NCBI GenBank assembly: GCA_018001695.1
Contig: JAGNHN010000012.1
Span: forward strand, 1-64,000
Reading direction: 5' to 3'
Source: Lentimicrobiaceae bacterium
GTDB taxonomy: Bacteria; Bacteroidota; Bacteroidia; Bacteroidales; JAGNHN01
DNA: 64,000 nt
Shown here: positions 1-64,000 of the stretch, piece after piece
How the letters are laid out: the number at the start of each line of letters is the position of its first letter
Position numbering within the stretch: position 1 is the first letter of the stretch
Translations under genes and position numbers: made by a program
Notes under the pieces: generated by a model
The model's database searches: none
Told to the model about the DNA's origin: nothing
Seen by the model: only the letters and a program-made list of their open reading frames with translations

Positions 1-259
1 TTGCGGTTGTTGTTCTGATATGTCTGAAAGAAATTATTTTTTACATTCTGTCTTTACTTAATTTTTTGTGTCTGAAATATATGAACTTTCTGTTTAGCAC
101 GGTCGGTTGTAATATAGCCGCTAACGTTCCTGTAAGCGATCTATGGCGTGTATAAACACCATATCCCGCGTCCAATTCTCCGGCCTAATGTGCCCAAATC
201 CTGTGCTAAATATAGAATAATTCGATGTATGTTGAGCTGCCGGAAAAAAAATTAAACGT
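1..259. other. AT-rich non-coding edge next to recombinase remnant
   Basis: No supportable gene. The DNA is AT-rich and lies just downstream (minus strand) of the recombinase fragment at 260-502. Around 116-140 the plus strand reads TAGCCGCTAACGTTCC, whose complement contains GTTAGCGGC; this vaguely resembles the core of integron-like recombination sites, but no paired partner site was found. Confidence 0.4.
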
Positions 260-502
260 TCATACATCCAGGGGGCTGCGCAATACGCCCATCCCCTTGG
301 TGGTAACGTGAGTGTAAATCTCTGTGGTCTTGGGACTTGTATACCCCAGCAGGCTTTGTATATAGCGCAGGTTGACACCGGCCTCCAGCAGATGGGTGGC
401 AAAGCTATGCAGTAAGGTATGCATGCTGAGGCGCTTACTCAGCCCGGCCTGCTTATGGCGTTTAGCGTTGTTATCTTTTAATAATGGCCTCGTATATGGC
501 AT
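260..502 (-). pseudogene. Tyrosine recombinase (XerC/D-type integrase), C-terminal remnant
   Basis: Only the last ~75 residues of a phage-integrase-family recombinase remain. The C-terminal catalytic block is obvious: [19 protein letters not shown] followed by a [21 protein letters not shown] stretch (H...R-like helix, then the GH/Y region and the nucleophile Tyr in IYTHV), ending in the SPLDV tail common in Bacteroidota integrases. Family members are about 300-400 residues with an N-terminal core-binding domain; both that domain and the first half of the catalytic domain are missing upstream of ~490. The family box is HxLRH; here it is HTLLH, so the essential second Arg has become Leu (a CTG codon where CGG or similar is expected). 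Truncation plus loss of a catalytic residue makes it non-functional. It marks a past integration event. An alternative, a tiny regulatory protein, is unlikely. Confidence 0.85.
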
Positions 503-612
503 ATATGATGGAATAATATCAGCAAATGATCAGGGAAGCTTAAGATTTGTGAAGGTTCCTGAGCTTTGGGAAGAATGTAGTCAAGTGTCTTAGCCCCCTA
601 ATTCACGGATCA

Positions 613-1416
613 TTATCTTCCCCTCACAAAACGAAAGCTATGCCGGCTTCCATCCGTTGATCGCAGAATACCGGCATAATACCCAGTCGGAAGATGTGAA
701 ACATCCAGAAAAACCTTTTCTCCCTGCTGCACATAAATCACAGGGATATTAGCTCCCAGGCTATTATATACCATGATTTCACCTATAGGCTGCAGACTTG
801 GCACTAGCAACAGAAAATCCTGCGCAGGATTAGGGAAGACGCTTATTTCTGGGTATTTGCGCTCATCTCTCCCAAGACTCTCCAAATGATATCTCACTGT
901 AACGCTGGCCTCAACAGGCTGAGGCTGGGCGGCCGGGTCATAGATCGTATATTTTATGACAGATAGACCGGGCTCCAGCGGTATGCCTTCAAACATCCTG
1001 ACATGACAAACGTGAGGGATGAAAGAGTAATCCAGTCCTCCCGGCGGAATGGGGTTCGGAATATCCGTACTGTCGGCATAAAACCAGCATTGGGTATAAA
1101 AACAATAGAAATCCATGGTACTGTCGCCCATCTGCTGGATGACCCGGCGCAGGTATACATGCAGCGTGTCAGGCCCATCATTCCTGATCAGGAAATTTGC
1201 CGTCAGCACCTGCATCCCAGTATCAGAGCTATAAACATGAACAACAGAGTCATTCACGACCCTGTCATTCTTATCACGGTCCATGATGACCAAGGCCTGA
1301 CCCTGAACGGATAGCGCTGCCATGAGATAGGAAAATGTCAGCGTCACTGCTCTTGCTGTATTCCGGATTTGCCTGTACATCGGTAGACTGTTTTGGTTGA
1401 CTGCTTTCGTACTCAT
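613..1416 (-). CDS. Secreted protein of unknown function with T9SS type A sorting domain
   Basis: A 267-residue protein. The N-terminus has an export signal (hydrophobic run TLTFSYLMAALSVQGQA near residues 25-42); an internal ATG at 1380 would give a more typical signal-peptide length and is an alternative start. The middle (about 45-180) is beta-rich with no family I recognise. The last ~80 residues are a clear type IX secretion C-terminal sorting domain: ISVFPNPAQDFLLL, then a V-x-N-S-L-G block, LPTGYYAGILR and a basic FRFVRGR end. Known biology: such domains direct outer-membrane translocation and are usually cleaved at the cell surface. It stands alone, so its function cannot be read from neighbours. 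Confidence 0.8.
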   Translation of the reverse strand: MSTKAVNQNSLPMYRQIRNTARAVTLTFSYLMAALSVQGQALVIMDRDKNDRVVNDSVVHVYSSDTGMQVLTANFLIRNDGPDTLHVYLRRVIQQMGDSTMDFYCFYTQCWFYADSTDIPNPIPPGGLDYSFIPHVCHVRMFEGIPLEPGLSVIKYTIYDPAAQPQPVEASVTVRYHLESLGRDERKYPEISVFPNPAQDFLLLVPSLQPIGEIMVYNSLGANIPVIYVQQGEKVFLDVSHLPTGYYAGILRSTDGSRHSFRFVRGR

Positions 1417-1626
1417 ACCACCTTATTCTTAACCGCATCAAGACCAGGCCTATAGCTCATTTTTCGTTCTAAAAACCTGCGATACGCCTTACCTGAACAG
1501 TGAAATCTCACCTCCTGGCCCTTCTGAAGATTGACAAAAATAATTAAAATGAAGTAATTGAATACTTGAACTGAAGGCAACAATTGTTTTACTTTGCAGT
1601 GAATGGTCCTATTTAATAATGAACAT

Positions 1627-2412
1627 ATGAGAAAAAAGATATATGCCTTGATTTTATTGTTATTTGTCGGCTGGGGCGTTTTGCACGCGCAAACGGCAGT
1701 GAACTTCACCTGTCCCGATTGTACAGGGACGACCTATGACCTGTTTACACAGCTCGATTCAGGCAAGGTGGTTGTCATCTGCTGGGTGATGCCCTGCGCA
1801 GCCTGCATCGGCCCGAGCCTGACCACCCATAATGTCGTCCAGAGCTTTCAGGCCACCCATCCGGGAAAGGTAATTCTATATGTAGCAGATGATTATGCAA
1901 ATACCAGTTGTGCTTCCTTACGGGCATGGTCGTTGAATTACGGCATCAGCAATGCGGTATTCTTTTCAAATGCGTCCATCAGGATGAGTGATTATGGTGA
2001 CGATGGAATGCCGAAAATTGTTGTACTTGGCCCACAGCGCCACGTTTACTTTAACCAAAACAACACAGTGAATGCCAGCGCGTTGCAAGACTCCATCCTG
2101 GCGGCTATCAATGCCCCGGCCACAGGTATCCAGGGGTACGGTGAGCGCATTCCGCTTCCGGCGATCTATCCCAATCCGGCCCGTCAGGAAGCCTATCTGG
2201 AAGTTCTTCTCACCCAGCCCTCATCGCTTGAAGTAACTTTGTTTGATGCCAGTGGACGGCAAATTTCGAGTCAAACCCACTCCCATCTGCTTCCGGGAAC
2301 AAACACACTACCTCTTGAGATAAGTCATATTGCCGACGGAATGTACATTGTACGTATCAGGGTTGAAAACAAAACACACAATGTCAAACTACTGATTAAC
2401 AACGACAAATGA
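1627..2412 (+). CDS. Secreted thioredoxin-fold-like protein with T9SS sorting domain
   Basis: 261 residues from the ATG at 1627, which opens directly into a signal peptide (MRKKIYALILLLFVGWGVL...HAQ); an in-frame ATG at 1603 would add 8 residues. After cleavage there is a thioredoxin-like domain (about 25-165): a CPDC pair at 29-32, a redox-type motif MPCAACIGP (CxxC at 57-60) after a hydrophobic strand, and the cis-Pro-like GMPKIVVL segment. The C-terminal ~75 residues (IYPNPARQEAYLEV ... GMYIVRIRVE ... KLLIN) are a T9SS type A sorting domain. It is probably a surface or secreted disulfide or redox protein; the substrate is unknown. It lies 58 bp upstream of the barrel protein at 2471, whose N-terminus has two adjacent cysteines, so the pair may be functionally linked. 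Confidence 0.75.
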   Translation: MRKKIYALILLLFVGWGVLHAQTAVNFTCPDCTGTTYDLFTQLDSGKVVVICWVMPCAACIGPSLTTHNVVQSFQATHPGKVILYVADDYANTSCASLRAWSLNYGISNAVFFSNASIRMSDYGDDGMPKIVVLGPQRHVYFNQNNTVNASALQDSILAAINAPATGIQGYGERIPLPAIYPNPARQEAYLEVLLTQPSSLEVTLFDASGRQISSQTHSHLLPGTNTLPLEISHIADGMYIVRIRVENKTHNVKLLINNDK

Positions 2413-2470
2413 CAGAAGTAGCTGATTGAATTATGATTCCTTCATGTTGTAACACATAGATCTTCTACAG

Positions 2471-3511
2471 ATGATATTTGCGAGAACGTTTGTCATGGCG
2501 CTGGTTTGCTTGATGCTGAGTATGCCAGAGGTGGTATTGGGTCAATGCTGTGCAGGCGGATCAGGAAGTCCGGTGGCAGGTGGAACATCACAGGGCGTGC
2601 TCGGAGCCAGCCAATTACAAATCAACGCGAATTTTCAATACATCCGGAGTCACCGTTTTTTCAGTGGCAGCAAAGCAAGCCAGGAGAAGTATTTCGACCG
2701 TTTCGAGAGCGCATACCAATACTATCGTTTCGCCTACGGGGCTTCTTCGCAGTTTACCATGTCGGTGGAGCTTGGTCATTATTTGTTCAAGAAAGAAACC
2801 GGTCTGAACCAGGATCCGGACAGAACCTATACCTCCAAAGGCATCGCTGATCTCATTCTCTTCCCCAGGTATACGATTTGGAAAGCGCAGAATCAGCGAC
2901 ATGAAACAACGGTTACGCTTGGCTTGGGTCTTAAGCTCCCCCTCGGATCCTACAATGATTCAACATCCAGGGTTGAGCCCTTTTCAGGTCAGGTGTTTCA
3001 TGTTCCAAATCCACAAGCAGTGCAGGTTACGTCAGGTGCGCAGGATTTCCTGTTTTATGGCTTCCTGCAGCGTAAATACACCAGAGGATTCAGTCTCTAT
3101 TCCAGCATGTTATATGTACGAAAAGGATGGAATCCCTTGGGAGAACGTATGGGTGATTTTGCCACTTTATCTCTGTTCGCAGTAAAAGAAATTAATACCT
3201 ACATGGGTATCAACCTCCAATTGAGGGGCGAGACGATGCGCACCATGAAGGTTAACCCGGTTATCGAAACACTCTCCTTCCTCAATTACGATCCGGCAGC
3301 CACTGGTTATTCAAAGGTTTTCATTTCACCGCAGCTCAACATCGATTTGAATCGCTTCGCGTTCTATTTTCTTGCCGATATACCTGTATATCAACATGTA
3401 AAGAAAACACAAATCGGTACGGGGCTTCAAATCATGTCAGGTTTTTCCTACAATCTTCCCATCAAGAAATCAGCCCAAAACGTAATAATCCCAAGCCTCA
3501 GCATCCATTAG
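2471..3511 (+). CDS. Outer-membrane beta-barrel, transporter-like protein
   Basis: A 346-residue protein with a signal peptide (hydrophobic core FVMALVCLMLSMPEVVLG) whose predicted cleavage leaves the mature N-terminus QCCAGGSG, with Cys26 and Cys27 adjacent. The rest alternates short amphipathic strands and turns (LQINANFQYIRSH, FTMSVELGHY, LILFPRYTIW, TVTLGLGLKLPLG) typical of a 12-14-strand barrel similar to the phenol/toluene 'meta-pathway' transporter-like superfamily. The barrel fold is read from the strand pattern; the substrate is unknown. Close same-strand spacing after the thioredoxin-like gene suggests co-transcription. A lipoprotein is possible but the LGQC sequence is a poor lipobox. 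Confidence 0.65.
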   Translation: MIFARTFVMALVCLMLSMPEVVLGQCCAGGSGSPVAGGTSQGVLGASQLQINANFQYIRSHRFFSGSKASQEKYFDRFESAYQYYRFAYGASSQFTMSVELGHYLFKKETGLNQDPDRTYTSKGIADLILFPRYTIWKAQNQRHETTVTLGLGLKLPLGSYNDSTSRVEPFSGQVFHVPNPQAVQVTSGAQDFLFYGFLQRKYTRGFSLYSSMLYVRKGWNPLGERMGDFATLSLFAVKEINTYMGINLQLRGETMRTMKVNPVIETLSFLNYDPAATGYSKVFISPQLNIDLNRFAFYFLADIPVYQHVKKTQIGTGLQIMSGFSYNLPIKKSAQNVIIPSLSIH

Positions 3512-3798
3512 CCTGCTGCCATATAAGCGTACTTCCTCTGCGGTACTACCATATACTCCTTAATACTCTGTGGTTAAATACCCTATAAACAAGCACGCTG
3601 TGTCAAATAAAGATCAGATAAGCATATAGGTATTGATCATTGTAAGGAGTTAGTATTCCAAGACGCATGTAATGGAAATCCTGAAACCTGGCAGATACAG
3701 ATAATGTTCTTAATACAAGGAATTGGCGGAAGTTTTGCTTACTTTTATATCCAATGAGGTTAAGACGGAAGTTATATAATACTTTAAGAGGGTAGAAT

Positions 3799-4797
3799 AT
3801 GGCCATTAAACATCAGCGACTTGGAAGACATGGCGTTCTCGTCAGCAATTTATGTCTGGGGACCATGAACTTCGGTTGGCATACAAGCGAAGAAGAGAGT
3901 TTCAGCATCATGGACCGGGCACTGGAAGTAGGTATCAATTTCTTTGATACCGCCGATGTCTACGGTTGGTCTGTTGAACATGGGTATACCGAAGAGATCG
4001 TCGGTCGATGGTTGGCACAAGGAGGAGGACGAAGAGATGCTGTTGTGCTGGCAACCAAGGTTTACAATCCCGTCGTCCGAAAAGCTAATCTCCCGGAAGT
4101 CAACAGTGACGGAAGAAGCCTGAGTGCCTACAAAATCCGCAAGCATTGCGAGGGCAGTCTGCATCGCTTGCAAACCGATAGAATAGACTTATATCAGATG
4201 CACCATATCGATCGCCACTGTCCCTGGGATGAAATATGGCAGAGTTTTAACTCCCTGGTGAATCAAGGGAAGGTAGTGTACGTCGGATCCAGCAATTTTG
4301 CAGGTTGGGATATTGCCACTGCCTGTCAGGAGGCCTCACGGCGTGGATTTACTGGATTGGTAAGTGAACAAAGCGTATATAACCTGGATAACCGTATGGT
4401 TGAGCTTGAGGTTATCCCAGCCTGCCGTCATTATGGATTGGGACTAATCCCATGGAGTCCGCTGGCTGGTGGATTGCTAGGAGGCGTTCTTGAGAAACAA
4501 AAAGATGGAAGGCGAATGGATGGGAGTATCACAGGACTTGTAGAAAAAAAGCGTAGCCAGCTTGAAAAGTATGAAGCACTTTGTCAGGAGCTTGGTCACC
4601 CACCCGCTGAGATCGCGCTGGCATGGTTACTGCATAACCCGGTTGTAACTGCTCCCATCGTTGGGCCACGCACCCTTGGCCAACTGGAAAGTGCAATTCG
4701 TGCTACGCAGATTCATCTGGATGAAGAAGTGCTCCAGAAGTTGAATGAAATTTTCCCGGGTCCGGGTGGAGAAGCACCAGGAGCTTACGCCTGGTAG
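3799..4797 (+). CDS. Aldo/keto reductase
   Basis: 332 residues, the normal length for this NADPH-dependent (alpha/beta)8-barrel family. All tetrad positions can be seen: Asp50 and Tyr55 in FFDTADVYG, Lys87 in LATKVY and a His at 135/136 in LYQMHHID. The cofactor-binding end has the usual SNFAGW, WSPLAGGLLGG and PIVGPRTLGQLESA segments. It resembles the YajO/IolS/Kv-beta-like group that reduces aldehydes and ketones; the natural substrate cannot be told. The gene is transcribed alone, with a 287-bp gap upstream in which I see no clear promoter match and 300 bp of non-coding DNA after it. Confidence 0.9.
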   Translation: MAIKHQRLGRHGVLVSNLCLGTMNFGWHTSEEESFSIMDRALEVGINFFDTADVYGWSVEHGYTEEIVGRWLAQGGGRRDAVVLATKVYNPVVRKANLPEVNSDGRSLSAYKIRKHCEGSLHRLQTDRIDLYQMHHIDRHCPWDEIWQSFNSLVNQGKVVYVGSSNFAGWDIATACQEASRRGFTGLVSEQSVYNLDNRMVELEVIPACRHYGLGLIPWSPLAGGLLGGVLEKQKDGRRMDGSITGLVEKKRSQLEKYEALCQELGHPPAEIALAWLLHNPVVTAPIVGPRTLGQLESAIRATQIHLDEEVLQKLNEIFPGPGGEAPGAYAW

Positions 4798-5100
4798 TTC
4801 GCTGATGCTGTATTATCGTGTTGCAAAACCCATAACTAGCTGATTTTATTAACATTTAAGAAGACATATAAATAAAACACAAGTAAAACGGAATCAACAT
4901 GTATCCTGAAGAGGTCATCGGGAAGACCTCCGGCACCGTCCTTCATCCACTGTATCATAATCCGGACACTTATGCTATCTTTGCAGCAATATACCTCGTT
5001 CGGGAGCCGTTAACCTGACAATGCCTGCACCCGGTCCTCCCGGATCCGGCAGAAATAGGCACCAAGAACCTGAGTCATTGACAAATAAAAGAACACAGCA
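4798..5100. other. Intergenic region with promoter for the DUF4290-murA run
   Basis: No convincing gene. It holds a TATCTTTG element at 4976-4983 that matches the Bacteroidota TAnnTTTG -7 box and would give a ~110-nt leader for the gene at 5101. A 39-codon reading frame from 4899 overlaps this promoter and is not credited. Confidence 0.5.
4976..4983 (+). promoter_or_regulatory. TAnnTTTG promoter box (DUF4290-murA)
   Basis: TATCTTTG is a perfect match to the sigma-A -7 element of Bacteroidota. No good -33 TTTG is visible, so it is assigned from position and match only. Confidence 0.5.
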
Positions 5101-5778
5101 ATGTCTGAAATGGAATACAATTCTACACGGGATAAATTGATCATCCCCGAGTATGGCCGCAATATACAGAAGATGATCCGCCACCTCATGCAGGTTGAAG
5201 ACCGGGACAAGCGGACACGGATGGCCTATGTCATCGTGGACGTGATGGCACAGATGTACGTCCAGCCCAAAGAAGCAGGCGACTACCGGCAGAAGCTCTG
5301 GGACCATCTGCATATCATTTCTGATTTTAAACTGGACGTGGAAGCCCCATATCCCAAACCGGATCCGGACAAACTTCATAAGAAGCCTGAACCCATTAAA
5401 TACGCGACAGGAGGAATACGCTATTCGCACTACGGAAAGCATATCCAGGCCATCATCGAGAAAGTAGCCGAGCTTGAGGAAGGTTCTGACAAGGAAGTGC
5501 TTACACGCGTCATCGCCAACCACCTGAAGAAATCTTACCTGAACTGGAACCGGGACTCAGTGAACGACGAGCTCATTCTCAAACACCTGGAAGAGCTCAG
5601 CAAAGGCCGCATCAAATGGAATGAGAACATGCGCCTGATGGCTACCAACGATATCCTGGCCCGGACAGCCCAACCCGCCAGTCATACCAAGGACAGCGGT
5701 GGCAAAAAGAAGAAATTCGGCCGCCAGCAAAATGGCAGCTATGGATCACCGGGAAGAAAGAAGAACTACCGTACCTGA
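5101..5778 (+). CDS. DUF4290 family protein
   Basis: 225 residues with the conserved DUF4290 start MEYNSTRDKLIIPEYGRNIQ and the middle block ATGGIRYSHYGKHIQ. This family is cytoplasmic, restricted to Bacteroidota and commonly found directly before murA, as here (23 bp gap). The last ~35 residues are a low-complexity Lys/Gly/Asn/Arg-rich tail (GKKKKFGRQQ...GRKKNYRT) that looks disordered and nucleic-acid or envelope-lipid binding; that is an inference. No biochemical function is established for the family as far as I know. The constant link with murA suggests a role around peptidoglycan precursor synthesis. Confidence 0.88.
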   Translation: MSEMEYNSTRDKLIIPEYGRNIQKMIRHLMQVEDRDKRTRMAYVIVDVMAQMYVQPKEAGDYRQKLWDHLHIISDFKLDVEAPYPKPDPDKLHKKPEPIKYATGGIRYSHYGKHIQAIIEKVAELEEGSDKEVLTRVIANHLKKSYLNWNRDSVNDELILKHLEELSKGRIKWNENMRLMATNDILARTAQPASHTKDSGGKKKKFGRQQNGSYGSPGRKKNYRT

Positions 5779-5801
5779 TCAACGTCAGTCTTGTCTTTGT
5801 C

Positions 5802-7109
5802 ATGAGCAGTTTTATTATCGAAGGGGGATGCCGGTTACAGGGTCATATCCGGCCGCAGGGCGCGAAGAATGAAGCCCTGCAGGTGATCTGTGCCACCCTT
5901 CTGACCGCCGAAGAAGTAACAATTCACAATGTACCCGATATCCGCGATGTCAATGGCCTGATCCAATTGCTGGAAGGCATGGGCGTCCGTGTTACCAACC
6001 TGGGCCAGGGCTCCTGGATGTTCCAGGCCGACCAGGTTGACCTGGACCATCTGGAAACGGATATCTACCGCCACAGGGTCAGCAGCCTGCGTGGCTCTGT
6101 CATGGTGCTGGGACCCATGCTGGCGCGCTTCGGGCGTGGCTTCATCCCCCAGCCGGGCGGGGATAAAATCGGCCGCCGCCGCCTCGATACTCATTTCCAG
6201 GGACTGGCAGCGCTGGGAGCCAACTTCGTCTATGACGCTGACCAGAAATCCTATACGGTTAAAGCCAACAACCTCCGCGGCACCTATATCCTCCTTGAGG
6301 AGGCTTCAGTGACCGGAACAGCCAATGTCGTGATGGCTGCGGTACTGGCTGAAGGTAAGACGACACTCTTCAATGCCGCCTGTGAACCCTACCTGGTGCA
6401 GCTTTGCCAGATGCTGAGCCGCATGGGGGCCGACATTCAGGGGATAGGGTCCAATCTCCTCACGATACAGGGCGTGGGATCGCTGCATGGCACCACGCAT
6501 ACCCTGCAATCGGATATGATTGAGGTGGGCAGCTTCATCGGACTGGCCGCCATGACCCGCAGCGAACTGTTTATTGAGCAGGTCTCGGCCGCTAACCTTG
6601 GGATCATACCCCACGTGTTCAGCAGGCTGGGCATTGCCCTGGAATTTAAAGAAGGAGGCTTGCTGGTTCCGGCCCAGGACGAATACGTCATCGACACCTT
6701 TATGGACGGATCCATACTGACCGTCGCCGACGCACCCTGGCCCGGCTTTACACCCGACCTGATCAGCATCGTGCTCGTGGTGGCCACCCAGGCCAAAGGC
6801 AGTGTGCTGATTCACCAGAAGATGTTCGAAAGCAGGCTGTATTTCGTCGACAAGCTCATCGACATGGGGGCGCAGATTATTCTCTGTGACCCGCATCGAG
6901 CCGCCATCATCGGAATCAACCGCCAGCACCTACTGCGCGGTATCCGTATGACATCTCCGGATATTCGTGCCGGTGTAGCCCTGCTCATTGCCGCCCTCTC
7001 GGCTCAGGGTACAAGCATCATCGACAATATTGACCAGATTGACCGTGGATATCAGCATATCGACCTCCGGCTGAATGCACTGGGAGCAAATATAACCCGT
7101 AAAGACTAA
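5802..7109 (+). CDS. murA: UDP-N-acetylglucosamine 1-carboxyvinyltransferase MurA
   Basis: 435 residues, full length. MurA transfers enolpyruvate from PEP to UDP-GlcNAc, the first committed step of peptidoglycan synthesis, in the cytoplasm. It shows the EPSP-synthase-like fold: GGCRLQGHIRPQGAKNEAL at the N-terminus, SSLRGSVMVLGPMLARFG, the active-site loop PGGDKIGRRRLDTH, and DIRAGVALLIAALSAQG near the end. The loop Cys (Cys115 in E. coli, attacked by fosfomycin) is Asp121 here. Known biology: MurAs with Asp at this position are active and intrinsically fosfomycin-resistant. The gene sits between DUF4290 and a TlpA-like gene (3 bp gap) in one apparent operon. Confidence 0.97.
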   Translation: MSSFIIEGGCRLQGHIRPQGAKNEALQVICATLLTAEEVTIHNVPDIRDVNGLIQLLEGMGVRVTNLGQGSWMFQADQVDLDHLETDIYRHRVSSLRGSVMVLGPMLARFGRGFIPQPGGDKIGRRRLDTHFQGLAALGANFVYDADQKSYTVKANNLRGTYILLEEASVTGTANVVMAAVLAEGKTTLFNAACEPYLVQLCQMLSRMGADIQGIGSNLLTIQGVGSLHGTTHTLQSDMIEVGSFIGLAAMTRSELFIEQVSAANLGIIPHVFSRLGIALEFKEGGLLVPAQDEYVIDTFMDGSILTVADAPWPGFTPDLISIVLVVATQAKGSVLIHQKMFESRLYFVDKLIDMGAQIILCDPHRAAIIGINRQHLLRGIRMTSPDIRAGVALLIAALSAQGTSIIDNIDQIDRGYQHIDLRLNALGANITRKD

Positions 7110-7112
7110 CAT

Positions 7113-7679
7113 ATGCGAAGCATACCTTACTCCTCCTCCCTCTCCCTCTCCCTCTCCCTCTTCCTCTTCCTCTCCCTTCTCTTATTTCCCCCGGCGGGCC
7201 AGCATCACGCCAACACGCAACCACCTCCGCTTCCGGCCTCCATTGGTGATCCTGCTCCCAATATAACACTGAAAGATCCCAAAGGGAAAGAGCTGCAATT
7301 GTCAGATCTGCAGGGGTATTATGTCCTGCTCGATTTCTGGGCCTCATGGTGTGGACCCTGCCGTAAGGAAAACCCCAATATGGTGGCCGCATGGGACAAA
7401 TACAGGAAGCGTAAGTTTAAGGACGCCAAAGGGTTTCGCATCTATAGCGTCTCCCTGGATAAAACAAGGGATGCCTGGGTTCAGGCCATTGAAAAAGACC
7501 AGCTTAGCTGGAAAGAGCATGTCAGCAACCTGCAGGGATGGCAGTGTGAATCGGTCAGGGATTACGGTGTTCGCAGCATACCTGATAATTTCCTCATCGG
7601 CCCGGATGGCAGGATATTGGCCAGAGGACTTCGGGGCATCAACCTGCATTATGAGCTGGAAAAATACGCCAGGGATTAG
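7113..7679 (+). CDS. TlpA-like thioredoxin family protein, exported
   Basis: 188 residues. The mature part is a TlpA/ResA-type thioredoxin fold: GDPAPNITLKDPKGKELQLS, then the redox site WASWCGPCRKENPN, and SIPDNFLIGPDGRILARG with the cis-Pro. It probably reduces disulfides or helps cytochrome maturation in the periplasm. The signal peptide is unusual: residues 7-23 are SSSLSLSLSLFLFLSLLL, encoded by seven near-identical hexamers (TCCCTC x4, TTCCTC x2, TCCCTT) at 7137-7178. Since units are 6 bp, gain or loss would change the hydrophobic core by two residues without a frameshift. The start is the ATG 3 bp after the murA stop; no other start gives a complete signal. Confidence 0.88.
   Translation: MRSIPYSSSLSLSLSLFLFLSLLLFPPAGQHHANTQPPPLPASIGDPAPNITLKDPKGKELQLSDLQGYYVLLDFWASWCGPCRKENPNMVAAWDKYRKRKFKDAKGFRIYSVSLDKTRDAWVQAIEKDQLSWKEHVSNLQGWQCESVRDYGVRSIPDNFLIGPDGRILARGLRGINLHYELEKYARD
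7137..7178 (+). repeat. Hexanucleotide repeat in the TlpA-like signal peptide
   Basis: Four perfect TCCCTC units (7137-7160), two TTCCTC units and one TCCCTT, in frame with the gene and encoding Ser-Leu / Phe-Leu pairs. It is a pure-pyrimidine strand, prone to slippage. Confidence 0.9.
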
Positions 7680-7803
7680 CTATTTCCTGCCTTTGCGTCA
7701 TTCCAAGCGACAATTCACCCGAAAACATACTGCCATTCTGTCGGCACAGACGGTGTGGCAAGCGATTTGCTACGCGAATTCAGCATGTTAGCATACAACG
7801 GAT

Positions 7804-8397
7804 ATGGAAGAAAAAGAGATGAAACAAGACATGACGCAAATGCAGGAAGATCCGGTTAAGGCAGCGGAGCAGGGACATGCGAATGACTCGCATGCCGATG
7901 ATCATAAATCGGATAAACGTAAACACAAGAAGGAAGACAGTCTCCGCAAGGCCCTGCAGGAAAAGGAAGAAGAATATAAAACACTGTATGAAAAGCATTT
8001 GAGGCTCCTTTCTGAGTTTGATAATTACCGTAAACGCACTGTAAGGGAACGGGCGGATCTGCTGAAAACCGCTGGTGAAGAGGTGATTCAGGCCCTTCTC
8101 CCCGTGCTTGATGATTTCGAAAGGGCGCTCAAAAGCACCCAGCAATCGACGGATCCTCAAGCCATTAAAGATGGTATAATTCTGATCCAGAACAAGCTCA
8201 GTAATGCGCTATCGCAGAAAGGCCTGGAGCCCATGAATACCATCGGGCAGGACTTCGATACGGATTTCCACGAAGCCATCACGGATATTCCAGCTCCGAG
8301 CGAGGAAATGAAAGGTAAAGTGATCGACGAAACGCAGAAAGGTTATATGCTGGGTGGCAAGGTGATCCGCTTTGCCAAAGTGGTTGTAGGCAAATAA
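7804..8397 (+). CDS. grpE: Nucleotide exchange factor GrpE
   Basis: 197 residues, normal for the family. GrpE releases ADP from DnaK in the cytoplasmic Hsp70 cycle. The N-terminal third is charged and disordered-looking (many Asp/His/Lys), followed by a long coiled-coil (LRKALQEKEEEYKTLYEKHL), the conserved LLSEFDNYRKRT block and a C-terminal beta head with GQDFDTDFHEAI and GYMLGGKVIRFAKVVVGK. Two in-frame Met codons near the N-terminus (residues 1 and 6) are both usable. It precedes dnaJ by 21 bp; dnaK is not in the window. Confidence 0.96.
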   Translation: MEEKEMKQDMTQMQEDPVKAAEQGHANDSHADDHKSDKRKHKKEDSLRKALQEKEEEYKTLYEKHLRLLSEFDNYRKRTVRERADLLKTAGEEVIQALLPVLDDFERALKSTQQSTDPQAIKDGIILIQNKLSNALSQKGLEPMNTIGQDFDTDFHEAITDIPAPSEEMKGKVIDETQKGYMLGGKVIRFAKVVVGK

Positions 8398-8418
8398 AAC
8401 ACCTCGACAAACAGATTC

Positions 8419-9558
8419 ATGGCAAAACGAGACTATTACGAAATACTTGAGCTACAGCGCAATGCGACGGAGGCCGAAATCAAGAAAGCTTACCGTAAGA
8501 TGGCATTGCAATACCATCCTGACAAAAATCCGGGGGATACAGCCGCTGAGGAGAAGTTCAAGGAAGCTGCCGAAGCTTACGAGGTGCTGAGTAATCCCGA
8601 GAAGCGCAGAAAGTACGATCAGTTCGGCCATGCCGGCATGGGCAGCAGCAATGGCGGTGGATTCAGCGGTGGCATGAGCATGGAAGACATCTTCAGTCAG
8701 TTTGGAGATATCTTTGGTGGCGCCTTTGGCGGTTTCGGCGGTGGCACCAGGCGAAGGACGGTCAACAGAGGCACCAACCTGAGAATCAAAGTGAAGCTCA
8801 GCCTGGAGGAGATCCTCAGCGGATCTGAAAAGAAGCTGAAAGTCAGGAAGTACGTTGCATGCAGCGACTGCCAGGGTAGCGGGGCCCACCAAGGCTCATC
8901 CAAACAAGCCTGCAGTGCCTGCCGTGGCACCGGACAGATCACGCGTGTCACCTCCACCTTCCTGGGTCAGATGCAAACGACCAGTACCTGTCCACATTGT
9001 GGGGGTGAGGGTCAGGTAATTACAGAAAAATGTCATACCTGCGCGGGCAACGGTATCGTACAAGGGGAAGAAGTCATCAGTGTCCGTATCCCAGCAGGGG
9101 TGATGGAAGGCATGCAGCTTTCGCTGAGCGGTAAAGGCAATGCCGCACCAAGGGGCGGGATACCCGGAGACCTCATCGTGGTCATAGAGGAAGAACCCCA
9201 TCCCGAACTCGAAAGAGATGGTATCCAACTGCATTACGACCTGGATATCAGCTTTGTTGATGCTGCATTAGGTACCTCCGTTGAGATACCCACGCTTGAA
9301 GGCAAAGCCAAGATCCGCATCCCGGCCGGCACCCAGGGTGGTAAGATATTGCGCCTGAAAGGTAAAGGACTGCCATCGGTCGAAGGTTACGGAAGGGGCG
9401 ATCTCCTCGTGACCGTCAACGTTTGGACGCCACGCACCCTTAGCAACCGTGAAAAAGAGCTGCTGGAAGAACTCAGGCACTCACCCAATTTCCAACCACA
9501 ACCCAATAATAAGGAAAAGAGCTTTTTCTCCAGGATGAAAGAATTCTTCCAGGGCTAA
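8419..9558 (+). CDS. dnaJ: Chaperone DnaJ (type I Hsp40)
   Basis: 379 residues with the full class-A layout: J domain (1-70) containing YHPDKNPGD with the HPD that stimulates DnaK ATPase; a Gly/Phe-rich linker ([10 protein letters not shown]...[11 protein letters not shown]); the zinc domain with four CxxCxGxG repeats ([32 protein letters not shown]); and two beta-sandwich substrate-binding domains. It delivers unfolded clients to DnaK. Directly downstream of grpE, so both are likely co-expressed. Confidence 0.97.
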
Positions 9559-9577
9559 GCAATCATAAACGCACGCC

Positions 9578-10549
9578 ATGAAACACCTCTTTGAAGCCAG
9601 GCATGTCACTAAAGCCTTCACCGGTCACCTGGCACTGAACGATGTCAGCATCCAGGTTCCGAACCAGAGCATCTTTGGGTTGCTGGGCCCGAACGGGGCA
9701 GGTAAAACGACCCTGATCCGCATCATCAACCAGATCACCGGGCCCGATACGGGAGAGCTGTTGTTCGACGGCAGGAAGCTCAAGCCCGATGATACGGCCC
9801 TGATTGGGTACCTGCCGGAAGAACGTGGCCTCTACAAAAAGATGAAGGTAGGGGAGCAAGCCCTTTACCTGGCCCAGCTCAAAGGGCTGTCGCGGCACGA
9901 CGCCATGACCAGCCTGCGGCATTGGTTCCGCCGCTTCGAAATCGAAGCATGGTGGAACAAGAAAGTGGAAGAGCTTAGCAAGGGGATGCAGCAAAAGGTA
10001 CAGTTCATCGTCACGGTGATCCACAAGCCTCAGCTCCTGATCTTCGACGAACCCTTCTCCGGTTTTGACCCCATCAATGTTAATATTCTCAAAGAGGAGA
10101 TCCTCCGTCTGAAAGATGATGGGGCGACCATCATCTTCAGCACCCATAACATGGCCTCCGTTGAAGAATTGTGTGACCATATCGTACTAATTAACAAAGC
10201 ACAAACCATCCTCAGCGGCTCTGTTGCTGATGTGAAGCAGACTTACAAAAGCAATACGTTTGAGGTGACCTTCAGCGATTTCAGAGGGCATATGGAAGAC
10301 ATCCGCCATAACGGATTCGAAGTTATCAGCGCCACCGCTGACCAGGGTGACGGCAGGATAAGGGCACAGCTCCGCCCTGGACAAACGCCCAATGACCTGC
10401 TCGCCCATCTCATGCGGTATGCCATCATCCATTCCATGGTCGAGATCATTCCCAGCATGAACGAGATCTTCATTCAGCGGGTGAATGAGGATAAACAGCA
10501 ACAAGGCGGGAATGCTACACCCATCCATACAACCCTAACCGGCGAATAA
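9578..10549 (+). CDS. ABC transporter ATP-binding protein (NatA-like)
   Basis: 323 residues. The nucleotide-binding domain (1-~220) shows Walker A GPNGAGKT, signature LSKGMQQK, Walker B LLIFDEPFSG and switch His in STHN. The remaining ~100 residues form the extra C-terminal domain (DUF4162-type) found in this subfamily. It pairs with the permease 18 bp downstream to make an ABC-2 exporter, probably of the sodium, drug or lipid type; the substrate cannot be read. It follows the grpE-dnaJ pair by 19 bp. Confidence 0.92.
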   Translation: MKHLFEARHVTKAFTGHLALNDVSIQVPNQSIFGLLGPNGAGKTTLIRIINQITGPDTGELLFDGRKLKPDDTALIGYLPEERGLYKKMKVGEQALYLAQLKGLSRHDAMTSLRHWFRRFEIEAWWNKKVEELSKGMQQKVQFIVTVIHKPQLLIFDEPFSGFDPINVNILKEEILRLKDDGATIIFSTHNMASVEELCDHIVLINKAQTILSGSVADVKQTYKSNTFEVTFSDFRGHMEDIRHNGFEVISATADQGDGRIRAQLRPGQTPNDLLAHLMRYAIIHSMVEIIPSMNEIFIQRVNEDKQQQGGNATPIHTTLTGE

Positions 10550-10567
10550 CATAAAAATGATCTGAAC

Positions 10568-11893
10568 ATGAACAAGATACTTCTCATTATCAGTCGGGAA
10601 TACCTGGTCAGGGTTAAGAAGCGTGCTTTTATCATCATGACATTTCTGGGACCCGTTCTCATGGCCTCCCTCTTTATTGTGCCTATCTGGGTGGCCCAGA
10701 TGACCGATAAAACCTATAGACTGGGCGTCGTGGATGATTCGGGCTTATTTTCCGGGAAATTCAGGGCCAACAGCGAAATAGAAGTGACATGGCTGGAGCA
10801 GGATATTGAAGCGGCCAAATCGGCATTCAAAGAAAGTGGCCTGGATGTCATCCTGCATATCCCTGGCACCCAGCTTAATGTGCCGGAAAAGGCAATTCTG
10901 TACAGCGAAAAACAGCCAAGCCTGAACGTCAAGATGTATGTTCAGGACAATATGAAACGGGTGGTGGAGGGCCAGAAGCTGGCAGCCAGCGGGGTGGATG
11001 AGAACATCCTCAAATCCATTTCTACCAGCATCAACGTGACCACGATCAAGATCGGCGGTGACGGCGTAGAGAAGAAGACCTTCACTGAAGTCAGCATGGT
11101 GCTGGGACTGGTAGCCGGTATCATGATCTATTTCTTCATCTTTATGTACGGATCGCAGGTCATGCGCGGGGTCATCGAAGAGAAGACCAGCCGCATCGTT
11201 GAGGTCATCGTCTCTTCTGTGAAACCCTTCCAGCTTATGATGGGAAAAGTCATCGGCGTGGCCCTGGTCGGTCTCACACAGTTCATGCTCTGGGTGGTCC
11301 TGACATTCGCAATTGTCAGCGTTTTCCAGCTTGCCTACGGCGACAGCCTCCAGTTTATGAGCGGCACAGGCATTGAGAATGCCAACAGGCTCATCCCGCA
11401 AGCGGAAGAGGAGATCATGGCCCAAGGGACGAGTCAGCTAACCAAGGTTTTTGAAGTCATAGATTCCATCAATTTCCCGGTGATGATCCTGAGCTTTCTC
11501 TTCTTCTTCATCGGAGGTTACCTTTTATACGCCGCTCTCTTCGCTGCGATCGGGTCGGCGGTTGACAATGAGACGGATACCCAGCAGTTCATGATGCCCG
11601 TTACGATTCCACTCATCCTGGCAATCGTCCTGGCCCAGTTTGTCATCAACAATCCCGAGGGACCGGTTGCCTTCTGGTTATCCATCATACCCCTGACCTC
11701 CCCCATCATCATGATGCTGCGCATACCGTTTGGGGTGCCTGTTTTTGATGTGGTGCTCTCGGTGGTATTGCTGGTCGCAGGTTTTGTCGGTGCCATCTGG
11801 TTAGCCGGGAAGATATACCGCACAGGCATCCTGATGTACGGGAAGAAAGTCAATTACGCAGAGCTCTGGAAATGGCTCAGGTACAAGGCCTGA
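10568..11893 (+). CDS. ABC-2 type transporter permease (NatB-like)
   Basis: 441 residues with the ABC2_membrane_3 architecture: one N-terminal TM (AFIIMTFLGPVLMASLFIVPIW), a long extracytoplasmic domain (about 45-180), then a bundle of about five TMs (VSMVLGLVAGIMIYFFIFMYG, a VALVGLTQFMLWVVLTFAIV-type segment, PVMILSFLFFFIGGYLLYA, IPLILAIVLAQFVI, VVLSVVLLVAGFVGAIWL). The motif RGVIEEKTSRIVEVIVSSV between TMs is the usual coupling segment in this family. It partners the ATPase immediately upstream. Confidence 0.92.
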   Translation: MNKILLIISREYLVRVKKRAFIIMTFLGPVLMASLFIVPIWVAQMTDKTYRLGVVDDSGLFSGKFRANSEIEVTWLEQDIEAAKSAFKESGLDVILHIPGTQLNVPEKAILYSEKQPSLNVKMYVQDNMKRVVEGQKLAASGVDENILKSISTSINVTTIKIGGDGVEKKTFTEVSMVLGLVAGIMIYFFIFMYGSQVMRGVIEEKTSRIVEVIVSSVKPFQLMMGKVIGVALVGLTQFMLWVVLTFAIVSVFQLAYGDSLQFMSGTGIENANRLIPQAEEEIMAQGTSQLTKVFEVIDSINFPVMILSFLFFFIGGYLLYAALFAAIGSAVDNETDTQQFMMPVTIPLILAIVLAQFVINNPEGPVAFWLSIIPLTSPIIMMLRIPFGVPVFDVVLSVVLLVAGFVGAIWLAGKIYRTGILMYGKKVNYAELWKWLRYKA

Positions 11894-11927
11894 GGCCCAT
11901 GAAAGGAGACTGAATGAATAAGGTATT

Positions 11928-13115
11928 ATGGCAAAGAAAAAGCAAGCGACCCAGCGCATCCTGGTCATTGATGATGAGCGCAGCATCCGCAGCACCTTAA
12001 AGGACATCCTGGAATATGAGCATTATCTGGTAGATGAGGCAGTGGATGGTCCTTCAGCTTTGGAGATGATTCGTCAGGCTGACCCAGCCTATGATGTCAT
12101 CCTTTGCGACATTAAGATGCCCGGTATGGATGGTATCGAGGTGTTGGAGCAGGCATTGCAGCTCACCACCAACCCCATTATCATGATATCCGGTCATGGT
12201 ACGATTGAAACCGCTGTTGATGCCATCAAGAAGGGTGCCTATGATTACATTGCCAAGCCACCGGACATGAACCGCCTGCTGGTCACCATCCGCAATGCCA
12301 TGGATCGCACGCTGCTGGTGGAAGAGACCAGAAAACTTAAGCGGCAGGTCAACAAGGCCTATGACATGATTGGTGAGTCGGATAAGATCATGGAGATCAA
12401 GCGGTTGATTGAAAGGGTTGCCCCTTCTGATGCCCGCGTCCTGATCACAGGCCGAAACGGCACTGGCAAAGAACTGGTAGCCAGATGGTTGCACGAGCTT
12501 AGCCAGCGGTCTTCAGGGCCATTTATCGAAGTCAACTGCGCCGCCATACCATCCGAACTAATTGAAAGTCAATTATTTGGACACGAAAAAGGATCTTTTA
12601 CCTCCGCCGATCGTCAGCGCAAAGGAGATTTCGAGCTGGCAAATGGGGGCACCTTATTCCTGGATGAGATCGGAGACATGAGTCTGGCCGCGCAGGCCAA
12701 AGTTTTGCGTGCTTTGCAGGAAAACAGCATCACGCGGGTAGGTGGAGAAAAGGCAATACCGGTTGATGTGCGCGTCGTCGCGGCCACCAATAAGGACCTG
12801 GCGGAAGAGATCCATGCCGGAAAATTCAGGGAAGACCTGTATCACCGCCTCAGTGTGATCCTGATCAAAGTACCGGCCTTAAATGAACGGCTTGAGGATA
12901 TTCCTTTGCTGGCGGATCATTTTCTGAGCCAGATGACGGCCAGTCAGGGAAAGCCTCCGGTATTCTTCAGCGAGGAGGCCATACAGGCCCTGCAGGAGCT
13001 CACCTGGACCGGCAATATCCGCGAGTTGCGCAACGTCGTCGAGCGACTGGCTATCCTGTGCGATGGAGAAATCACCCGTGCCGATGTTGCGCGTTTCGCC
13101 AGCCCACTTAAATGA
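11928..13115 (+). CDS. Sigma-54-type AAA+ response regulator lacking a DNA-binding domain
   Basis: 395 residues. The receiver domain (1-~125) has the acidic pair IDDE, the phospho-acceptor Asp61 in LCDIKMPGMDG, Ser88 and Lys110. The AAA+ domain (about 148-390) has Walker A GRNGTGKE, Walker B GGTLFLDEIGD and the WTGNIRELRNVVERL sensor region. Two oddities: the sigma-54 contact loop GAFTGA is GSFTSA (222-227), and the protein ends right after the AAA+ domain, with no Fis-type HTH. Proteins of this shape are, from memory, common in Bacteroidota; whether they activate sigma-54 promoters is unclear. No histidine kinase or rpoN lies in the window. The tmRNA gene follows 114 bp downstream. Confidence 0.9.
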   Translation: MAKKKQATQRILVIDDERSIRSTLKDILEYEHYLVDEAVDGPSALEMIRQADPAYDVILCDIKMPGMDGIEVLEQALQLTTNPIIMISGHGTIETAVDAIKKGAYDYIAKPPDMNRLLVTIRNAMDRTLLVEETRKLKRQVNKAYDMIGESDKIMEIKRLIERVAPSDARVLITGRNGTGKELVARWLHELSQRSSGPFIEVNCAAIPSELIESQLFGHEKGSFTSADRQRKGDFELANGGTLFLDEIGDMSLAAQAKVLRALQENSITRVGGEKAIPVDVRVVAATNKDLAEEIHAGKFREDLYHRLSVILIKVPALNERLEDIPLLADHFLSQMTASQGKPPVFFSEEAIQALQELTWTGNIRELRNVVERLAILCDGEITRADVARFASPLK

Positions 13116-13136
13116 CCATTCCTGGCATTATTGTTG

Positions 13137-13144
13137 TATCTTTG
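13137..13144 (+). promoter_or_regulatory. TAnnTTTG promoter box for tmRNA
   Basis: TATCTTTG, a perfect match to the Bacteroidota -7 element, 85 nt before the mature tmRNA 5' end. The expected transcription start near 13150 falls at the beginning of the heptad array, which would therefore be transcribed as the pre-tmRNA leader. Confidence 0.65.
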
Positions 13145-13150
13145 CAGTCG

Positions 13151-13227
13151 CTGATCGCTGATCGCTGATCGCTGATCGCTGATCGCTGATCGCTGATCGC
13201 TGATCGCTGTCAACTGACAACTGACCC
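13151..13227 (+). repeat. CTGNNNN heptad array in the tmRNA leader
   Basis: Eleven consecutive 7-bp units: eight CTGATCG, then CTGTCAA, CTGACAA and CTGACCC, ending 2 nt before the mature tmRNA. The final part is identical over 32 nt to the array upstream of rpsO (57520-57551). Similar heptad arrays are known as short tandem repeats in other bacterial phyla; function here is unknown. Confidence 0.9.
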
Positions 13228-13229
13228 CC

Positions 13230-13596
13230 GGGGCTGACCTGGTTTTGACAGCAAGGAAGTGGATATGTAAGCACGCCGGGCATTGAAGATGAGGCCCGTT
13301 AACAACCAGCTTCGCCGCCAATAACTGGCAACAATTCTTACGCGTTAGCCGCCTAAGCAAAGCTTAGTGCCGCTTTCCGCTTCCCGGGGAGCCCTGTCCA
13401 TCGGCGCTCCGGTTCAAGCGTCGCAAAAGATGGAATAGTTTTTGCAAAGTCCCGGTGCAAAGGCGAAACAAAGGGAATAAGGATACCATGGGCAGGCCTC
13501 TGGCCAGTGGGATCCCGACAAGACAAGGTGAGGATAAGCGTGTAGAAAGCCTGTTTGCTGCTTGCCTGGACCGGGGTTCGAATCCCCGCAGCTCCA
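13230..13596 (+). ncRNA. ssrA: Transfer-messenger RNA (tmRNA, SsrA)
   Basis: A 367-nt single-piece tmRNA. The 5' end GGGGCTGACCTGGTTTTGAC and the 3' end, with T-arm GGGGTTCGAATCCCC and CAGCTCC plus discriminator A, form the tRNA-Ala-like acceptor: seven pairs between GGGGCTG and CAGCTCC, one of them G-U. CCA is not encoded and must be added. The tag reading frame runs from GGC at 13327 to TAA at 13354-13356 and reads GNNSYALAA, ending in the protease-recognised ALAA typical of the phylum. With SmpB it rescues stalled ribosomes and tags nascent proteins. Transcription likely starts at the TATCTTTG box (13137) and ends at the hairpin at 13629. Confidence 0.96.
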
Positions 13597-13628
13597 CTTG
13601 ATGATCAACACAGGCCGTAAGGCGGATG

Positions 13629-13661
13629 CGAGTTCCTGCAAAAAGGAACTCGTTTCTTTTT
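13629..13661 (+). terminator. Rho-independent terminator of tmRNA
   Basis: Perfect 9-bp stem CGAGTTCCT / AGGAACTCG with a six-base loop GCAAAA, followed by TTTCTTTTT. It lies 32 nt after the tmRNA 3' end. Confidence 0.9.
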
Positions 13662-13673
13662 GTGGGGCGAGCA

Positions 13674-13973
13674 GCCACGCTGTCCGTAGCGTCCACGCTA
13701 CGGACCTGATAATCATAAGTTTCACCGCTATGCGCAATGGACATCGCTACACAGGGTACGGCTGGAGCTTACACTTTATTTCGTGCGTAGCGAAGACGCT
13801 ACGCACAACGTTAATCATGGGTTTTGCCACGCTGTCCGTAGCGTCCACGCTACGGACCTGATAATCATAAGTTTCACCGCTATGCGCAATGGACATCGCT
13901 ACACAGGGCGCGGCTGGAGCCTACACTTTATTTCGTGCGTAGCGAAGACGCTACGCACAAGGTTAATCATGGG
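13674..13973. repeat. 152-bp tandem duplication carrying inverted REP-like hairpins (BIME-like)
   Basis: Two direct copies with a period of 152 bp (13674-13825 and 13826-~13973) differing at only a few positions. Each copy has two 10-bp-stem hairpins: A, GTCCGTAGCG-TCCA-CGCTACGGAC (13682-13705 and 13834-13857), and B, GTGCGTAGCG-AAGA-CGCTACGCAC (13783-13806 and 13935-13958). B is close to A in reverse orientation (shared core GTAGCGTC..CGCTAC), the arrangement of a bacterial interspersed mosaic element. No RAYT transposase is in the window. The open reading frames seen inside the repeat are by-products of its composition. Confidence 0.92.
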
Positions 13974-14016
13974 CCTGGCATAATCATGCCTACTGATGAA
14001 TCCATCATTCAAACAA

Positions 14017-14051
14017 TGAGACCGGCTCGCGCGTGGCTAGAACCGGTCTCA
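14017..14051. terminator. Hairpin between the repeat and a convergent gene
   Basis: 9-bp perfect stem TGAGACCGG / CCGGTCTCA with a 17-nt loop, followed on the plus strand by AATTTAAT. It lies 32 bp beyond the stop of the minus-strand gene at 14084 and could terminate either direction; the U-tract is poor, so the call is moderate. Confidence 0.55.
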
Positions 14052-14083
14052 ATTTAATGCGATGGTCCAGAATGAGGCCCTGG

Positions 14084-15418
14084 CTAATTCTTTATCAGCT
14101 TTCCGCTATAAACTTCACTTCCCAACACGACTCGGTAAACATAAAGGGCAGGTGAAAGTCCTTCCATGGAGATCCTTGTTTTACCTTCAAACTTTTCCGC
14201 GCGAACGACCCTCCCATGGCTATCTATGACAGTTAGCTCCGCCAATGCATGGCCTCCATCAATATTCACATCCAGGAAATCCGCAACCGGATTGGGAAAG
14301 ATCCGGACTGGTATCACCTCAGCCGTCAGCGATGGCGCTGAAGTCTGTACGGTATAATATAACGTAACATTGTACATGGGAACCCATTGATTCATTACAT
14401 AGGTTGAATGGACAAGCGACGTGATCATGTAATCCCATGTATACCAGAAAGGTACGATGAGGTCTGATAGAGGAACACTTAAATTGTAGTTGTAATCCGA
14501 TTTGTAGGAAGGGATCCAAGTATTTGACTGATAGTCATAATCATATGCAATTTCAGTCTGAAGATTACCCATCGTACCATATGTATACTCCGTCTTATAG
14601 GTTGCAATCCAGTTGTTAATGCTGCTTTCCCACTCATACTCAGTCAACAGGATCATGTCTCCACTGGCATTAAAGACATAGGCCGTCTTTGACTCCTGCT
14701 GCCAGGTTAAGGTGAAACTATCATAAAAGTAATAAATGTAATGCAGCAACTGGTTGCTAGTGTTGTAGGTGTACTCGTCCTTTCCTGTGAGCAGCCATAC
14801 AGAAGACCAGTCATAGTAGTAATACAGAATCTCGTTCACCTCACCATTTGACAGATAGCTGTACTCAGATTTACTGGCAGGCATCCAGCTGTTGCCAAAT
14901 CCATCCCAATATGAAGAAATCTCCATCACCAAAACATTATTGGCATTAAACGTATAATCCAACTTATAGGAGGGTTCCCAAAGGCTATTCACCTCGTCCC
15001 ATGCGTACTCAGTCTCCGTCAGGAGCAACCAGTTAGGGTTGTAGGTATACTCCGTCCGGTAAGATGGTAACCATTGGTTCAATGCTGACTCAAAGAAATA
15101 GCTGATCTCCTCCGTAAGCTGGTCAAATGCGTTGTAGGTATACACATCCTTAAAATCACTGACCGACATGGCACTATCCAATCGATGCTTGCTGTTGGGA
15201 GCCCAATCGGCACCCTGATACTGATTATTCAATTGTCTGATACGCTCCAGTTTCTGAAGGGCAGTCAGATCCGAAAGGCCAGAGATACCCGGCCGCTCAG
15301 TCTTATAAGCACCTCCATTGTTCAAATGAACATTAATCCGGTTTGAAACAGCCTCCTGTCCTGCAGCCTCGCTTATGAGCAGGAAAGAGGTAAGAAATGC
15401 AACTAACAGTGTTTTCAT
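14084..15418 (-). CDS. Secreted Tyr-rich repeat protein with T9SS sorting domain
   Basis: 444 residues. A signal peptide (LLVAFLTSFLLISEAAGQ) is followed by a short linker and about eight tandem repeats of 30-31 residues (roughly residues 80-330) with the consensus (E/D)YTYNxxxxL...YxxDxxxNxWxPSYK. Examples start EYTYNPNWLL, DYTFNANNVL, EYTYNTSNQL and EYTYGTMGNL. The pattern recalls YD/RHS-type repeats that build beta-solenoids, but with strict Tyr/Trp positions of its own. The last ~75 residues are a T9SS type A domain (VRIFPNPVADFLDV ... SPALYVYRVVLG ... SGKLIKN). Likely cell-surface; the ligand is unknown. Single gene, convergent with the BIME-like region. Confidence 0.85.
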   Translation of the reverse strand: MKTLLVAFLTSFLLISEAAGQEAVSNRINVHLNNGGAYKTERPGISGLSDLTALQKLERIRQLNNQYQGADWAPNSKHRLDSAMSVSDFKDVYTYNAFDQLTEEISYFFESALNQWLPSYRTEYTYNPNWLLLTETEYAWDEVNSLWEPSYKLDYTFNANNVLVMEISSYWDGFGNSWMPASKSEYSYLSNGEVNEILYYYYDWSSVWLLTGKDEYTYNTSNQLLHYIYYFYDSFTLTWQQESKTAYVFNASGDMILLTEYEWESSINNWIATYKTEYTYGTMGNLQTEIAYDYDYQSNTWIPSYKSDYNYNLSVPLSDLIVPFWYTWDYMITSLVHSTYVMNQWVPMYNVTLYYTVQTSAPSLTAEVIPVRIFPNPVADFLDVNIDGGHALAELTVIDSHGRVVRAEKFEGKTRISMEGLSPALYVYRVVLGSEVYSGKLIKN

Positions 15419-15781
15419 CTTTGTTGTGGGTTGTTGTGTGGGTTAGTTTAATTGATCTGGCAGAAAATGAGCCTTCATGCCTGTTTGTAATAATTCACTC
15501 AAAGGCGGTTTGAAGCAAAAACAATGCCACAATTTCGAAGAGTATTATCCTGGAAAATTTTCTCTGGGTTTATCATATTAACCCTCCACACAAGGCCACC
15601 CCCCCAAAAAAAAGCAGACCCACCAAAAGGCAGGCCTGCTTCCGCGTGTTAATGAAGTATGTCAGCCGGCGTCGCTCCTATCAAACCCTTATCCTATTTA
15701 GACGTGCCAGCTGAAGATAAACGCGGTCTCATCTGAAATCACGGCAGCCCCTAGCTCAGGCTGGTCATGATTCAATCAATA
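15419..15781. other. Intergenic region between two minus-strand genes
   Basis: Holds a probable minus-strand terminator (15606-15641) and the unseen promoter of the gene starting at 15418. I recognise no RNA motif or gene in the remainder. Confidence 0.5.
15606..15641 (-). terminator. Rho-independent terminator after the porin-like gene
   Basis: On the minus strand AGCAGGCC pairs with GGTCTGCT (8 bp, one G-U), followed by TTTTTTTT. It lies ~140 nt beyond the stop at 15782. Confidence 0.7.
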
Positions 15782-17062
15782 TTATTGGTTCTTCAGGAAA
15801 ACCGGTTTAAAGATCAACATGCACCATGCCCAGTTGTTAACCTCGGCGTGATCCCCGCCTTTCAATACTTCGAGTGAGGGTGTACCGAACATCTGTGAAT
15901 ACCCCAACCTGATACTCGCCTGAGGATTCAGGGTATAACCCAGGCTCAGGTCGATCTCCGTACCTAAAGTCCTTTCCATGGCTGTATTGGGCTTAACAGG
16001 ATCCGCGATATCAGCGGCTGCCATGAGATAATGGGCATACAATCCAAATGTATAAGCATCCCGCTTATAATCAAACTTCATATAAGGATTGACAAGTCCG
16101 ACGCTGTTCAGGTGGTTGCCCACATAGAAATAATCCATCCACCCGTTGAAAGCATGGTTGGTGCCATAGAGCGGGTTGAAGGCGGTGATTTTATCGCCCG
16201 GATCTAACTGGCTTATCCCGGACAACTGCTCAACCCCCATAGTAAACAGATAGTTTTCTGAGAGCCTGTAGGCCAGCTCCAGGCTGAGGTTGGTTGCACT
16301 GACTTCCTTACCTGTCCCATTCTTACCGCCCTGGAAGTAAGCATAACCCGTGAAGGTCATTGCATCGTGCTGATAGACAGCATGAAGGCCTGTGGTCTGA
16401 CTGTATTCTATCTCCTGGTCAATCACCTGGTTGGCGGTATCCTTGATATTAACCGGCCGCCCATTATTGAGAAAAAGGAAGCTCAGGCTGAGTTTATTGA
16501 ATTTCCGGTTCAGCCATAAGTATTGCATGGCTTTATAGGCATCCGGTCCGAAATAATAGTTATTGGTGAGGCTCCCGGACTCATGGTAGGCAAGTCCCAG
16601 GTGCATCTTGAAGTCTTTCTCGTACTTCAACACAACGGCATCATGCGAACGTGCCTGTTGTACCCAGTCGACATTGCCAAAGATGCGGGCATTGTCGTAC
16701 ACCAGTTCCTGACGTCCGGCTTTCACGGACCATCCCTTGCAAAACAGCCATTCGGCCCATGCCTGGTGAACGGAAACTGCATGGTCTTCGTTACCCACCA
16801 ACTGCGGCTGGCTACCCCAGAGCCTCACATCCTGCAGCACCAGTCCGGTGCGGAAACCTGAACCTGCATAGTCCAGATTGAGCCGCGTACGCTGTGTGAT
16901 GAAGGTTCCCGGTTTCTGATCGTTGCCGACCAGGGATTTGTATCCATGGTTATACTCCAACCTGGGCCTGAATTCGCCACTGAGCGTAAACTGGGCTATT
17001 GTATGATGGCTGGACAAGCAAGCTATCAGCGCAAACAAGAGGATTTGTCTTTGTCCTATCAT
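15782..17062 (-). CDS. Alginate-export/porin-like outer-membrane protein
   Basis: 426 residues with signal peptide ILLFALIACLSSHHTIAQ. The mature start TLSGEFRPRLEYNHGY, then ITQRTRLNLDYAG, VHQAWAEWLFCKGWSVKAGRQEL and NVDWVQQARSHDAVVLKY are typical of the AlgE-like 'alginate export' barrel family used for outer-membrane passage of anions and sugars in many Bacteroidota. Strands continue to the end (SIRLGYSQMFGTPSL ... AWCMLIFKPVF). The substrate is unknown. It is followed by its own terminator and preceded by the CDF gene 98 bp upstream on the same strand. Confidence 0.82.
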   Translation of the reverse strand: MIGQRQILLFALIACLSSHHTIAQFTLSGEFRPRLEYNHGYKSLVGNDQKPGTFITQRTRLNLDYAGSGFRTGLVLQDVRLWGSQPQLVGNEDHAVSVHQAWAEWLFCKGWSVKAGRQELVYDNARIFGNVDWVQQARSHDAVVLKYEKDFKMHLGLAYHESGSLTNNYYFGPDAYKAMQYLWLNRKFNKLSLSFLFLNNGRPVNIKDTANQVIDQEIEYSQTTGLHAVYQHDAMTFTGYAYFQGGKNGTGKEVSATNLSLELAYRLSENYLFTMGVEQLSGISQLDPGDKITAFNPLYGTNHAFNGWMDYFYVGNHLNSVGLVNPYMKFDYKRDAYTFGLYAHYLMAAADIADPVKPNTAMERTLGTEIDLSLGYTLNPQASIRLGYSQMFGTPSLEVLKGGDHAEVNNWAWCMLIFKPVFLKNQ

Positions 17063-17160
17063 GGTGTTACAATATTTAGGTACTAAATTAACTATTTAAC
17101 CCAACAAACCAATCTCGGCAAGAATATTTCTTTTGAGGAACCAGGTGAAGCAGGCTGATA

Positions 17161-17814
17161 TCAGGTTATCCGGTCGAAATCGATCAACACCTTACCAGCT
17201 TGTTTCATAAGACCGATTGCCCAGCGGGTGATGATGAACGCACTCAGGATGCCGCTGATACTATCCAGCCAGTGCAGGCCAAAGTACTTCCCGGCCAGCA
17301 GTGCGATGATAGCGGCAACACTGGTGACGCCATCAGCCAGCACATGCAGGTAGGCGGAACGTATATTGGGATCGTGGTGGGCATGACCATGATGCAGGAA
17401 CCAGGCACTGAGTCCGTTGACAACGAGTCCGATCAAGGCCACAACAATGGCCTGGTCGAAGCGGATCTCTGCAGGGTGCAGGAGACGATGTCCGGACTCC
17501 ACCGCCATCAGCAAGGCTACTATCTGGAGAGCCACCGCGGAGGTAAAGCCAGCCAATGCGAGGACCTTTTCCCTGCTGAAGCGCATGCTTTTACGATTTT
17601 GCAGCCGACGGGTGATCACATAAGCAACCCAGGTCAGGCCCAGGGCCAGGACATGGGAAGCCATATGCCAGCCATCGGCCAGTAAGGCCATCGACTGTGT
17701 CCAGTAACCATATGCAATTTCAGCCAGCATGGTGACCGCCGCGATCAGGATCACCCAAAGCGTGCGCTTCTCAAAAGACGTCTGCCATGAATCCTTGCCG
17801 TTAGTATCTGTCAT
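17161..17814 (-). CDS. CDF-family metal efflux transporter without C-terminal domain (DmeF-like)
   Basis: 217 residues. Cation diffusion facilitators export Zn, Co, Ni and similar ions using six TMs. The metal site is visible as LLADGWHMASH in TM2 and HVLADGVTS in TM5; a His-rich loop HHGHAHHD lies between TM4 and TM5. TM2 closely matches the DmeF (Co/Ni) branch. Typical members are ~300 residues with a cytoplasmic ferredoxin-like dimer domain of ~80 residues; this one stops at VLIDFDRIT just after TM6. No continuation is seen in other frames, so it is either naturally CTD-less, as some CDFs are, or an old truncation. Confidence 0.85.
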   Translation of the reverse strand: MTDTNGKDSWQTSFEKRTLWVILIAAVTMLAEIAYGYWTQSMALLADGWHMASHVLALGLTWVAYVITRRLQNRKSMRFSREKVLALAGFTSAVALQIVALLMAVESGHRLLHPAEIRFDQAIVVALIGLVVNGLSAWFLHHGHAHHDPNIRSAYLHVLADGVTSVAAIIALLAGKYFGLHWLDSISGILSAFIITRWAIGLMKQAGKVLIDFDRIT

Positions 17815-18002
17815 GTTTGCTGATATGGTTCTTCATCATTCCTATACATGCCATTCGGGATGTATTCTTTCCCATTGGAGATGCCCTTTGGGCAAAGTTC
17901 CGCATTTCAATGTAAAAATGCGTGTTTTGCTCCGGATATTTCATATAATCACGTGTTTAACAATCCAATAACAAACATTGCCTTTCAGACCGGATAAAGT
18001 CG

Positions 18003-18010
18003 TATTTTTG
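18003..18010 (+). promoter_or_regulatory. TAnnTTTG promoter box (OB-fold lipoprotein)
   Basis: TATTTTTG, 52 nt before the start at 18062, with an ATTG at 17977-17980 at roughly -33 spacing. Confidence 0.55.
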
Positions 18011-18061
18011 CATGTGTTATTCCCATTATCCATTCAATTTGACATCTAACAATCCTGACCA

Positions 18062-18781
18062 ATGAAAAGAATTGCAAACTATTTCATATTGGCCGTGTTG
18101 GCTTCCATGTTAGTGATATCCTGTAAACAAGGTGACAGTAAGGAAAAACAAGCCATTGTGCACGAAGGCATGAATGTCGTAGTGGCCAAAGAGGCCCTGT
18201 ATGCCACCAACTACACCTATATGCTGGTGACCGAAGACCAGAATGAGTATTGGATCGCCGTCCCCTATCAGGAAGTAGAAATAGGCAAGACCTATTACTT
18301 TGAAGGCAAAATGGAAATGAAGGACTTCAAGAGCAAGGACCTGGACCGTGTTTTTGATGTAATCTATTTTGTTGACAACATCTATGATACGCCGCATCAG
18401 GCTCCGGCGCAGGATGCGGCCATGCCCATGGGAAGGCAGCCTGTTGAGCAGTTGGAAGGACTGAATATTGAACCAGCCAAGGGTGGCATCCGTATTGCCG
18501 ATCTATACGCCAATCCGGCCTCCTACCAGGGCAAACAGGTAATCTTAAGGGGACAGGTCATGAAGGTCAATGAGGGCATCATGGGCAAAAACTGGATCCA
18601 CTTACAGGACGGCAGCAGCCATGAGGGCAAGTACGATATTACCGTAACTTCCGGTGTATTACCCAAAGTGGGTAATACCATCACATTGCAGGGTACCGTT
18701 GCTGTGGATAAGGATTTTGGTGCAGGTTATTTCTATGATGTGATTGTAGAAGATGCCCAGGTAGTGCCTGCCTCCCTCTGA
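18062..18781 (+). CDS. Lipoprotein with OB-fold-like C-terminal domain
   Basis: 239 residues. The N-terminus is a lipoprotein signal (FILAVLASMLVISC with Cys21 as lipid anchor). Residues ~35-110 form a small beta domain (VVVAKEALYATNYTYMLV ... EIGKTYYFEG). Residues ~140-235 look like an OB fold of the periplasmic GW/DNA-binding-like type: IRIADLYANPASYQGKQVIL, VRG-like RGQVMKVN, NWIHLQDG, DITVTS, GNTITLQGTVAVDKDFGAGY. Such domains occur in Bacteroidota lipoproteins of unknown role, possibly heme or small-ligand binding. It has its own promoter box and a strong terminator and is monocistronic. Confidence 0.75.
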   Translation: MKRIANYFILAVLASMLVISCKQGDSKEKQAIVHEGMNVVVAKEALYATNYTYMLVTEDQNEYWIAVPYQEVEIGKTYYFEGKMEMKDFKSKDLDRVFDVIYFVDNIYDTPHQAPAQDAAMPMGRQPVEQLEGLNIEPAKGGIRIADLYANPASYQGKQVILRGQVMKVNEGIMGKNWIHLQDGSSHEGKYDITVTSGVLPKVGNTITLQGTVAVDKDFGAGYFYDVIVEDAQVVPASL

Positions 18782-18837
18782 TGACATTATAAAAATTCCA
18801 TCACATTAGCCTGGCTTTGAATACAGGCTTGCAAACC

Positions 18838-18873
18838 AACGGCCAGCCCTGATGTGTTGGCCGTTTTCCTTTT
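18838..18873 (+). terminator. Rho-independent terminator after the OB-fold lipoprotein
   Basis: 8-bp stem AACGGCCA / TGGCCGTT with a 12-nt loop, followed by TTCCTTTTC. It lies 57 nt after the stop at 18781. Confidence 0.85.
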
Positions 18874-19143
18874 CATCCAGGCTGTCTGCCTCATCCATTT
18901 TAGAATAGAAGCAACTATTTTCCCTTTTGTGTGAAAAGATTTCAACGTATTTTTCACGAAACAACGACCCATCAATATTACGCATCTCATTGATTACATG
19001 AATTATAATAATTTTTTGCCTTCACATTCATGGTATAACATGCTGTTTGTCAAACAAATCATACCGACATATCTTATATATTAATTTGGATTGCAGAAAA
19101 AAATTCCCGACATTTGAAAAATCACCTTAAAAACGTGTCAATC
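18874..19143. other. AT-rich upstream region of the PstS-like gene
   Basis: No gene supported. The segment 18990-19100 is strongly AT-rich and must hold the promoter of the gene at 19144; no perfect TAnnTTTG was found. A partly palindromic TTTGTCAAACAAA lies near 19047. Confidence 0.4.
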
Positions 19144-20091
19144 ATGAAAAACACGCCGGTTATATGCATCCTTATCACCCTGCTTACGGCAGGTTGTTTC
19201 CTGACATCCTGTAAAACAGAAAATGCGCCATCTGAAGAAAGCAATGAATTGGCATTCAGTACAGAAACCGTTGATACCATCAGGCTGGCCGGCGCTTATG
19301 CCTTGTATCCACTGGCAACAGCCTGGGCCGATGCATTTCATGCTGCCTATCCAAATATTCACTTTGAAGTCAGCAAACTCAGCGTTGACGAAGCCCGGCA
19401 GATGGTATCAGATGGACGTGCCGATATGGCTATGTTGTCGCAGGAAGTCCAGGTACGCAAGCATTGCTGGCGTGTGGCCGTCGCTAAAGGCGGTGTTGTG
19501 CCTGTTTTGAATGCTGCCAATCCCTATCTTCCGAAGCTTCTTGAACAAGGGGTTCAGCATGACGACCTGATACAAGCCTATCAAAACGGACAGGCCAGCT
19601 GGGCTACCTGGACCGGACAAGGCAACCAGGATCCGGTGAAATTGTATTACAGGTCCGATACTTCCGGGGCAGGGATTACCTGGGCCCAGTTCCTGTGGAC
19701 AGATATCACAGAGATCAAGGGTATTCCCGTCAATGGAGAGGATGAGATGATACAAAAAATCAAGGAAGACGTTTACGCGCTCGGCTATATCAATATGAAC
19801 AACTGCTTTGACCTGAATACAAGGGATCTGCAACAGGGCCTGGCCATCCTCCCTCTTGATCTGAATTATAACCAGCGGATTGATGCCAAGGAGAAGTTGC
19901 CAACGACGTTGGATGAATTCCGCCGCTTCTTATGCCTGGGGAAGTATCCCAAGAACCTCTGCCGCAACCTTTATTTTGCAGCCCCTGAGGAACCTGCTGC
20001 ACCTGCCATCAAGGCTTTCCTGGATTATTGCATGAATGAAGGCCAGGAAAAGTTGGATTCTATGGGATTTGGGAGCCTCAAAGGGCACTAA
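19144..20091 (+). CDS. PstS-like substrate-binding lipoprotein
   Basis: 315 residues from the ATG at 19144, which begins MKNTPVICILITLLTAGC and so gives a proper lipoprotein signal; a TTG 30 nt upstream is a poorer start. The body has the phosphate-binding-protein fold: IRLAGAYALYPLATAWADAF, SVDEARQMVSDGRADMAML, then the second lobe with YYRSDTSGAGITWAQFLW, matching the SGT/S-type phosphate loop of PstS. It ends PAIKAFLDYCMNEGQEKL. Known biology: PstS delivers phosphate to PstCAB. No pstC, pstA or pstB lies nearby, so it may serve a distant transporter, a TonB-linked system or sensing. Confidence 0.8.
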   Translation: MKNTPVICILITLLTAGCFLTSCKTENAPSEESNELAFSTETVDTIRLAGAYALYPLATAWADAFHAAYPNIHFEVSKLSVDEARQMVSDGRADMAMLSQEVQVRKHCWRVAVAKGGVVPVLNAANPYLPKLLEQGVQHDDLIQAYQNGQASWATWTGQGNQDPVKLYYRSDTSGAGITWAQFLWTDITEIKGIPVNGEDEMIQKIKEDVYALGYINMNNCFDLNTRDLQQGLAILPLDLNYNQRIDAKEKLPTTLDEFRRFLCLGKYPKNLCRNLYFAAPEEPAAPAIKAFLDYCMNEGQEKLDSMGFGSLKGH

Positions 20092-20185
20092 GCGAAAAAA
20101 ATCCCGCTTCAGAATATGATTATAAAATTCATGTAATCAGTACGTTCTGAAAATATCGAAAAATATTTTCATATTTTTGACGTGG

Positions 20186-20219
20186 AGGGGGTTACCTTTT
20201 CCCCAAATGGGTATTAATA
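20186..20219 (+). promoter_or_regulatory. Putative ECF-sigma promoter upstream of the dockerin/cohesin-like gene
   Basis: AGGGGGTTACCTTTT (20186-20200) followed by GTATTAATA (20211-20219); exactly 14 nt separate GTTACC from GTATTA. The same two boxes with the same spacing lie before the ECF sigma gene on the opposite strand (26249-26283). A TSS near 20226 would leave a ~19-nt leader before ATG 20245. Interpretation as -35/-10 boxes of the ECF factor is inference from identity and spacing. Confidence 0.7.
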
Positions 20220-20244
20220 CCTGGACAGGTAAAATAATTCAGAG

Positions 20245-21507
20245 ATGAAACGACTTTTATTGGCAGCGCTCACCTGCGCAGCATGCATGGCTGTTCTCCC
20301 GGGTTACGCCCAAAGTGTGATACAGGGGCAATTGCTATACCACGATTTATGGCCCATACATCCGGCCAAGGTTTTATTGGTAAGAACAACCAACCAGACT
20401 GTAGCAGATTCAACCCAGACCGATACCCTCGGGCACTATGCCTTCAGCCAGGTAGCGGCAGGGAGCTATATTATCAAGGTGACACCGCAGTTTACCTATG
20501 ATGATATTGATATGGCCGACGCCCTGCTGGTCATCCAATACCTTGCACCCGGGCAGCAGATCAACCTAAGCCTGCTGCAGCGGCTGGCCGCCGACATGAA
20601 CAAAGACAGCCAGATCTCCATAGGAGATGCCCTGGCCATCATCCAGAAATGGATCGCCAATCAGCTCAATAAAACCACTACTGAAGAAGAATGGATCTTT
20701 GTCGCCGATACCTCCCTCCCGGATACACTGGTGATCTCGGGGCAGATAACAGATACAACGAACTATGATATGGGAGGGACGCCAAGTGGAAGCCCTTCAC
20801 CTAGTAGTTCGGATAGACCACAGAAAAAACCCTCTTACCTGCACTATTTGAAAGCCGGGGCTGTGTTGACCGCCAGCGCCGCGACAGAAACCCTGATCCC
20901 CGTCAGGATGGCTGAAAGTGCCGGGATCGGTGGGATGGGACTGGTCCTGGGTCTTAGTTCCCCCGATGCCTGCTTCCTGGGGTTTGAACCGGTTCTGCCG
21001 GGATGGACAATACAGGTCAGCGGAAATTTCCTTCGCCTGGCCTGGGTGGATGAAACATCCGGTGGCCGTAACTTCCAGCCAGATGAGTTGCTCGGACATA
21101 TCCGCCTGCAACTGTCCCCTTCCTGCACCCACCTCAGCATCACCCAGGGACCGGCCAGCCATGTCATATCGGCAGAGGGCACCCAGCTGAAACAAACCCT
21201 GTTCGAAATTCCTTCCGTTCAGACGGAAACACATACGACCCGCCTGGAAGCAGTTTACCCCCATCCGGTGACCGGATCCGCCCAGATTCAGTACGCACTG
21301 GCCGCAGCTTCCGAGGTAAAATTATGCCTGCTGGACCTGCAGGGCAGGATGGTACAGGAGATCCTGCATGCCACAAAAGAGGCCGGCAGCCACACCCAGC
21401 CGTTTACCGGCCATCAACTCCGACCCGGCATTTATGTGCTGGAGATGACCGTACAAGATACACAGCAGCGTTTCAGATTGACCAGGCAGGTCCTGCTTGC
21501 CGACTGA
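20245..21507 (+). CDS. Secreted protein with dockerin-like and cohesin-like modules and T9SS domain
   Basis: 420 residues. Signal peptide LLLAALTCAACMAVLPGYAQ; a carboxypeptidase-regulatory-like beta domain (about 22-95, QGQLLYHDLWPIHPAKVLLV ... GSYIIKVTP); a dockerin-like pair (about 95-150) whose second repeat has the calcium loop DMNKDSQISIGDALAIIQKW (D-x-N-x-D...I...D); a Pro/Ser linker; a cohesin-like beta sandwich (about 215-310: ETLIPVRMAESAGIGGMGLV ... LLGHIRLQLSP); and a T9SS type A domain. Cohesin and dockerin in one chain suggests intra- or inter-molecular assembly on the surface. It is the presumed output of the ECF sigma factor through the promoter at 20186. A terminator follows. 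Confidence 0.8.
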   Translation: MKRLLLAALTCAACMAVLPGYAQSVIQGQLLYHDLWPIHPAKVLLVRTTNQTVADSTQTDTLGHYAFSQVAAGSYIIKVTPQFTYDDIDMADALLVIQYLAPGQQINLSLLQRLAADMNKDSQISIGDALAIIQKWIANQLNKTTTEEEWIFVADTSLPDTLVISGQITDTTNYDMGGTPSGSPSPSSSDRPQKKPSYLHYLKAGAVLTASAATETLIPVRMAESAGIGGMGLVLGLSSPDACFLGFEPVLPGWTIQVSGNFLRLAWVDETSGGRNFQPDELLGHIRLQLSPSCTHLSITQGPASHVISAEGTQLKQTLFEIPSVQTETHTTRLEAVYPHPVTGSAQIQYALAAASEVKLCLLDLQGRMVQEILHATKEAGSHTQPFTGHQLRPGIYVLEMTVQDTQQRFRLTRQVLLAD

Positions 21508-21530
21508 AGCTTTACCCGTCCACCTGTCCC

Positions 21531-21558
21531 AAGGCCGGCCTGTCCGGCCTTTTTTATT
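21531..21558 (+). terminator. Rho-independent terminator after the dockerin/cohesin-like gene
   Basis: 8-bp GC-rich stem AAGGCCGG / CCGGCCTT with a 5-nt loop and T-rich tail TTTTATTT. It separates the gene from the CHAT gene downstream. Confidence 0.9.
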
Positions 21559-21577
21559 TAGCTTTGCAACAAATCCC

Positions 21578-21585
21578 TATATTTG
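21578..21585 (+). promoter_or_regulatory. TAnnTTTG promoter box (CHAT gene)
   Basis: TATATTTG, 46 nt before ATG 21632. A second match, TAGCTTTG, lies at 21559-21566. The CHAT gene therefore appears to have a housekeeping promoter, not the ECF-type motif. Confidence 0.6.
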
Positions 21586-21631
21586 TGGTATAAAGCCTGG
21601 GTATTATTGGGTTAAACAGAGCAGCACCAAG

Positions 21632-24600
21632 ATGCACCGCATTCGACTTTTCCTACTGCTGGCATGCCTCACGGGATTCCTGTGCCTGCCCATTTTCTGG
21701 CCCATGGCCCAGCAGGGCAGTGTGAAGGACCAGGGAAGCCACTGGATGCAGAAGGGGGAAAGGGCCTTCCAGGAAGCCCGCTACGACAGTGCCATCCGCT
21801 GTTTTGAAGAGGCCGCGAATGCTTTCGCCCGGCCGGAGCAGCCGGCCGCCCGCGCCAGGGCCCTGATGCGGCAAGCGGAATGCCATCGCATCATCAGCCA
21901 TATCGATAAAGCCTATCGCTTGTTTCTGGAGGCCAGGGGACTGATCGAAGCGCACCGCATACAGGATCCCATGATGCTGGGAGACCTGGGCCACCTCGAA
22001 TCCAACATTGTGTCAGACCAGGGTGACTTTGTCGCAGCCATCCGGATCATGAAGGAGGCCATCGCCCTGAAAGCCAGGGCCCATCCCCGCCCCGATTCCA
22101 GCATCAGCATGAGCCTGAACAACATCGGCTTTAACTTCTTCTACCTATCAGATTACGATTCGGCCAAGCATTATTACAGCCTGGCCCTGAACCGGGCCTT
22201 GCAGGACCGCGAAAGGTACCTGTCGGATGTGGCTACCTTTATGCAAAACATCAGCCTGGTGCATAGCAGGAAAGGAGACCTAGACAGCGCGCTCTGGCTG
22301 ATGCAGGAATCCATGGCCATGCGGGAAAAGATACTGCCGCCCGGCAATCCGGACCTGGCTCATAGTTATCTGAATATAGCTACCATCTATTCCGCAGTTG
22401 GCAATTACGAACAAGCCATGGCCTACAGCAAAAAGGCGGTGGACATCTTTTACAAAAGCCTGGGACCCGATGCCGTGGAACTGAGTATTCAATACACTTC
22501 AATAGCAAATCATTTGATTCGGCTGGGTGATAGGGAAAAGAGCCTGGAATATCATCGAAAAAGCCTTCAAATCAGCTATCAGAACGAATCACTACGGAGC
22601 GTTAGTACATCCAGCATTATGGCGATCGCTAATCATTATTTCGCCAAAGGTGACTATCAGGCATCCCTACACTACCTGCAAGACAGTAAAATTGCCCTCG
22701 ATAACCCAGGTACCCGGATATCGTATTACATTTCGCTGGCCCGTACATTAGGAAAACTAGGACAGCAGCAGGAAGCATTATCCTATGTCAGGCAGGCCAA
22801 CAAGCTAACCTTTTCAACGAACGGTCCTAATCACATTGACAACGGATATATTTTTTCATCATTGGGTGGAATCTTGCTGGAGATGGGGAATGCAACAGCG
22901 GCCCTCCAATACTACGATCAGGCACTTGCTGTATACAAGCACTATTTTGGAGACCGCAATCCAAGGATGTATTATGTGCACAGTGCCTATGCCAGTGCAT
23001 ACAACCGCCTCGGTATGCCTGACAAAGCCCTGGCGGCCTTTCAGGAAGCGATCATCTGTGCGTCAGCGTCCTTCGACGATACTTCAGTATTCCGTAATCC
23101 CAGGCCCTCTACGGTGCTGATGGCTTCCTTTCTCGTGGAGCCCTTAGCAGGTAAGGCCTTGATATTCAAAGACAAATACGACAAAACGAAGGACCTAAGG
23201 TATCTGGAGGCCTCCCTGGATGCACTCCGCTTGTCGGCCGATGCCATTGACCTGGTGCGCAACCAGTATACGGATGTAAGCAAGGCCAACATTTCGGCGG
23301 AGCAGCGTCTGGTTTACCTTAATGGAGTCGAGGTAGCCCGGACCATGTTCCAGCTCAGTGGCAGGACGGCCTACCTGGAAGAAGCTTTTCAGTTTGCGGA
23401 AAGGAGTAAATACGCCGCATTATTATCCAGTATGCGGGACATCCAGGCCCGGCAGGTGGGTCGCATACCCGACAGCCTGAGCCGGGAGGAACAGGAGATC
23501 AAAGACCGCATCATCGCCTATCAGAAGCTGATCTATGACGAGCAGCTCAAGCCGGAACCAGACCAGGACAAGCTTACGCGCTGGGAAGGGCAGTTGTTCC
23601 AGAGCAAGCGGGACCTGGAAAGCATGGTAGCCCGTCTGGAAGCTGCCTACCCGCATTACCATGAGCTGAAGTACCGTTCGGATGTTGTCCACCCACATGA
23701 GATCCAGCAACAGCTTGGAGATGAGGAGGCCATGGTGGCCTATCTCAAAGGAGACACCAACCTGTTCGCCTTTTACATCACCAGGGACGATCTCAGGCTG
23801 GTCAGCACACCCACTGACAGTAGCCTGGCTATTCACATCGAGACATTGAGAAATGCCATGACCAGCCAGGGCATTGCCAATAATTCTTCCGCTTCTTTTG
23901 CACGCCAGGCCGTTGCCGCCCATGCTCTTTTTAAGACCTTGCTTGAGCCTGGCTATGATTTACTGCAGGGGAAAGATCTCCTCATTATACCGGATGAGAT
24001 GCTGGGTTATCTTTCCTTTGACATCCTGCTGAACAAGCCCCCGGACACGGCCTCTTACGATTACAGCAAGCTTCCGTACCTGATCCGGGACCACAACATC
24101 AGTTATGCCTACCTGGCTACCCTGCAATATCGCAGGGAGGTGTCGCATAGCAAGCGCGCAACCAAGGCCATTGCTTTTGCTCCCAATTATACCGGCATAA
24201 GGGAAGCTCCGTCAGAAAACCTCCTGAGTCTAAGAGGAATGGAGAAATTCCTTTTGCCGATCAAACATGCCAAGATGGAGATGGACCTCCTGAAGGACAA
24301 GGCCGACGCCCGGATATTCACCGATGATGCTGCCAATGAATCCAATTTCAAGGCATTATCTCCTGAATACGACATTATACACCTTGCCATGCATTCGGTT
24401 GTTGACAACGAGAATCCCATGCTGTCGAAGCTGGTGTTTACGATCCCGTCGGAGGTACAGGAAGAAGATGGTTTGCTGAATGCTTTTGAGATATACAACC
24501 TGAATTTAAGGGCCAGGATGCTGGTGTTAAGTGCCTGCAACACCGGTTACGGTCAGATGCAGAAAGGCGAGGGTATCATCAGCATAGGACGGGCTTTCAT

Positions 24601-24925
24601 GTATGCAGGTATCCCTGGTATCATCATGACCTTATGGGAGATAGAAGACAAGTCGGGTTATGATATCATGACTCATTTTTACAAGTATTTATCGCAGGGC
24701 AAGGACCGGGATGAGTCCATTCGTCTGGCCAAGCTGGATTATTTACAGGCAGCTGGCAAGCTGCATGCGCACCCATACTTTTGGGCGGCCTACATCAACA
24801 TCGGGGACAATTCACCGGTCTATACAAAAAACAGACACACCACCTGGGTAGTAGTGGTGTGTCTTCTCGCCTTGTTGCTGATAGCGGGAGGGTATCTCCG
24901 GGGGAGGAGATGGAGGGAATCTTAA
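21632..24925 (+). CDS. Exported TPR-CHAT (caspase-like) protein with C-terminal TM
   Basis: 1097 residues from ATG 21632, chosen because it opens into a signal-peptide-like segment (LFLLLACLTGFLCLPIFWPMA); the longer frame from 21497 overlaps the terminator. Residues ~30-500 are tetratricopeptide repeats (e.g. YDSAKHYYSLALNRAL, YEQAMAYSKKAVDIFYKSLG). After a helical linker comes a CHAT domain (~800-1060): His921 in HLAMHSVVDNENP and Cys969 in LSACNTGYG form the caspase-type dyad, followed by GEGIISIGRAFMYAG and TLWEIED. It ends with one TM (WVVVVCLLALLLIAGGYL) and a basic tail. Predicted topology: periplasmic TPR-CHAT, anchored in the inner membrane. Its stop abuts the stop of the convergent anti-sigma-like gene. 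The protease target is unknown. Confidence 0.9.
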   Translation: MHRIRLFLLLACLTGFLCLPIFWPMAQQGSVKDQGSHWMQKGERAFQEARYDSAIRCFEEAANAFARPEQPAARARALMRQAECHRIISHIDKAYRLFLEARGLIEAHRIQDPMMLGDLGHLESNIVSDQGDFVAAIRIMKEAIALKARAHPRPDSSISMSLNNIGFNFFYLSDYDSAKHYYSLALNRALQDRERYLSDVATFMQNISLVHSRKGDLDSALWLMQESMAMREKILPPGNPDLAHSYLNIATIYSAVGNYEQAMAYSKKAVDIFYKSLGPDAVELSIQYTSIANHLIRLGDREKSLEYHRKSLQISYQNESLRSVSTSSIMAIANHYFAKGDYQASLHYLQDSKIALDNPGTRISYYISLARTLGKLGQQQEALSYVRQANKLTFSTNGPNHIDNGYIFSSLGGILLEMGNATAALQYYDQALAVYKHYFGDRNPRMYYVHSAYASAYNRLGMPDKALAAFQEAIICASASFDDTSVFRNPRPSTVLMASFLVEPLAGKALIFKDKYDKTKDLRYLEASLDALRLSADAIDLVRNQYTDVSKANISAEQRLVYLNGVEVARTMFQLSGRTAYLEEAFQFAERSKYAALLSSMRDIQARQVGRIPDSLSREEQEIKDRIIAYQKLIYDEQLKPEPDQDKLTRWEGQLFQSKRDLESMVARLEAAYPHYHELKYRSDVVHPHEIQQQLGDEEAMVAYLKGDTNLFAFYITRDDLRLVSTPTDSSLAIHIETLRNAMTSQGIANNSSASFARQAVAAHALFKTLLEPGYDLLQGKDLLIIPDEMLGYLSFDILLNKPPDTASYDYSKLPYLIRDHNISYAYLATLQYRREVSHSKRATKAIAFAPNYTGIREAPSENLLSLRGMEKFLLPIKHAKMEMDLLKDKADARIFTDDAANESNFKALSPEYDIIHLAMHSVVDNENPMLSKLVFTIPSEVQEEDGLLNAFEIYNLNLRARMLVLSACNTGYGQMQKGEGIISIGRAFMYAGIPGIIMTLWEIEDKSGYDIMTHFYKYLSQGKDRDESIRLAKLDYLQAAGKLHAHPYFWAAYINIGDNSPVYTKNRHTTWVVVVCLLALLLIAGGYLRGRRWRES

Positions 24926-25669
24926 TTATCTTTTCAGCTTTTGCATGATGAACTCCGCCCTTTGTTTGTAGGGGTTTCCTTCCTGCGCCAGTTGCCTGAG
25001 TGTCTCCAGTACTTTTTCGTTTTGCCCGGTCTTCAGGTAGCATAGTCCCTGATACCAGGAAGCTTGTTCAACGAAGAGATTTTCGCCTTCATCCATGATT
25101 TTCTGGAAGGAATTGATCGCTTCTTCGTAATTATTGATTTCCATATAAGCCAGTCCGGAATAGAAGTGCACCAGCAGGTTGGATTCGCCTTGTTTGAACA
25201 ACTGCAGGGCTCCCTGATAATCCTGGGCTTCATATTTTTTCAGGGCTTCCATGAGCTGGCCGTCATGGGTTCCTGAGGCACCGGCGCGCATGATCATGAC
25301 AGCATCATCAGGCTGGTAGTACATGCTATACAATTGTTCGGACGACATGGTATCATCCTGAACATAGTAATAGATACCGGCAGATACGATGAGCAGCAGG
25401 AGGACAGCAGCAGCCTGATAGGCCCAGGTAAAACGCCATTTTCTGATTTTATCATCGGCAGGCTGATCTGCCAGGCGTGTATGAATGCGCTGGAGTGTTG
25501 CGCGCAACGTCAGGGCATCAGTTTCAGTCAGAGCGGTATCCATTTCACGATGGAGTTCTACTTCTTGCCTGAGTGCCTCATCGGTTCTCATTGCTTCGAG
25601 AAAGGCCGCTTCCTCGGCTTGGCTCAGGTCGCCTGACAAAAATGCATCTATTAATTCAAAATACTTCAT
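24926..25669 (-). CDS. Anti-sigma-factor-like membrane protein with periplasmic TPRs
   Basis: 247 residues. N-terminal cytoplasmic part (1-~83) begins YFELIDAFLSGDLSQAEEAAF and has the helical layout of short ECF anti-sigma domains (SGDLSxEEExxFxxxMxxxxxL). One TM follows (AYQAAAVLLLLIVSAGIYYY, ~85-105). The periplasmic part (~110-247) carries TPR-type helices (YEAQDYQGALQLFKQGES, NYEEAINSFQKIMDEGEN, WYQGLCYLKTGQNEKVLETL). It starts 9 bp after the ECF sigma gene, the usual order sigma then anti-sigma. Inference: it holds the sigma factor at the membrane and senses a periplasmic signal through its TPRs, perhaps the TPR-CHAT protein encoded convergently next door. Confidence 0.8.
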   Translation of the reverse strand: MKYFELIDAFLSGDLSQAEEAAFLEAMRTDEALRQEVELHREMDTALTETDALTLRATLQRIHTRLADQPADDKIRKWRFTWAYQAAAVLLLLIVSAGIYYYVQDDTMSSEQLYSMYYQPDDAVMIMRAGASGTHDGQLMEALKKYEAQDYQGALQLFKQGESNLLVHFYSGLAYMEINNYEEAINSFQKIMDEGENLFVEQASWYQGLCYLKTGQNEKVLETLRQLAQEGNPYKQRAEFIMQKLKR

Positions 25670-25678
25670 AGTGCTGCC

Positions 25679-26239
25679 TTACTTGCTTTTGAACCTTGGA
25701 TCGGCCTTTATTCGTCTCACCAAACTCTCTTTGCATTGGTACTTCTTCTTCTTAGCATACTTCTCGCTAGAAAACCCCAGGATTTCCGCAATATCGCGTA
25801 AGGGTATACGCTGATAAAACAACCTGAGTAATCGCTGACATCTTTCGGGCAATGCCAGAAAGTGTTCCTGGTAAATCCTGAAACGGATATCCCTGGGTGA
25901 GATTCTGGCAATTTCCTGATCCAATTCTGCGAACCCATCCCAGACTTCCAGGTGTGCCCTTTCGTTTTTCTTACTATCCAGTTCCTTAAACCACAGATTT
26001 CTGGCCACAGAATAGAGGAAAGTATTAAAACTGCATGTCAGGTCTAAGCTTTCGTATGTCAATTTTCGATACATCACGATCAGTGCTTCCTGAAACAGAT
26101 CCTTAGCATCATCTTCTGATCCGCTGTTGAGCATCACCAGATTTCTGACCGAAGGATAGAACTTCTTGTAGATATACTCCAGGGTGTCTGTATCCTGCCG
26201 CTTGAAACCTTCTACAATGAGTTCGCTGTCGTATTGCAT
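25679..26239 (-). CDS. ECF RNA polymerase sigma factor
   Basis: 186 residues from the ATG at 26239 (a TTG at 26242 is directly upstream). Region sigma2 is seen as KKFYPSVRNLVMLNSGSEDDAKDLFQEALIVMYRKL with the DAKDLFQEA core-binding helix; a linker of ~60 residues rich in charge follows; sigma4 is LPERCQRLLRLFYQRIPLRDIAEILGFSSEKYAKKKKYQCKESL, whose HTH recognises the -35 box. It directs RNA polymerase to alternative promoters. The candidate promoter boxes at 26249-26283 match those of the dockerin/cohesin-like gene, implying autoregulation. The predicted start lies within about 10 nt of the -10-like box, so the mRNA would be nearly leaderless. It is followed by its likely anti-sigma gene. Confidence 0.92.
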   Translation of the reverse strand: MQYDSELIVEGFKRQDTDTLEYIYKKFYPSVRNLVMLNSGSEDDAKDLFQEALIVMYRKLTYESLDLTCSFNTFLYSVARNLWFKELDSKKNERAHLEVWDGFAELDQEIARISPRDIRFRIYQEHFLALPERCQRLLRLFYQRIPLRDIAEILGFSSEKYAKKKKYQCKESLVRRIKADPRFKSK

Positions 26240-26248
26240 CAACGTCGT

Positions 26249-26283
26249 TTATTAATACCTTTTCAACCAAAAGGTAACCCCCT
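26249..26283 (-). promoter_or_regulatory. Putative autoregulated ECF-sigma promoter
   Basis: Reading the minus strand: AGGGGGTTACCTTTT, then GTATTAATA, with 14 nt between GTTACC (26273-26278) and GTATTA (26253-26258). This is the same block and spacing as at 20186-20219. An AT-rich stretch lies upstream, as at the other site. Confidence 0.72.
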
Positions 26284-26387
26284 GTCAGGGTAAAATTTCG
26301 AAAAAAAATTAAAATTATTTATAAGTACTTATGAATAAACACATTACACATTATAACTAGGGCCATCTCTACAAACCGGTCCCATTA

Positions 26388-28688
26388 TTAATAACTAAGA
26401 ACGACCTTACCGCCCGGTAGATTGCCCTTAAGGTGTACCTGGGCAGTGTCGGTGTCAGGTGTCCAGGGCCCCTCAACCTTGATGTAGACCTGCGCTGTCT
26501 TCCCTGGTGCTATGAGAGATCCTGACAAGACGACCTGCACCCTTGGATCAGTCGTCTCGGTAGATTCAATGGACAAGGGAAGGTTGCCAGTGTTCTGAAC
26601 CTCGACGATAGATGTATGGTATTGACCGGCAGCCACTGCGGGCAAGGCGTTTTGTCCACGGAAGACCGCAGTGGTATTCCCGGAGGTTGTCTTGGCGACC
26701 ATACCCCCTACTTCCCCATACAGTATGGTGATTCTGCGGGCGCGGGCAGCCTCGGGGCTATAGACCGAATTCCTGAGGTCTCCGGCACGGGACGACACAC
26801 GGCTTGCCGCCTCGTCCACCCCGATAGGTACCTCACGAATGCTCAGTTTAGCCATTCCTTGTACCTGGTTCAGATAAGGCAGCAGGGCGCCATTGTTCCA
26901 GGTATTCATTTCATTGATCATGCTGCGGATGCGCCTCGATGCCAGTGTGCGGTTATAGGCAAGCGTATTCAAAGGACTGGCATAACCCTGAACAATCAGG
27001 TCCACATCACGGCCATCGGCCAGGGTTTCGTAAAGGAACCCCATCAGTGTCTGCAGCTTCTCCCTGGCCGGCAGGACCTCTTCCTGGAAGAAACCACCTA
27101 TTCTGGCCCTGGCCTGGGCAGTCTGGGCCGCAGGGATTCCTGTGCTATACTGCTTTTCATATTCTGCCTTTTTCAGCATATAGGCATCGAGAGTATTACC
27201 GTATGTATGCTTCGTGCTCTCCGAGTTGGAGCGCGGATCAGGATGATCGTTATCGAAGTACAGTGAAAGTGGCAATACGGTGTTGATGCGAGCAGCCTTT
27301 TCCTGATTGATCCGGTTGTTCATAACAACAGGGTCCTCCTTGGGTTCCTCCTTTTTAACATAAGGCTCAACCAGATAGATATCGAAGCAGCACGTTTCTT
27401 CGCCCAGGGTTCTGCTACCAATCCGGTTGGAGACGACATAGCCGGGACGCATTCCGGCCGGTGGAATAAAGCCAAGGTCTTCGGCCGGACTATTTACATC
27501 TTTGCCAAGGTTGATGGGTTTATCCCATTTCCCGAGTCCACCCTTACTGAAAAAGACATCCAATCCACCCAGGCCGGTATGAAAATCACTGCTGAAATAG
27601 AGGCCTTCCGCGTTGGCATCATAGTAGGGTGTTGACTCATTGCCCGGGGTATTGATGGTACTTCCGGCATTGACCGGCTCGGTGGGAAACCCCTTGCTGA
27701 GCACCGAATACCAGATATCATATCCACCCTGGCCTCCGGGCCTGTCGCTCACAAAATACAAGACTTCCTTATCCCCCAGCATGGCCGGTGCGGGTTGGCT
27801 TGCGCTATATCCTTTAATGTTGATCACCTCACCCAATGGCCGCACTTTGGTCCATTTGCCACGTGAACGTTCCGCCACCCAGATTTCGCAGGCGCCATCT
27901 TCGGTGAGGTCCATATCACAAACACTGAAATACATCTTGTTACCATCCGGAGTAAAGGAAGGATTACCGGTATGCATACCTTCCTGGTGGAGGCGTTTAT
28001 CCAAAAACCTGGGTTTATCGAAACCCCGGTCATGTTGTCTGGAATAATAGATAAAAAACAGCTGGGTTGACTCCTCTTCGTCAAGGGATGAAACAGGGAG
28101 GCTGCTGGAAAAAACGACGAGGCTGTCATCGAGTCGCCAGGGCCGGAGCTCAGAGAAGTCAGAGTTCAGGTCATCTCCGGCATGGGTGATCTTCCACCTG
28201 ATACTGTCGGGGTGCGCCAGGAGGCGGACAGCCTGGATACTGGCATATTGCTGTTTCGCATGATCAAGGATCTCTTCTTCAACATCAACAGGATTATCCG
28301 CGAATAATTTCAGGGAAGCCTCCCACCCGTCGAGGTCACCCGTTTGTTTCAGCATCAGGGCCCTGTAATACAGTGCCATTTTTTGCTCCTCTCCCCTTCC
28401 CTTTTCAGCAACAACCCGATATGCATCAGCTGCGATGGGATAGTTTCTTGCTTGCATGGCAGCTTCACCAAGCAAGCTATGTGTCTCAGGGTCATCTGGT
28501 TTCAGGGTTGCCGCTTCCAGGAAGCTGGCCACTGCCGAAGCATAATCACCCTGCTTCAGGAAACTGTTGCCACTCTTCATCCATTCTCTGTGACTCTGCG
28601 CATACACGTTTACAGAGGAGAACCAGAAAAGCAATAAAGTGCTGCATATCAGCAGACATCGGCCAAAGTGTGATAAGCTTTGTGTCAT
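26388..28688 (-). CDS. TPR / PD40 / OmpA-like envelope protein
   Basis: 766 residues with signal peptide (CLLICSTLLLFWFSSVNVYAQ). TPRs at ~32-115 (WMKSGNSFLKQGDYASAVAS, HSLLGEAAMQARNYPIAADA); WD40-like PD40 beta-propeller repeats at ~180-455 (FTPDGNKMYFSVCD, LYFVSDRPGGQGGYDIWY, LYFSSDFHTGLGGLDVF); an OmpA-like peptidoglycan-binding region at ~475-690 (LSLYFDNDHPDPRS ... VDLIVQGYASPLNTLAYN); and an Ig-like C-terminal domain (~700-766, IVEVQNTGNLPLSIEST). This architecture accompanies PorP/SprF genes in Bacteroidota and resembles the PorE/SprE-type envelope anchors of T9SS. It lies 12 bp after the PorP/SprF gene in the same operon. Confidence 0.87.
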   Translation of the reverse strand: MTQSLSHFGRCLLICSTLLLFWFSSVNVYAQSHREWMKSGNSFLKQGDYASAVASFLEAATLKPDDPETHSLLGEAAMQARNYPIAADAYRVVAEKGRGEEQKMALYYRALMLKQTGDLDGWEASLKLFADNPVDVEEEILDHAKQQYASIQAVRLLAHPDSIRWKITHAGDDLNSDFSELRPWRLDDSLVVFSSSLPVSSLDEEESTQLFFIYYSRQHDRGFDKPRFLDKRLHQEGMHTGNPSFTPDGNKMYFSVCDMDLTEDGACEIWVAERSRGKWTKVRPLGEVINIKGYSASQPAPAMLGDKEVLYFVSDRPGGQGGYDIWYSVLSKGFPTEPVNAGSTINTPGNESTPYYDANAEGLYFSSDFHTGLGGLDVFFSKGGLGKWDKPINLGKDVNSPAEDLGFIPPAGMRPGYVVSNRIGSRTLGEETCCFDIYLVEPYVKKEEPKEDPVVMNNRINQEKAARINTVLPLSLYFDNDHPDPRSNSESTKHTYGNTLDAYMLKKAEYEKQYSTGIPAAQTAQARARIGGFFQEEVLPAREKLQTLMGFLYETLADGRDVDLIVQGYASPLNTLAYNRTLASRRIRSMINEMNTWNNGALLPYLNQVQGMAKLSIREVPIGVDEAASRVSSRAGDLRNSVYSPEAARARRITILYGEVGGMVAKTTSGNTTAVFRGQNALPAVAAGQYHTSIVEVQNTGNLPLSIESTETTDPRVQVVLSGSLIAPGKTAQVYIKVEGPWTPDTDTAQVHLKGNLPGGKVVLSY

Positions 28689-28700
28689 ATCCTGTCGTTA

Positions 28701-29726
28701 TTACATCAGCAAACAACCGGGAACGCGCAGCCGAGGGGGCTGGCTATCACCGATCAGATACATAATATTTAATTCCCAACCTCCCCGCCACTGTGAAGCG
28801 CGCCGGAGGCCTGAGTAATTCACATCGTAGGCCATGGACAAGGTCCATGCATTCCGCTGTCCGCCCAGGCTCAATACGAGGGCATCTCCAGCGCGGGTGA
28901 AGAGTCCAGCCTCCATGGTTGTCATCCCAAAGGCTGTCTCTTCCAGCACATAACCAATCCAGGAACCCAGAAGGTATTCCCGGAAAGGCCCCTGAACAGA
29001 AACCAGCACCTCAGGACGCAGGTACCAATCATTCCTTGCCTGGTACCCATGCTGTAAATATACGGTGTATCTTACATCCAATGGAATAGAATCTTCATGA
29101 AAGAACGACTGCCCAGGTTGATTAATGTGCCAAACAGACACTCCTGATTTCCAAAACTTTAACTCATTATCTCTCTTTTCCCAAACGAGGCCGGCCGCCA
29201 GGTCAACAAAAGAAAAGGACTGTCTACCAAGTTGTTCCGGTATTCCGAAGTCTGGATTATACTGATTTCCATCGTAACTGGCATCGAATCGAAGCCGGCC
29301 AAAATCGAGGCTTCGCTGGTTCCACCCCAGCGCGATCCCTGCCTGCAAACGATGTTCTTTAACAGCGAGCGGAATGGAGGTTGCCAGATGCAGTTGAGCT
29401 GCGGTTGTCCCCAAATGACCATCCCCTGCCTGGTCTCTCCAAACAAGCAGGCCATAGGACAGCCGCCAATCCGCATCCCTGGCACCAAGATAACTGTCAA
29501 AGCCAGCCTGGTAAGTCACGAAAGGCTTGGAAACGGCAGCCCATTGACTTTTATGTGCTCCACTAACACGGTATTTATCTATACCTAAACCTGACTCCGC
29601 CGGATTCAGCCAGATACCTTTCTGAAATGGCATGGAATAGTGCAGGTCCTGGGCCATGATCCACCCATCCAGCAGGCAAAGCCAGCAGATAGCGGTAATC
29701 GCAAACATCAGGGGCCTGGGCATCAT
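28701..29726 (-). CDS. PorP/SprF family type IX secretion-associated membrane protein
   Basis: 341 residues with a signal peptide (ITAICWLCLLDGWIMAQ). The mature start DLHYSMPFQKGIWLNPAESG, then RVSGAHKSQWAAVSKPFVTYQ and FGRLRFDASYDGNQYNP are signatures of the PorP/SprF barrel family. Known biology: SprF-like proteins are dedicated outer-membrane partners for secretion and attachment of the large protein encoded next to them. Here the start overlaps the stop of the 1327-residue CHU_C protein by 4 bp (ATGA), a translationally coupled pair. The C-terminal strands end with VPGCLLM. Confidence 0.93.
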   Translation of the reverse strand: MMPRPLMFAITAICWLCLLDGWIMAQDLHYSMPFQKGIWLNPAESGLGIDKYRVSGAHKSQWAAVSKPFVTYQAGFDSYLGARDADWRLSYGLLVWRDQAGDGHLGTTAAQLHLATSIPLAVKEHRLQAGIALGWNQRSLDFGRLRFDASYDGNQYNPDFGIPEQLGRQSFSFVDLAAGLVWEKRDNELKFWKSGVSVWHINQPGQSFFHEDSIPLDVRYTVYLQHGYQARNDWYLRPEVLVSVQGPFREYLLGSWIGYVLEETAFGMTTMEAGLFTRAGDALVLSLGGQRNAWTLSMAYDVNYSGLRRASQWRGGWELNIMYLIGDSQPPRLRVPGCLLM

Positions 29727-32700
29727 CTCAACAAGGTTATATTGCCTTTGTGTGAATAGCGTTGCCCATCAAAACAGGTGACATCCAGATGATAAACAAA
29801 CACGCCAGGGTCGCAGGGCTTACCTCTGAATATGCCATTCCATCCTTCATCAGGGTCAGTGGTCTCGAAAACTTTCTCGCCCCAGCGGTCAAAAAGCACA
29901 AACCGGATGGCGTATCCCACAGACGATCGCACATAAAGCACGTCGTTCTGACCATCGCCATTGGGTGTGAAGGCATTAGGAACATATATATATGGAAAGT
30001 CACAAACAAGCTCTTTTACAAAAATCACGACAGAATCCTGCCAGATACAGCCGTAAATATCAGTGATGGTGAGGTAATAGGTTGTCGGTACAACAGGGGC
30101 AGCCATCGTTTGCGCTGAAGTGGGATTATCCAGACCGGCTGCAGGTTGCCATTGATAGCTGGCTTGTGGTATCACACTAGCCATGATCCTGATTTCCTGT
30201 CCTTTAAAAATCGTATCAATGTGTGGATACACCTGTATCGTATCGAAGGGAGATTCAACGAGGATCTCAAAGGTATCCCTGGCAGGGCAACCATGAGCAT
30301 CTAATACCAGCAATTCAAAGGCCCCGGCACAGAGGTTAGTCAGGAGCGGCGTGGTCTGTCCCTGGCCCCAGGCATATGAATAAGGATACATTCCACCACT
30401 GGCCTGGACCTGTATCTGACCGATACAGACCTCCTCACAGGGGACCGGGATCAGTGTGGCCTGCAGTTGGACAGGGGCAGGTTCAGGCAAGACTCCCGTC
30501 GAAATCGCCACACAGCCCTGGCTGTCAGTGATGGTCACTGCGTATGTTCCTGCGCAAAGGCCCACAGCGGTGTCGCCTGTTTGCCCGTCACTCCACAGGT
30601 AGGTGTAGGGGGGTGTACCACCAGAGGAATAGGCGATGAGGGAGCCATCGCAATATGCATGACAGGTGGGCATGCTGGCCCATAAAGGTGCGATGACGAT
30701 CAGAAAATCTACATGGATACTGTCAATGGCAACGCAATACCCATCATGGGCTTTGACGTAGAACTTTCTGGGGCTGGTGATGCTGACCGTAGCAGATGGA
30801 CTCAACATACTGGTATTCAGCGTATCCGTAAAATCCGGATTGGAAGACCAATGGTAGAAGAGACTAGGATTATTACCTGTGGCCTGAAGCGTCAAGGTAG
30901 AATGACATACGGCTGTATCTGTGCCAGCATCTACCTGAACGATATGTACATCAACGAGTTGCTGTAAAGTGTCGGCGCAGGATCCGTTGCTTACAATGAG
31001 CTCGTACAACTGACTGAATGGCGTATTGGCAATAGGATTGGATACACTCGTGTTACTCAGGCCGCCGGGTGGTGACCATGCATAGGTGATGCCAGGATCA
31101 GGGGTAGGTGGTATTCCCAACATGGTAATCTCTCCTGGGCAGAGATGTATAGTCGGCAGAGTATCCCTTTTGTTGCTCAGTACGACCAGGTAGCGGTAAA
31201 CGGTATCACTCTGGTTACATGCAGCGGCATCTGACACTACCAGGCGCACCTGATAAATGCCGGAGGAAGTGTACGTATGGACAGGATGAGAGGCGGTGGA
31301 AGTAAAACCATCTCCAAAGTCCCAGTGAAAGGTGGTTCCAGAAGCAGACACCGTCTGAGATGTGTTTTGGAAATCAACCACATATGGCGCACAACCGGAG
31401 ACCGGTTGCTGGAAATCGGCAATCAGAAAGGGTACATCAAAGCGGATTTTCACTACGGCGTTGTTGCAATTGGTGGCATTGTTGGTGTTGGACCAGGCTC
31501 CCGGCGTTGTTGGGAAATCATCCAGACCGCCACATCCGGCGCACACGGCCTGGTAGATGGCCCCCCTCCGGTCGAAACGGCTAGTGCCTCCGTCTACATG
31601 CTCTCCGCTGGCACCACCGTAATATGTGGCAAAGATGGGCTGGGAGATATTTTTATCCAGTACCAGGAAATAGTAGTCTTTGCCATCTGTTGTGAGCTGG
31701 AAAGCATCCGGGGTAACTGGCAGGCCGGCGGTACCGCCAAACCCATTCAGGGCAGACCCACCCCAGGCAGAGAGGTAGACATTAAAGCAGACATCTACCA
31801 TGAAAGCACTGGGAGAGACGTCAGGGCCGCCATTGCCTGTTCCCCAGGCAGTTGACCAGATGCGGGCATTCAGACCCGGATTGTATTTAGAGATAAACTG
31901 CCCTCCACCAGGAACCGACCAGCTTACATTCTGGATAAAAATATTACCCGGTGCAGATGTCTGACCCAATACATATATATCATTATTACGGTCGGATTTG
32001 ACAAAAAACACCTGGTCGTAGGTTGGGCCACCTACATAAGTACCGCCTATCAGTGTTTGTCCATTGGCACTGATTCTGACGATAAAACCATCGGCTGTGC
32101 CGCCTCCATTGAGGGTTTGGTACCCTGTCATGCCTGGCATATTCTGAGAGGTGGTGCCACCTGCTGCATAAATCTGCTGATCGGGTCCCAGGACAAGGCT
32201 ATAGCCTGCATCCAGTCCCGATCCTCCCAGATAGCTGGCCCAGAAAAGGATACCCAGATCACGGTTCATCTTGAAAATACAGGCATCCTGAGCGCCACCA
32301 CCATAAGCAGACTGAAATGCCGAGGCCGTTCCAGGAAGGTTGGAAGAGTTGGTGCTTGAGCACACATAGACATTGCCAATCTCATCGACTACAATCTCGC
32401 CCCGTACATCATCACCGTAATTGAATCGCAGGGGACTATGTCCGTTCAGTCCATCGTTGCCAAAGCCACCAAAATATGTAGAAGATAGCAGTTGGGTACC
32501 ATCCACATTGAACCGGCTGAGAATGATGTCGGCCCCGTTGGGGAACTGCAGCATAGCCGAGAGGGTATAGGATAATCCGCCATTAAAAGTCTGATCATAA
32601 GCGCCCGAAGTGACCGGATAATTGGAAGACCCGGTCGTTCCCAGCAAGACCAGCTCATTGCTGTTGTTGACCACCAGGCTGGAGGGCACATCAGTGCCGG

Positions 32701-33706
32701 AGCCTCCGAGATAGGTCGAATAAACCAGGAAGCTTCCGGTTGTATCATACTTACTGATAGCGATGTCGCAACCGCCACCAGCAAAGTTAACCTGGTAACT
32801 ACCTGTAACAACCGGATAACCAGTTCCAAAGGCTACGCCGGCAGCGTACAGGAATCCATCCTCATCATAGGTCGCCGAATAACCCCAGTTATCGATAGTC
32901 GAGCCTGAATAGGAAGCAAAGACCAGGGTTGGGTCGATCACAAGGGTATCAGTTACAGAATAGCCTTCCGGTAATGCAAAGCTGACGATGTTCTTTTCCA
33001 GGCTGAAATGACACGGAACGCTGTGTTGAAAACCCGTCTGCATTGTCCAGGCTTTGGGAGCCTGCTCAACGAGTTCGCCCAGGGGTGTTGTAATCAGGAG
33101 GTTACCACTTCTGGCTATTCGTATCCTTCCGCCATGCTCCCATGCCATGCGGATCACTGCCGGATCACTGCCCGGCGCCACGCGAAATGCATACTTCAGG
33201 TTGCCCTGTTCCGTGCTAAGGACCATATCCACGCCCGGGTATACCTTATGTATTGTGATGCCCTTTGCAGGGTATACGCCACCAGCCCATGATGATTCCT
33301 TTTCACCCAGGAAGTAATTCAGGTAATATGGTGCTTTTCCTTCTTCTGAAATAGTGGAAAAGCTTGCTGCATCAATGAGCGCACATCTGAATGCAAAATG
33401 GTCAATTTCAAGGTCGGGCAAGCCCCTGCGCGTGCGCTCATCCGGTTCAAGGAATTTATACCCTACCAGATCACGCACCTGGGTTTCGTTCCGGTAAACA
33501 AAGAGGAAGCCATTCCGCTCAACAAACATCGCACCTGAAGGTAGATCAGCCTTGTACAGCACATTCTCAGGCCACTGACCCATGTTAGGAATAAATGCAT
33601 ATTGATCCTGATATGAATCATGACCATATCCGGGCCACGCCATCATCAGCCAGAAGAAAAACATGCCAAGGGACAATGTCCCTGATTTGCAGCGATCGGT
33701 GTGCAT
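29723..33706 (-). CDS. Giant surface protein: SBBP repeats, PKD, SprB repeats, CHU_C domain
   Basis: 1327 residues. Signal peptide (SLGMFFFWLMMAWPGYG); N-terminal beta domain ~35-240 (YAFIPNMGQWPENVLYKADL); seven or so SBBP-type propeller repeats ~245-740 (STYLGGSGTDVPSSL, SYLGGSGLDAGYSLVL); a PKD domain ~765-850 (FHWDFGDGFTSTASHP); Ig-like segments; two SprB-type repeats ~1030-1180 (GGTPPYTYLWSDGQTG, GGMYPYSYAWGQG); and a gliding-motility C-terminal domain (VPNAFTPNGDGQNDVLYV ... WGEKVFETTDPDEGWNG), which is the T9SS type B signal. It would be secreted and held on the surface by the overlapping PorP/SprF partner; adhesion is the likely role. First gene of the minus-strand cluster. Confidence 0.95.
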   Translation of the reverse strand: MHTDRCKSGTLSLGMFFFWLMMAWPGYGHDSYQDQYAFIPNMGQWPENVLYKADLPSGAMFVERNGFLFVYRNETQVRDLVGYKFLEPDERTRRGLPDLEIDHFAFRCALIDAASFSTISEEGKAPYYLNYFLGEKESSWAGGVYPAKGITIHKVYPGVDMVLSTEQGNLKYAFRVAPGSDPAVIRMAWEHGGRIRIARSGNLLITTPLGELVEQAPKAWTMQTGFQHSVPCHFSLEKNIVSFALPEGYSVTDTLVIDPTLVFASYSGSTIDNWGYSATYDEDGFLYAAGVAFGTGYPVVTGSYQVNFAGGGCDIAISKYDTTGSFLVYSTYLGGSGTDVPSSLVVNNSNELVLLGTTGSSNYPVTSGAYDQTFNGGLSYTLSAMLQFPNGADIILSRFNVDGTQLLSSTYFGGFGNDGLNGHSPLRFNYGDDVRGEIVVDEIGNVYVCSSTNSSNLPGTASAFQSAYGGGAQDACIFKMNRDLGILFWASYLGGSGLDAGYSLVLGPDQQIYAAGGTTSQNMPGMTGYQTLNGGGTADGFIVRISANGQTLIGGTYVGGPTYDQVFFVKSDRNNDIYVLGQTSAPGNIFIQNVSWSVPGGGQFISKYNPGLNARIWSTAWGTGNGGPDVSPSAFMVDVCFNVYLSAWGGSALNGFGGTAGLPVTPDAFQLTTDGKDYYFLVLDKNISQPIFATYYGGASGEHVDGGTSRFDRRGAIYQAVCAGCGGLDDFPTTPGAWSNTNNATNCNNAVVKIRFDVPFLIADFQQPVSGCAPYVVDFQNTSQTVSASGTTFHWDFGDGFTSTASHPVHTYTSSGIYQVRLVVSDAAACNQSDTVYRYLVVLSNKRDTLPTIHLCPGEITMLGIPPTPDPGITYAWSPPGGLSNTSVSNPIANTPFSQLYELIVSNGSCADTLQQLVDVHIVQVDAGTDTAVCHSTLTLQATGNNPSLFYHWSSNPDFTDTLNTSMLSPSATVSITSPRKFYVKAHDGYCVAIDSIHVDFLIVIAPLWASMPTCHAYCDGSLIAYSSGGTPPYTYLWSDGQTGDTAVGLCAGTYAVTITDSQGCVAISTGVLPEPAPVQLQATLIPVPCEEVCIGQIQVQASGGMYPYSYAWGQGQTTPLLTNLCAGAFELLVLDAHGCPARDTFEILVESPFDTIQVYPHIDTIFKGQEIRIMASVIPQASYQWQPAAGLDNPTSAQTMAAPVVPTTYYLTITDIYGCIWQDSVVIFVKELVCDFPYIYVPNAFTPNGDGQNDVLYVRSSVGYAIRFVLFDRWGEKVFETTDPDEGWNGIFRGKPCDPGVFVYHLDVTCFDGQRYSHKGNITLLR

Positions 33707-33735
33707 GCGGATTGTTTTAGCACCTCCTCTGCATC

Positions 33736-33743
33736 CAAAGTTA
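33736..33743 (-). promoter_or_regulatory. TAnnTTTG promoter box (CHU_C operon)
   Basis: Minus-strand TAACTTTG, 29 nt before the start codon at 33706; no clear -33 TTTG. Confidence 0.55.
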
Positions 33744-33788
33744 CAAAATATGGCTGAGAAGGGTAAGTATTCCGTGTGGAATAATATA

Positions 33789-34547
33789 TTATTGATTCAT
33801 ATATCCCGCCCTTTGCAGAAAATCCAGAAGTTTTCGGGAGAAATGAACGTTATCTGTCTGGGTATAACGTTTTTGGGTAAAGATCTGGGCAAGGGTTTCG
33901 AGCTGATTCTCTTCCAGTAGTCGCTGTGTCAGTGGCAGGGCTTCCCTGGCAGCGTAGAACAGATCGATATCTTCCGGACCCGGATCCTGATACTGCTCCA
34001 GATGTACGATGGCTTCCATTGGTAATCTGTCGGTTAAACCCGGGCTCTCATCCGGGTAACCGATGACAAGTGTGGTCACAGGAACGACACCCTGCGGACA
34101 GGCCAGTACACTGGCAATCTCCTCCGCCATATAAGTAGTTGTACCCAGGTAACATACACCTAAGCCAAGGTCCTCAGCTGCAAGGGTGGCATTTTGAGCT
34201 GCCAGAAGGGCATCGATCGCGGCTGTCAGAAACGACAGGAAGTTATCGTATCCCGGCTCCGCCTTTCTTTGCAGGCACCACTTGTTAAACCTGTTAAAAT
34301 CAGCACAAAAAGTAAGAAGAACAGGAGCTTCCTTCACCATATTCTGTCTGAAATGCAATCCCCACAGACGCTCCTTTAAACCAGGCTCAGTTGTAACGAT
34401 GATACTGTAAACCTGCATATTTCCTGTTGTAGAAGCCCGTGAGGCCGCCTCCAATATTTGATTCATAACAGGTGATGGTACCGGATCCGGTTTGTACTTC
34501 CGTATCGTCCGGTGTTCAGATATCGTTTTCCACGTTTCCATATTCAT
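33789..34547 (-). CDS. Nitroreductase family protein (NfsA-like)
   Basis: 252 residues. FMN-dependent NAD(P)H oxidoreductases of this family reduce nitro groups, quinones or flavins. Seen: the FMN phosphate site SEHRTIRKYKPDPVP, the ASRASTTGNMQVYSIIV block, AIDALLAAQNATLAAEDLGL with GVCYLGTT, and VVPVTTLVIGYPDE. The extra C-terminal helical tail (KRYTQTDNVHFSRKLLDFLQ) matches the NfsA-type subgroup. Cytoplasmic; transcribed alone, divergent from the nuclease gene at 34670. Confidence 0.9.
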   Translation of the reverse strand: MNMETWKTISEHRTIRKYKPDPVPSPVMNQILEAASRASTTGNMQVYSIIVTTEPGLKERLWGLHFRQNMVKEAPVLLTFCADFNRFNKWCLQRKAEPGYDNFLSFLTAAIDALLAAQNATLAAEDLGLGVCYLGTTTYMAEEIASVLACPQGVVPVTTLVIGYPDESPGLTDRLPMEAIVHLEQYQDPGPEDIDLFYAAREALPLTQRLLEENQLETLAQIFTQKRYTQTDNVHFSRKLLDFLQRAGYMNQ

Positions 34548-34669
34548 GACTTTTCACAGCAAAGATGTCCAATTTTAGGCTGAATCACCACCTGCAGCCA
34601 GGAATAATCCACAGCTATTCCAAAAGAGGGCCCTTTTTTCGTCTATTCCCTAAACAAGGATTACAAGAT

Positions 34670-35803
34670 ATGTCAGATATCCGTCTCAAAACCAAAGCAG
34701 GTCATTCACATGGTTTACAAATGTCCTGGCTGCTACTACTTCTGATCCTGTTCCAGAACCTGAGCATCACAGTTACGGCCCAGACCACTGCAACATCCTC
34801 TTCCTCATTTCGATCAGAAGGTGATTCCACCATTCGTATTATGTTCTACAATATTGAGAACACATTTGATCACAGGAACGACCCATATCCTGGTGATGAT
34901 TCTTTTCTACCAGGTTCGGAGCGGGCATGGACGTTCTGGAAGTACCGTCAGAAGCTGATTGCCGTTGGCCGTGTCATCCTTAGTGCAGGCGGATGGGAGC
35001 CACCTGAGCTTATCGGACTTGAAGAGGTTGAAAACAGAAGGGTTTTGGAAGATCTGCTACGTCTGAGTCCTCTCAGGCTTGCATCCTATGGACTTGTTCA
35101 TTTCGATTCGCCTGATCCACGGGGCATAGATGTGGCTTTGCTCTACAGAAAGGATCGTATCAGAATTCTTTTTGCCAGGCCTCTTCGTTATAACCTTGCG
35201 GAGCACGGCATGACGAGGACCCGGGATATCCTGTATGCCTGCGTGGAAGCTTTTGGCAGGGACACATTGCATATTTATGTTAATCATTGGCCATCGAGAT
35301 TTGGCGGGCACCTGACTACCAATAGCAAACGTCTTGCATCTGCCAAGAGACTGGCACAGGACATGGACAGCCTTCTGGCCCAACAGCCTAATGCCTGCCT
35401 CGTTGCCGGTGGTGATTTCAACGATGAGCCCCATGATAGCAGTCTGTGTCACATCGAAGGTAAATATGACATACGGCCCAGACTTATCAATCTGATGAAA
35501 GAACCAGCCAGGGTTCCAGGCAGTGGATCGCATAAGCATGCCGGCCATTGGGGGTTTCTGGATCAAATCCTTATTTCTCCTAACCTTGCTGACGACAACC
35601 ATCCGCTTAGGCTATCATCTGCCAGGGCACAGGTCCTTACCGCCCGGTTCCTTCTGAAAAAGGAAGTAAGAAACCCTGGGTATACGCCCTTCCGCAGCTT
35701 TGCCGGACTATATTATCAGGGAGGGATCAGCGACCACCTGCCTGTTTGGATAGAGCTCGTGAGAGATAAGGAGCCCCATCAGGCTAAGAACCAGTTCCCT
35801 TGA
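34670..35803 (+). CDS. Secreted endonuclease/exonuclease/phosphatase family protein
   Basis: 377 residues from ATG 34670, which gives a basic n-region followed by WLLLLLILFQNLSITVTAQ; an upstream ATG at 34565 would add 35 residues and one at 34721 would remove 17. EEP-fold motifs are in order: RIMFYNIENTFD, GLEEVENRRVLEDLL (metal Glu), IYVNHWPSRFGG, VAGGDFNDEPHD (catalytic Asp/Asn), GFLDQILIS and GGISDHLPVW (catalytic His). It resembles extracellular DNases/phosphodiesterases of Bacteroidota and probably scavenges nucleic acids or phosphate. Monocistronic, after a divergent nitroreductase. Confidence 0.88.
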   Translation: MSDIRLKTKAGHSHGLQMSWLLLLLILFQNLSITVTAQTTATSSSSFRSEGDSTIRIMFYNIENTFDHRNDPYPGDDSFLPGSERAWTFWKYRQKLIAVGRVILSAGGWEPPELIGLEEVENRRVLEDLLRLSPLRLASYGLVHFDSPDPRGIDVALLYRKDRIRILFARPLRYNLAEHGMTRTRDILYACVEAFGRDTLHIYVNHWPSRFGGHLTTNSKRLASAKRLAQDMDSLLAQQPNACLVAGGDFNDEPHDSSLCHIEGKYDIRPRLINLMKEPARVPGSGSHKHAGHWGFLDQILISPNLADDNHPLRLSSARAQVLTARFLLKKEVRNPGYTPFRSFAGLYYQGGISDHLPVWIELVRDKEPHQAKNQFP

Positions 35804-35884
35804 TATCGCCGCCCGACCACTGTTTTGCATCAGGGTTATCTGTCAAGTCCAACCAGCCCACGGTCCAGATTCATCTCATTTGAT

Positions 35885-35892
35885 TATCTTTG
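35885..35892 (+). promoter_or_regulatory. TAnnTTTG promoter box (MscS)
   Basis: TATCTTTG, 18 nt before ATG 35911. The upstream in-frame TTG at 35890 lies inside the box and so cannot be the start. Confidence 0.6.
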
Positions 35893-35910
35893 ATTCAGAA
35901 TCAGTTTAAA

Positions 35911-37191
35911 ATGATATTACTTGAATCTGTCATGATCCGTCATGTGACGGAGTGGATTGAGCACCTCGGCATACCAGCCTATGCTGCTCCCATCGTGCGT
36001 AATCTCGCCCTCATTGTCATCGCGGTCGGGCTAAGTATGCTCATGAACTTCATTGCGAAGAAGATCATCCTGCGAATCGTGTTTGTCATCGCGCGTAAGA
36101 CGACCACGTTCTGGGATGACATCCTGATTAAACACAAAGTTTTTCAGCGGATGTCGCACCTGGTGCCAGCCATCGTAATCTATATTCTTGCGACACCGAT
36201 TCTCAAGTCATACCCCGACTGGCTCAGCATTGTCAGGAACGGCGCACAGCTCTACATGCTGCTGGTGGTTATCATTGTCATCAATTCGTTTCTGAATGCG
36301 CTCAATGACATTTATCAGCAATACGAAATCTCGAAGACCAAGAGTATCAAAGGGTATATACAGATAATCAAGATTGTCATCATTTCCATTGCTGTTATCC
36401 TGGCGATTGCAATTCTCATCAATAAGAATCCATTACTGCTTTTTACCGGGCTAGGGGCTTTTGCTGCTGTGCTGATGCTTATTTTCAAAGATCCCATACT
36501 TGGCTTCGTTGGGGGTATTCAGCTCAGTGCCAATGACATGCTCCGGCCAGGAGATTGGATCAGCATGCCAAATTACGGGGCTGATGGTACGGTGACAGAT
36601 ATCGGACTGACGACAGTCAAGGTGCAGAACTGGGACAAGACGATCACAACTATTCCAACGTATGCATTGGTTTCCAATTCATTCCAGAACTGGAGAGGCA
36701 TGGAGGAAAGCGGCGGAAGGAGGATCAAAAGGGCGATTCGCATTGACATGGAAAGTGTTAAATTTTGCCCGCCGGAGATGCTTGAAGAACTGAAGCAGAT
36801 TCAGCTTATCCGGAAATATATTGAGGAGAAGCAGGAAGAACTTGAAAAGTACAATCAGGAACATGGCATTGATGAATCCGTTGAGGTTAATGGCCGCCGT
36901 CAGACCAACCTGGGCATATTCCGCAAATACCTGGAACTTTATCTGAAGAAAAATCCACTCCTGCATCAGGAGATGACACTGATTGTCAGGCATCTTGATC
37001 CCACTGAAACCGGATTACCCATGGAAATCTATGCTTTCAGCAAGATTCTTGCCTGGGCTGAATACGAGAGCATACAGGCAGATATTTTCGATCATGTACT
37101 GGCGGCCATTCCCAGATTCGGACTACGTGTATTCCAGAATCCAAGCGGGAATGACCTTCGCGTCATGGCCGAAAGCCACCAGGTGCATTGA
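35911..37191 (+). CDS. MscS-family mechanosensitive channel (YbdG-like)
   Basis: 426 residues from ATG 35911. About five TMs are visible (IVRNLALIVIAVGLSMLMNF, LVPAIVIYILATPIL, LYMLLVVIIVINSFLNAL, IIKIVIISIAVILAIAILI, then the pore-lining LLFTGLGAFAAVLMLIFKDP). The pore helix leads into the MscS beta domain: GFVGGIQLSANDMLRPGDWI, DGTVTDIGLTTVKVQNWDKT and TIPTYALVSNSFQNW. A charged helical insertion (~300-345) and a C-terminal alpha-beta domain follow, as in the long YbdG/MscM type. It protects against osmotic downshock in the inner membrane. Convergent with crtZ, 9 bp between stops. Confidence 0.93.
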   Translation: MILLESVMIRHVTEWIEHLGIPAYAAPIVRNLALIVIAVGLSMLMNFIAKKIILRIVFVIARKTTTFWDDILIKHKVFQRMSHLVPAIVIYILATPILKSYPDWLSIVRNGAQLYMLLVVIIVINSFLNALNDIYQQYEISKTKSIKGYIQIIKIVIISIAVILAIAILINKNPLLLFTGLGAFAAVLMLIFKDPILGFVGGIQLSANDMLRPGDWISMPNYGADGTVTDIGLTTVKVQNWDKTITTIPTYALVSNSFQNWRGMEESGGRRIKRAIRIDMESVKFCPPEMLEELKQIQLIRKYIEEKQEELEKYNQEHGIDESVEVNGRRQTNLGIFRKYLELYLKKNPLLHQEMTLIVRHLDPTETGLPMEIYAFSKILAWAEYESIQADIFDHVLAAIPRFGLRVFQNPSGNDLRVMAESHQVH

Positions 37192-37200
37192 TTCTGGTAA

Positions 37201-37665
37201 TCAGGCTTGTTCCTGAGGTTTGTTGCTGTATTCTTCTTTATAATACCGCCATGGTGCCACCAGAAAGCCGTAATTACTATGTGTATGCGGTTTGTGATGA
37301 TCCATGTGTGCACGGATGGTCGCCTTCAGATAGCGGTTACTGATATTACCCAGTATTTTCACACGCTGATGCACCATCACATCATGGAAAAGGAAATAAG
37401 CAAGGCCATAAAGTGCGATGCCAAATCCTATCCAGAAACGGTAATCCATTCCTGGGAAACCCAGGTAAATGAGCCAAATGCTAGGCACGGCAAACATCAA
37501 AGCAAAGAAATCATTGCGTTCCACTTTCCGGCCATCGCGGATATGATGATCTTTATGGAAATACCACATGAATCCGTGCATGACGTATTTGTGCGTAAAC
37601 CAGGCAACAAACTCCATAAATAGGAATGCTGCGATTACGATGAGAAAAGCTATCAAAGCGTTCAT
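37201..37665 (-). CDS. crtZ: Beta-carotene 3-hydroxylase CrtZ
   Basis: 154 residues, family length. A membrane di-iron hydroxylase: His clusters HKYVMHG, HKDHH, HDVMVHQR and HMDHHKPHTH lie between four TM segments. It hydroxylates beta-ionone rings to make zeaxanthin-type xanthophylls. It is the last gene of the crtI-crtB-idi-crtZ operon (50 bp after idi). A ring-forming lycopene cyclase, which it needs upstream in the pathway, is not in this window. Confidence 0.94.
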   Translation of the reverse strand: MNALIAFLIVIAAFLFMEFVAWFTHKYVMHGFMWYFHKDHHIRDGRKVERNDFFALMFAVPSIWLIYLGFPGMDYRFWIGFGIALYGLAYFLFHDVMVHQRVKILGNISNRYLKATIRAHMDHHKPHTHSNYGFLVAPWRYYKEEYSNKPQEQA

Positions 37666-37715
37666 ATCTGCATTTTTGTTAAATTTTCAACATTATTCAC
37701 TCTTCTGGGTCCAGG

Positions 37716-38249
37716 TTAAATGGCATTCTGATCTCCCGGATCCAGGTGCCGCAATAATTCTGGTAGCGCAATGCGAAACCAAATGGTAAAGTTCTCCGGT
37801 GATTTAATCATCTCCATCTGCAGTGCTTCCAAAGAAATCCACTTCCAGTCTGCCACTTCTTCGGGATTTATCTGCGGCACATCATCGAAGCGCCCGACAA
37901 GCACATGATCAAGTTCATGTTCTGTCAAACCCTGACCTACATCAGCTTTGTAGATAAAATCGAAGATTTTCTCCAGGGGTGTGGTAAATCCCATCTCTTC
38001 ATGTAACCTTCTGATACCTGCCTGAACAACCGTCTCTCCATCGCGGGGATGACTGCAGCAGGCGTTGGTCCATAACCCCGGAGAGTGATACTTGGAAAAT
38101 GCCCTTTGTTGTAGCATCATCTCTCCCAGGCGGTTAAAAATAAAGACAGAGAAGGCCCTGTGAAGCACCCCGATCCGGTGGGCCTCCATCTTTTCCATGG
38201 TTCCTAAGGGCTGGTCACCCTCATTTACCAATATCACCTCTTCCTTCAT
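37716..38249 (-). CDS. idi: Isopentenyl-diphosphate delta-isomerase, type I
   Basis: 177 residues, the usual size. A Nudix-fold metalloenzyme that interconverts IPP and DMAPP. The catalytic Cys and metal His are in WTNACCSHPRDGE; the acid part is RRLHEEMGF, followed by the family's YKADVGQGLTEHELDHVLVG. It lies inside the carotenoid operon, 7 bp after crtB, so precursor supply is tied to pigment synthesis. Confidence 0.95.
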   Translation of the reverse strand: MKEEVILVNEGDQPLGTMEKMEAHRIGVLHRAFSVFIFNRLGEMMLQQRAFSKYHSPGLWTNACCSHPRDGETVVQAGIRRLHEEMGFTTPLEKIFDFIYKADVGQGLTEHELDHVLVGRFDDVPQINPEEVADWKWISLEALQMEMIKSPENFTIWFRIALPELLRHLDPGDQNAI

Positions 38250-38256
38250 GGCCAGT

Positions 38257-39078
38257 TTAGTTCTTTAAATAGGTTGAGATCAGCAGCATATACTTCTGGG
38301 AATTGGGTATCCTGACGCGTTTATCCAGAATCACCTGTGGTGACAGCCGGCGGATTTTTCTGAACAGGGCAAGGTAATAAATATAAGCTAGGCGCACGCC
38401 CAATCTCACACCCCTGGGCAAACGGGCGATACCTTCGGCTGCATGCCGGAAGTCCTGCTCGATATCTGCCTCTATCCTCTTTTTATCTTCCAGTGTGAAG
38501 CTCCGGATGTCAACATCCGGGAAATAGGTCCTACCCAATTTTTGATAGTCTGCCCTCAGGTCTCTCAGGAAATTAATCTTCTGAAAGGCACTACCCAGGC
38601 TCATGGCATGAGGCTTCAGCTGCTGATAGCGTGCCTCTTCTCCATCCAGAAATACCCGCAGGCACATCAAGCCGACCACCTCAGCAGAGCCAAGGATGTA
38701 TTTCTTATACCCCGCTTCGTCGTATTCCTTCTTGCTCAGATCCATTTCCATGCTCTGCAGAAAAGTATCAACCAGGTCTGGTTCAATGTTGTACCTGTGT
38801 ACGGTATCCTGAAAGCTGTGCAGGATAGGATTAAGGCTGATCTTCTCATCAATAGCCCGGAAAGTATCTTCGCGAAAACGTGCCAGCAAAGCCACCTTAT
38901 CATGGTCATGAAAGGTATCCACAATCTCATCCGCCAATCTGACAAAACCATATATCGCATAAATCGGCGCATGGAACCTGCGATGAAAAACTTTGATACC
39001 CAAGGAGAAGGAAGTACTGTAAGCCAGCGTTGTGGTCTTGCTGGCTTTATAAGACACCTTATCGTAGATCGTTATCAT
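38257..39078 (-). CDS. crtB: Phytoene synthase CrtB
   Basis: 273 residues. Condenses two GGPP molecules to phytoene. Both Asp-rich motifs are present: RLADEIVDTFHD (the DxxxD first motif) and INFLRDLRADYQKLGRTYFP (second motif). Its start overlaps the crtI stop by 4 bp, so translation is coupled. Cytoplasmic or membrane-peripheral. Confidence 0.95.
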   Translation of the reverse strand: MITIYDKVSYKASKTTTLAYSTSFSLGIKVFHRRFHAPIYAIYGFVRLADEIVDTFHDHDKVALLARFREDTFRAIDEKISLNPILHSFQDTVHRYNIEPDLVDTFLQSMEMDLSKKEYDEAGYKKYILGSAEVVGLMCLRVFLDGEEARYQQLKPHAMSLGSAFQKINFLRDLRADYQKLGRTYFPDVDIRSFTLEDKKRIEADIEQDFRHAAEGIARLPRGVRLGVRLAYIYYLALFRKIRRLSPQVILDKRVRIPNSQKYMLLISTYLKN

Positions 39079-40565
39079 GGCTTTCTCCAGGCTTTTAGAA
39101 TTTGCTTTGCCGCTACCTGTCCACTAATGATGGAGGGAGGAACACCTGGTCCGGGAGATGTCATCTGACCGGCAAACCAGAAATTACCCAGTTTACTTCG
39201 CATACGGGGTTTCAGGACTGCGGTTTGGAGAAGCGTATTACCCAAACCGTAAGCATTGCCTTTATAGGCATTGTAATCAGCCGCAAAATGTTGCTGGGAG
39301 TAATCCCGACGAAATACCACATGATCCCGGATATCCTCCCCTGCCACTTCAGACAGCTTTTTGAGAATGTATTCGTAGTACTTATCCCTAACTTCCTGAC
39401 TATCATGAAGTCCAGGCGCTACTGGAATCAGGACGACCAGGTTTTCCAATCCGGCAGGGGCGACGGCAGGGTCTGTCTTGGATGTACAGGAAACATAAAG
39501 CAAAGGCTTTTCAGGCCAAACAGGCTGATCAAAAAGGTCCTTCGCATGTTGCCCGAAATCCTCATCGAAAAGAAGGTTATGATGCAGAAGAGCAGGCAGG
39601 GGTTTGCTTATTCCAAGGTAATACAACAAAGAAGAAGGCGCCATATCACGGCTATCCCAGTATTTTTCATTGTATCTTCTGAAGGCCGGCGGGAGCATCT
39701 TCTGTTCTATATGATGATAATCTCCTGCGCCGATCACATAAGTCGCGGGATAGACCGCCTGACGGGTATGCACTGCCTTTACCCTGGCGTTTTCCGCCTC
39801 AACTTTGACGACCTCCTCATTCAGGTTTACCTTGACGCCCAATTCATTGGCAAGCTTCACCATGGCTTTCACCACTTCAGACATACCTCCCATTGGGTAC
39901 CAGGTTCCCAGCGCGATGTCAGCGTAATTCATCAGGGAATAAAGGGCCGGTGTTTTTCTCGGCGTTGCGCCCAGGAAGATGACAGGAAACTCCAGGATAG
40001 GGAAAAGCCTGGGATTCTTGAAATTACGCCTGACATATGCATGAAATGACTGAAACACATTGAGTCTGAGCGACCCACTGATCACTTTCCAGTTCATGTA
40101 TTCCAACCAGCTATCTGCAGGTTTCCTGACCAATTCACCGATACCGAGGTGATACTTGAATGCTGCTTCGTTCAGGTACTTCTTGAGCTTTGCGCCTGCT
40201 CCCGGTTCTTCTTTTTCAAAAAGATCGATGACACCCTGAGCCGAAGCGGGCAGGTCAAGAAAATCATTCTTTCCGTAAAAGACACGGTAAGAAGGATCCA
40301 GGCGCTCAAGGCGGTAATAGTCGGAAGGTTTCTTTCCAAAACCAGCAAAGAACTCCTCAAAGACATCGGGCAACCAATACCAGCTCGGGCCCATATCAAA
40401 GAGGAATCCATCCTCCTCCAGTGTACGTGCCCGTCCACCCGCCTGATCCAGCTTTTCCAGTATGGTCACATCCACACCCTCGGCAGCCAGCGTGCAGGCT
40501 GCCGAAAGGCCGGCAAAACCGGCACCGATAATCACTACTTTGTTGTTCTGTTCTGACATGGGCAT
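39075..40565 (-). CDS. crtI: Phytoene desaturase CrtI
   Basis: 496 residues. The FAD-binding start VVIIGAGFAGLSAACTLAA and LEKLDQAGGRARTLEEDGF and the C-terminal FAGQMTSPGPGVPPSIISGQ are diagnostic. It converts phytoene to lycopene by sequential desaturation. First gene of the operon; no perfect TAnnTTTG box precedes it. Related 4,4'-apo or diapo desaturases are similar, but the crtB and crtZ neighbours favour the C40 pathway. Confidence 0.94.
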   Translation of the reverse strand: MPMSEQNNKVVIIGAGFAGLSAACTLAAEGVDVTILEKLDQAGGRARTLEEDGFLFDMGPSWYWLPDVFEEFFAGFGKKPSDYYRLERLDPSYRVFYGKNDFLDLPASAQGVIDLFEKEEPGAGAKLKKYLNEAAFKYHLGIGELVRKPADSWLEYMNWKVISGSLRLNVFQSFHAYVRRNFKNPRLFPILEFPVIFLGATPRKTPALYSLMNYADIALGTWYPMGGMSEVVKAMVKLANELGVKVNLNEEVVKVEAENARVKAVHTRQAVYPATYVIGAGDYHHIEQKMLPPAFRRYNEKYWDSRDMAPSSLLYYLGISKPLPALLHHNLLFDEDFGQHAKDLFDQPVWPEKPLLYVSCTSKTDPAVAPAGLENLVVLIPVAPGLHDSQEVRDKYYEYILKKLSEVAGEDIRDHVVFRRDYSQQHFAADYNAYKGNAYGLGNTLLQTAVLKPRMRSKLGNFWFAGQMTSPGPGVPPSIISGQVAAKQILKAWRKP

Positions 40566-40716
40566 TTCCGTGTGGGTGTTAATACAGGATTAACAAGCAT
40601 TCCTGTCAATTTGTTTGGGAAATGTACCAATAAATGTCAAGGAGTACAATTCTTTTTATACCCCGCTGTCAACGACATCCGAAAATTCGTAAAACAATGA
40701 TAATGAACAGTATAGA

Positions 40717-41151
40717 TCAAAATATATAGCGAACATTCAAACCAGATCGGCTCCCGATGAAGGCCCGGTCCTCTCGATATAAGGGAATGGCGGGCCGCCA
40801 ATCCAGGCCAATCACGAGTGGTGCACCCGGAACCCTGTATTCAGCCCCCAGTTCTCCGCAAACTCCGAATGTGAAGGGATCGCCAAACCAGGCAAACGGA
40901 CCGGCACCGATATAATAATCAAAATCGCTGCGACCCAGGGGGGCAATAACAAAATCAACCAGCCATTCGACTCCGATACCATTGCCAAAGCTCACATCTA
41001 CATGCTGGCGGTGTTTGTGACCGTCATAGACAAGGTCGAGTGCAATATTATTACCGACGATATCACCTAATCTCACCCCTACTTCCTGGCTTCGCGCTGT
41101 TAGCCCCGCCAGAATCATAACCAATCCGATAATGAAGCCTCTATTCACCAT
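40717..41151 (-). CDS. Small outer-membrane beta-barrel-like protein, unknown
   Basis: 144 residues from ATG 41151, preferred over 41172 because it opens a signal peptide (MVNRGFIIGLVMILAGLTARS). The mature part is a series of short strands (VGVRLGDIVGNNIALDLVY, HVDVSFGNGIGVEWLVDFVI, YYIGAGPFAWFG, GELGAEYRV) ending in an aromatic residue (NVRYIF), the outer-membrane insertion signal. About eight strands would fit a small OmpX/OmpW-like barrel. No function can be assigned. Confidence 0.65.
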   Translation of the reverse strand: MVNRGFIIGLVMILAGLTARSQEVGVRLGDIVGNNIALDLVYDGHKHRQHVDVSFGNGIGVEWLVDFVIAPLGRSDFDYYIGAGPFAWFGDPFTFGVCGELGAEYRVPGAPLVIGLDWRPAIPLYREDRAFIGSRSGLNVRYIF

Positions 41152-41290
41152 AGCAATTTGATTTTTATGCATTATCTAAAGAACGAAGATAAGGGCTTTA
41201 TGGGTATATAGAATCCTTGTCTAGTCAATTTCACGCCATGATGCAGGAAGCGAATCCCAACGCTGTAGTAACGAGGGATGACAAATTCGA

Positions 41291-42361
41291 TTATGCGGAG
41301 GTTGTTTCTGACAGATCTCTACCTTGAATATACCTCCTCCATTTCTCAAGGACATTCACAAAATCCTGGGGCAATTCACTGGCAAAGTACATTCTTTGGC
41401 CGGTGCCTGGATGATCAAAACCCAGGTCCCTTGCATGCAGAGCCTGTCGTGGCATCAGCGCAAAGCAATTTGCAATAAACTGCTGATACTTGCTATGGGT
41501 TGTTCCTTTGAGCACTTTATCTCCGCCATACTTCTCATCATTGAACAGCGGATGGCCAATATGCCTGAAATGGGCCCTGATCTGATGTGTGCGGCCTGTC
41601 TCCAGCCGGCATTGCACGAGGGTCGTATAACCAAAGCGTTCAACCACTTCGTAATGTGTGATGGCATGCTTTCCCTGGGAACCATCCGGGAAAACGCCCA
41701 TAACCCTTCTATCCTTGAGGCTGCGGCCGATATGGCCCGTAATGGTTCCCGTTGCGGGCGGTTCACCCCATACCAAAGCCAGGTAAACGCGCTCACTGGA
41801 ATGCTCAAAAAACTGTCGCCCGAGATATGACTGCGCCGTTTCATTCTTCGCAACGACCAACAGCCCGGTGGTGTCCTTGTCGATGCGATGCACCAGGAAC
41901 GGGCCTTCATTTGTTTTTTCGAGGATATTCAGGTGCCAGGCCAGCGCGTTGACGAGCGTACCTGTATAATTGTTATGGCCTGGATGGACGACCATCCCGG
42001 CTGCCTTGTTGATTACCAGGATATCTTCATCCTCGAAAACAATATCCAGGGGGATGTTTTCAGGTATGATGTCGGTGAGCCTTGGCTCACCTGGGATCAG
42101 TACCGCGATATCATCCTGGGGTTTAACTTTGTAATTGGATTTGACAGGGGTGCCGTTAACAAGAATATTCCCTGCCCTGGCGGCTGCCTGAACCTTGTTA
42201 CGTGTGGCGTTTTGAATCTTGGATGTCAGGAATTTATCTATTCGTAGCAGGGACTGGCCTTTGTCAACCTGAATACGAAACTTCTCATAAAGGTCATCGT
42301 CAGCCGGCTCTTCGGCGAGCGGATCTGTCACGTTCCATTCTTCCCATGTCGTGATATCCAC
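41291..42361 (-). CDS. RluD-type 23S rRNA pseudouridine synthase
   Basis: 356 residues. An N-terminal S4 RNA-binding domain (LRIDKFLTSKIQNATRNKVQ ... GNILVNG) precedes the RluA/RluD catalytic domain with the active Asp in LVHRIDKDTTGLLVVAKN, plus CRLETGRTHQIRAH and HARDLGFDHP. It isomerises uridines in ribosomal RNA helix 69 or a related site; RluC versus RluD cannot be settled by eye, but the S4 domain favours RluD. Third gene of the PASTA-T9SS-rluD operon, 10 bp after its neighbour. Confidence 0.92.
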   Translation of the reverse strand: MDITTWEEWNVTDPLAEEPADDDLYEKFRIQVDKGQSLLRIDKFLTSKIQNATRNKVQAAARAGNILVNGTPVKSNYKVKPQDDIAVLIPGEPRLTDIIPENIPLDIVFEDEDILVINKAAGMVVHPGHNNYTGTLVNALAWHLNILEKTNEGPFLVHRIDKDTTGLLVVAKNETAQSYLGRQFFEHSSERVYLALVWGEPPATGTITGHIGRSLKDRRVMGVFPDGSQGKHAITHYEVVERFGYTTLVQCRLETGRTHQIRAHFRHIGHPLFNDEKYGGDKVLKGTTHSKYQQFIANCFALMPRQALHARDLGFDHPGTGQRMYFASELPQDFVNVLEKWRRYIQGRDLSETTSA

Positions 42362-42371
42362 CTGAACACTT

Positions 42372-44357
42372 TTATTGACTAATGATCAGTCTGTTAACTG
42401 CAGGAGCGCTGAGTTTGCTACTAAATACCCTGATGACATACAAACCGGTTCCAAGACCCGGCAAGGTTATCTGATCTGCATAGGGAACTTCCCAGATCAT
42501 TCGGCCGCTGGCATCGAATATCCTTAGCAGGGCACGGGGATCATTGGCTGCATCCTTGTTGAGCATGTCAAACCTGAGCATATCATTCCCCTTGGCAGGA
42601 TTGGGATACAGTCCCAACTGGGGCACCCCTGATCCCGTTTTATCCTTGCCTGAAGGTGGGATGCGCTTTCCAAACACGGGCCTGATCATCAGGCAACCTT
42701 CAAAGGAGGAGTTTTGCCAGGGCCCTCCGTCAAGGCTGTAGAAAATATGCTGCTGGGCATTGCGGTGACGGTCATAACCAACGTTCAGGTTGTCATCTGT
42801 TTTCTGAACCCAGCCAATGAAAAAGGTATCGGTCAGGATAAGAGGAGATTCCGCATCAACCTCAAAGCTCACAAAGGCATTGAGGGAAGGGCCATAGGTT
42901 GCCCTGACATTTTCTTTGGTCCACAGGACTTCACCGGGCTTTCCTTTATTATTGGCCCATACGGTCAGAAAGAAGAACTGCTGATTGGCCTCCTTGGATG
43001 TCTGGTTAAAATACATCCGGATGGATGTGAGTGTGTCAGGCTGATCCAGTCCAAAGCGGTAGGCCAGTTTTGATCCTGCCGGTGTCAGGCCATAACCTGC
43101 TTCGGCCGTACCGTCATCATAAGCGTAATAATTGCCGAAATGCTGCACATATTCAACAGTATCATTGGTTTTTACAATATCTCCGGCTAAACCGGTCTTG
43201 CTTAAGGCCCATTGCATTTTAAACCAGGTACTGTCGGCGCTCCCGGGTGGAAAACTAAAGGCCACCGGTGGCTGCGCATGCTGGGGATAATTCTGATAGC
43301 CGGCGATGGCGAAGGGAGCCAGGTTAAAAGTACCGCCGTCAAAGGAATGTATGCTGCCGCCCATCGCATCCTCAACAAAATAGGAAAAACGTGTGATAGG
43401 TGTATCAACGCCCAGGTTGGTGATCAGGGGCCGCAATGAATCGAGCATATGCTTTAATGGATCTATGCTATACTGATGATAAGGCATGGCGTCGAAATAT
43501 TTCAACATGCTTCCCGGCCTGTTTGCAAAAGCGATATCCTGAACGGATTTTTGACTGCCTGTCCGGTTCATATCCATATAAACATAATCCAGATGCCAGT
43601 GGTCCACATTGCTTTGCCAGCTGGGCAGGGAATGGTCGGCCATACTACCATAACTGACAAACCGGAACCTGAAATCCTTGCGGAAGAAGAGGGGATCCAT
43701 TACCGGGATCATGACCTGGGTAAAGTAGCTGCCATGCTCCTTGTAAAATGCGTCCAGGGTCTGGCCTTCAGCCGACCATACAGTGGTCCATTTGTCAACA
43801 TAAACAGTATCTATAGGGAAACTGGTTGAATCAATAATGGTATCGAAGCGGTTTATTTCAAGGAACTGAAGGAGGAGGACATCATTGGGCTCTGGTGAAT
43901 TACCCAGTCCTTGCGGCTGGTACCAAAAGCTGAGGTAGATCGAGTCAGCCGGACTCAGCGGTCTGGGTGATGTACCGAAAAGGCTGTCGAGACGTATAAA
44001 CTGGGATGTCAGCTCATCCGCTCTGAAGGCAGAGATACTGGCGTTTTCATAGACCTTTCCGTTTTCATCTACGATGTCAAGGCTGGCCACGCCGACAGTG
44101 GGCGGAAAAACAGCATAATCATGGTTGACAAATGCCTTGCGGTCGATCCACCTGGTGGCATCGGGGAATGGCCCGGGTGTTGAAAAATCATCAATAAATG
44201 GAAGCGTAAGATACTGTTCCTGAACTTTCTGCTTCTTAACCTTACTATCCAGGGATCTCAGGACCGGATTTCCCATAATGGGTGATAGGTATTCCTGCGC
44301 CTGCAGTGTAACTGAAGCGTAAACAAAACCAAGGAAGATAAGTATGTATTTGCTCAT
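42372..44357 (-). CDS. Secreted protein with T9SS type A sorting domain
   Basis: 661 residues with a signal peptide (ILIFLGFVYASVTLQAQ). The N-terminal half contains a PFIDDFSTPGPFPDATRWID block, often found at the start of Bacteroidota surface proteins, followed by beta-sandwich regions (FSYFVEDAMGGSIHSF; YYAYDDGTAEAGYGLTP; IRMYFNQTSKEANQQFF). The C-terminal 80 residues are a sorting domain (LGLYPNPAKGNDMLRFD ... GMIWEVPYADQ ... GLYVIRVFSSKLS). Its conserved place between a PASTA protein and rluD suggests an envelope role, but nothing more specific can be said. Confidence 0.82.
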   Translation of the reverse strand: MSKYILIFLGFVYASVTLQAQEYLSPIMGNPVLRSLDSKVKKQKVQEQYLTLPFIDDFSTPGPFPDATRWIDRKAFVNHDYAVFPPTVGVASLDIVDENGKVYENASISAFRADELTSQFIRLDSLFGTSPRPLSPADSIYLSFWYQPQGLGNSPEPNDVLLLQFLEINRFDTIIDSTSFPIDTVYVDKWTTVWSAEGQTLDAFYKEHGSYFTQVMIPVMDPLFFRKDFRFRFVSYGSMADHSLPSWQSNVDHWHLDYVYMDMNRTGSQKSVQDIAFANRPGSMLKYFDAMPYHQYSIDPLKHMLDSLRPLITNLGVDTPITRFSYFVEDAMGGSIHSFDGGTFNLAPFAIAGYQNYPQHAQPPVAFSFPPGSADSTWFKMQWALSKTGLAGDIVKTNDTVEYVQHFGNYYAYDDGTAEAGYGLTPAGSKLAYRFGLDQPDTLTSIRMYFNQTSKEANQQFFFLTVWANNKGKPGEVLWTKENVRATYGPSLNAFVSFEVDAESPLILTDTFFIGWVQKTDDNLNVGYDRHRNAQQHIFYSLDGGPWQNSSFEGCLMIRPVFGKRIPPSGKDKTGSGVPQLGLYPNPAKGNDMLRFDMLNKDAANDPRALLRIFDASGRMIWEVPYADQITLPGLGTGLYVIRVFSSKLSAPAVNRLIISQ

Positions 44358-44379
44358 TCTTTGAATGTCAGACTAATCA

Positions 44380-45222
44380 CTATAATTCAAGCGTATCACC
44401 TTTCAGTTGGTCCAGGGTCAGGGAATCGATGCCGATCTGCAGTAAGGCCTGGTCGTAATCAAACTGAGCAGCAGGTGCAAACCAAAGGTCAATGGGTGTC
44501 CCCATTGGGATACGCAAACCGGGCTTGGGAGTTGGCCGTTGTCGAACGACGACCAGATCAACTTCTTCATAATCAGGCGGAAAGAACTCAGCCCCTGTGT
44601 TGAGTGACGATTCTGATAAGAGGCCATGAGCTTCATCCGGTGTTTTTCCAAGCAGAAGCGGCACTACCACCCTTTCATTGCTTTTACCCATACCAACTAC
44701 CAGGCTGACGGCAGTACCCTTTTCAACCTGGGTGCCGGGACTGGCTTCTTCACCTGCGATCAGCATTTTCAATACTGTCATCCCCAGATCGGGGACAAAA
44801 ACCAATGAGTCGATGGTCAGCCCGTAGGTTTCGAGCATGGCCCTGGCCTGCCGGAGTGTAAAATCACTCAGGTCCGGCAGACCTACAGTTTCCTTGGCCC
44901 TGGCTACGAGAGTTAGATAGACCTTCCTATGCCGTTTCACCTGTGAGCCGGGGGCCGGATCCTGGGAAAAGACGGCGCCACCGGGCATGGATGGCTCAAA
45001 AACTGAGTCGATCACGACAAATTTGAAGCTATGAACATCTGCCTCCGCCTCAAAATCGTCCGGCAGCAGGCCGCGAAGGTCTGGCATCACAACCGATTCC
45101 CCGTGCCGCGCATATACATCCAGCGCTTTTAAGGCACCAAATGACAGCAATCCAACCAGACCGATGGCCAGCAAAAGATGCTTAAAAAACAACCTGCTAG
45201 AAAAAAACCTTAACACGCTCAT
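44380..45222 (-). CDS. Membrane-anchored PASTA-domain protein
   Basis: 280 residues: one N-terminal TM (HLLLAIGLVGLLSFGALKAL) and three PASTA domains (~45-110 VVMPDLRGLLPDDF; ~115-185 VGLPDLSDFTLRQARAMLE; ~190-255 VVVPLLLGKTPDEAHGLLSE), each with the typical G-x-x-V-x-x-G-x basic turn (PGSQVKRHRKVYLT, PGTQVEKGTAVSLV). PASTA domains bind peptidoglycan stems in the periplasm; no kinase domain is attached. It heads a minus-strand operon and is divergent from ddl, consistent with a cell-wall role. Confidence 0.92.
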   Translation of the reverse strand: MSVLRFFSSRLFFKHLLLAIGLVGLLSFGALKALDVYARHGESVVMPDLRGLLPDDFEAEADVHSFKFVVIDSVFEPSMPGGAVFSQDPAPGSQVKRHRKVYLTLVARAKETVGLPDLSDFTLRQARAMLETYGLTIDSLVFVPDLGMTVLKMLIAGEEASPGTQVEKGTAVSLVVGMGKSNERVVVPLLLGKTPDEAHGLLSESSLNTGAEFFPPDYEEVDLVVVRQRPTPKPGLRIPMGTPIDLWFAPAAQFDYDQALLQIGIDSLTLDQLKGDTLEL

Positions 45223-45292
45223 GGATGATGCCGTCCGTTGAATTCAGTATTTTGATTGAAACTAAAAACGCCTGATTTTATTGCCTCGTGTG

Positions 45293-45300
45293 CAAAGATA
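45293..45300 (-). promoter_or_regulatory. TAnnTTTG promoter box (PASTA operon)
   Basis: Minus-strand TATCTTTG, 70 nt before the start at 45222. Confidence 0.6.
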
Positions 45301-45340
45301 CAAATATTCGTCCCGCAGATGGTTTCATGCAATGCTTATG

Positions 45341-45348
45341 TAATTTTG
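45341..45348 (+). promoter_or_regulatory. TAnnTTTG promoter box (ddl)
   Basis: TAATTTTG, 18 nt before ATG 45367; it excludes the longer reading frame that begins at 45256. Confidence 0.6.
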
Positions 45349-45366
45349 GACATCAAACAATCCATT

Positions 45367-46362
45367 ATGAATCGAAAAAACATAGCAATACTGGCCGGTG
45401 GTGATTCAGGGGAATACGAGATATCCATCAACAGCGCCAGAGTCATCACCGAACATCTTGATCCTGATCTATTTAATGCATTTACCATCATTATACGCGG
45501 ATCTTCATGGCAAGCATTGTTTGATGATGGATCACGGCATGATATCGATAAAAATGATTTCAGTCTGCCGCTACCCTCAGGCCGCATCATGTTCGATGCC
45601 GTTTTCATGGCCATCCATGGTCGTCCTGGTGAAGACGGGCGCTTACAGGGGTATCTCGACATGATGGGCATTCCTTACACCACCTGTGCCCACGATACGG
45701 CTGCATTGACCTTTCACAAGCGATTCTGCAACCAGTTTGTGCGGAGCCTGGGTATCAGGGTAGCAAGGGCTGTTTATATCAAGCAGGGAGATGAGGTCGA
45801 TAAAATAGCCATATTAAAAGACCTTGGTCTGCCGTGTTTCGTAAAACCCATGCGCAGCGGTTCTAGCATCGGTATCAGTCGCGTAACGGAAGCAGCAGAA
45901 CTTGATCATGCCATGGAAGTGGCTTTCAGGGAAGATCCTGAAATTGCGATTGAGGAGAATATACCCGGGGTTGAGATCACCTGTGGGATGTTACGCACAG
46001 GCAAAGGGCTGGTGGTATTTCCGCTCACAGAAATTGTATCGAAGAAAGCCTTCTTCGATTACGAGGCCAAGTACACCAAAGGAAAATCTGAGGAGATCAC
46101 CCCAGCCCGCGTCAGTAGTGAGGTAGAAGCCGAGTGCAAGCAAATCTCGGTGCGGTTGTACGAAGAATTCAGTTGCAAAGGTCTGGTGCGCTTTGATTTT
46201 ATCCAAAGCGAAAGAGGGCTCTATTTTTTGGAAGCCAACACCGTTCCTGGTTTGTCTGCCGCGAGTATCATTCCACAGCAGGCCAATGCCATGGGCATCA
46301 GCACACGGGAACTCTTCACGATGGCTTTGCAGAACGCTCTCGAAGGTGTTTTAAAGAAGTAA
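45367..46362 (+). CDS. ddl: D-alanine--D-alanine ligase
   Basis: 331 residues from ATG 45367 (MNRKNIAILAGGDSGEYEIS), the usual length. An ATP-grasp ligase making the D-Ala-D-Ala dipeptide for peptidoglycan. Motifs: AGGDSGEYEISI, AIHGRPGEDGRLQGYLDMMG, LGLPCFVKPMRSGSSIGISR, GVEITCGML, KGLVRFDFIQ and the metal/ATP end LEANTVPGLSAASIIPQQ. Divergent from the PASTA operon and convergent with rdgB (3 bp between stops). Confidence 0.96.
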   Translation: MNRKNIAILAGGDSGEYEISINSARVITEHLDPDLFNAFTIIIRGSSWQALFDDGSRHDIDKNDFSLPLPSGRIMFDAVFMAIHGRPGEDGRLQGYLDMMGIPYTTCAHDTAALTFHKRFCNQFVRSLGIRVARAVYIKQGDEVDKIAILKDLGLPCFVKPMRSGSSIGISRVTEAAELDHAMEVAFREDPEIAIEENIPGVEITCGMLRTGKGLVVFPLTEIVSKKAFFDYEAKYTKGKSEEITPARVSSEVEAECKQISVRLYEEFSCKGLVRFDFIQSERGLYFLEANTVPGLSAASIIPQQANAMGISTRELFTMALQNALEGVLKK

Positions 46363-46365
46363 GTT

Positions 46366-46968
46366 TTACAGGTCTGCTTTGAGCCCGTTCAGATAACCAA
46401 CGAGGGCATCGAAGGCACGGGCCCGGTGGCTCAGCCCATTTTTCTCCTCCAGGGACATTTCAGCGAAGGTATGTCTGGCGCCCTCCGGCAGAAAGATGGG
46501 GTCATAGCCGAATCCATTGCTACCGCGGGCATAATCCAGAATTTTCCCTTTAACTTCCCCTTCGAAGGCCAACTGCCGGCCTTCAAGGAACATGCTGATG
46601 ACTGTACGAAACCTGGCTTTCCGGTTCATCTTCCCATCCATATCCCAGATCAGCTTTCTTACATTTTCTTCATAAGTGCTGCCGGGACCGGCATAACGGG
46701 CAGAGTAAACGCCTGGCTTTCCTTCGAGCGCACTGACTTCCAGTCCTGTATCATCGGCAAAACAAGACAAACCATATTGTGTCCAGATGTATCCGGCCTT
46801 GGCTGCAGCGTTCTCCTCCAGGGTATCGTAGGGTTCGGGTAAATCTTTACCACAACCGATATCCTGAAGCCCCAGTAATTCCCACTTCTGATGCAGGCCA
46901 GTACGCTGGAAAAGGTCTTTTACTTCTTCTAATTTATGTGGATTGTGCGTGGCGAAGATCAGTTTCAT
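46366..46968 (-). CDS. rdgB: Non-canonical purine NTP pyrophosphatase RdgB/HAM1
   Basis: 200 residues. Hydrolyses dITP/XTP to monophosphates to keep damaged purines out of DNA. Conserved blocks: FATHNPHKLEEVKDLF, CFADDTGLEVSALEGKPGVY followed by SARYAG, GKILDYARGSNGFGYDPIFL with the D and K catalytic positions, and the LSHRARAFDAL end. Precedes no partner in operon; the NUDIX gene starts upstream 46 bp away on the same strand. Confidence 0.95.
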   Translation of the reverse strand: MKLIFATHNPHKLEEVKDLFQRTGLHQKWELLGLQDIGCGKDLPEPYDTLEENAAAKAGYIWTQYGLSCFADDTGLEVSALEGKPGVYSARYAGPGSTYEENVRKLIWDMDGKMNRKARFRTVISMFLEGRQLAFEGEVKGKILDYARGSNGFGYDPIFLPEGARHTFAEMSLEEKNGLSHRARAFDALVGYLNGLKADL

Positions 46969-47014
46969 AGGATCAATTTTAAGCGAATCACAAGTATAAC
47001 TATTTTTAACCTAT

Positions 47015-47653
47015 TCAGACTGAATTATTATTTAACCATTCCCACCCCTTATCAACAACATCAATCAGAGAACTGTAGAACCCTGGTTTAATTTGTTGAT
47101 ATCTTTTATAGCTTATCCATCGTGCATCTGTAATCCCCTCGGCAGATTGGGGATGCAGCATGGGCGATCCCTGGCAGCGCATGATAAACCATTGATTTTC
47201 TTTCAGTACTAACGCATTATCTCTCAAAAAGGTATGATAGGTAAAGCCCAATACATCCTCAATCCGGAGGCCGGTAACAGCGGTTTCCTCCTGCACTTCT
47301 CTGAGGGCTGTCTGTACTGCATCTTCTCCGGGATGAGGTTTGCCCTTGGGCAGATCCCACAGTCCGTTGCGCTGTATGACCAGCAGGTCTCCGTCAGCGT
47401 TCAGGACAAAACCACCTGCAGCCCGTTCCGGGCTGCAAACCGATGCAAGAAGCATCCAGGCTTCATGGGGTGGCATCTCCATCCCAAACCTGAACACCCT
47501 ACTCTCTGGGTCATGGATAAATTCTTTGATCTGGTAGTGGAGGAAGACGGGATGTGGGCGACCGTGAAGGACAGTATCCTTATCTGAGACCGGATAATCC
47601 ACACCGGCAGAGCCGGGTAAGATGAGCTTATCGTTGTGAAAAACTTTATACAT
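47015..47653 (-). CDS. NUDIX hydrolase
   Basis: 212 residues from ATG 47653; another ATG at 47662 would overlap the divergent pyrE start codon. The Nudix box is GKPHPGEDAVQTALREVQEE (GX5EX7REUXEEXGU), in the context LWDLPKGKPHP. The N-terminal ~65 residues form an extra domain without a motif I know. The substrate is a nucleoside diphosphate derivative, unspecified. Same strand and spacing as rdgB, so both may form a nucleotide-sanitation pair. Confidence 0.88.
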   Translation of the reverse strand: MYKVFHNDKLILPGSAGVDYPVSDKDTVLHGRPHPVFLHYQIKEFIHDPESRVFRFGMEMPPHEAWMLLASVCSPERAAGGFVLNADGDLLVIQRNGLWDLPKGKPHPGEDAVQTALREVQEETAVTGLRIEDVLGFTYHTFLRDNALVLKENQWFIMRCQGSPMLHPQSAEGITDARWISYKRYQQIKPGFYSSLIDVVDKGWEWLNNNSV

Positions 47654-47656
47654 TTG
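47649..47656 (+). promoter_or_regulatory. TAnnTTTG box immediately upstream of pyrE
   Basis: TACATTTG ending 5 nt before ATG 47661. If used, the pyrE transcript would be leaderless or start inside the first codons. It overlaps the NUDIX start on the other strand. Confidence 0.4.
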
Positions 47657-47660
47657 CCGC

Positions 47661-48323
47661 ATGTTTCAAAGAGAAGAGTCAGCCCTGATGGCAGCGGAAT
47701 ACCTGCTGCAAATAAAGGCAATAAAATTGAGCCCTGATCAGCCTTTCACATGGGCATCCGGATTACGTTCACCTATTTACTGCGATAACCGCAGAATACT
47801 TTCCTATCCGAAGATCCGCACCTTCGTCAGGCAGGAACTGGCAAAGCTTGTCACAGAAGCTTTCGGGGAAGCCGACATCATTGCCGGCGTTGCCACGGGT
47901 GGCATTGCGCATGGGGTGCTGGTTGCCCAGGATCTGGGACTTCCTTTTGCGTATGTCAGGTCCGAAGCCAAGGGTCATGGACTCACAAACATGATTGAAG
48001 GCATGGTTGAGGAAGGCCAGACCGTTATCGTCATTGAGGACCTGGTATCTACGGGCAAGAGCAGCCTGAATGCCGTAAACGCACTGCGCGAAGCAGGATG
48101 CCGCGTGAAAGGAATGGCTTCCATCTTCAGCTATGGACTGGATGCTGCCCTGCGTAGCTTTGCTGCTGCCAACTGCCAGCTTGAGCCATTAACTGATTAT
48201 GACACCTTATTGCGCAAGGCCATCGACGAGAGATACATCAACGATGACCAACTAAGGTCGCTCAACGAATGGCGCATGAATCCCCAGCAATGGTCCACCC
48301 TCCGCGGAGGTCCCGTCTTATAA
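47661..48323 (+). CDS. pyrE: Orotate phosphoribosyltransferase PyrE
   Basis: 220 residues, family length. Converts orotate and PRPP to OMP in pyrimidine synthesis. Motifs: SPDQPFTWASGLRSPIYCDN at the N-terminus and the PRPP loop TVIVIEDLVSTGKSSLNAV. The start (MFQREESALMAAEYLLQIKA) matches where other Bacteroidota PyrE proteins begin. Its ATG shares the palindrome CATG with an ATG of the divergent NUDIX gene. Confidence 0.96.
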   Translation: MFQREESALMAAEYLLQIKAIKLSPDQPFTWASGLRSPIYCDNRRILSYPKIRTFVRQELAKLVTEAFGEADIIAGVATGGIAHGVLVAQDLGLPFAYVRSEAKGHGLTNMIEGMVEEGQTVIVIEDLVSTGKSSLNAVNALREAGCRVKGMASIFSYGLDAALRSFAAANCQLEPLTDYDTLLRKAIDERYINDDQLRSLNEWRMNPQQWSTLRGGPVL

Positions 48324-48332
48324 TACCAGTCT

Positions 48333-48749
48333 ATGCAAATCAGCAGCGAAACCAAACGGGTGGAACTACCCGCAGATGCATTATACCGTTTTCTAAACGA
48401 CTTCCGCCATTTTGGTCAGCTATTACCAGAACAGGTCAAAGACTGGCAGGCCACGCCTGAGCAATGCAGTTTTGCCATTGAAGGAATGGCCAAAATAGCA
48501 CTGGTGATGGGAGAATGCCGGGAATACGACCTGGTTACCTATCAATCCTCAGGTGCTACGCCCATATCCTTTTCCATCCTTTTCAAAATCAATCCAAACC
48601 TGGAGACCCAGACGGATTATACGGTTGAGATGCATGCCGACATGAATCCTATGCTGGAAATGATGGCCCGCAAACCCCTGCAGCATCTGGTCGATGTGAT
48701 GGCTGAGAAACTGCAGGTAGTCATTGAAACCAATCAGGATATCAGGTAA
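48333..48749 (+). CDS. SRPBCC (START-like) family protein
   Basis: 138 residues. A helix-grip fold is suggested by the start QISSETKRVELPADALYRFL and FRHFGQLLPEQVKDWQATPE, the beta strand run CSFAIEGMAKIALVMGECRE, and a long C-terminal helix MLEMMARKPLQHLVDVMAEK. This small orphan is repeatedly found after pyrE in Bacteroidota; the ligand is unknown. It is 9 bp after pyrE and its last 16 bp overlap the end of the convergent birA. Confidence 0.8.
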   Translation: MQISSETKRVELPADALYRFLNDFRHFGQLLPEQVKDWQATPEQCSFAIEGMAKIALVMGECREYDLVTYQSSGATPISFSILFKINPNLETQTDYTVEMHADMNPMLEMMARKPLQHLVDVMAEKLQVVIETNQDIR

Positions 48750-49471
48750 ACGATCTCTTTAAGATCGCAATGTGTGACCTTGCCGCTTACTTCCCTGACC
48801 ATGAGAAGGCCATATTCATCTATACCAAGAATGGTCGCCTGAACCTGTCTTCCATGAATGAGATAACCAGCCTGGACGCCACGGCGGTACATACAGGCGT
48901 GGTATGCATCCCGGAGATCAGATCCATGGCCTGAACGCAGTCGATCGTACCACTTCATCAGGATTTGCTGAAGCTGATCGAGCAGAACGCCCGGATTTCT
49001 GGTCCTGCCGTCCACCTGGCGTAAACTGACAGGATTGGGAGCGTCGCTACGAAAACAAACCTGATTGATATTCAGCCCTATACCAGCGTATGTAACATCC
49101 AACAATTCACCACAGATCTGATGCCGGATGAGCAAGCCGGCTACCTTTTTGCCCTCGACATAAACATCATTTGGCCACTTGATCGACACCCTGACATCAG
49201 GCAACTGGGCATTTACGGCTTCATAGACGGCCAGGGATACAGCACAATTAAGGTGAAACTGAAGCGAAGGATGCAGAAAATGAGGGTAAAGCACGAACGT
49301 AGCCAGCAGATTGGCATCATGCTCGCTTTCCCAGCTGTTGTTCTCGATCCCCCTCCCCTGGTACTGACCAGCCGCAACAACGACGCTACCCTCTTCCAGT
49401 CGCTGCTGTGACATGAGCCTTTCCATGACGGACATGGTAGAATCGGCCTTATCCAGAAAAATGCGCTGCAT
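48734..49471 (-). CDS. birA: Biotin--[acetyl-CoA-carboxylase] ligase BirA (no HTH)
   Basis: 245 residues from ATG 49471; the longer frame start at 49492 lies within the promoter box. It attaches biotin to carboxylase carrier protein. Catalytic motifs: DSTMSVMERL, VVAAGQYQGRGIENNSWESE (the GRGR-like AMP loop), VSIKWPNDVYVEGKKVAGLL and YAGIGLNINQ. It ends with a small beta domain (VQATILGIDEYGLLMV). The N-terminal DNA-binding domain of the E. coli protein is absent, so it is a ligase only. Divergent from rsfS. Confidence 0.93.
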   Translation of the reverse strand: MQRIFLDKADSTMSVMERLMSQQRLEEGSVVVAAGQYQGRGIENNSWESEHDANLLATFVLYPHFLHPSLQFHLNCAVSLAVYEAVNAQLPDVRVSIKWPNDVYVEGKKVAGLLIRHQICGELLDVTYAGIGLNINQVCFRSDAPNPVSLRQVDGRTRNPGVLLDQLQQILMKWYDRLRSGHGSDLRDAYHACMYRRGVQAGYLIHGRQVQATILGIDEYGLLMVREVSGKVTHCDLKEIVYLIS

Positions 49472-49489
49472 AGTTTCAAGACCTTCTAA

Positions 49490-49497
49490 CAAAGATA
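49490..49497 (-). promoter_or_regulatory. TAnnTTTG promoter box (birA)
   Basis: Minus-strand TATCTTTG, 18 nt before ATG 49471. Confidence 0.6.
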
Positions 49498-49590
49498 CAT
49501 CCTGCAGCTGCCCTGCACAATCATTATTTAGATGCGAAATGCAGGATTTGGTATCATTCTACCATTCGCAAAACCTGCCGATATAATATG

Positions 49591-49598
49591 TAATTTTG
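49591..49598 (+). promoter_or_regulatory. TAnnTTTG promoter box (rsfS-ftsH)
   Basis: TAATTTTG, 10 nt before ATG 49609 and 19 nt before an in-frame ATG at 49618; the short distance suggests a very short leader or use of the second ATG. Confidence 0.6.
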
Positions 49599-49608
49599 CC
49601 CTCTGAAA

Positions 49609-49995
49609 ATGAATAATATGGCAACATCCAGGCCCGAAGTTTCCCCCGCACTACTTAAAGAACTCATTGTTAGCAGCATACAGAATAAAAAAGGAAAGCA
49701 AATCGTGAGCCTCGGGTTCGGAGGAATTACGAATGCAATCTGTGATTATTTTGTTATCTGCCATGCACCATCCAAGGTACAGGTGGAAGCCATCGCTGAT
49801 GGGATTCAGGAAAGTGTAAAAAAGGAAGCCGGCATCAGACCCTGGAATAAGGAAGGACTGGAAAATGCTGAGTGGGTGTTACTCGATTACATCGATGTCG
49901 TGGTTCATATTTTTCAGGAACCGGTCCGAACATTCTATCACCTGGAGGGTTTATGGGCTGATACAGAAAGAACAGAGCATCCATATCAGGATTAG
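49609..49995 (+). CDS. rsfS: Ribosome silencing factor RsfS
   Basis: 128 residues (125 if the ATG at 49618 is used). RsfS binds L14 of the 50S subunit and blocks subunit joining in slow growth. Conserved blocks: LLKELIVSSIQNKKGKQIV, CDYFVICHAPSKVQVEAIAD and WVLLDYIDVVVHIFQEPVR, then FYHLEGLWADTE. It is 17 bp upstream of ftsH and divergent from birA, a stable Bacteroidota arrangement. Confidence 0.95.
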   Translation: MNNMATSRPEVSPALLKELIVSSIQNKKGKQIVSLGFGGITNAICDYFVICHAPSKVQVEAIADGIQESVKKEAGIRPWNKEGLENAEWVLLDYIDVVVHIFQEPVRTFYHLEGLWADTERTEHPYQD

Positions 49996-50012
49996 CATAG
50001 CGGGATAGATAC

Positions 50013-52148
50013 ATGGCAGAACAGGAAAATCAAAATAACCAACCGAAACCTGGTCCCCAGGGAGAAAACGGGAAAAAGCCCAGAAATAGGTTCAGCATTT
50101 ACTGGATTTATGCGCTGGTTGCATTGATATTCATCGGAATACAATACATCAATTTCGGGACGGAGACCAAGGACATCGACTGGAATGATATCCGCAGGAT
50201 GGTCGCCAATCAGGACATTGCCAAGCTCGTTGTTATCAACAACAAGTATGCAGAGGTCTTTATTAAGCCTGAGAAGATCAAGGAAGACACCCTTTACAAG
50301 GATTTCAAAAACCCCAGGATGGGCGGGGAGACAGCTACCGGTCCGCATTTCAAATATAAATTCCTGACGGTGGACGCCTTGCGTGAGGATTTGAAGTCCC
50401 TTCAGGAGGAACTTGTTGCGAAACAAGACCCCGGTGATGACCCGGAATTGCTCCGCAAACTCAGGAATGATTATACGGTCCTCATCACAGCTGAGGAAAG
50501 AAGAGACTGGGGCACCGAGATGCTCGGCTGGTTTCTGCCCATCCTGATCCTGGTGGTTGCCTGGATCTTCATTATGCGGATGATGAGCCGGGGCGGGGGT
50601 GCAGGCGGTCAGATCTTCAACATTGGAAAGAGCAAGGCGCAGCTTTTTGACAAGACCACCAGCGTCAGCATCACTTTCAATGATGTCGCAGGATTGGAGG
50701 AAGCCAAGGTAGAGGTAATGGAAATTGTGGATTTTCTAAAAAACCCCAAGCGTTATACTGATCTTGGCGGCAAAATACCCAAAGGCGCCCTGCTGGTCGG
50801 CCCCCCGGGTACCGGCAAGACGCTACTGGCCAAAGCTGTCGCCGGTGAAGCCAAGGTTCCCTTCTTTTCAATCTCAGGATCGGATTTCGTCGAGATGTTT
50901 GTTGGTGTCGGGGCGTCCAGGGTCAGAGACTTGTTTAAGCAGGCCAAAGAAAAGGCGCCATGTATCATCTTTATTGATGAGATTGATGCGATCGGAAGAG
51001 CCAGAGGGAAGAATGCCATCACAGGCGCCAACGACGAGAGAGAGAACACCCTCAATCAGTTGCTGACTGAAATGGATGGTTTTGCCACGAATACCGGTGT
51101 CATTATCCTTGCTGCCACCAACCGGGCCGATATCCTGGACAGGGCGTTGCTTCGTGCCGGCCGCTTCGACCGCCAGATCCATGTGGAATTGCCGGACATC
51201 AAGGAAAGAGAAGCCATCTTCAAGGTGCATATGCGCCCTCTGAAGCTGGACGACAGCGTTAGAATCGATTTTCTTTCCAAGCAGACGCCAGGATTCTCGG
51301 GTGCTGATATTGCGAATGTTTGCAACGAAGCCGCCCTGATCGCTGCCCGCAAAGGGAAGTCCTCCATCGGAAAACAGGATTTCCTCGATGCCATTGACCG
51401 TATTGTAGGAGGATTGGAAAAGCGCAATAAGATCATTTCACTGTCAGAGAAGCGGGTCATCGCATTCCATGAGGCGGGGCATGCCACCGTAAGCTGGCTG
51501 CTTGAACACGCACACCCGCTGGTGAAGGTTACCATCGTTCCGCGCGGCAAAGCCCTGGGAGCAGCATGGTACCTTCCGGAAGAAAGACAAATTACGACAT
51601 TCGAACAGATGTTCGATGAAATGACATCTGCATTGGGAGGCAGGGCCTCCGAACAGGTCATGTTTGGAAAGGTCAGCACGGGTGCCCTCAACGACCTTGA
51701 AAAGGTCACCAAGCAAGCTTATGCCATGGTCGTCTACTTTGGCTTGAATGAAAAAGTAGGCAATCTGAGCTACTACGACTCTTCCGGCCAGCAGGAATAC
51801 GCCTTTACCAAACCTTACAGCGAGGAAACGGCGAGGACCATCGACGAGGAGATCCATAAGCTCGTCGAGGCTGCTTACGACCGGGCCATTCAGATCCTTA
51901 CAGAAAACAAAGAAAAACTGGAAGCCCTGGCCGGGGTACTTCTCGAGCGGGAAGTTATCTTCCGCGAAGACCTGGAAGCCATTTTTGGGAAACGCCCCTA
52001 TGATAGCCATGACCATGATTTACCGGCAGAAGAACCTCCGGTGAAGGAGATCCCGGAGACTGTCAGTGGAGCGGAAAATACGGTTACTGAAGTCAATGAA
52101 CCTATTGGTATGGATGAAGGAAATGATACTTCATCCATACCCGACTAA
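50013..52148 (+). CDS. ftsH: ATP-dependent zinc metalloprotease FtsH
   Basis: 711 residues. Two TMs ([18 protein letters not shown] and [20 protein letters not shown]) enclose a periplasmic domain; then the AAA module with Walker [10 protein letters not shown], Walker [12 protein letters not shown], a pore motif near [14 protein letters not shown] and the [22 protein letters not shown]; then the M41 zinc site HEAGH with a distal Asp. The acidic C-terminal tail (last ~50 residues) looks disordered. It degrades membrane and regulatory proteins in the inner membrane. Translationally close to the LUD gene downstream (11 bp). Confidence 0.97.
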
Positions 52149-52159
52149 TATCCACCACC

Positions 52160-52804
52160 ATGGAAGAGAGTACTGCCAGAGAAAAGGTTCTCAAGAAGAT
52201 CCGCAACGCACTCCTGGAGAAGCAGGAAAATCCTTACACCCGAAGTGCCTTCGACTCTCCCATATACCCGCCCATGGCCGACAGCATGGACGTGGTTTTC
52301 GCCGAAGCATTCACCCGCGTTGAAGGCCGGTTTATTTACTGTGAAGATGAGGCTGAATTACTGGAAACCCTGAAGGAACTGGCTCAGATCCGCAAATGGG
52401 ACCGTATGCTTGCTTACGAGGAAATCGTACAGAACCTCTTGTTTGACGCCGGGATAACGTCTGAGCAGGACATGAACGAATACCTGCAAACCGGCGCTGG
52501 TATGACGACCTGCGAAGCTCTCATCAGCCGAACCGGCAGCATCATGGTTTCCTCGCGCCAGGCAGGCGGCAGAAGAATGAACGTCTTTCCCGATACTCAT
52601 ATCGTCCTGGGATATACCAGCCAGCTCGTCCCTGATATCGAAGAAGGTCTCAGCCTGATACAGAAGAAATACGGGCCACGCATCCCCTCCATGATCTCGA
52701 TGATCACAGGACCCAGCCGCACAGCCGATATCGAAAAGACACTTGTAATGGGTATGCATGGACCCCGCGAACTGATCCTCCTGCTGGTGGAGGATTCTCT
52801 ATAA
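52160..52804 (+). CDS. LUD-domain protein (LutC/YkgG-like)
   Basis: 214 residues. N-terminal charged helix (AREKVLKKIRNALLEKQENP), then an alpha/beta LUD domain with CEALISRTGSIMVSS, the TSQLVPDIEEGLSLIQKKYG segment and the closing MITGPSRTADIEKTLVMGMH motif characteristic of the family. LutC-type proteins take part in lactate use with LutA and LutB, neither of which is here; in Bacteroidota a stand-alone copy commonly follows ftsH, so its real role is unknown. Confidence 0.87.
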   Translation: MEESTAREKVLKKIRNALLEKQENPYTRSAFDSPIYPPMADSMDVVFAEAFTRVEGRFIYCEDEAELLETLKELAQIRKWDRMLAYEEIVQNLLFDAGITSEQDMNEYLQTGAGMTTCEALISRTGSIMVSSRQAGGRRMNVFPDTHIVLGYTSQLVPDIEEGLSLIQKKYGPRIPSMISMITGPSRTADIEKTLVMGMHGPRELILLLVEDSL

Positions 52805-52807
52805 GCT

Positions 52808-53020
52808 ATGGCTGAATTGCACGACTGGATCCTCATATATGCAACGACAGAGCCCTGGAAGGCCGCATTGAGGCAGGGTATGCTGGAGGAAAATGGCCTT
52901 GAATGTGTCGTGGTGAACAAGCAGGACAGTGCTTACCTATTTGGTGAAATCGAAATCTACGTAAAACCAGCGCAAGCCTTGCAGGCCAAAACCTTGTTAA
53001 GCCAGACTGAAGATGAATAA
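52808..53020 (+). CDS. DUF2007 small protein
   Basis: 70 residues. The pattern EPWKAALRQGMLEENGLECV followed by NKQDSAYLFGEIEIYV and a C-terminal helix QALQAKTLLSQTE matches DUF2007 (a ferredoxin-like, PII-like small fold; 'putative signal transducing protein'). It begins 3 bp after the LUD stop and overlaps cdsA by 8 bp, so it is tightly coupled in the operon. Confidence 0.85.
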   Translation: MAELHDWILIYATTEPWKAALRQGMLEENGLECVVVNKQDSAYLFGEIEIYVKPAQALQAKTLLSQTEDE

Positions 53021-53846
53021 CTTCCTGACCCGCACCCTATCCGGCAGTGTCTATGTCGCGCTGGTGGCAGGCAGCGTACTGGTGCATCCCGTCGCGTTCG
53101 CCATACTGATGCTGCTGTTTTTACTCGCTGCCAGCCGGGAATTCAGCCTCCTTTTTGGCAAAGAACTGTTATCCGCGCAAATGGTAGCCTGGCTGATGAT
53201 CCTGATCAGTCTGCCTTTTATCCTTGTGGCTGCTTATTTCCTGGGATTTATTCCAATATACCTGCTTACGCTGCTGCCAATATTTCCCGTCATACTCATG
53301 GCCAGCCGGACCGGAAGAAAAGAGCATATACCGGCCATTCAGCTGATGGGAATTTACGGCAGCATTCTTGTTTACCTTGCGTTACCCCTGCTATCAGGCC
53401 TAATGCTGTATAACCCGCTGATGAAAGGAGCGCCGAGCTATGCTTTCCCCTTGTTTTTATTTGTCATCATCTGGGTCAACGACAGCATGGCTTACGTCAG
53501 TGGCAAGCTGACAGGGCGCCGGCCGCTGGCATCCAGGATCAGTCCGGCCAAGACCATTGAAGGCTTCGCTGGCGGTCTGATTTTTAGTCTATTGGCAGCC
53601 TATATCTGGAGCAATTTCTTTGCAGAATTACCATGGTTTGGATGGGTCATACTGGCCCTTGTCATCGTCGCGGCTGGAACCATGGGAGACCTGTTCGAAT
53701 CCTGGCTTAAACGTGAGGCCGGCATCAAGGACAGCGGGGACCTGATTCCAGGGCATGGCGGGATACTGGACCGCATCGACAGTCTGCTGTTCGCCGCGCC
53801 CGCCGCCTATGCCTGCCTTACATTCATCATCCTTAATCTATCATGA
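53013..53846 (+). CDS. cdsA: Phosphatidate cytidylyltransferase CdsA
   Basis: 277 residues with about eight TMs. It makes CDP-diacylglycerol, precursor of all phospholipids. The family signature is clear near the C-terminus: GDLFESWLKREAGIKDSG, continued by GDLIPGHGGILDRIDSL with its metal-binding Asp pair; SPAKTIEGFAGGLI precedes it. It is followed by psd with a 4-bp overlap. Confidence 0.95.
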   Translation: MNNFLTRTLSGSVYVALVAGSVLVHPVAFAILMLLFLLAASREFSLLFGKELLSAQMVAWLMILISLPFILVAAYFLGFIPIYLLTLLPIFPVILMASRTGRKEHIPAIQLMGIYGSILVYLALPLLSGLMLYNPLMKGAPSYAFPLFLFVIIWVNDSMAYVSGKLTGRRPLASRISPAKTIEGFAGGLIFSLLAAYIWSNFFAELPWFGWVILALVIVAAGTMGDLFESWLKREAGIKDSGDLIPGHGGILDRIDSLLFAAPAAYACLTFIILNLS

Positions 53847-54547
53847 GAATACATAAGGAAGGATATACACTCATCGCCATAACGGCAGCCCACACCCTGG
53901 CCGGGATAGCCATTATCCTGTTCTGGATACCACTTGTACCGGGCCTGAAGATACTCTTCATCCTGCCACTACTGGTCCTCTTACTGTTTGTTATACGTTT
54001 CTTCAGAATGCCCTACCGTGAGCTTTTGCCCGATGACAATCTCGTGCTGTCACCAGCGGATGGTAAAGTAGTGGTTATTGAAGAAGTGACTGATGCAGAA
54101 TACTTTGGAGATAGAAGAACACAGGTTAGCATCTTCATGTCTCCGCATGACATTCATGTAAACTGGTTTCCCATCAAGGGCATCGTTTCCTATTTCCGGT
54201 ACTTTCCGGGGAAATACCTTGTCGCCTGGCATCCCAAATCCAGCATGGAAAATGAAAGAACCAGCGTGGTGATCGAGAACGATCGTGGAGATGGAATCCT
54301 GGTCCGCCAGATTGCCGGGGCGGTTGCCAGGCGGGTCGTCTGTTATGCAAAAACCGATCATCCTGTGCAACAGGGTGATGAGCTGGGCTTTATCAAATTC
54401 GGATCTCGTGTAGATTTGTTGTTACCCCCACATGTCCATATCCATGTATCAGTCGGTCAACGCGTTACCGGCAGGGAAACTGTTATTGCCAGCTTCCCCG
54501 AATGGGCCTGCCGACCTGAAGATGGTGCGGAACCATCACAAGCTTAA
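53843..54547 (+). CDS. psd: Phosphatidylserine decarboxylase proenzyme (short type)
   Basis: 234 residues, the short PSD form. It decarboxylates phosphatidylserine to phosphatidylethanolamine. Two N-terminal hydrophobic stretches (LIAITAAHTLAGIAIILFWI, LKILFILPLLVLLLFVIRF), then VLSPADGKVVVIEE, STPHDIHVN-like SPHDIHVNWFPI, and the self-cleavage site IKFGSRVDLLLP, where Gly-Ser is cut to create the pyruvoyl group. Partner pssA is not in the window. Overlaps cdsA by 4 bp. Confidence 0.94.
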   Translation: MRIHKEGYTLIAITAAHTLAGIAIILFWIPLVPGLKILFILPLLVLLLFVIRFFRMPYRELLPDDNLVLSPADGKVVVIEEVTDAEYFGDRRTQVSIFMSPHDIHVNWFPIKGIVSYFRYFPGKYLVAWHPKSSMENERTSVVIENDRGDGILVRQIAGAVARRVVCYAKTDHPVQQGDELGFIKFGSRVDLLLPPHVHIHVSVGQRVTGRETVIASFPEWACRPEDGAEPSQA

Positions 54548-54592
54548 CAAGCGCTTAACAATTCTCTTTCGAACATTCCGGCTGCACTTATC

Positions 54593-54600
54593 TAATTTTG
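54593..54600 (+). promoter_or_regulatory. TAnnTTTG promoter box (Cys-rich miniprotein)
   Basis: TAATTTTG, 36 nt before ATG 54637. Its presence supports independent expression of the small gene. Confidence 0.55.
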
Positions 54601-54636
54601 TGCATGTATTAATGTTTAACCCATCATCACCTAATC

Positions 54637-54801
54637 ATGAGCATGAAAATCGTCAACATCTACAAAGAAAATGGTTGTGGCAGTGAAGGTCATGGCTGCG
54701 GTTGCCAGTCTCAGGCAGTAGCCGAGGAAACGGTTGCACCGGCTTGCGGATGCAAGGATGAGGAATCAGAGCAAGCCTGTGAATGCGGTTGCGGCTGCTA
54801 A
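54637..54801 (+). CDS. 54-residue cysteine-rich miniprotein, unknown
   Basis: A short gene: 54 residues beginning MSMKIVNIYKENGCGSEGHG. It has nine cysteines (positions 14, 21, 23, 37, 39, 48, 50, 52, 54) and one histidine, arranged as CxC pairs: GCGCQ, ACGCK and a terminal ECGCGC. There is no signal peptide or TM, so it should be cytoplasmic. Acidic residues and Gly fill the gaps. The CxC spacing resembles metallothioneins or copper/zinc-sequestering peptides, but I recognise no family. A TAATTTTG promoter box lies 36 nt upstream and the reading frame has an ATG and stop with no overlap to neighbours. It is downstream of psd and convergent with a HAD gene. Metal binding is inference. Confidence 0.72.
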   Translation: MSMKIVNIYKENGCGSEGHGCGCQSQAVAEETVAPACGCKDEESEQACECGCGC

Positions 54802-54864
54802 AGTATCATTCTGTACACCACTGTATTTCAATCTATAAGAAAATAACCCCTGTCAAAGCTTGCC

Positions 54865-55563
54865 TTAAAGCAAGTGCTTCAATTCTGCCAGGCTTGAAAT
54901 GGCATATGTAGGGCGGAAGAGATGTTCATGCCCGCCTGGATTGTACCAGACCTGGTCCATACCAGCAAGGGCAGCACCCTCTATATCCATTTTCATATCA
55001 TCGCCAATCATAAGGCTTGCGCGGGATGCTGCCCCTGCTTTACCAAGTGCGAACTTAAAGATCCCCGGATCAGGTTTATGGAATCCGGCCTCCTCAGAAG
55101 TGGTGACGGTATCGAAATAGGCATCAAGGCCGGAATGTTTCAGCTTGGCATATTGCACATCGGCAAAACCATTGGATATGATATGCATCCGGTATCTGCT
55201 TCTGAGGTATTCCAGTGCATCGATCGCGCCGGGAAAAAGATCCTTGCGCAGGGCACTGCGTCTCAGATATTCCTCTCCAAACCAGGCTGCCAGTGCCGGA
55301 TCATACAGTCCAAAATACTGAAAGCTCAGATCAAACCGCATAGGCCGCAGGCTTTCCTGGGACAGGACCCCCGTTCTGTATTGCTCCCACAGGTGTGTAT
55401 TGACGGTATGATAGGTATCGAGGAAGGATTCGAAATGCGGAATGCCGCGGTTTGCCAGTCCTGTTTCCTCATACAAGCCAGCCAGGGTCTCGCGGCTGTT
55501 GCGATCGAAATCCCATAGGGTGCGGTCCAGATCGAAAAACAGATGTGTATATTTTGTTTCCAT
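54865..55563 (-). CDS. HAD-superfamily nucleotidase (YjjG-like)
   Basis: 232 residues from ATG 55563 (METKYTHLFFDLDRTLWDFD); an ATG at 55581 adds six residues. HAD motifs: I FFDLDRTLWDF, II MHIISNGFADVQ, III Lys in EEAGFHKPDPGIFKFAL, IV MIGDDMKMDIEGA. The whole matches the non-canonical pyrimidine nucleotidase YjjG that removes phosphate from dUMP/dTMP-type nucleotides. Convergent with the Cys-rich gene; 21 bp after DUF554. Confidence 0.9.
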   Translation of the reverse strand: METKYTHLFFDLDRTLWDFDRNSRETLAGLYEETGLANRGIPHFESFLDTYHTVNTHLWEQYRTGVLSQESLRPMRFDLSFQYFGLYDPALAAWFGEEYLRRSALRKDLFPGAIDALEYLRSRYRMHIISNGFADVQYAKLKHSGLDAYFDTVTTSEEAGFHKPDPGIFKFALGKAGAASRASLMIGDDMKMDIEGAALAGMDQVWYNPGGHEHLFRPTYAISSLAELKHLL

Positions 55564-55584
55564 GCTGAATAGTCCATGCATTAA

Positions 55585-56283
55585 TTAATACAAACCCAAC
55601 TGCTGCATCAGCAATGTAATCAGGATGGCTGTGATCAGGGAGGGCAGGAAGTTGAGAATGCGGAACTGCCTGATCTGCAGAATTTGTAATCCCAATCCTA
55701 TGAGAATCAGTCCTCCTGCTGCCGTCATCTCCTGGATAAGCGGATCGGTCAGGTACGGTTCGAGGTGAAAAGCCAGCCAGGTGAGTCCCCCCTGATAGAG
55801 CAAAAGTGGCAGGACCGAAAATATCACCCCTACTCCCAGTGTGGCGGTCAGGGCGATGGCACTCAGACCATCCATCAGCGATTTGGTAATCAGCAGGGCA
55901 GGTGGATGGCCCAGTCCTTCTTCCAGAGCCCCGAGTATGGTCATCGAGCCCATGCAGAAAAGCAGAAAGGCTGTGACCAAACCTTCCGTAAAATGGGCGC
56001 TCTCCATGCCGGTGCGGGTTTTCAGGCGGTCGGCCATGCGCTCCATCCCACGGTCCATCCGCCACCACTCTCCCAGCAGGCCGCCTGTGATCATGGCCAG
56101 CACCAGAACGAGCGGGTTGGCGGTTTTCATGCCCATCATGATCCCCAACAACAGCGTAAACAAGCCAATGCCCTGGAAGAACATTTCCTTTATCCTGTCC
56201 GGCAACCTGTTCCCGATCAGGAGTCCCAGTATACCTCCTGCCAGCACGGTGGCTACATTTACAAGGGTTCCGGTGATAAGCAT
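55585..56283 (-). CDS. DUF554 family membrane protein
   Basis: 232 residues, about six or seven TMs. The start TGTLVNVATVLAGGILGLLI then GNRLPDRIKEMFFQGIGLFT and GGLLGEWWRMDRGMERM are characteristic of DUF554 (YdfK-like). Function unknown; probably a small-molecule or ion transporter. Between the radical-SAM gene (3 bp upstream) and the HAD gene, so the three form one transcription unit. Confidence 0.92.
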   Translation of the reverse strand: MLITGTLVNVATVLAGGILGLLIGNRLPDRIKEMFFQGIGLFTLLLGIMMGMKTANPLVLVLAMITGGLLGEWWRMDRGMERMADRLKTRTGMESAHFTEGLVTAFLLFCMGSMTILGALEEGLGHPPALLITKSLMDGLSAIALTATLGVGVIFSVLPLLLYQGGLTWLAFHLEPYLTDPLIQEMTAAGGLILIGLGLQILQIRQFRILNFLPSLITAILITLLMQQLGLY

Positions 56284-56286
56284 ATT

Positions 56287-57258
56287 TTATAATTCATTTT
56301 GAGATTCAAACAAGCGTCCCTGCCATGTGTTCATTGCCTCCATTCTGTCTTCGATGTGACGGAGGATGCTGTCATAACGCATTAGACCGAAGGGGTTGAC
56401 GGCCAGGAACCGGGGCGGTGCTTCGGCCGCGAGACGTTCGACAGAGATATGCGGGCCAAGGCGTTCCAGAAAAGCGATCACCAGGTCGGTATATTCATCC
56501 AGTGAAAACAGATTAAACGCCTCCGGGTTTGCAAGGTACATGTTTTCCATCCTGGTTCCTTTCACGATCTGGAGTTGGTGCAGTTTCAGGCTGTTAACCG
56601 GCAAATGAGATATCATTCCGGCTTCGGCCAGCATGTCCTCCCTGCTTTCGCCCGGGAGTCCGAGCATCAGGTGAATTCCCGTGTGCAAGCCAGCCGCTGC
56701 CAGGCGGAGGATGGCATCTCTGGCAGAGGCGGCGTCATGGCCGCGTCCTGTCAATGCCAGGCTTCCGTCGTACAATGACTCGACACCCAGTTCCACACTG
56801 ATCCATGTCTTTCCGGACAGCTCGTGCAGCAGGTTTATCACCTCATCGCCAAGGCAATCCGGCCGGGTCCCTATGACCAGTCCTTTGACAGAAGGAAAGC
56901 GCAATGCTTCTTCAAAACGCTGCCGTAGGAGTGTCACCGGGCCATGAGTATTGGTATATGCCTGAAAATAAACCAGGTATGACTCTGCACGGCGATAGCG
57001 TCTGGTATGAAACGCCATGCCTTCCACAATCTGCTCGTGGAGTGGTTTTTCAGGTCGACAATACGAAGGATTAAAGGCATCATTGTCGCAGTAGCTGCAA
57101 CCCAATGTCCCAAGCGTTCCATCGCGGTTAGGACAGCTGAAGCCGGCATCCACTGTAAGTTTTTGCACACGGCCACCGAACAACCGGCGCAACACAGCTG
57201 TATGGGCAAAGAACCTGCGTTGGGAAGGCCAGTCGTTAGGTGGAATCGTTTTCTGCAT
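56287..57258 (-). CDS. TIGR01212-family radical SAM protein (YhcC-like)
   Basis: 323 residues. The [4Fe-4S] cysteines are in TVDAGFSCPNRDGTLGTLG followed by CSYCDNDAF, the long CxxxxxxxxCxxC variant that typifies TIGR01212. YFQAYTNTH, VKGLVIGTRPDCLGDE, GVESLYDGSL and GIHLMLGLPGE continue the TIM barrel. The reaction is not firmly known; relatives may act in RNA or cofactor modification. First gene of a three-gene minus-strand unit. Confidence 0.92.
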   Translation of the reverse strand: MQKTIPPNDWPSQRRFFAHTAVLRRLFGGRVQKLTVDAGFSCPNRDGTLGTLGCSYCDNDAFNPSYCRPEKPLHEQIVEGMAFHTRRYRRAESYLVYFQAYTNTHGPVTLLRQRFEEALRFPSVKGLVIGTRPDCLGDEVINLLHELSGKTWISVELGVESLYDGSLALTGRGHDAASARDAILRLAAAGLHTGIHLMLGLPGESREDMLAEAGMISHLPVNSLKLHQLQIVKGTRMENMYLANPEAFNLFSLDEYTDLVIAFLERLGPHISVERLAAEAPPRFLAVNPFGLMRYDSILRHIEDRMEAMNTWQGRLFESQNEL

Positions 57259-57406
57259 GTTTGTTAAGGCTGAACAGGCAACGCTGCGAAGTTATAGAAA
57301 CAAATGCTCACAATGTGGTAATTAGGAAAGATGCCATTTGACCAGAGAATATCAGACGCGCTACCAATATAACCCCCACGCTTCCGGGTATCATTAGTAA
57401 TCAGGT

Positions 57407-57434
57407 AATTACGAATTACGAATTACGAATTACG
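57407..57434 (+). repeat. AATTACG heptad array
   Basis: Four perfect AATTACG copies, directly before the CTGNNNN array and having the same 7-bp period. Confidence 0.9.
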
Positions 57435-57442
57435 AATGCTCG

Positions 57443-57561
57443 CTGATAGCTGATAGCAGCTAACTGATCGCTGATAACTGTTCACTGTTAACTGTTCGCT
57501 GTTAACTGTTCACTGGTAACTGATCGCTGATCGCTGATCGCTGTCAACTGATGGCTGAAAT
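57443..57561 (+). repeat. CTGNNNN heptad array upstream of rpsO
   Basis: Seventeen in-phase 7-bp units, 16 starting CTG and one CAG (e.g. CTGATAG, CTGTTCA, CTGTTAA, CTGATCG). The part 57520-57551 is identical over 32 nt to the array in the tmRNA leader. It ends 39 nt before the rpsO -33 element. Confidence 0.9.
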
Positions 57562-57599
57562 CATCCTTGACACTTCCGGCAAATAAAATTTCTCCATCA

Positions 57600-57631
57600 T
57601 TTGCCGGAGTGAAAATATAATTGTACTTTTG
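57600..57631 (+). promoter_or_regulatory. rpsO promoter
   Basis: TTTG at 57600-57603 and TACTTTTG at 57624-57631, 20 nt apart: a full TTTG / TAnnTTTG Bacteroidota promoter, with ATG at 57679. Confidence 0.75.
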
Positions 57632-57678
57632 CAAGCCGTTTTTTACACAAGAAAAGAAACACAGCAGTAAAGATTAAT

Positions 57679-57948
57679 ATGTACCTGACGACAGAAAAGA
57701 AGAAAGAACTCTTCAAGCAGCACGGAAAATCGGAGTTTGATACCGGATCACCTGAAGGACAGATTTCCCTGTTCACCTTCCGCATCAAACATCTTACCAA
57801 CCACCTCAAGGAAAACAAAAAGGATAAAGTAACGGAAAGATCCCTGGTCCGCCTTGTTGGTAAACGCAGAAAGCTGCTCGATTATCTGAAGCGGAAAGAC
57901 GTCCTGCGTTACAGGTCTATCATTAAGGAACTCAACATCAGGAAGTAA
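57679..57948 (+). CDS. rpsO: 30S ribosomal protein S15
   Basis: 89 residues, standard S15 length. Binds 16S rRNA h22 and is an early assembly protein. Recognised by YLTTEKKKELFKQHGKSEFD, GSPEGQISLFTFRIKHLTNH and RLVGKRRKLLDYLKRKDVLR. Own promoter upstream and a terminator-like hairpin between it and pnp. Confidence 0.97.
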   Translation: MYLTTEKKKELFKQHGKSEFDTGSPEGQISLFTFRIKHLTNHLKENKKDKVTERSLVRLVGKRRKLLDYLKRKDVLRYRSIIKELNIRK

Positions 57949-57976
57949 TTCTCCTGAATAGGTTTAAGCAAAAAAT

Positions 57977-58001
57977 GGCAATTCCCGGATTGCCTTTTTT
58001 T
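57977..58001 (+). terminator. Terminator or attenuator between rpsO and pnp
   Basis: 6-bp stem GGCAAT / ATTGCC with loop TCCCGG, preceded by A-tract and followed by seven Ts, so it could act in either direction. It lies 28 nt after rpsO and 32 nt before the pnp ATG; readthrough or a separate pnp promoter would be needed. Confidence 0.8.
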
Positions 58002-58032
58002 GTATTTATGCACCGGGATTAACTACATACCA

Positions 58033-60156
58033 ATGGAAGGAATAAAAAAACACTTCAGCCTGCAGGATGGCAAAGAAATCATCCTGGAAACAGGAAAACT
58101 GGCAAAACAGGCTGATGGCTCCGTCGTCGTCAAGACCGGAGATACCATGATACTGGCTACCGTTGTTTCAAAAAGAGAAACAGCGGACAACCTCGACTTT
58201 CTGCCCCTTTCCGTAGACTACCAGGAAAAATATGCCGCGACCGGACGTTTTCCGGGAGGCTTCTTCAAACGCGAAGCACGCCCGTCTGACTATGAAGTAC
58301 TCATCGCCAGGCTCGTCGACCGCGCTCTGAGGCCACTTTTCCCGGATGATTACCACAACGAAACACAGGTCATCCTCACCCTTATCTCAGGAGATAAAAC
58401 CATCCTGCCGGATGCCTTTGCCTGCCTGGCTGCATCCACCGCGCTCATGCTCTCAGATATCCCCTTCCACGGACCGGTATCCGAAGTCAGGGTTGCCCGC
58501 ATCAACGGTGAGTATATCATCAACCCCAGCATCGCCGATCTGGAACTTGCAGATCTCGACCTGATCGTGGCTGCCACCCTCGACAATATCATGATGGTGG
58601 AGGGCTCAATGAAAGAAGTCCCTGAAGCCGCCCTCGCTCAGGCCCTCGAAATCGCACACCAGGCCATCAAGATGCAGTGCCAGGCCCAGCTCGACCTGGT
58701 TGCAATGGTGGGTCAGAAACCCGTTCGTGAATATCCTGACGAACCCAGCGATCCGGAGCTGGAGCAGCAGATGAAGGATGCCCTCTTTCAAAAGATCTAT
58801 GACATTGCCAAACAGGGCAACCCCAACAAGGTGCAACGCAAGGAGGCTTTCGAAGCCATCAAGTCGGCCTGGCTTGAAAGCTTGCCGGAAGAGGTCCGCG
58901 CCGAAAAATCCATGCTGATATCCCGTTATTATAAGAAGATTCATAAGGAAGCCGTTCGCCAGGTGGTGCTCAACGAGCGCACCCGCCTGGATGGTCGCCA
59001 GCTCGATGAGATCCGCCCCATCTGGAGCGAGATCGACTATCTCCCGGCCGCCCACGGTTCCGCGATCTTCACCCGCGGGGAAACACAATCGCTGACCACC
59101 GTGACCCTGGGCACCCGCCTGGATGAGCAGATCATCGACGGCGCCATACTGGAAGGCAAAAGCAATTTTTACCTGCATTACAACTTCCCGGGATTTTCTA
59201 CCGGCGAGGTACGCAGGATCATGACAGGCCGGCGTGAGATCGGACACGGCAACCTCGCCCTCCGCGCCATCAAACCTGTGATGCCCCCAAAAGAAGAAAA
59301 CCCCTATACCGTTCGCATCGTCTCCGACATCCTGGAATCCAACGGATCCTCCTCCATGGCCACCGTCTGTGCCGGCATCCTGGCCCTGATGGACGCCGGT
59401 GTGAAGATCAGCAAACCGGTTTCCGGTATCGCCATGGGACTTATCTCCGACCCTGTCAGCGGTAAGTATGCCATCCTCAGCGATATCCTCGGCGATGAGG
59501 ACCACCTGGGGGATATGGATTTTAAAGTCACCGGCACCCGTGACGGGATCACAGCCTGCCAGATGGATATCAAGGTAGAAGGTCTTTCCTATGAAGTCCT
59601 GGGACAAGCCCTGGATCAGGCCCGGCGCGGCAGGCTGCACATCCTCGATGTCATGGCCCGGTCAATCTCTGAACCCAGAGAAGATTACAAACCCCATGTG
59701 CCCCGCATGATTCAGATGCGCGTGCCCAAGGAATTTATCGGTGCCATCATCGGGCCCGGTGGTAAGATCATTCAGGAAATGCAAAGCGAAACCAATACCA
59801 CCATCCTCATCACTGAAGAAGGGGATTTCGGTATTGTGGACATCTTCGCCAATGATCCTGAATCCATGAACCGGGCCAAGGAAATGATCCGCCGTATCAC
59901 TTCCGTTCCGGAGGTTGGAGAAATCTATACCGGTAAGGTCAAAAGCATACAGCCGTTTGGCGCCTTCGTGGAAATACTTCCCGGCAAGGACGGATTGTTG
60001 CACATCTCCGAAATCGACTGGAAACGTCTTGAAACCGTCGAAAGCGTGCTGAATATAGGCGATATGGTTGAAGTGAAGCTGATTGAAGTCGACAGCAAGA
60101 CTGGTAAGATGCGCTTAAGCCGTAAAGTGCTTCTTCCAAAACCACCCAAAGAATAA
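58033..60156 (+). CDS. pnp: Polyribonucleotide nucleotidyltransferase (PNPase)
   Basis: 707 residues from ATG 58033 ([13 protein letters not shown]); a TTG at 58000 sits in the terminator tail. It degrades RNA 3'-5' by phosphorolysis. Two RNase PH domains (e.g. [36 protein letters not shown] and [15 protein letters not shown]), then a KH domain ([16 protein letters not shown]) and an S1 domain ([29 protein letters not shown]). The order rpsO-pnp is conserved across bacteria. Confidence 0.97.
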
Positions 60157-60218
60157 GTTGTAACTTCGATCAGGCTTTTGCGTAAAATCTTGCCGCAGTA
60201 GCAATCAAACCGGAGATT

Positions 60219-61082
60219 ATGAGGCAACTCAAAATTACCAAGCAGGTGACCAACAGGGAGACCGCCTCCCTGGACAAGTATTTGCAGGAGATTGGAAAGG
60301 TGGAACTGATCACCGCCGAAGAAGAGGTATCCCTGGCGCAACGCATCAAACAAGGCGACCAGTTTGCCTTGGAGAAGCTAACAAAAGCCAACCTCCGCTT
60401 CGTGGTGTCCGTTTCCAAGCAATATCAGAATCAGGGACTTAGCCTTCCTGACCTCATCAATGAGGGCAACCTGGGTCTGATCAAGGCAGCACAACGTTTT
60501 GACGAAACGAGGGGATTCAAATTCATCTCCTATGCAGTATGGTGGATCAGGCAATCCATTCTGCAGGCACTGGCTGAGCAGTCGCGGATCGTGCGGTTGC
60601 CGCTGAATAAGATCGGCGCCATCAACAAGATCAACAAGGCCTTTGCTACCCTGGAACAAGCCTTTGAACGTGAGCCCAACGCGGCTGAAATCGCTGCCCT
60701 GCTCGAGATCCCGGAAAGCGAGGTAAAGGAATCCATGCGGAATTCTGGGCGTCACATTTCCATGGATGCACCTCTGATCCAGGATGAGGAAAATACCATG
60801 TACGATGTTCTGAAGAACGATGATGGTCCCACTCCTGAGTCAGGCCTGATGTACGAATCCCTGAAAAAGGAGATTGACCGTGCTGTCTCTACCCTGACCG
60901 GCCGTGAAGCCGATGTCATCCGGATGTATTTCGGATTGAACCAACGGCACCCCATGACACTGGAAGAGATCGGTGAGAAATTTGACCTCACACGTGAAAG
61001 GGTAAGACAGATCAAGGAGAAAGCCATCCGCCGCCTCAAACACACTTCCAGAAGTAAAATATTGAAATCATATCTGGGTTAA
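60219..61082 (+). CDS. rpoD: Housekeeping sigma factor RpoD/SigA
   Basis: 287 residues, the short Bacteroidota form lacking region 1.1. Blocks: region 1.2 ([20 protein letters not shown]), region 2 ([58 protein letters not shown]), region 3 and region 4 ([54 protein letters not shown]). Recognises the TTTG/TAnnTTTG promoters marked in this window. Ends with a good terminator. Confidence 0.96.
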
Positions 61083-61103
61083 TCTACCTGAAATGAGATA
61101 CCT

Positions 61104-61139
61104 AAAGGTCGGACGCAAGCATTTCCGGCCTTTTTTTTT
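61104..61139 (+). terminator. Rho-independent terminator after sigA
   Basis: AAAGGTCGG pairs with CCGGCCTTT (9 bp with one G-U), 12-nt loop, then six further Ts. Confidence 0.85.
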
Positions 61140-61195
61140 GATGCTTTCCGTGCAGCCAATTCAAGGGGCCAGGCATGCTTTGTTGCGCATTTGCT

Positions 61196-61203
61196 TACAT
61201 TTG
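61196..61203 (+). promoter_or_regulatory. TAnnTTTG promoter box (rpe)
   Basis: TACATTTG, 29 nt before ATG 61233; a TTTG at 61179 is too close for an ideal -33. Confidence 0.55.
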
Positions 61204-61232
61204 TGATCAGGAATCATAAAAAACCAGCCAGC

Positions 61233-61901
61233 ATGAAACCCATCATAGCTCCTTCCCTGCTGTCTGCCGACTTCAGCCGGCTGGCCGAAGCCATCGACAT
61301 GATCAATCAGTCGGAAGCAGCATGGCTCCATCTCGATATTATGGACGGGCATTTTGTCCCTAACATCACCTTCGGGATGCCGGTGATCCGGGATATCCGC
61401 AAGCATACCAGCAAAGTGCTTGATGTGCACCTGATGATCAGTAATCCCGATACTTACCTGGAGGCCTTCCGTGATGCCGGTGCCGATGTACTGACGGTAC
61501 ATTATGAAACCTGTCCACACCTTCATCGCACCTTGCACCGCATCAAAGAACTGGGCATGAAAGCAGGCGTAACCATTAATCCGCATAACCCCGTTTCCCT
61601 GTTGAAGGATGTCGTGGATGTTGCGGACCTGATCCTGATCATGAGCGTGAATCCCGGCTTCGGAGGCCAGCGGTTCATCGAGGGCAGCTACGCACGCCTG
61701 CGCGAAGCAAGGCAGATGATCGACGATGCCTTCAGCGCCTGCCTGCTGGAAGTTGATGGTGGCGTGAGCCTCGACAATGCCGCCCTGCTGGCAGCCGCCG
61801 GTGCGCAGGTGCTGGTGGCCGGCAATGCCATCTTCAATTCTGACAACCCACTCCTGACGATTTCCAAACTGAAAGCCGCTGCGAACGCGGTCAATGAATA
61901 A
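61233..61901 (+). CDS. rpe: Ribulose-phosphate 3-epimerase
   Basis: 222 residues from ATG 61233 (MKPIIAPSLLSADFSRL); the earlier frame start at 61191 overlaps the promoter box. A TIM-barrel enzyme of the pentose phosphate pathway. Metal and catalytic motifs: WLHLDIMDGHFVPNITFG, DVHLMISNPD, MSVNPGFGGQRFIE and LEVDGGVSLDNA. Followed after 48 bp by pepD. Confidence 0.96.
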   Translation: MKPIIAPSLLSADFSRLAEAIDMINQSEAAWLHLDIMDGHFVPNITFGMPVIRDIRKHTSKVLDVHLMISNPDTYLEAFRDAGADVLTVHYETCPHLHRTLHRIKELGMKAGVTINPHNPVSLLKDVVDVADLILIMSVNPGFGGQRFIEGSYARLREARQMIDDAFSACLLEVDGGVSLDNAALLAAAGAQVLVAGNAIFNSDNPLLTISKLKAAANAVNE

Positions 61902-61949
61902 AATACCTTTCAAGCCTTTACAAACGAAGTAACATATAATCACCACATT

Positions 61950-63431
61950 ATGGATAACACCAATTTAAACCAGGCCATCAGGACTTTGCAACCCGAACGC
62001 GTATGGCATTATTTTGCAGAGATCCTGTCCATACCCCGTCCTTCCAAAAAGGAAGAGAAGATAGCTGCATGGTTGATGGAATTTGGAAAAAAACAGGGTC
62101 TGGAGAGCGTACAGGATGCCATTGGCAATGTCATCATCCGAAAGCCAGCCACGCAAGGCATGGAAAACCGCAAGACCGTCGTATTGCAAAGCCACATTGA
62201 TATGGTTTGCGAAAAAAATTCCGATGTCAATCATGACTTTGATAAAGACCCCATTGTATCCTATATCGACGGAGAATGGGTCAAGGCCACCGGTACCACA
62301 CTGGGCGCCGATGATGGCATTGGCATTGCAGCCCAATTGGCCATTCTGGAGGCTAAGGACATACCGCACGGGCCCATTGAATGCCTTTTTACTGTTGATG
62401 AAGAAACCGGGCTATCAGGAGCTTTCGGGCTTGACCCCGATATACTCCAGGGAAAGATTTTGCTCAATCTCGATAGCGAGGATGAAGGAGAGCTGTTTAT
62501 CGGTTGTGCCGGTGGCAAGGATACCGTGGCACGCATGCCGATCCGTTATGAAAGCACACCTGCCGGGATGACAGCTTTTGAAATCAGGCTCACCGGTCTG
62601 GTTGGCGGACATTCGGGAGATGACATCCACAAGGGCAGGGCCAATGCCGTGAAGTTGATCACCCGCCTCCTTCTTGAGGAAGTGCAAGTGTTTGGAGGCA
62701 GGATCGCGAGTCTGGAAGCCGGGAACCTCCGCAATGCCATTGCCAGGGAAGCTTTCGCAACGGTTCTTTATGATGCGACCAACGTAACCGGTGTTAAGGA
62801 CAGGATCAAGGGCTGGAAAGCGATCTTCAGAAACGAGTTTGCCATCACAGAGCCTGCCCTTGAATTGGATATCGTTGAAGCCAGTGTACCTGCTGAGGTT
62901 TTTGAGGCTGCGGCGGCAGAGCGGTTGCTGCGGACCCTTTACGCTTGTCCCCACGGCGTGATAGCCTGGTCAGCGGCCATTCCGGGGTTCGTGGAGACAT
63001 CCACCAATCTGGCTTCTGTTCGCGTGCGCGAGGGCGTTGCAGAGATCACCACCAGTCAGAGAAGCTCGGTGGCCACTGCCAAGGAGGACATCTGCACCAT
63101 GGTGGCTTCTGTTTTTGCCCTGGCGGGTGCCGACTATGTTCACAGTGATGGCTATCCCGGCTGGACGCCGGATCCCAACAGTGAGATCACGCGTATCACA
63201 GCAGCGTCCTACCGCAGGCTCTTCGAAACCGAGCCCAAGGTTCTGGCCATTCATGCCGGTCTGGAATGCGGGCTTATTGGGGAGAAATACCCGGGTATGG
63301 ACATGATTTCTTACGGACCCACGATCAAGGGCGCCCATTCGCCGGATGAGCGCCTGCATATTCCGACTGTCCAACGGTTCTGGGATTTGACCCTGGATGT
63401 ATTGAAGAATATCCCGGTTAAGGAAGACTAG
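61950..63431 (+). CDS. pepD: Aminoacyl-histidine dipeptidase PepD (M20 family)
   Basis: 493 residues. Cleaves Xaa-His and other dipeptides with a di-zinc centre. Motifs: IPRPSKKEEKIAAWLMEFGK, the metal-site QSHIDMVCEK, GADDGIGIAAQLAILEA, DEETGLSGAFGL, DSEDEGELFIGCAGG and the lid/dimer part GGHSGDDIHKGRANAVK, with LECGLIGEKYPGMDMISYGP near the end. Cytosolic. Length and motifs match PepD rather than PepT. Confidence 0.95.
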   Translation: MDNTNLNQAIRTLQPERVWHYFAEILSIPRPSKKEEKIAAWLMEFGKKQGLESVQDAIGNVIIRKPATQGMENRKTVVLQSHIDMVCEKNSDVNHDFDKDPIVSYIDGEWVKATGTTLGADDGIGIAAQLAILEAKDIPHGPIECLFTVDEETGLSGAFGLDPDILQGKILLNLDSEDEGELFIGCAGGKDTVARMPIRYESTPAGMTAFEIRLTGLVGGHSGDDIHKGRANAVKLITRLLLEEVQVFGGRIASLEAGNLRNAIAREAFATVLYDATNVTGVKDRIKGWKAIFRNEFAITEPALELDIVEASVPAEVFEAAAAERLLRTLYACPHGVIAWSAAIPGFVETSTNLASVRVREGVAEITTSQRSSVATAKEDICTMVASVFALAGADYVHSDGYPGWTPDPNSEITRITAASYRRLFETEPKVLAIHAGLECGLIGEKYPGMDMISYGPTIKGAHSPDERLHIPTVQRFWDLTLDVLKNIPVKED

Positions 63432-63465
63432 GTCGCAGGATGGTGATGGTTTCGTTGACACGGGA

Positions 63466-64000
63466 TCAGAGGCCCACTTCAACACCTATCCTGATGACAG
63501 GGTTATCGTACAGGGAATACACGGATTCGTTGAGATTCCAGAGACCCACCAGGTTAATGCTGACGCGGTTGCTGACAGCCTGACGGTATCCGGCGCCGAT
63601 GAGGTAATTGTATACTTCCACCCTTTCTGGTTTAATAAAAAATCCCAGTGGGTCGATGAGGGCTGCGTTGTAGTTGAGAATCTCATATTCCGCTTGCAGG
63701 AACAGGTCTTCGAGCACATGATAGCGTGTGAATATCCTACCGCCCATCACATCTGCTGTAAAGTGCGGGTTGAATCGCTTATCAACATAATATTGGTAGG
63801 TCACACCCAGTCCGACATCCCAGCGCTCCATCAGGAAATAGCCCAGGAAGGGGGACACATCGACATAGGCGATGGTGCCCAGTTGGAGACCGAGTCCACC
63901 TCCGGTAAAGAAACGCCGGGTATCGTCAAATTCATGTCGAGGTTGTGCGAACAATGCAGTGAGGGGGGCAATGAGTATTGCTGCTAATATTATAATGTGT
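63466..64000 (-). CDS. Outer-membrane beta-barrel protein, 5' end off window
   Basis: The reading frame continues past the window edge: the complement of 63955-64000 translates as the h-region of a signal peptide (IIILAAILIAPLTALFAQ), so the true start is beyond 64000 and the mature part begins near QPRHEFDDTRRFFTGGG. About eight beta strands follow (GLGLQLGTIAYVDVSPFLG, WDVGLGVTYQYYVDKR, FLQAEYEILNY, VEVYNYLIGAGYRQ), ending NPVIRIGVEVGL. It looks like a small porin/OmpW-type 'outer membrane beta-barrel' protein common in Bacteroidota. No function can be given. Confidence 0.75.
   Translation of the reverse strand, partial: HIIILAAILIAPLTALFAQPRHEFDDTRRFFTGGGLGLQLGTIAYVDVSPFLGYFLMERWDVGLGVTYQYYVDKRFNPHFTADVMGGRIFTRYHVLEDLFLQAEYEILNYNAALIDPLGFFIKPERVEVYNYLIGAGYRQAVSNRVSINLVGLWNLNESVYSLYDNPVIRIGVEVGL

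Follow-up and report, generated by a model that had tools for sequence, protein, structure and literature searches.

A conserved two-box motif before an ECF sigma gene and a secreted cohesin/dockerin gene in Bacteroidota, with a predicted exported TPR-CHAT protein in the same locus

In systems of the RpoE-RseA type, a small sigma factor is co-encoded with a one-helix membrane anti-sigma that is cut by DegS, and the target motif lies in the promoter of the sigma gene itself; typical ECF promoter boxes are named as AAC and CGT (PMC8103513). The Craspase or CASP system (Cas7-11, Csx29, Csx30 and CASP-sigma; PMC10028731) encodes a TPR-CHAT protease, a sigma inhibitor and an ECF sigma factor in one locus, with the sigma motif repeated in several of its promoters, and there Csx29 cleaves the inhibitor of the ECF sigma factor. 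DdvS-DdvA of Myxococcus xanthus joins an ECF sigma factor to one large transmembrane anti-sigma, and SigP-PorXY of Porphyromonas gingivalis ties an ECF sigma factor to type IX secretion in Bacteroidota, SigP reportedly acting on T9SS machinery genes via a two-component system (PMC4800418).

The window, by which we mean the whole 64,000-nt stretch of DNA that was analysed, contains a locus of a known kind, namely an ECF sigma factor that is paired with a membrane anti-sigma and has its own promoter motif. Its features are as follows.

20186-20219, plus strand: promoter 1, with -35 block AGGGGGTTACCTTTT at 20186-20200 (GTTACC 20191-20196), a 14-nt spacer and -10 box GTATTAATA (20211-20219)
20245-21507, plus strand: secreted protein of 420 aa, with signal peptide, carboxypeptidase-regulatory/SdrD_B-like domain, dockerin, cohesin-like domain and type IX tail
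21632-24925, plus strand: TPR-CHAT protein of 1097 aa, with signal segment, TPR array, CHAT domain (His921/Cys969), C-terminal membrane helix and basic tail
24926-25669, minus strand: anti-sigma, with cytoplasmic N-terminal part, one membrane helix (residues ~86-104) and C-terminal TPR part
25679-26239, minus strand: ECF sigma factor of 186 aa, recognized by a TIGR02937 match above cut-off and by its orthologs
26250-26283, minus strand: promoter 2, with -35 block AGGGGGTTACCTTTT at 26269-26283 (GTTACC 26278-26273), a 14-nt spacer and -10 box GTATTAATA (26258-26250)

The locus departs from the known kind in its boxes, which are neither AAC nor CGT but GTTACC and ATTAAT-like (ATTAAT/ATAA), in the predicted exported TPR-CHAT partner and in the cohesin/dockerin cargo. 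Compared with the RpoE-RseA type, the anti-sigma here has a TPR tail and the locus encodes a CHAT protein as its protease instead of DegS. The TPR-CHAT architecture with its His/Cys dyad is shared with Craspase, and Csx29 is the best structural match; unlike the Craspase protease, which is cytoplasmic and bound to Cas7-11, the protein here and nearly all of its homologs have a predicted signal segment and membrane helix, with a small membrane protein as the inhibitor. None of the seven neighbouring proteins matched a CRISPR family. What is one large anti-sigma in DdvA corresponds to two proteins here, the anti-sigma and the TPR-CHAT protein. The comparison with SigP was made by description: here it is a T9SS cargo gene that adjoins, and the sigma factor has an anti-sigma of its own.

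The initial annotation had described two copies of the AGGGGGTTACCTTTT block, one before the plus-strand gene at 20245 and one before the minus-strand ECF sigma gene at 26239, each with an AT-rich stretch on its 5' side and exactly 14 nt between GTTACC and GTATTA, and coordinates and pattern positions bear out each of these points. The pattern GTTACC-N14-GTATTA lies at 20191-20216 (plus strand) and 26253-26278 (minus strand), continues into GTATTAATA at both places and is followed on the 3' side by the ATG of the secreted gene (20245, plus strand) or of the ECF sigma gene (26239, minus strand), promoter 2 ending ~11 nt 5' of the latter. These are the only matches in the window, against a mean of 0.02 in shuffled sequence, and 0 of 100 shuffles reached two. 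The claim that there is no third copy therefore holds for the window but fails for the genome (3.2 Mb, 99 contigs), in which the relaxed pattern GGGTTACCTTT-N11-GNATTAA has four exact matches, the two window sites and two more at C29:10238 and C89:20507, where chance would give ~0.0004 (3.2 Mb, equal base frequencies). A further site with two mismatches to this pattern is present at C65:201, and sites with three mismatches, being no more numerous than in the reversed control, were treated as chance. The third match of a first, strict pattern (C18:8760; spacer 15, GTTACCAATC...) was not counted, as it has no CTTT extension, though it does lie 5' of a gene. Sites are thus very rare, and the exact ones are not scattered through coding DNA, as they should not be under the promoter reading; within the stretches examined, the motif was absent before two other ECF-like genes of the same genome. 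Across 20 genomes with the sigma factor we found eight sites at 0-1 mismatch, compared with zero in 20 genomes of the order in which no sigma relative was detected; at two mismatches the latter set had 13 sites versus 21 in its reversed control.

Taken by themselves, the two sites might be a coincidence, but the shuffles, the genome counts and the conservation described below contradict a chance repeat. Nor do the boxes match TAnnTTTG, the flavobacterial housekeeping -7 box (PMC9723704), and an ordinary housekeeping promoter was rejected on that ground; we regard either explanation as scarcely credible.

The sigma protein matches TIGR02937 with 63 bits against a cut-off of 42.9 (residues 19-161) and has the features of an ECF (group IV) factor, being short and having sigma2 and sigma4 only. 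One scan of public genomes returned 34 related sigma loci, and a relative with an E value no higher than 1e-20 occurs in 138 of 393 genomes of the order. Both boxes recur 5' of the orthologs, mostly ~43 nt from the ATG. At least 10 of 12 matches to GGGTTACCTTTT were found within 110 nt of 45/74 sigma orthologs versus 22/886 for the remaining ORFs of these loci, and among those 22 are several predicted targets. When branch variants were counted, a parsable two-box motif preceded 64 of 75 sigma genes from Bacteroidota, which agrees with the expectation that the motif should stand before orthologous sigma genes; the 11 that could not be parsed include some with truncated upstream DNA or misplaced starts, and in some the motif may really have been lost. 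Measured from ACC to the ATTAA/ATAA core, the distance was 16-17 nt in 60 of the 64 parsed promoters, in all -35 classes, and three of the four exceptions read as parser errors on an early AT-rich stretch, the fourth measuring 15 nt. The motif is conserved before the sigma gene itself, as positive autoregulation would require. The layout as a whole, with sigma factor, anti-sigma, cohesin-dockerin-like protein and TPR-CHAT protein, is a conserved module in many Bacteroidota.

The sequence of the -35 box varies between branches, its core being GTTACC here and GTAACC or ATTACC elsewhere. Group one has GGTTACC or GGTAACC with CTTT, group two has GTATTACCTTT and Chitinophaga and its relatives have GGTTACCAAA; the forms contrasted between two sigma branches are GGTTACC and GTATTACC. 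The -10 box takes the forms ATTAAT, GGATAA and GGATCAAC. Two changes suffice to place the -35 classes on the sigma tree, which is a quick tree with several weak forks. Second sites were found 5' of 14 of 19 orthologous dockerin-type genes, the strict pattern giving no site at the other five, and 5' of 6 of 9 adjoining histidine-kinase genes, so that the shared motif marks the secreted gene in other genomes as well. If one sigma factor reads both sites, the variant at the target is expected to match that at the local sigma gene, and it did so in 20 of 23 site pairs, a number reached by none of 10,000 shuffles (mean 6.9); the shuffles ignore relatedness, and the match is therefore supporting evidence, not a clean probability. 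In eight loci (L084, L086, L090, L091, L105, L106, L115 and L118) a histidine-kinase gene runs divergently from the dockerin gene and is in most cases preceded by the motif; the kinase has no obvious membrane part, and the window is without this gene. In the Chitinophaga loci, a divergent small lipoprotein gene has a site of its own, GGGTTACCTTTT-N10-GTATAAAG.

A conserved block 5' of co-regulated genes would look much the same if it were the operator of another DNA-binding regulator acting over both units, with the ECF sigma gene merely one target, and the palindrome GGTATTAATACC inside window site 1 fits such an operator. This palindrome is, however, missing at site 2 and in the orthologs, the motif consists of two separate boxes at a fixed distance in all classes, the -35 variants track the sigma tree and are shared within a locus, and genomes without the sigma factor have no near-perfect site. 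We consider an operator improbable.

It is very probable, judging from these sequence patterns, that both sites serve as promoters for the ECF sigma factor of 25679-26239, which would then drive its own operon with the anti-sigma and the convergent operon of the secreted protein and the TPR-CHAT protein. RNA polymerase carrying this sigma factor would, we infer, bind at both. The initial annotation had likewise read the blocks as -35/-10 boxes through which the sigma factor activates itself and the secreted gene, and the reading is upheld by the conserved geometry, the matched variants, the lack of near-perfect sites where the sigma factor is missing and the conservation of the motif at both genes, with the addition that the downstream unit also takes in the TPR-CHAT gene. 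Its suggestion of an uncharacterised consensus fits a literature search with the motif as a string, which returned only unrelated papers; an earlier computational listing in an ECF classification is possible.

The anti-sigma gene runs in the same direction as the sigma gene after a 9-nt gap, and its 3' end abuts that of the CHAT gene (24925/24926). Anti-sigma family models match the window protein below their cut-offs. A relative adjoins the sigma gene in 47 loci, with a protease-carrying form in the Chitinophaga group, and 18 of 18 anti-sigmas have a single central hydrophobic segment; the predicted topology is of the RseA type, with a cytoplasmic N-terminal and a periplasmic C-terminal part. 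In loci L014-L037, from Chitinophaga and relatives, the motif-bearing sigma gene has as its neighbour an anti-sigma-like membrane protein in which a trypsin-like domain is present.

The gene under promoter 1 had been called a secreted dockerin/cohesin gene, and both names stand up. Its product matches Pfam Dockerin_1 with 26.6 bits (cut-off, 22.9); the cohesin-like domain spans residues ~200-320, the ortholog in locus L106 matches Pfam Cohesin (24.4 versus a cut-off of 24.1) and the predicted structure has a cohesin fold (TM 0.74 to 5nrm). The L106 match and the modelled fold together indicate that the 420-aa protein carries predicted forms of both halves of a cohesin-dockerin pair.

The TPR-CHAT gene starts (ATG 21632) 125 nt 3' of the dockerin gene, and no second CHAT gene was found in the genome. 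The CHAT domain match has an E value of 2.7e-54. Nearly all of 38 homologs have a hydrophobic, signal-like start, retain both His and Cys and end in a membrane helix with a basic tail, and the dyad is invariant in 23 aligned sequences. The signal segment and the membrane helix with its basic tail predict a periplasmic protease in the inner membrane, that is, a protein exported and membrane-anchored. A CHAT-domain sequence search of solved structures returned nothing; fold comparison with the predicted structure (mean pLDDT, 84) gave Craspase Csx29 (Z 29.5) and separase (Z ~25) as the closest folds. DdvA of Myxococcus xanthus aligns along the model with Z 21.5 over 687 residues, at an rmsd of 25.6, which is high enough that the likeness may reflect mainly TPR repeats.

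By analogy with the systems above, the CHAT protein is a candidate site-1 protease for the anti-sigma. At rest, the anti-sigma would tether the sigma factor to the inner membrane. A periplasmic or surface signal would switch on the membrane-anchored CHAT protein, which would cut the anti-sigma on its periplasmic side, and further proteolysis would free the sigma factor. Sigma factor, anti-sigma, protease and surface protein would then rise together, giving a positive loop with built-in restraint. What we counted for the protease step are the signal segment, the His/Cys dyad and the anchor, the Csx29/separase fold, the cleavage of an ECF sigma inhibitor by Csx29 and the anti-sigma-like protein of Chitinophaga with its trypsin-like domain. 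That the TPR-CHAT protein closes the loop in this way is tentative, and we rate it somewhat below an even chance. Only just short of even is the chance we give to an arrangement in which the promoters are real but the TPR-CHAT protein is an output, processing the cohesin/dockerin protein or another envelope target, with the anti-sigma sensing via its TPR tail. For an output one expects the CHAT gene to lie under the sigma promoter, as it does on the promoter reading, and the dockerin and CHAT genes stay one unit even when on the other side of the sigma gene; against this, the TPR-CHAT protease known from Craspase cleaves a sigma inhibitor (PMC10028731) and the related anti-sigma of Chitinophaga carries a protease domain, both being arguments from analogy. 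Against the protease step speak one branch (L096 and L103, for example), in which the dockerin-CHAT pair is divergent from the sigma gene, not convergent, and those sigma loci that have no CHAT gene nearby.

Repeat tracts follow several of the sites outside the window. About 100 nt beyond the C29 and C65 sites lie tracts of 13 and 14 C, respectively, and the C89 leader is the same as that of C29, its contig ending as the tract begins; C29 and C89 share ~105 identical nt from the promoter onward. Tracts of at least 11 C occur in this genome only in C29, in C65 and at the start of C70. The last contig has just 92 nt ahead of its tract, which is not enough to reveal a site, and encodes behind the tract a beta-helix protein of 1348 aa that ends in a type IX tail. 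The C65 product shares its first 35 residues with the C70 protein, and the upstream leader frame in C65 (MSTKNNHRRGFYPPPP...) is out of frame with that protein at 14 C. These poly-C regions lie near contig ends (C29:10238-10452, L070; C89:20503-20607, L071; C65:1-230, L074; C70:1-4160, L161), and C65 and C70 are alike after the tract and different before it, as if leaders and gene bodies had been exchanged or repeated there. Another genome, G104, has four GTAGAGAGAGAGAGA tracts, each of them 90-130 nt beyond a copy of the motif, in the frame of a short ORF that starts upstream (..VERERERE..) and 200-400 nt 5' of predicted secreted proteins (L184-L187, L163); a shorter tract on its contig C44 has the same arrangement. 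The GA tract of genome G099 has no motif in front. As they accompany just 5 of 77 distinct sites, and these come from two genomes, repeat tracts were rejected as a general feature of the regulon. Within those two genomes, the motif-led repeat leaders suggest phase variation. A full surface-sensing switch, in which an exported separase/Craspase relative frees the ECF sigma factor by cutting the anti-sigma and slippery-repeat leaders (poly-C, GA) add phase variation to the induced large secreted proteins, seems to us unlikely as a whole. The window also has repeats of other kinds: tandem repeats of a 7-nt unit, TCGCTGA with variants, in two places far apart, 13148-13210 and 57440-57560, and two direct 148-nt copies, 97% identical and 152 nt apart, at 13674-13973.

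Together, these results provide a promoter consensus, with lineage-specific variants, for a sigma group present in about one-third of the sampled genomes of the order, and with a consensus this concrete its target genes can be read from sequence. They also join a CHAT protease, a relative of separase and of the Craspase protease that cuts a sigma inhibitor, to ordinary envelope signalling, a link that suggests protease-plus-ECF switches outside CRISPR and makes the locus a simple system for examining them. Should the leaders with repeats be true switches, a whole set of phase-variable surface proteins would be under one sigma factor.
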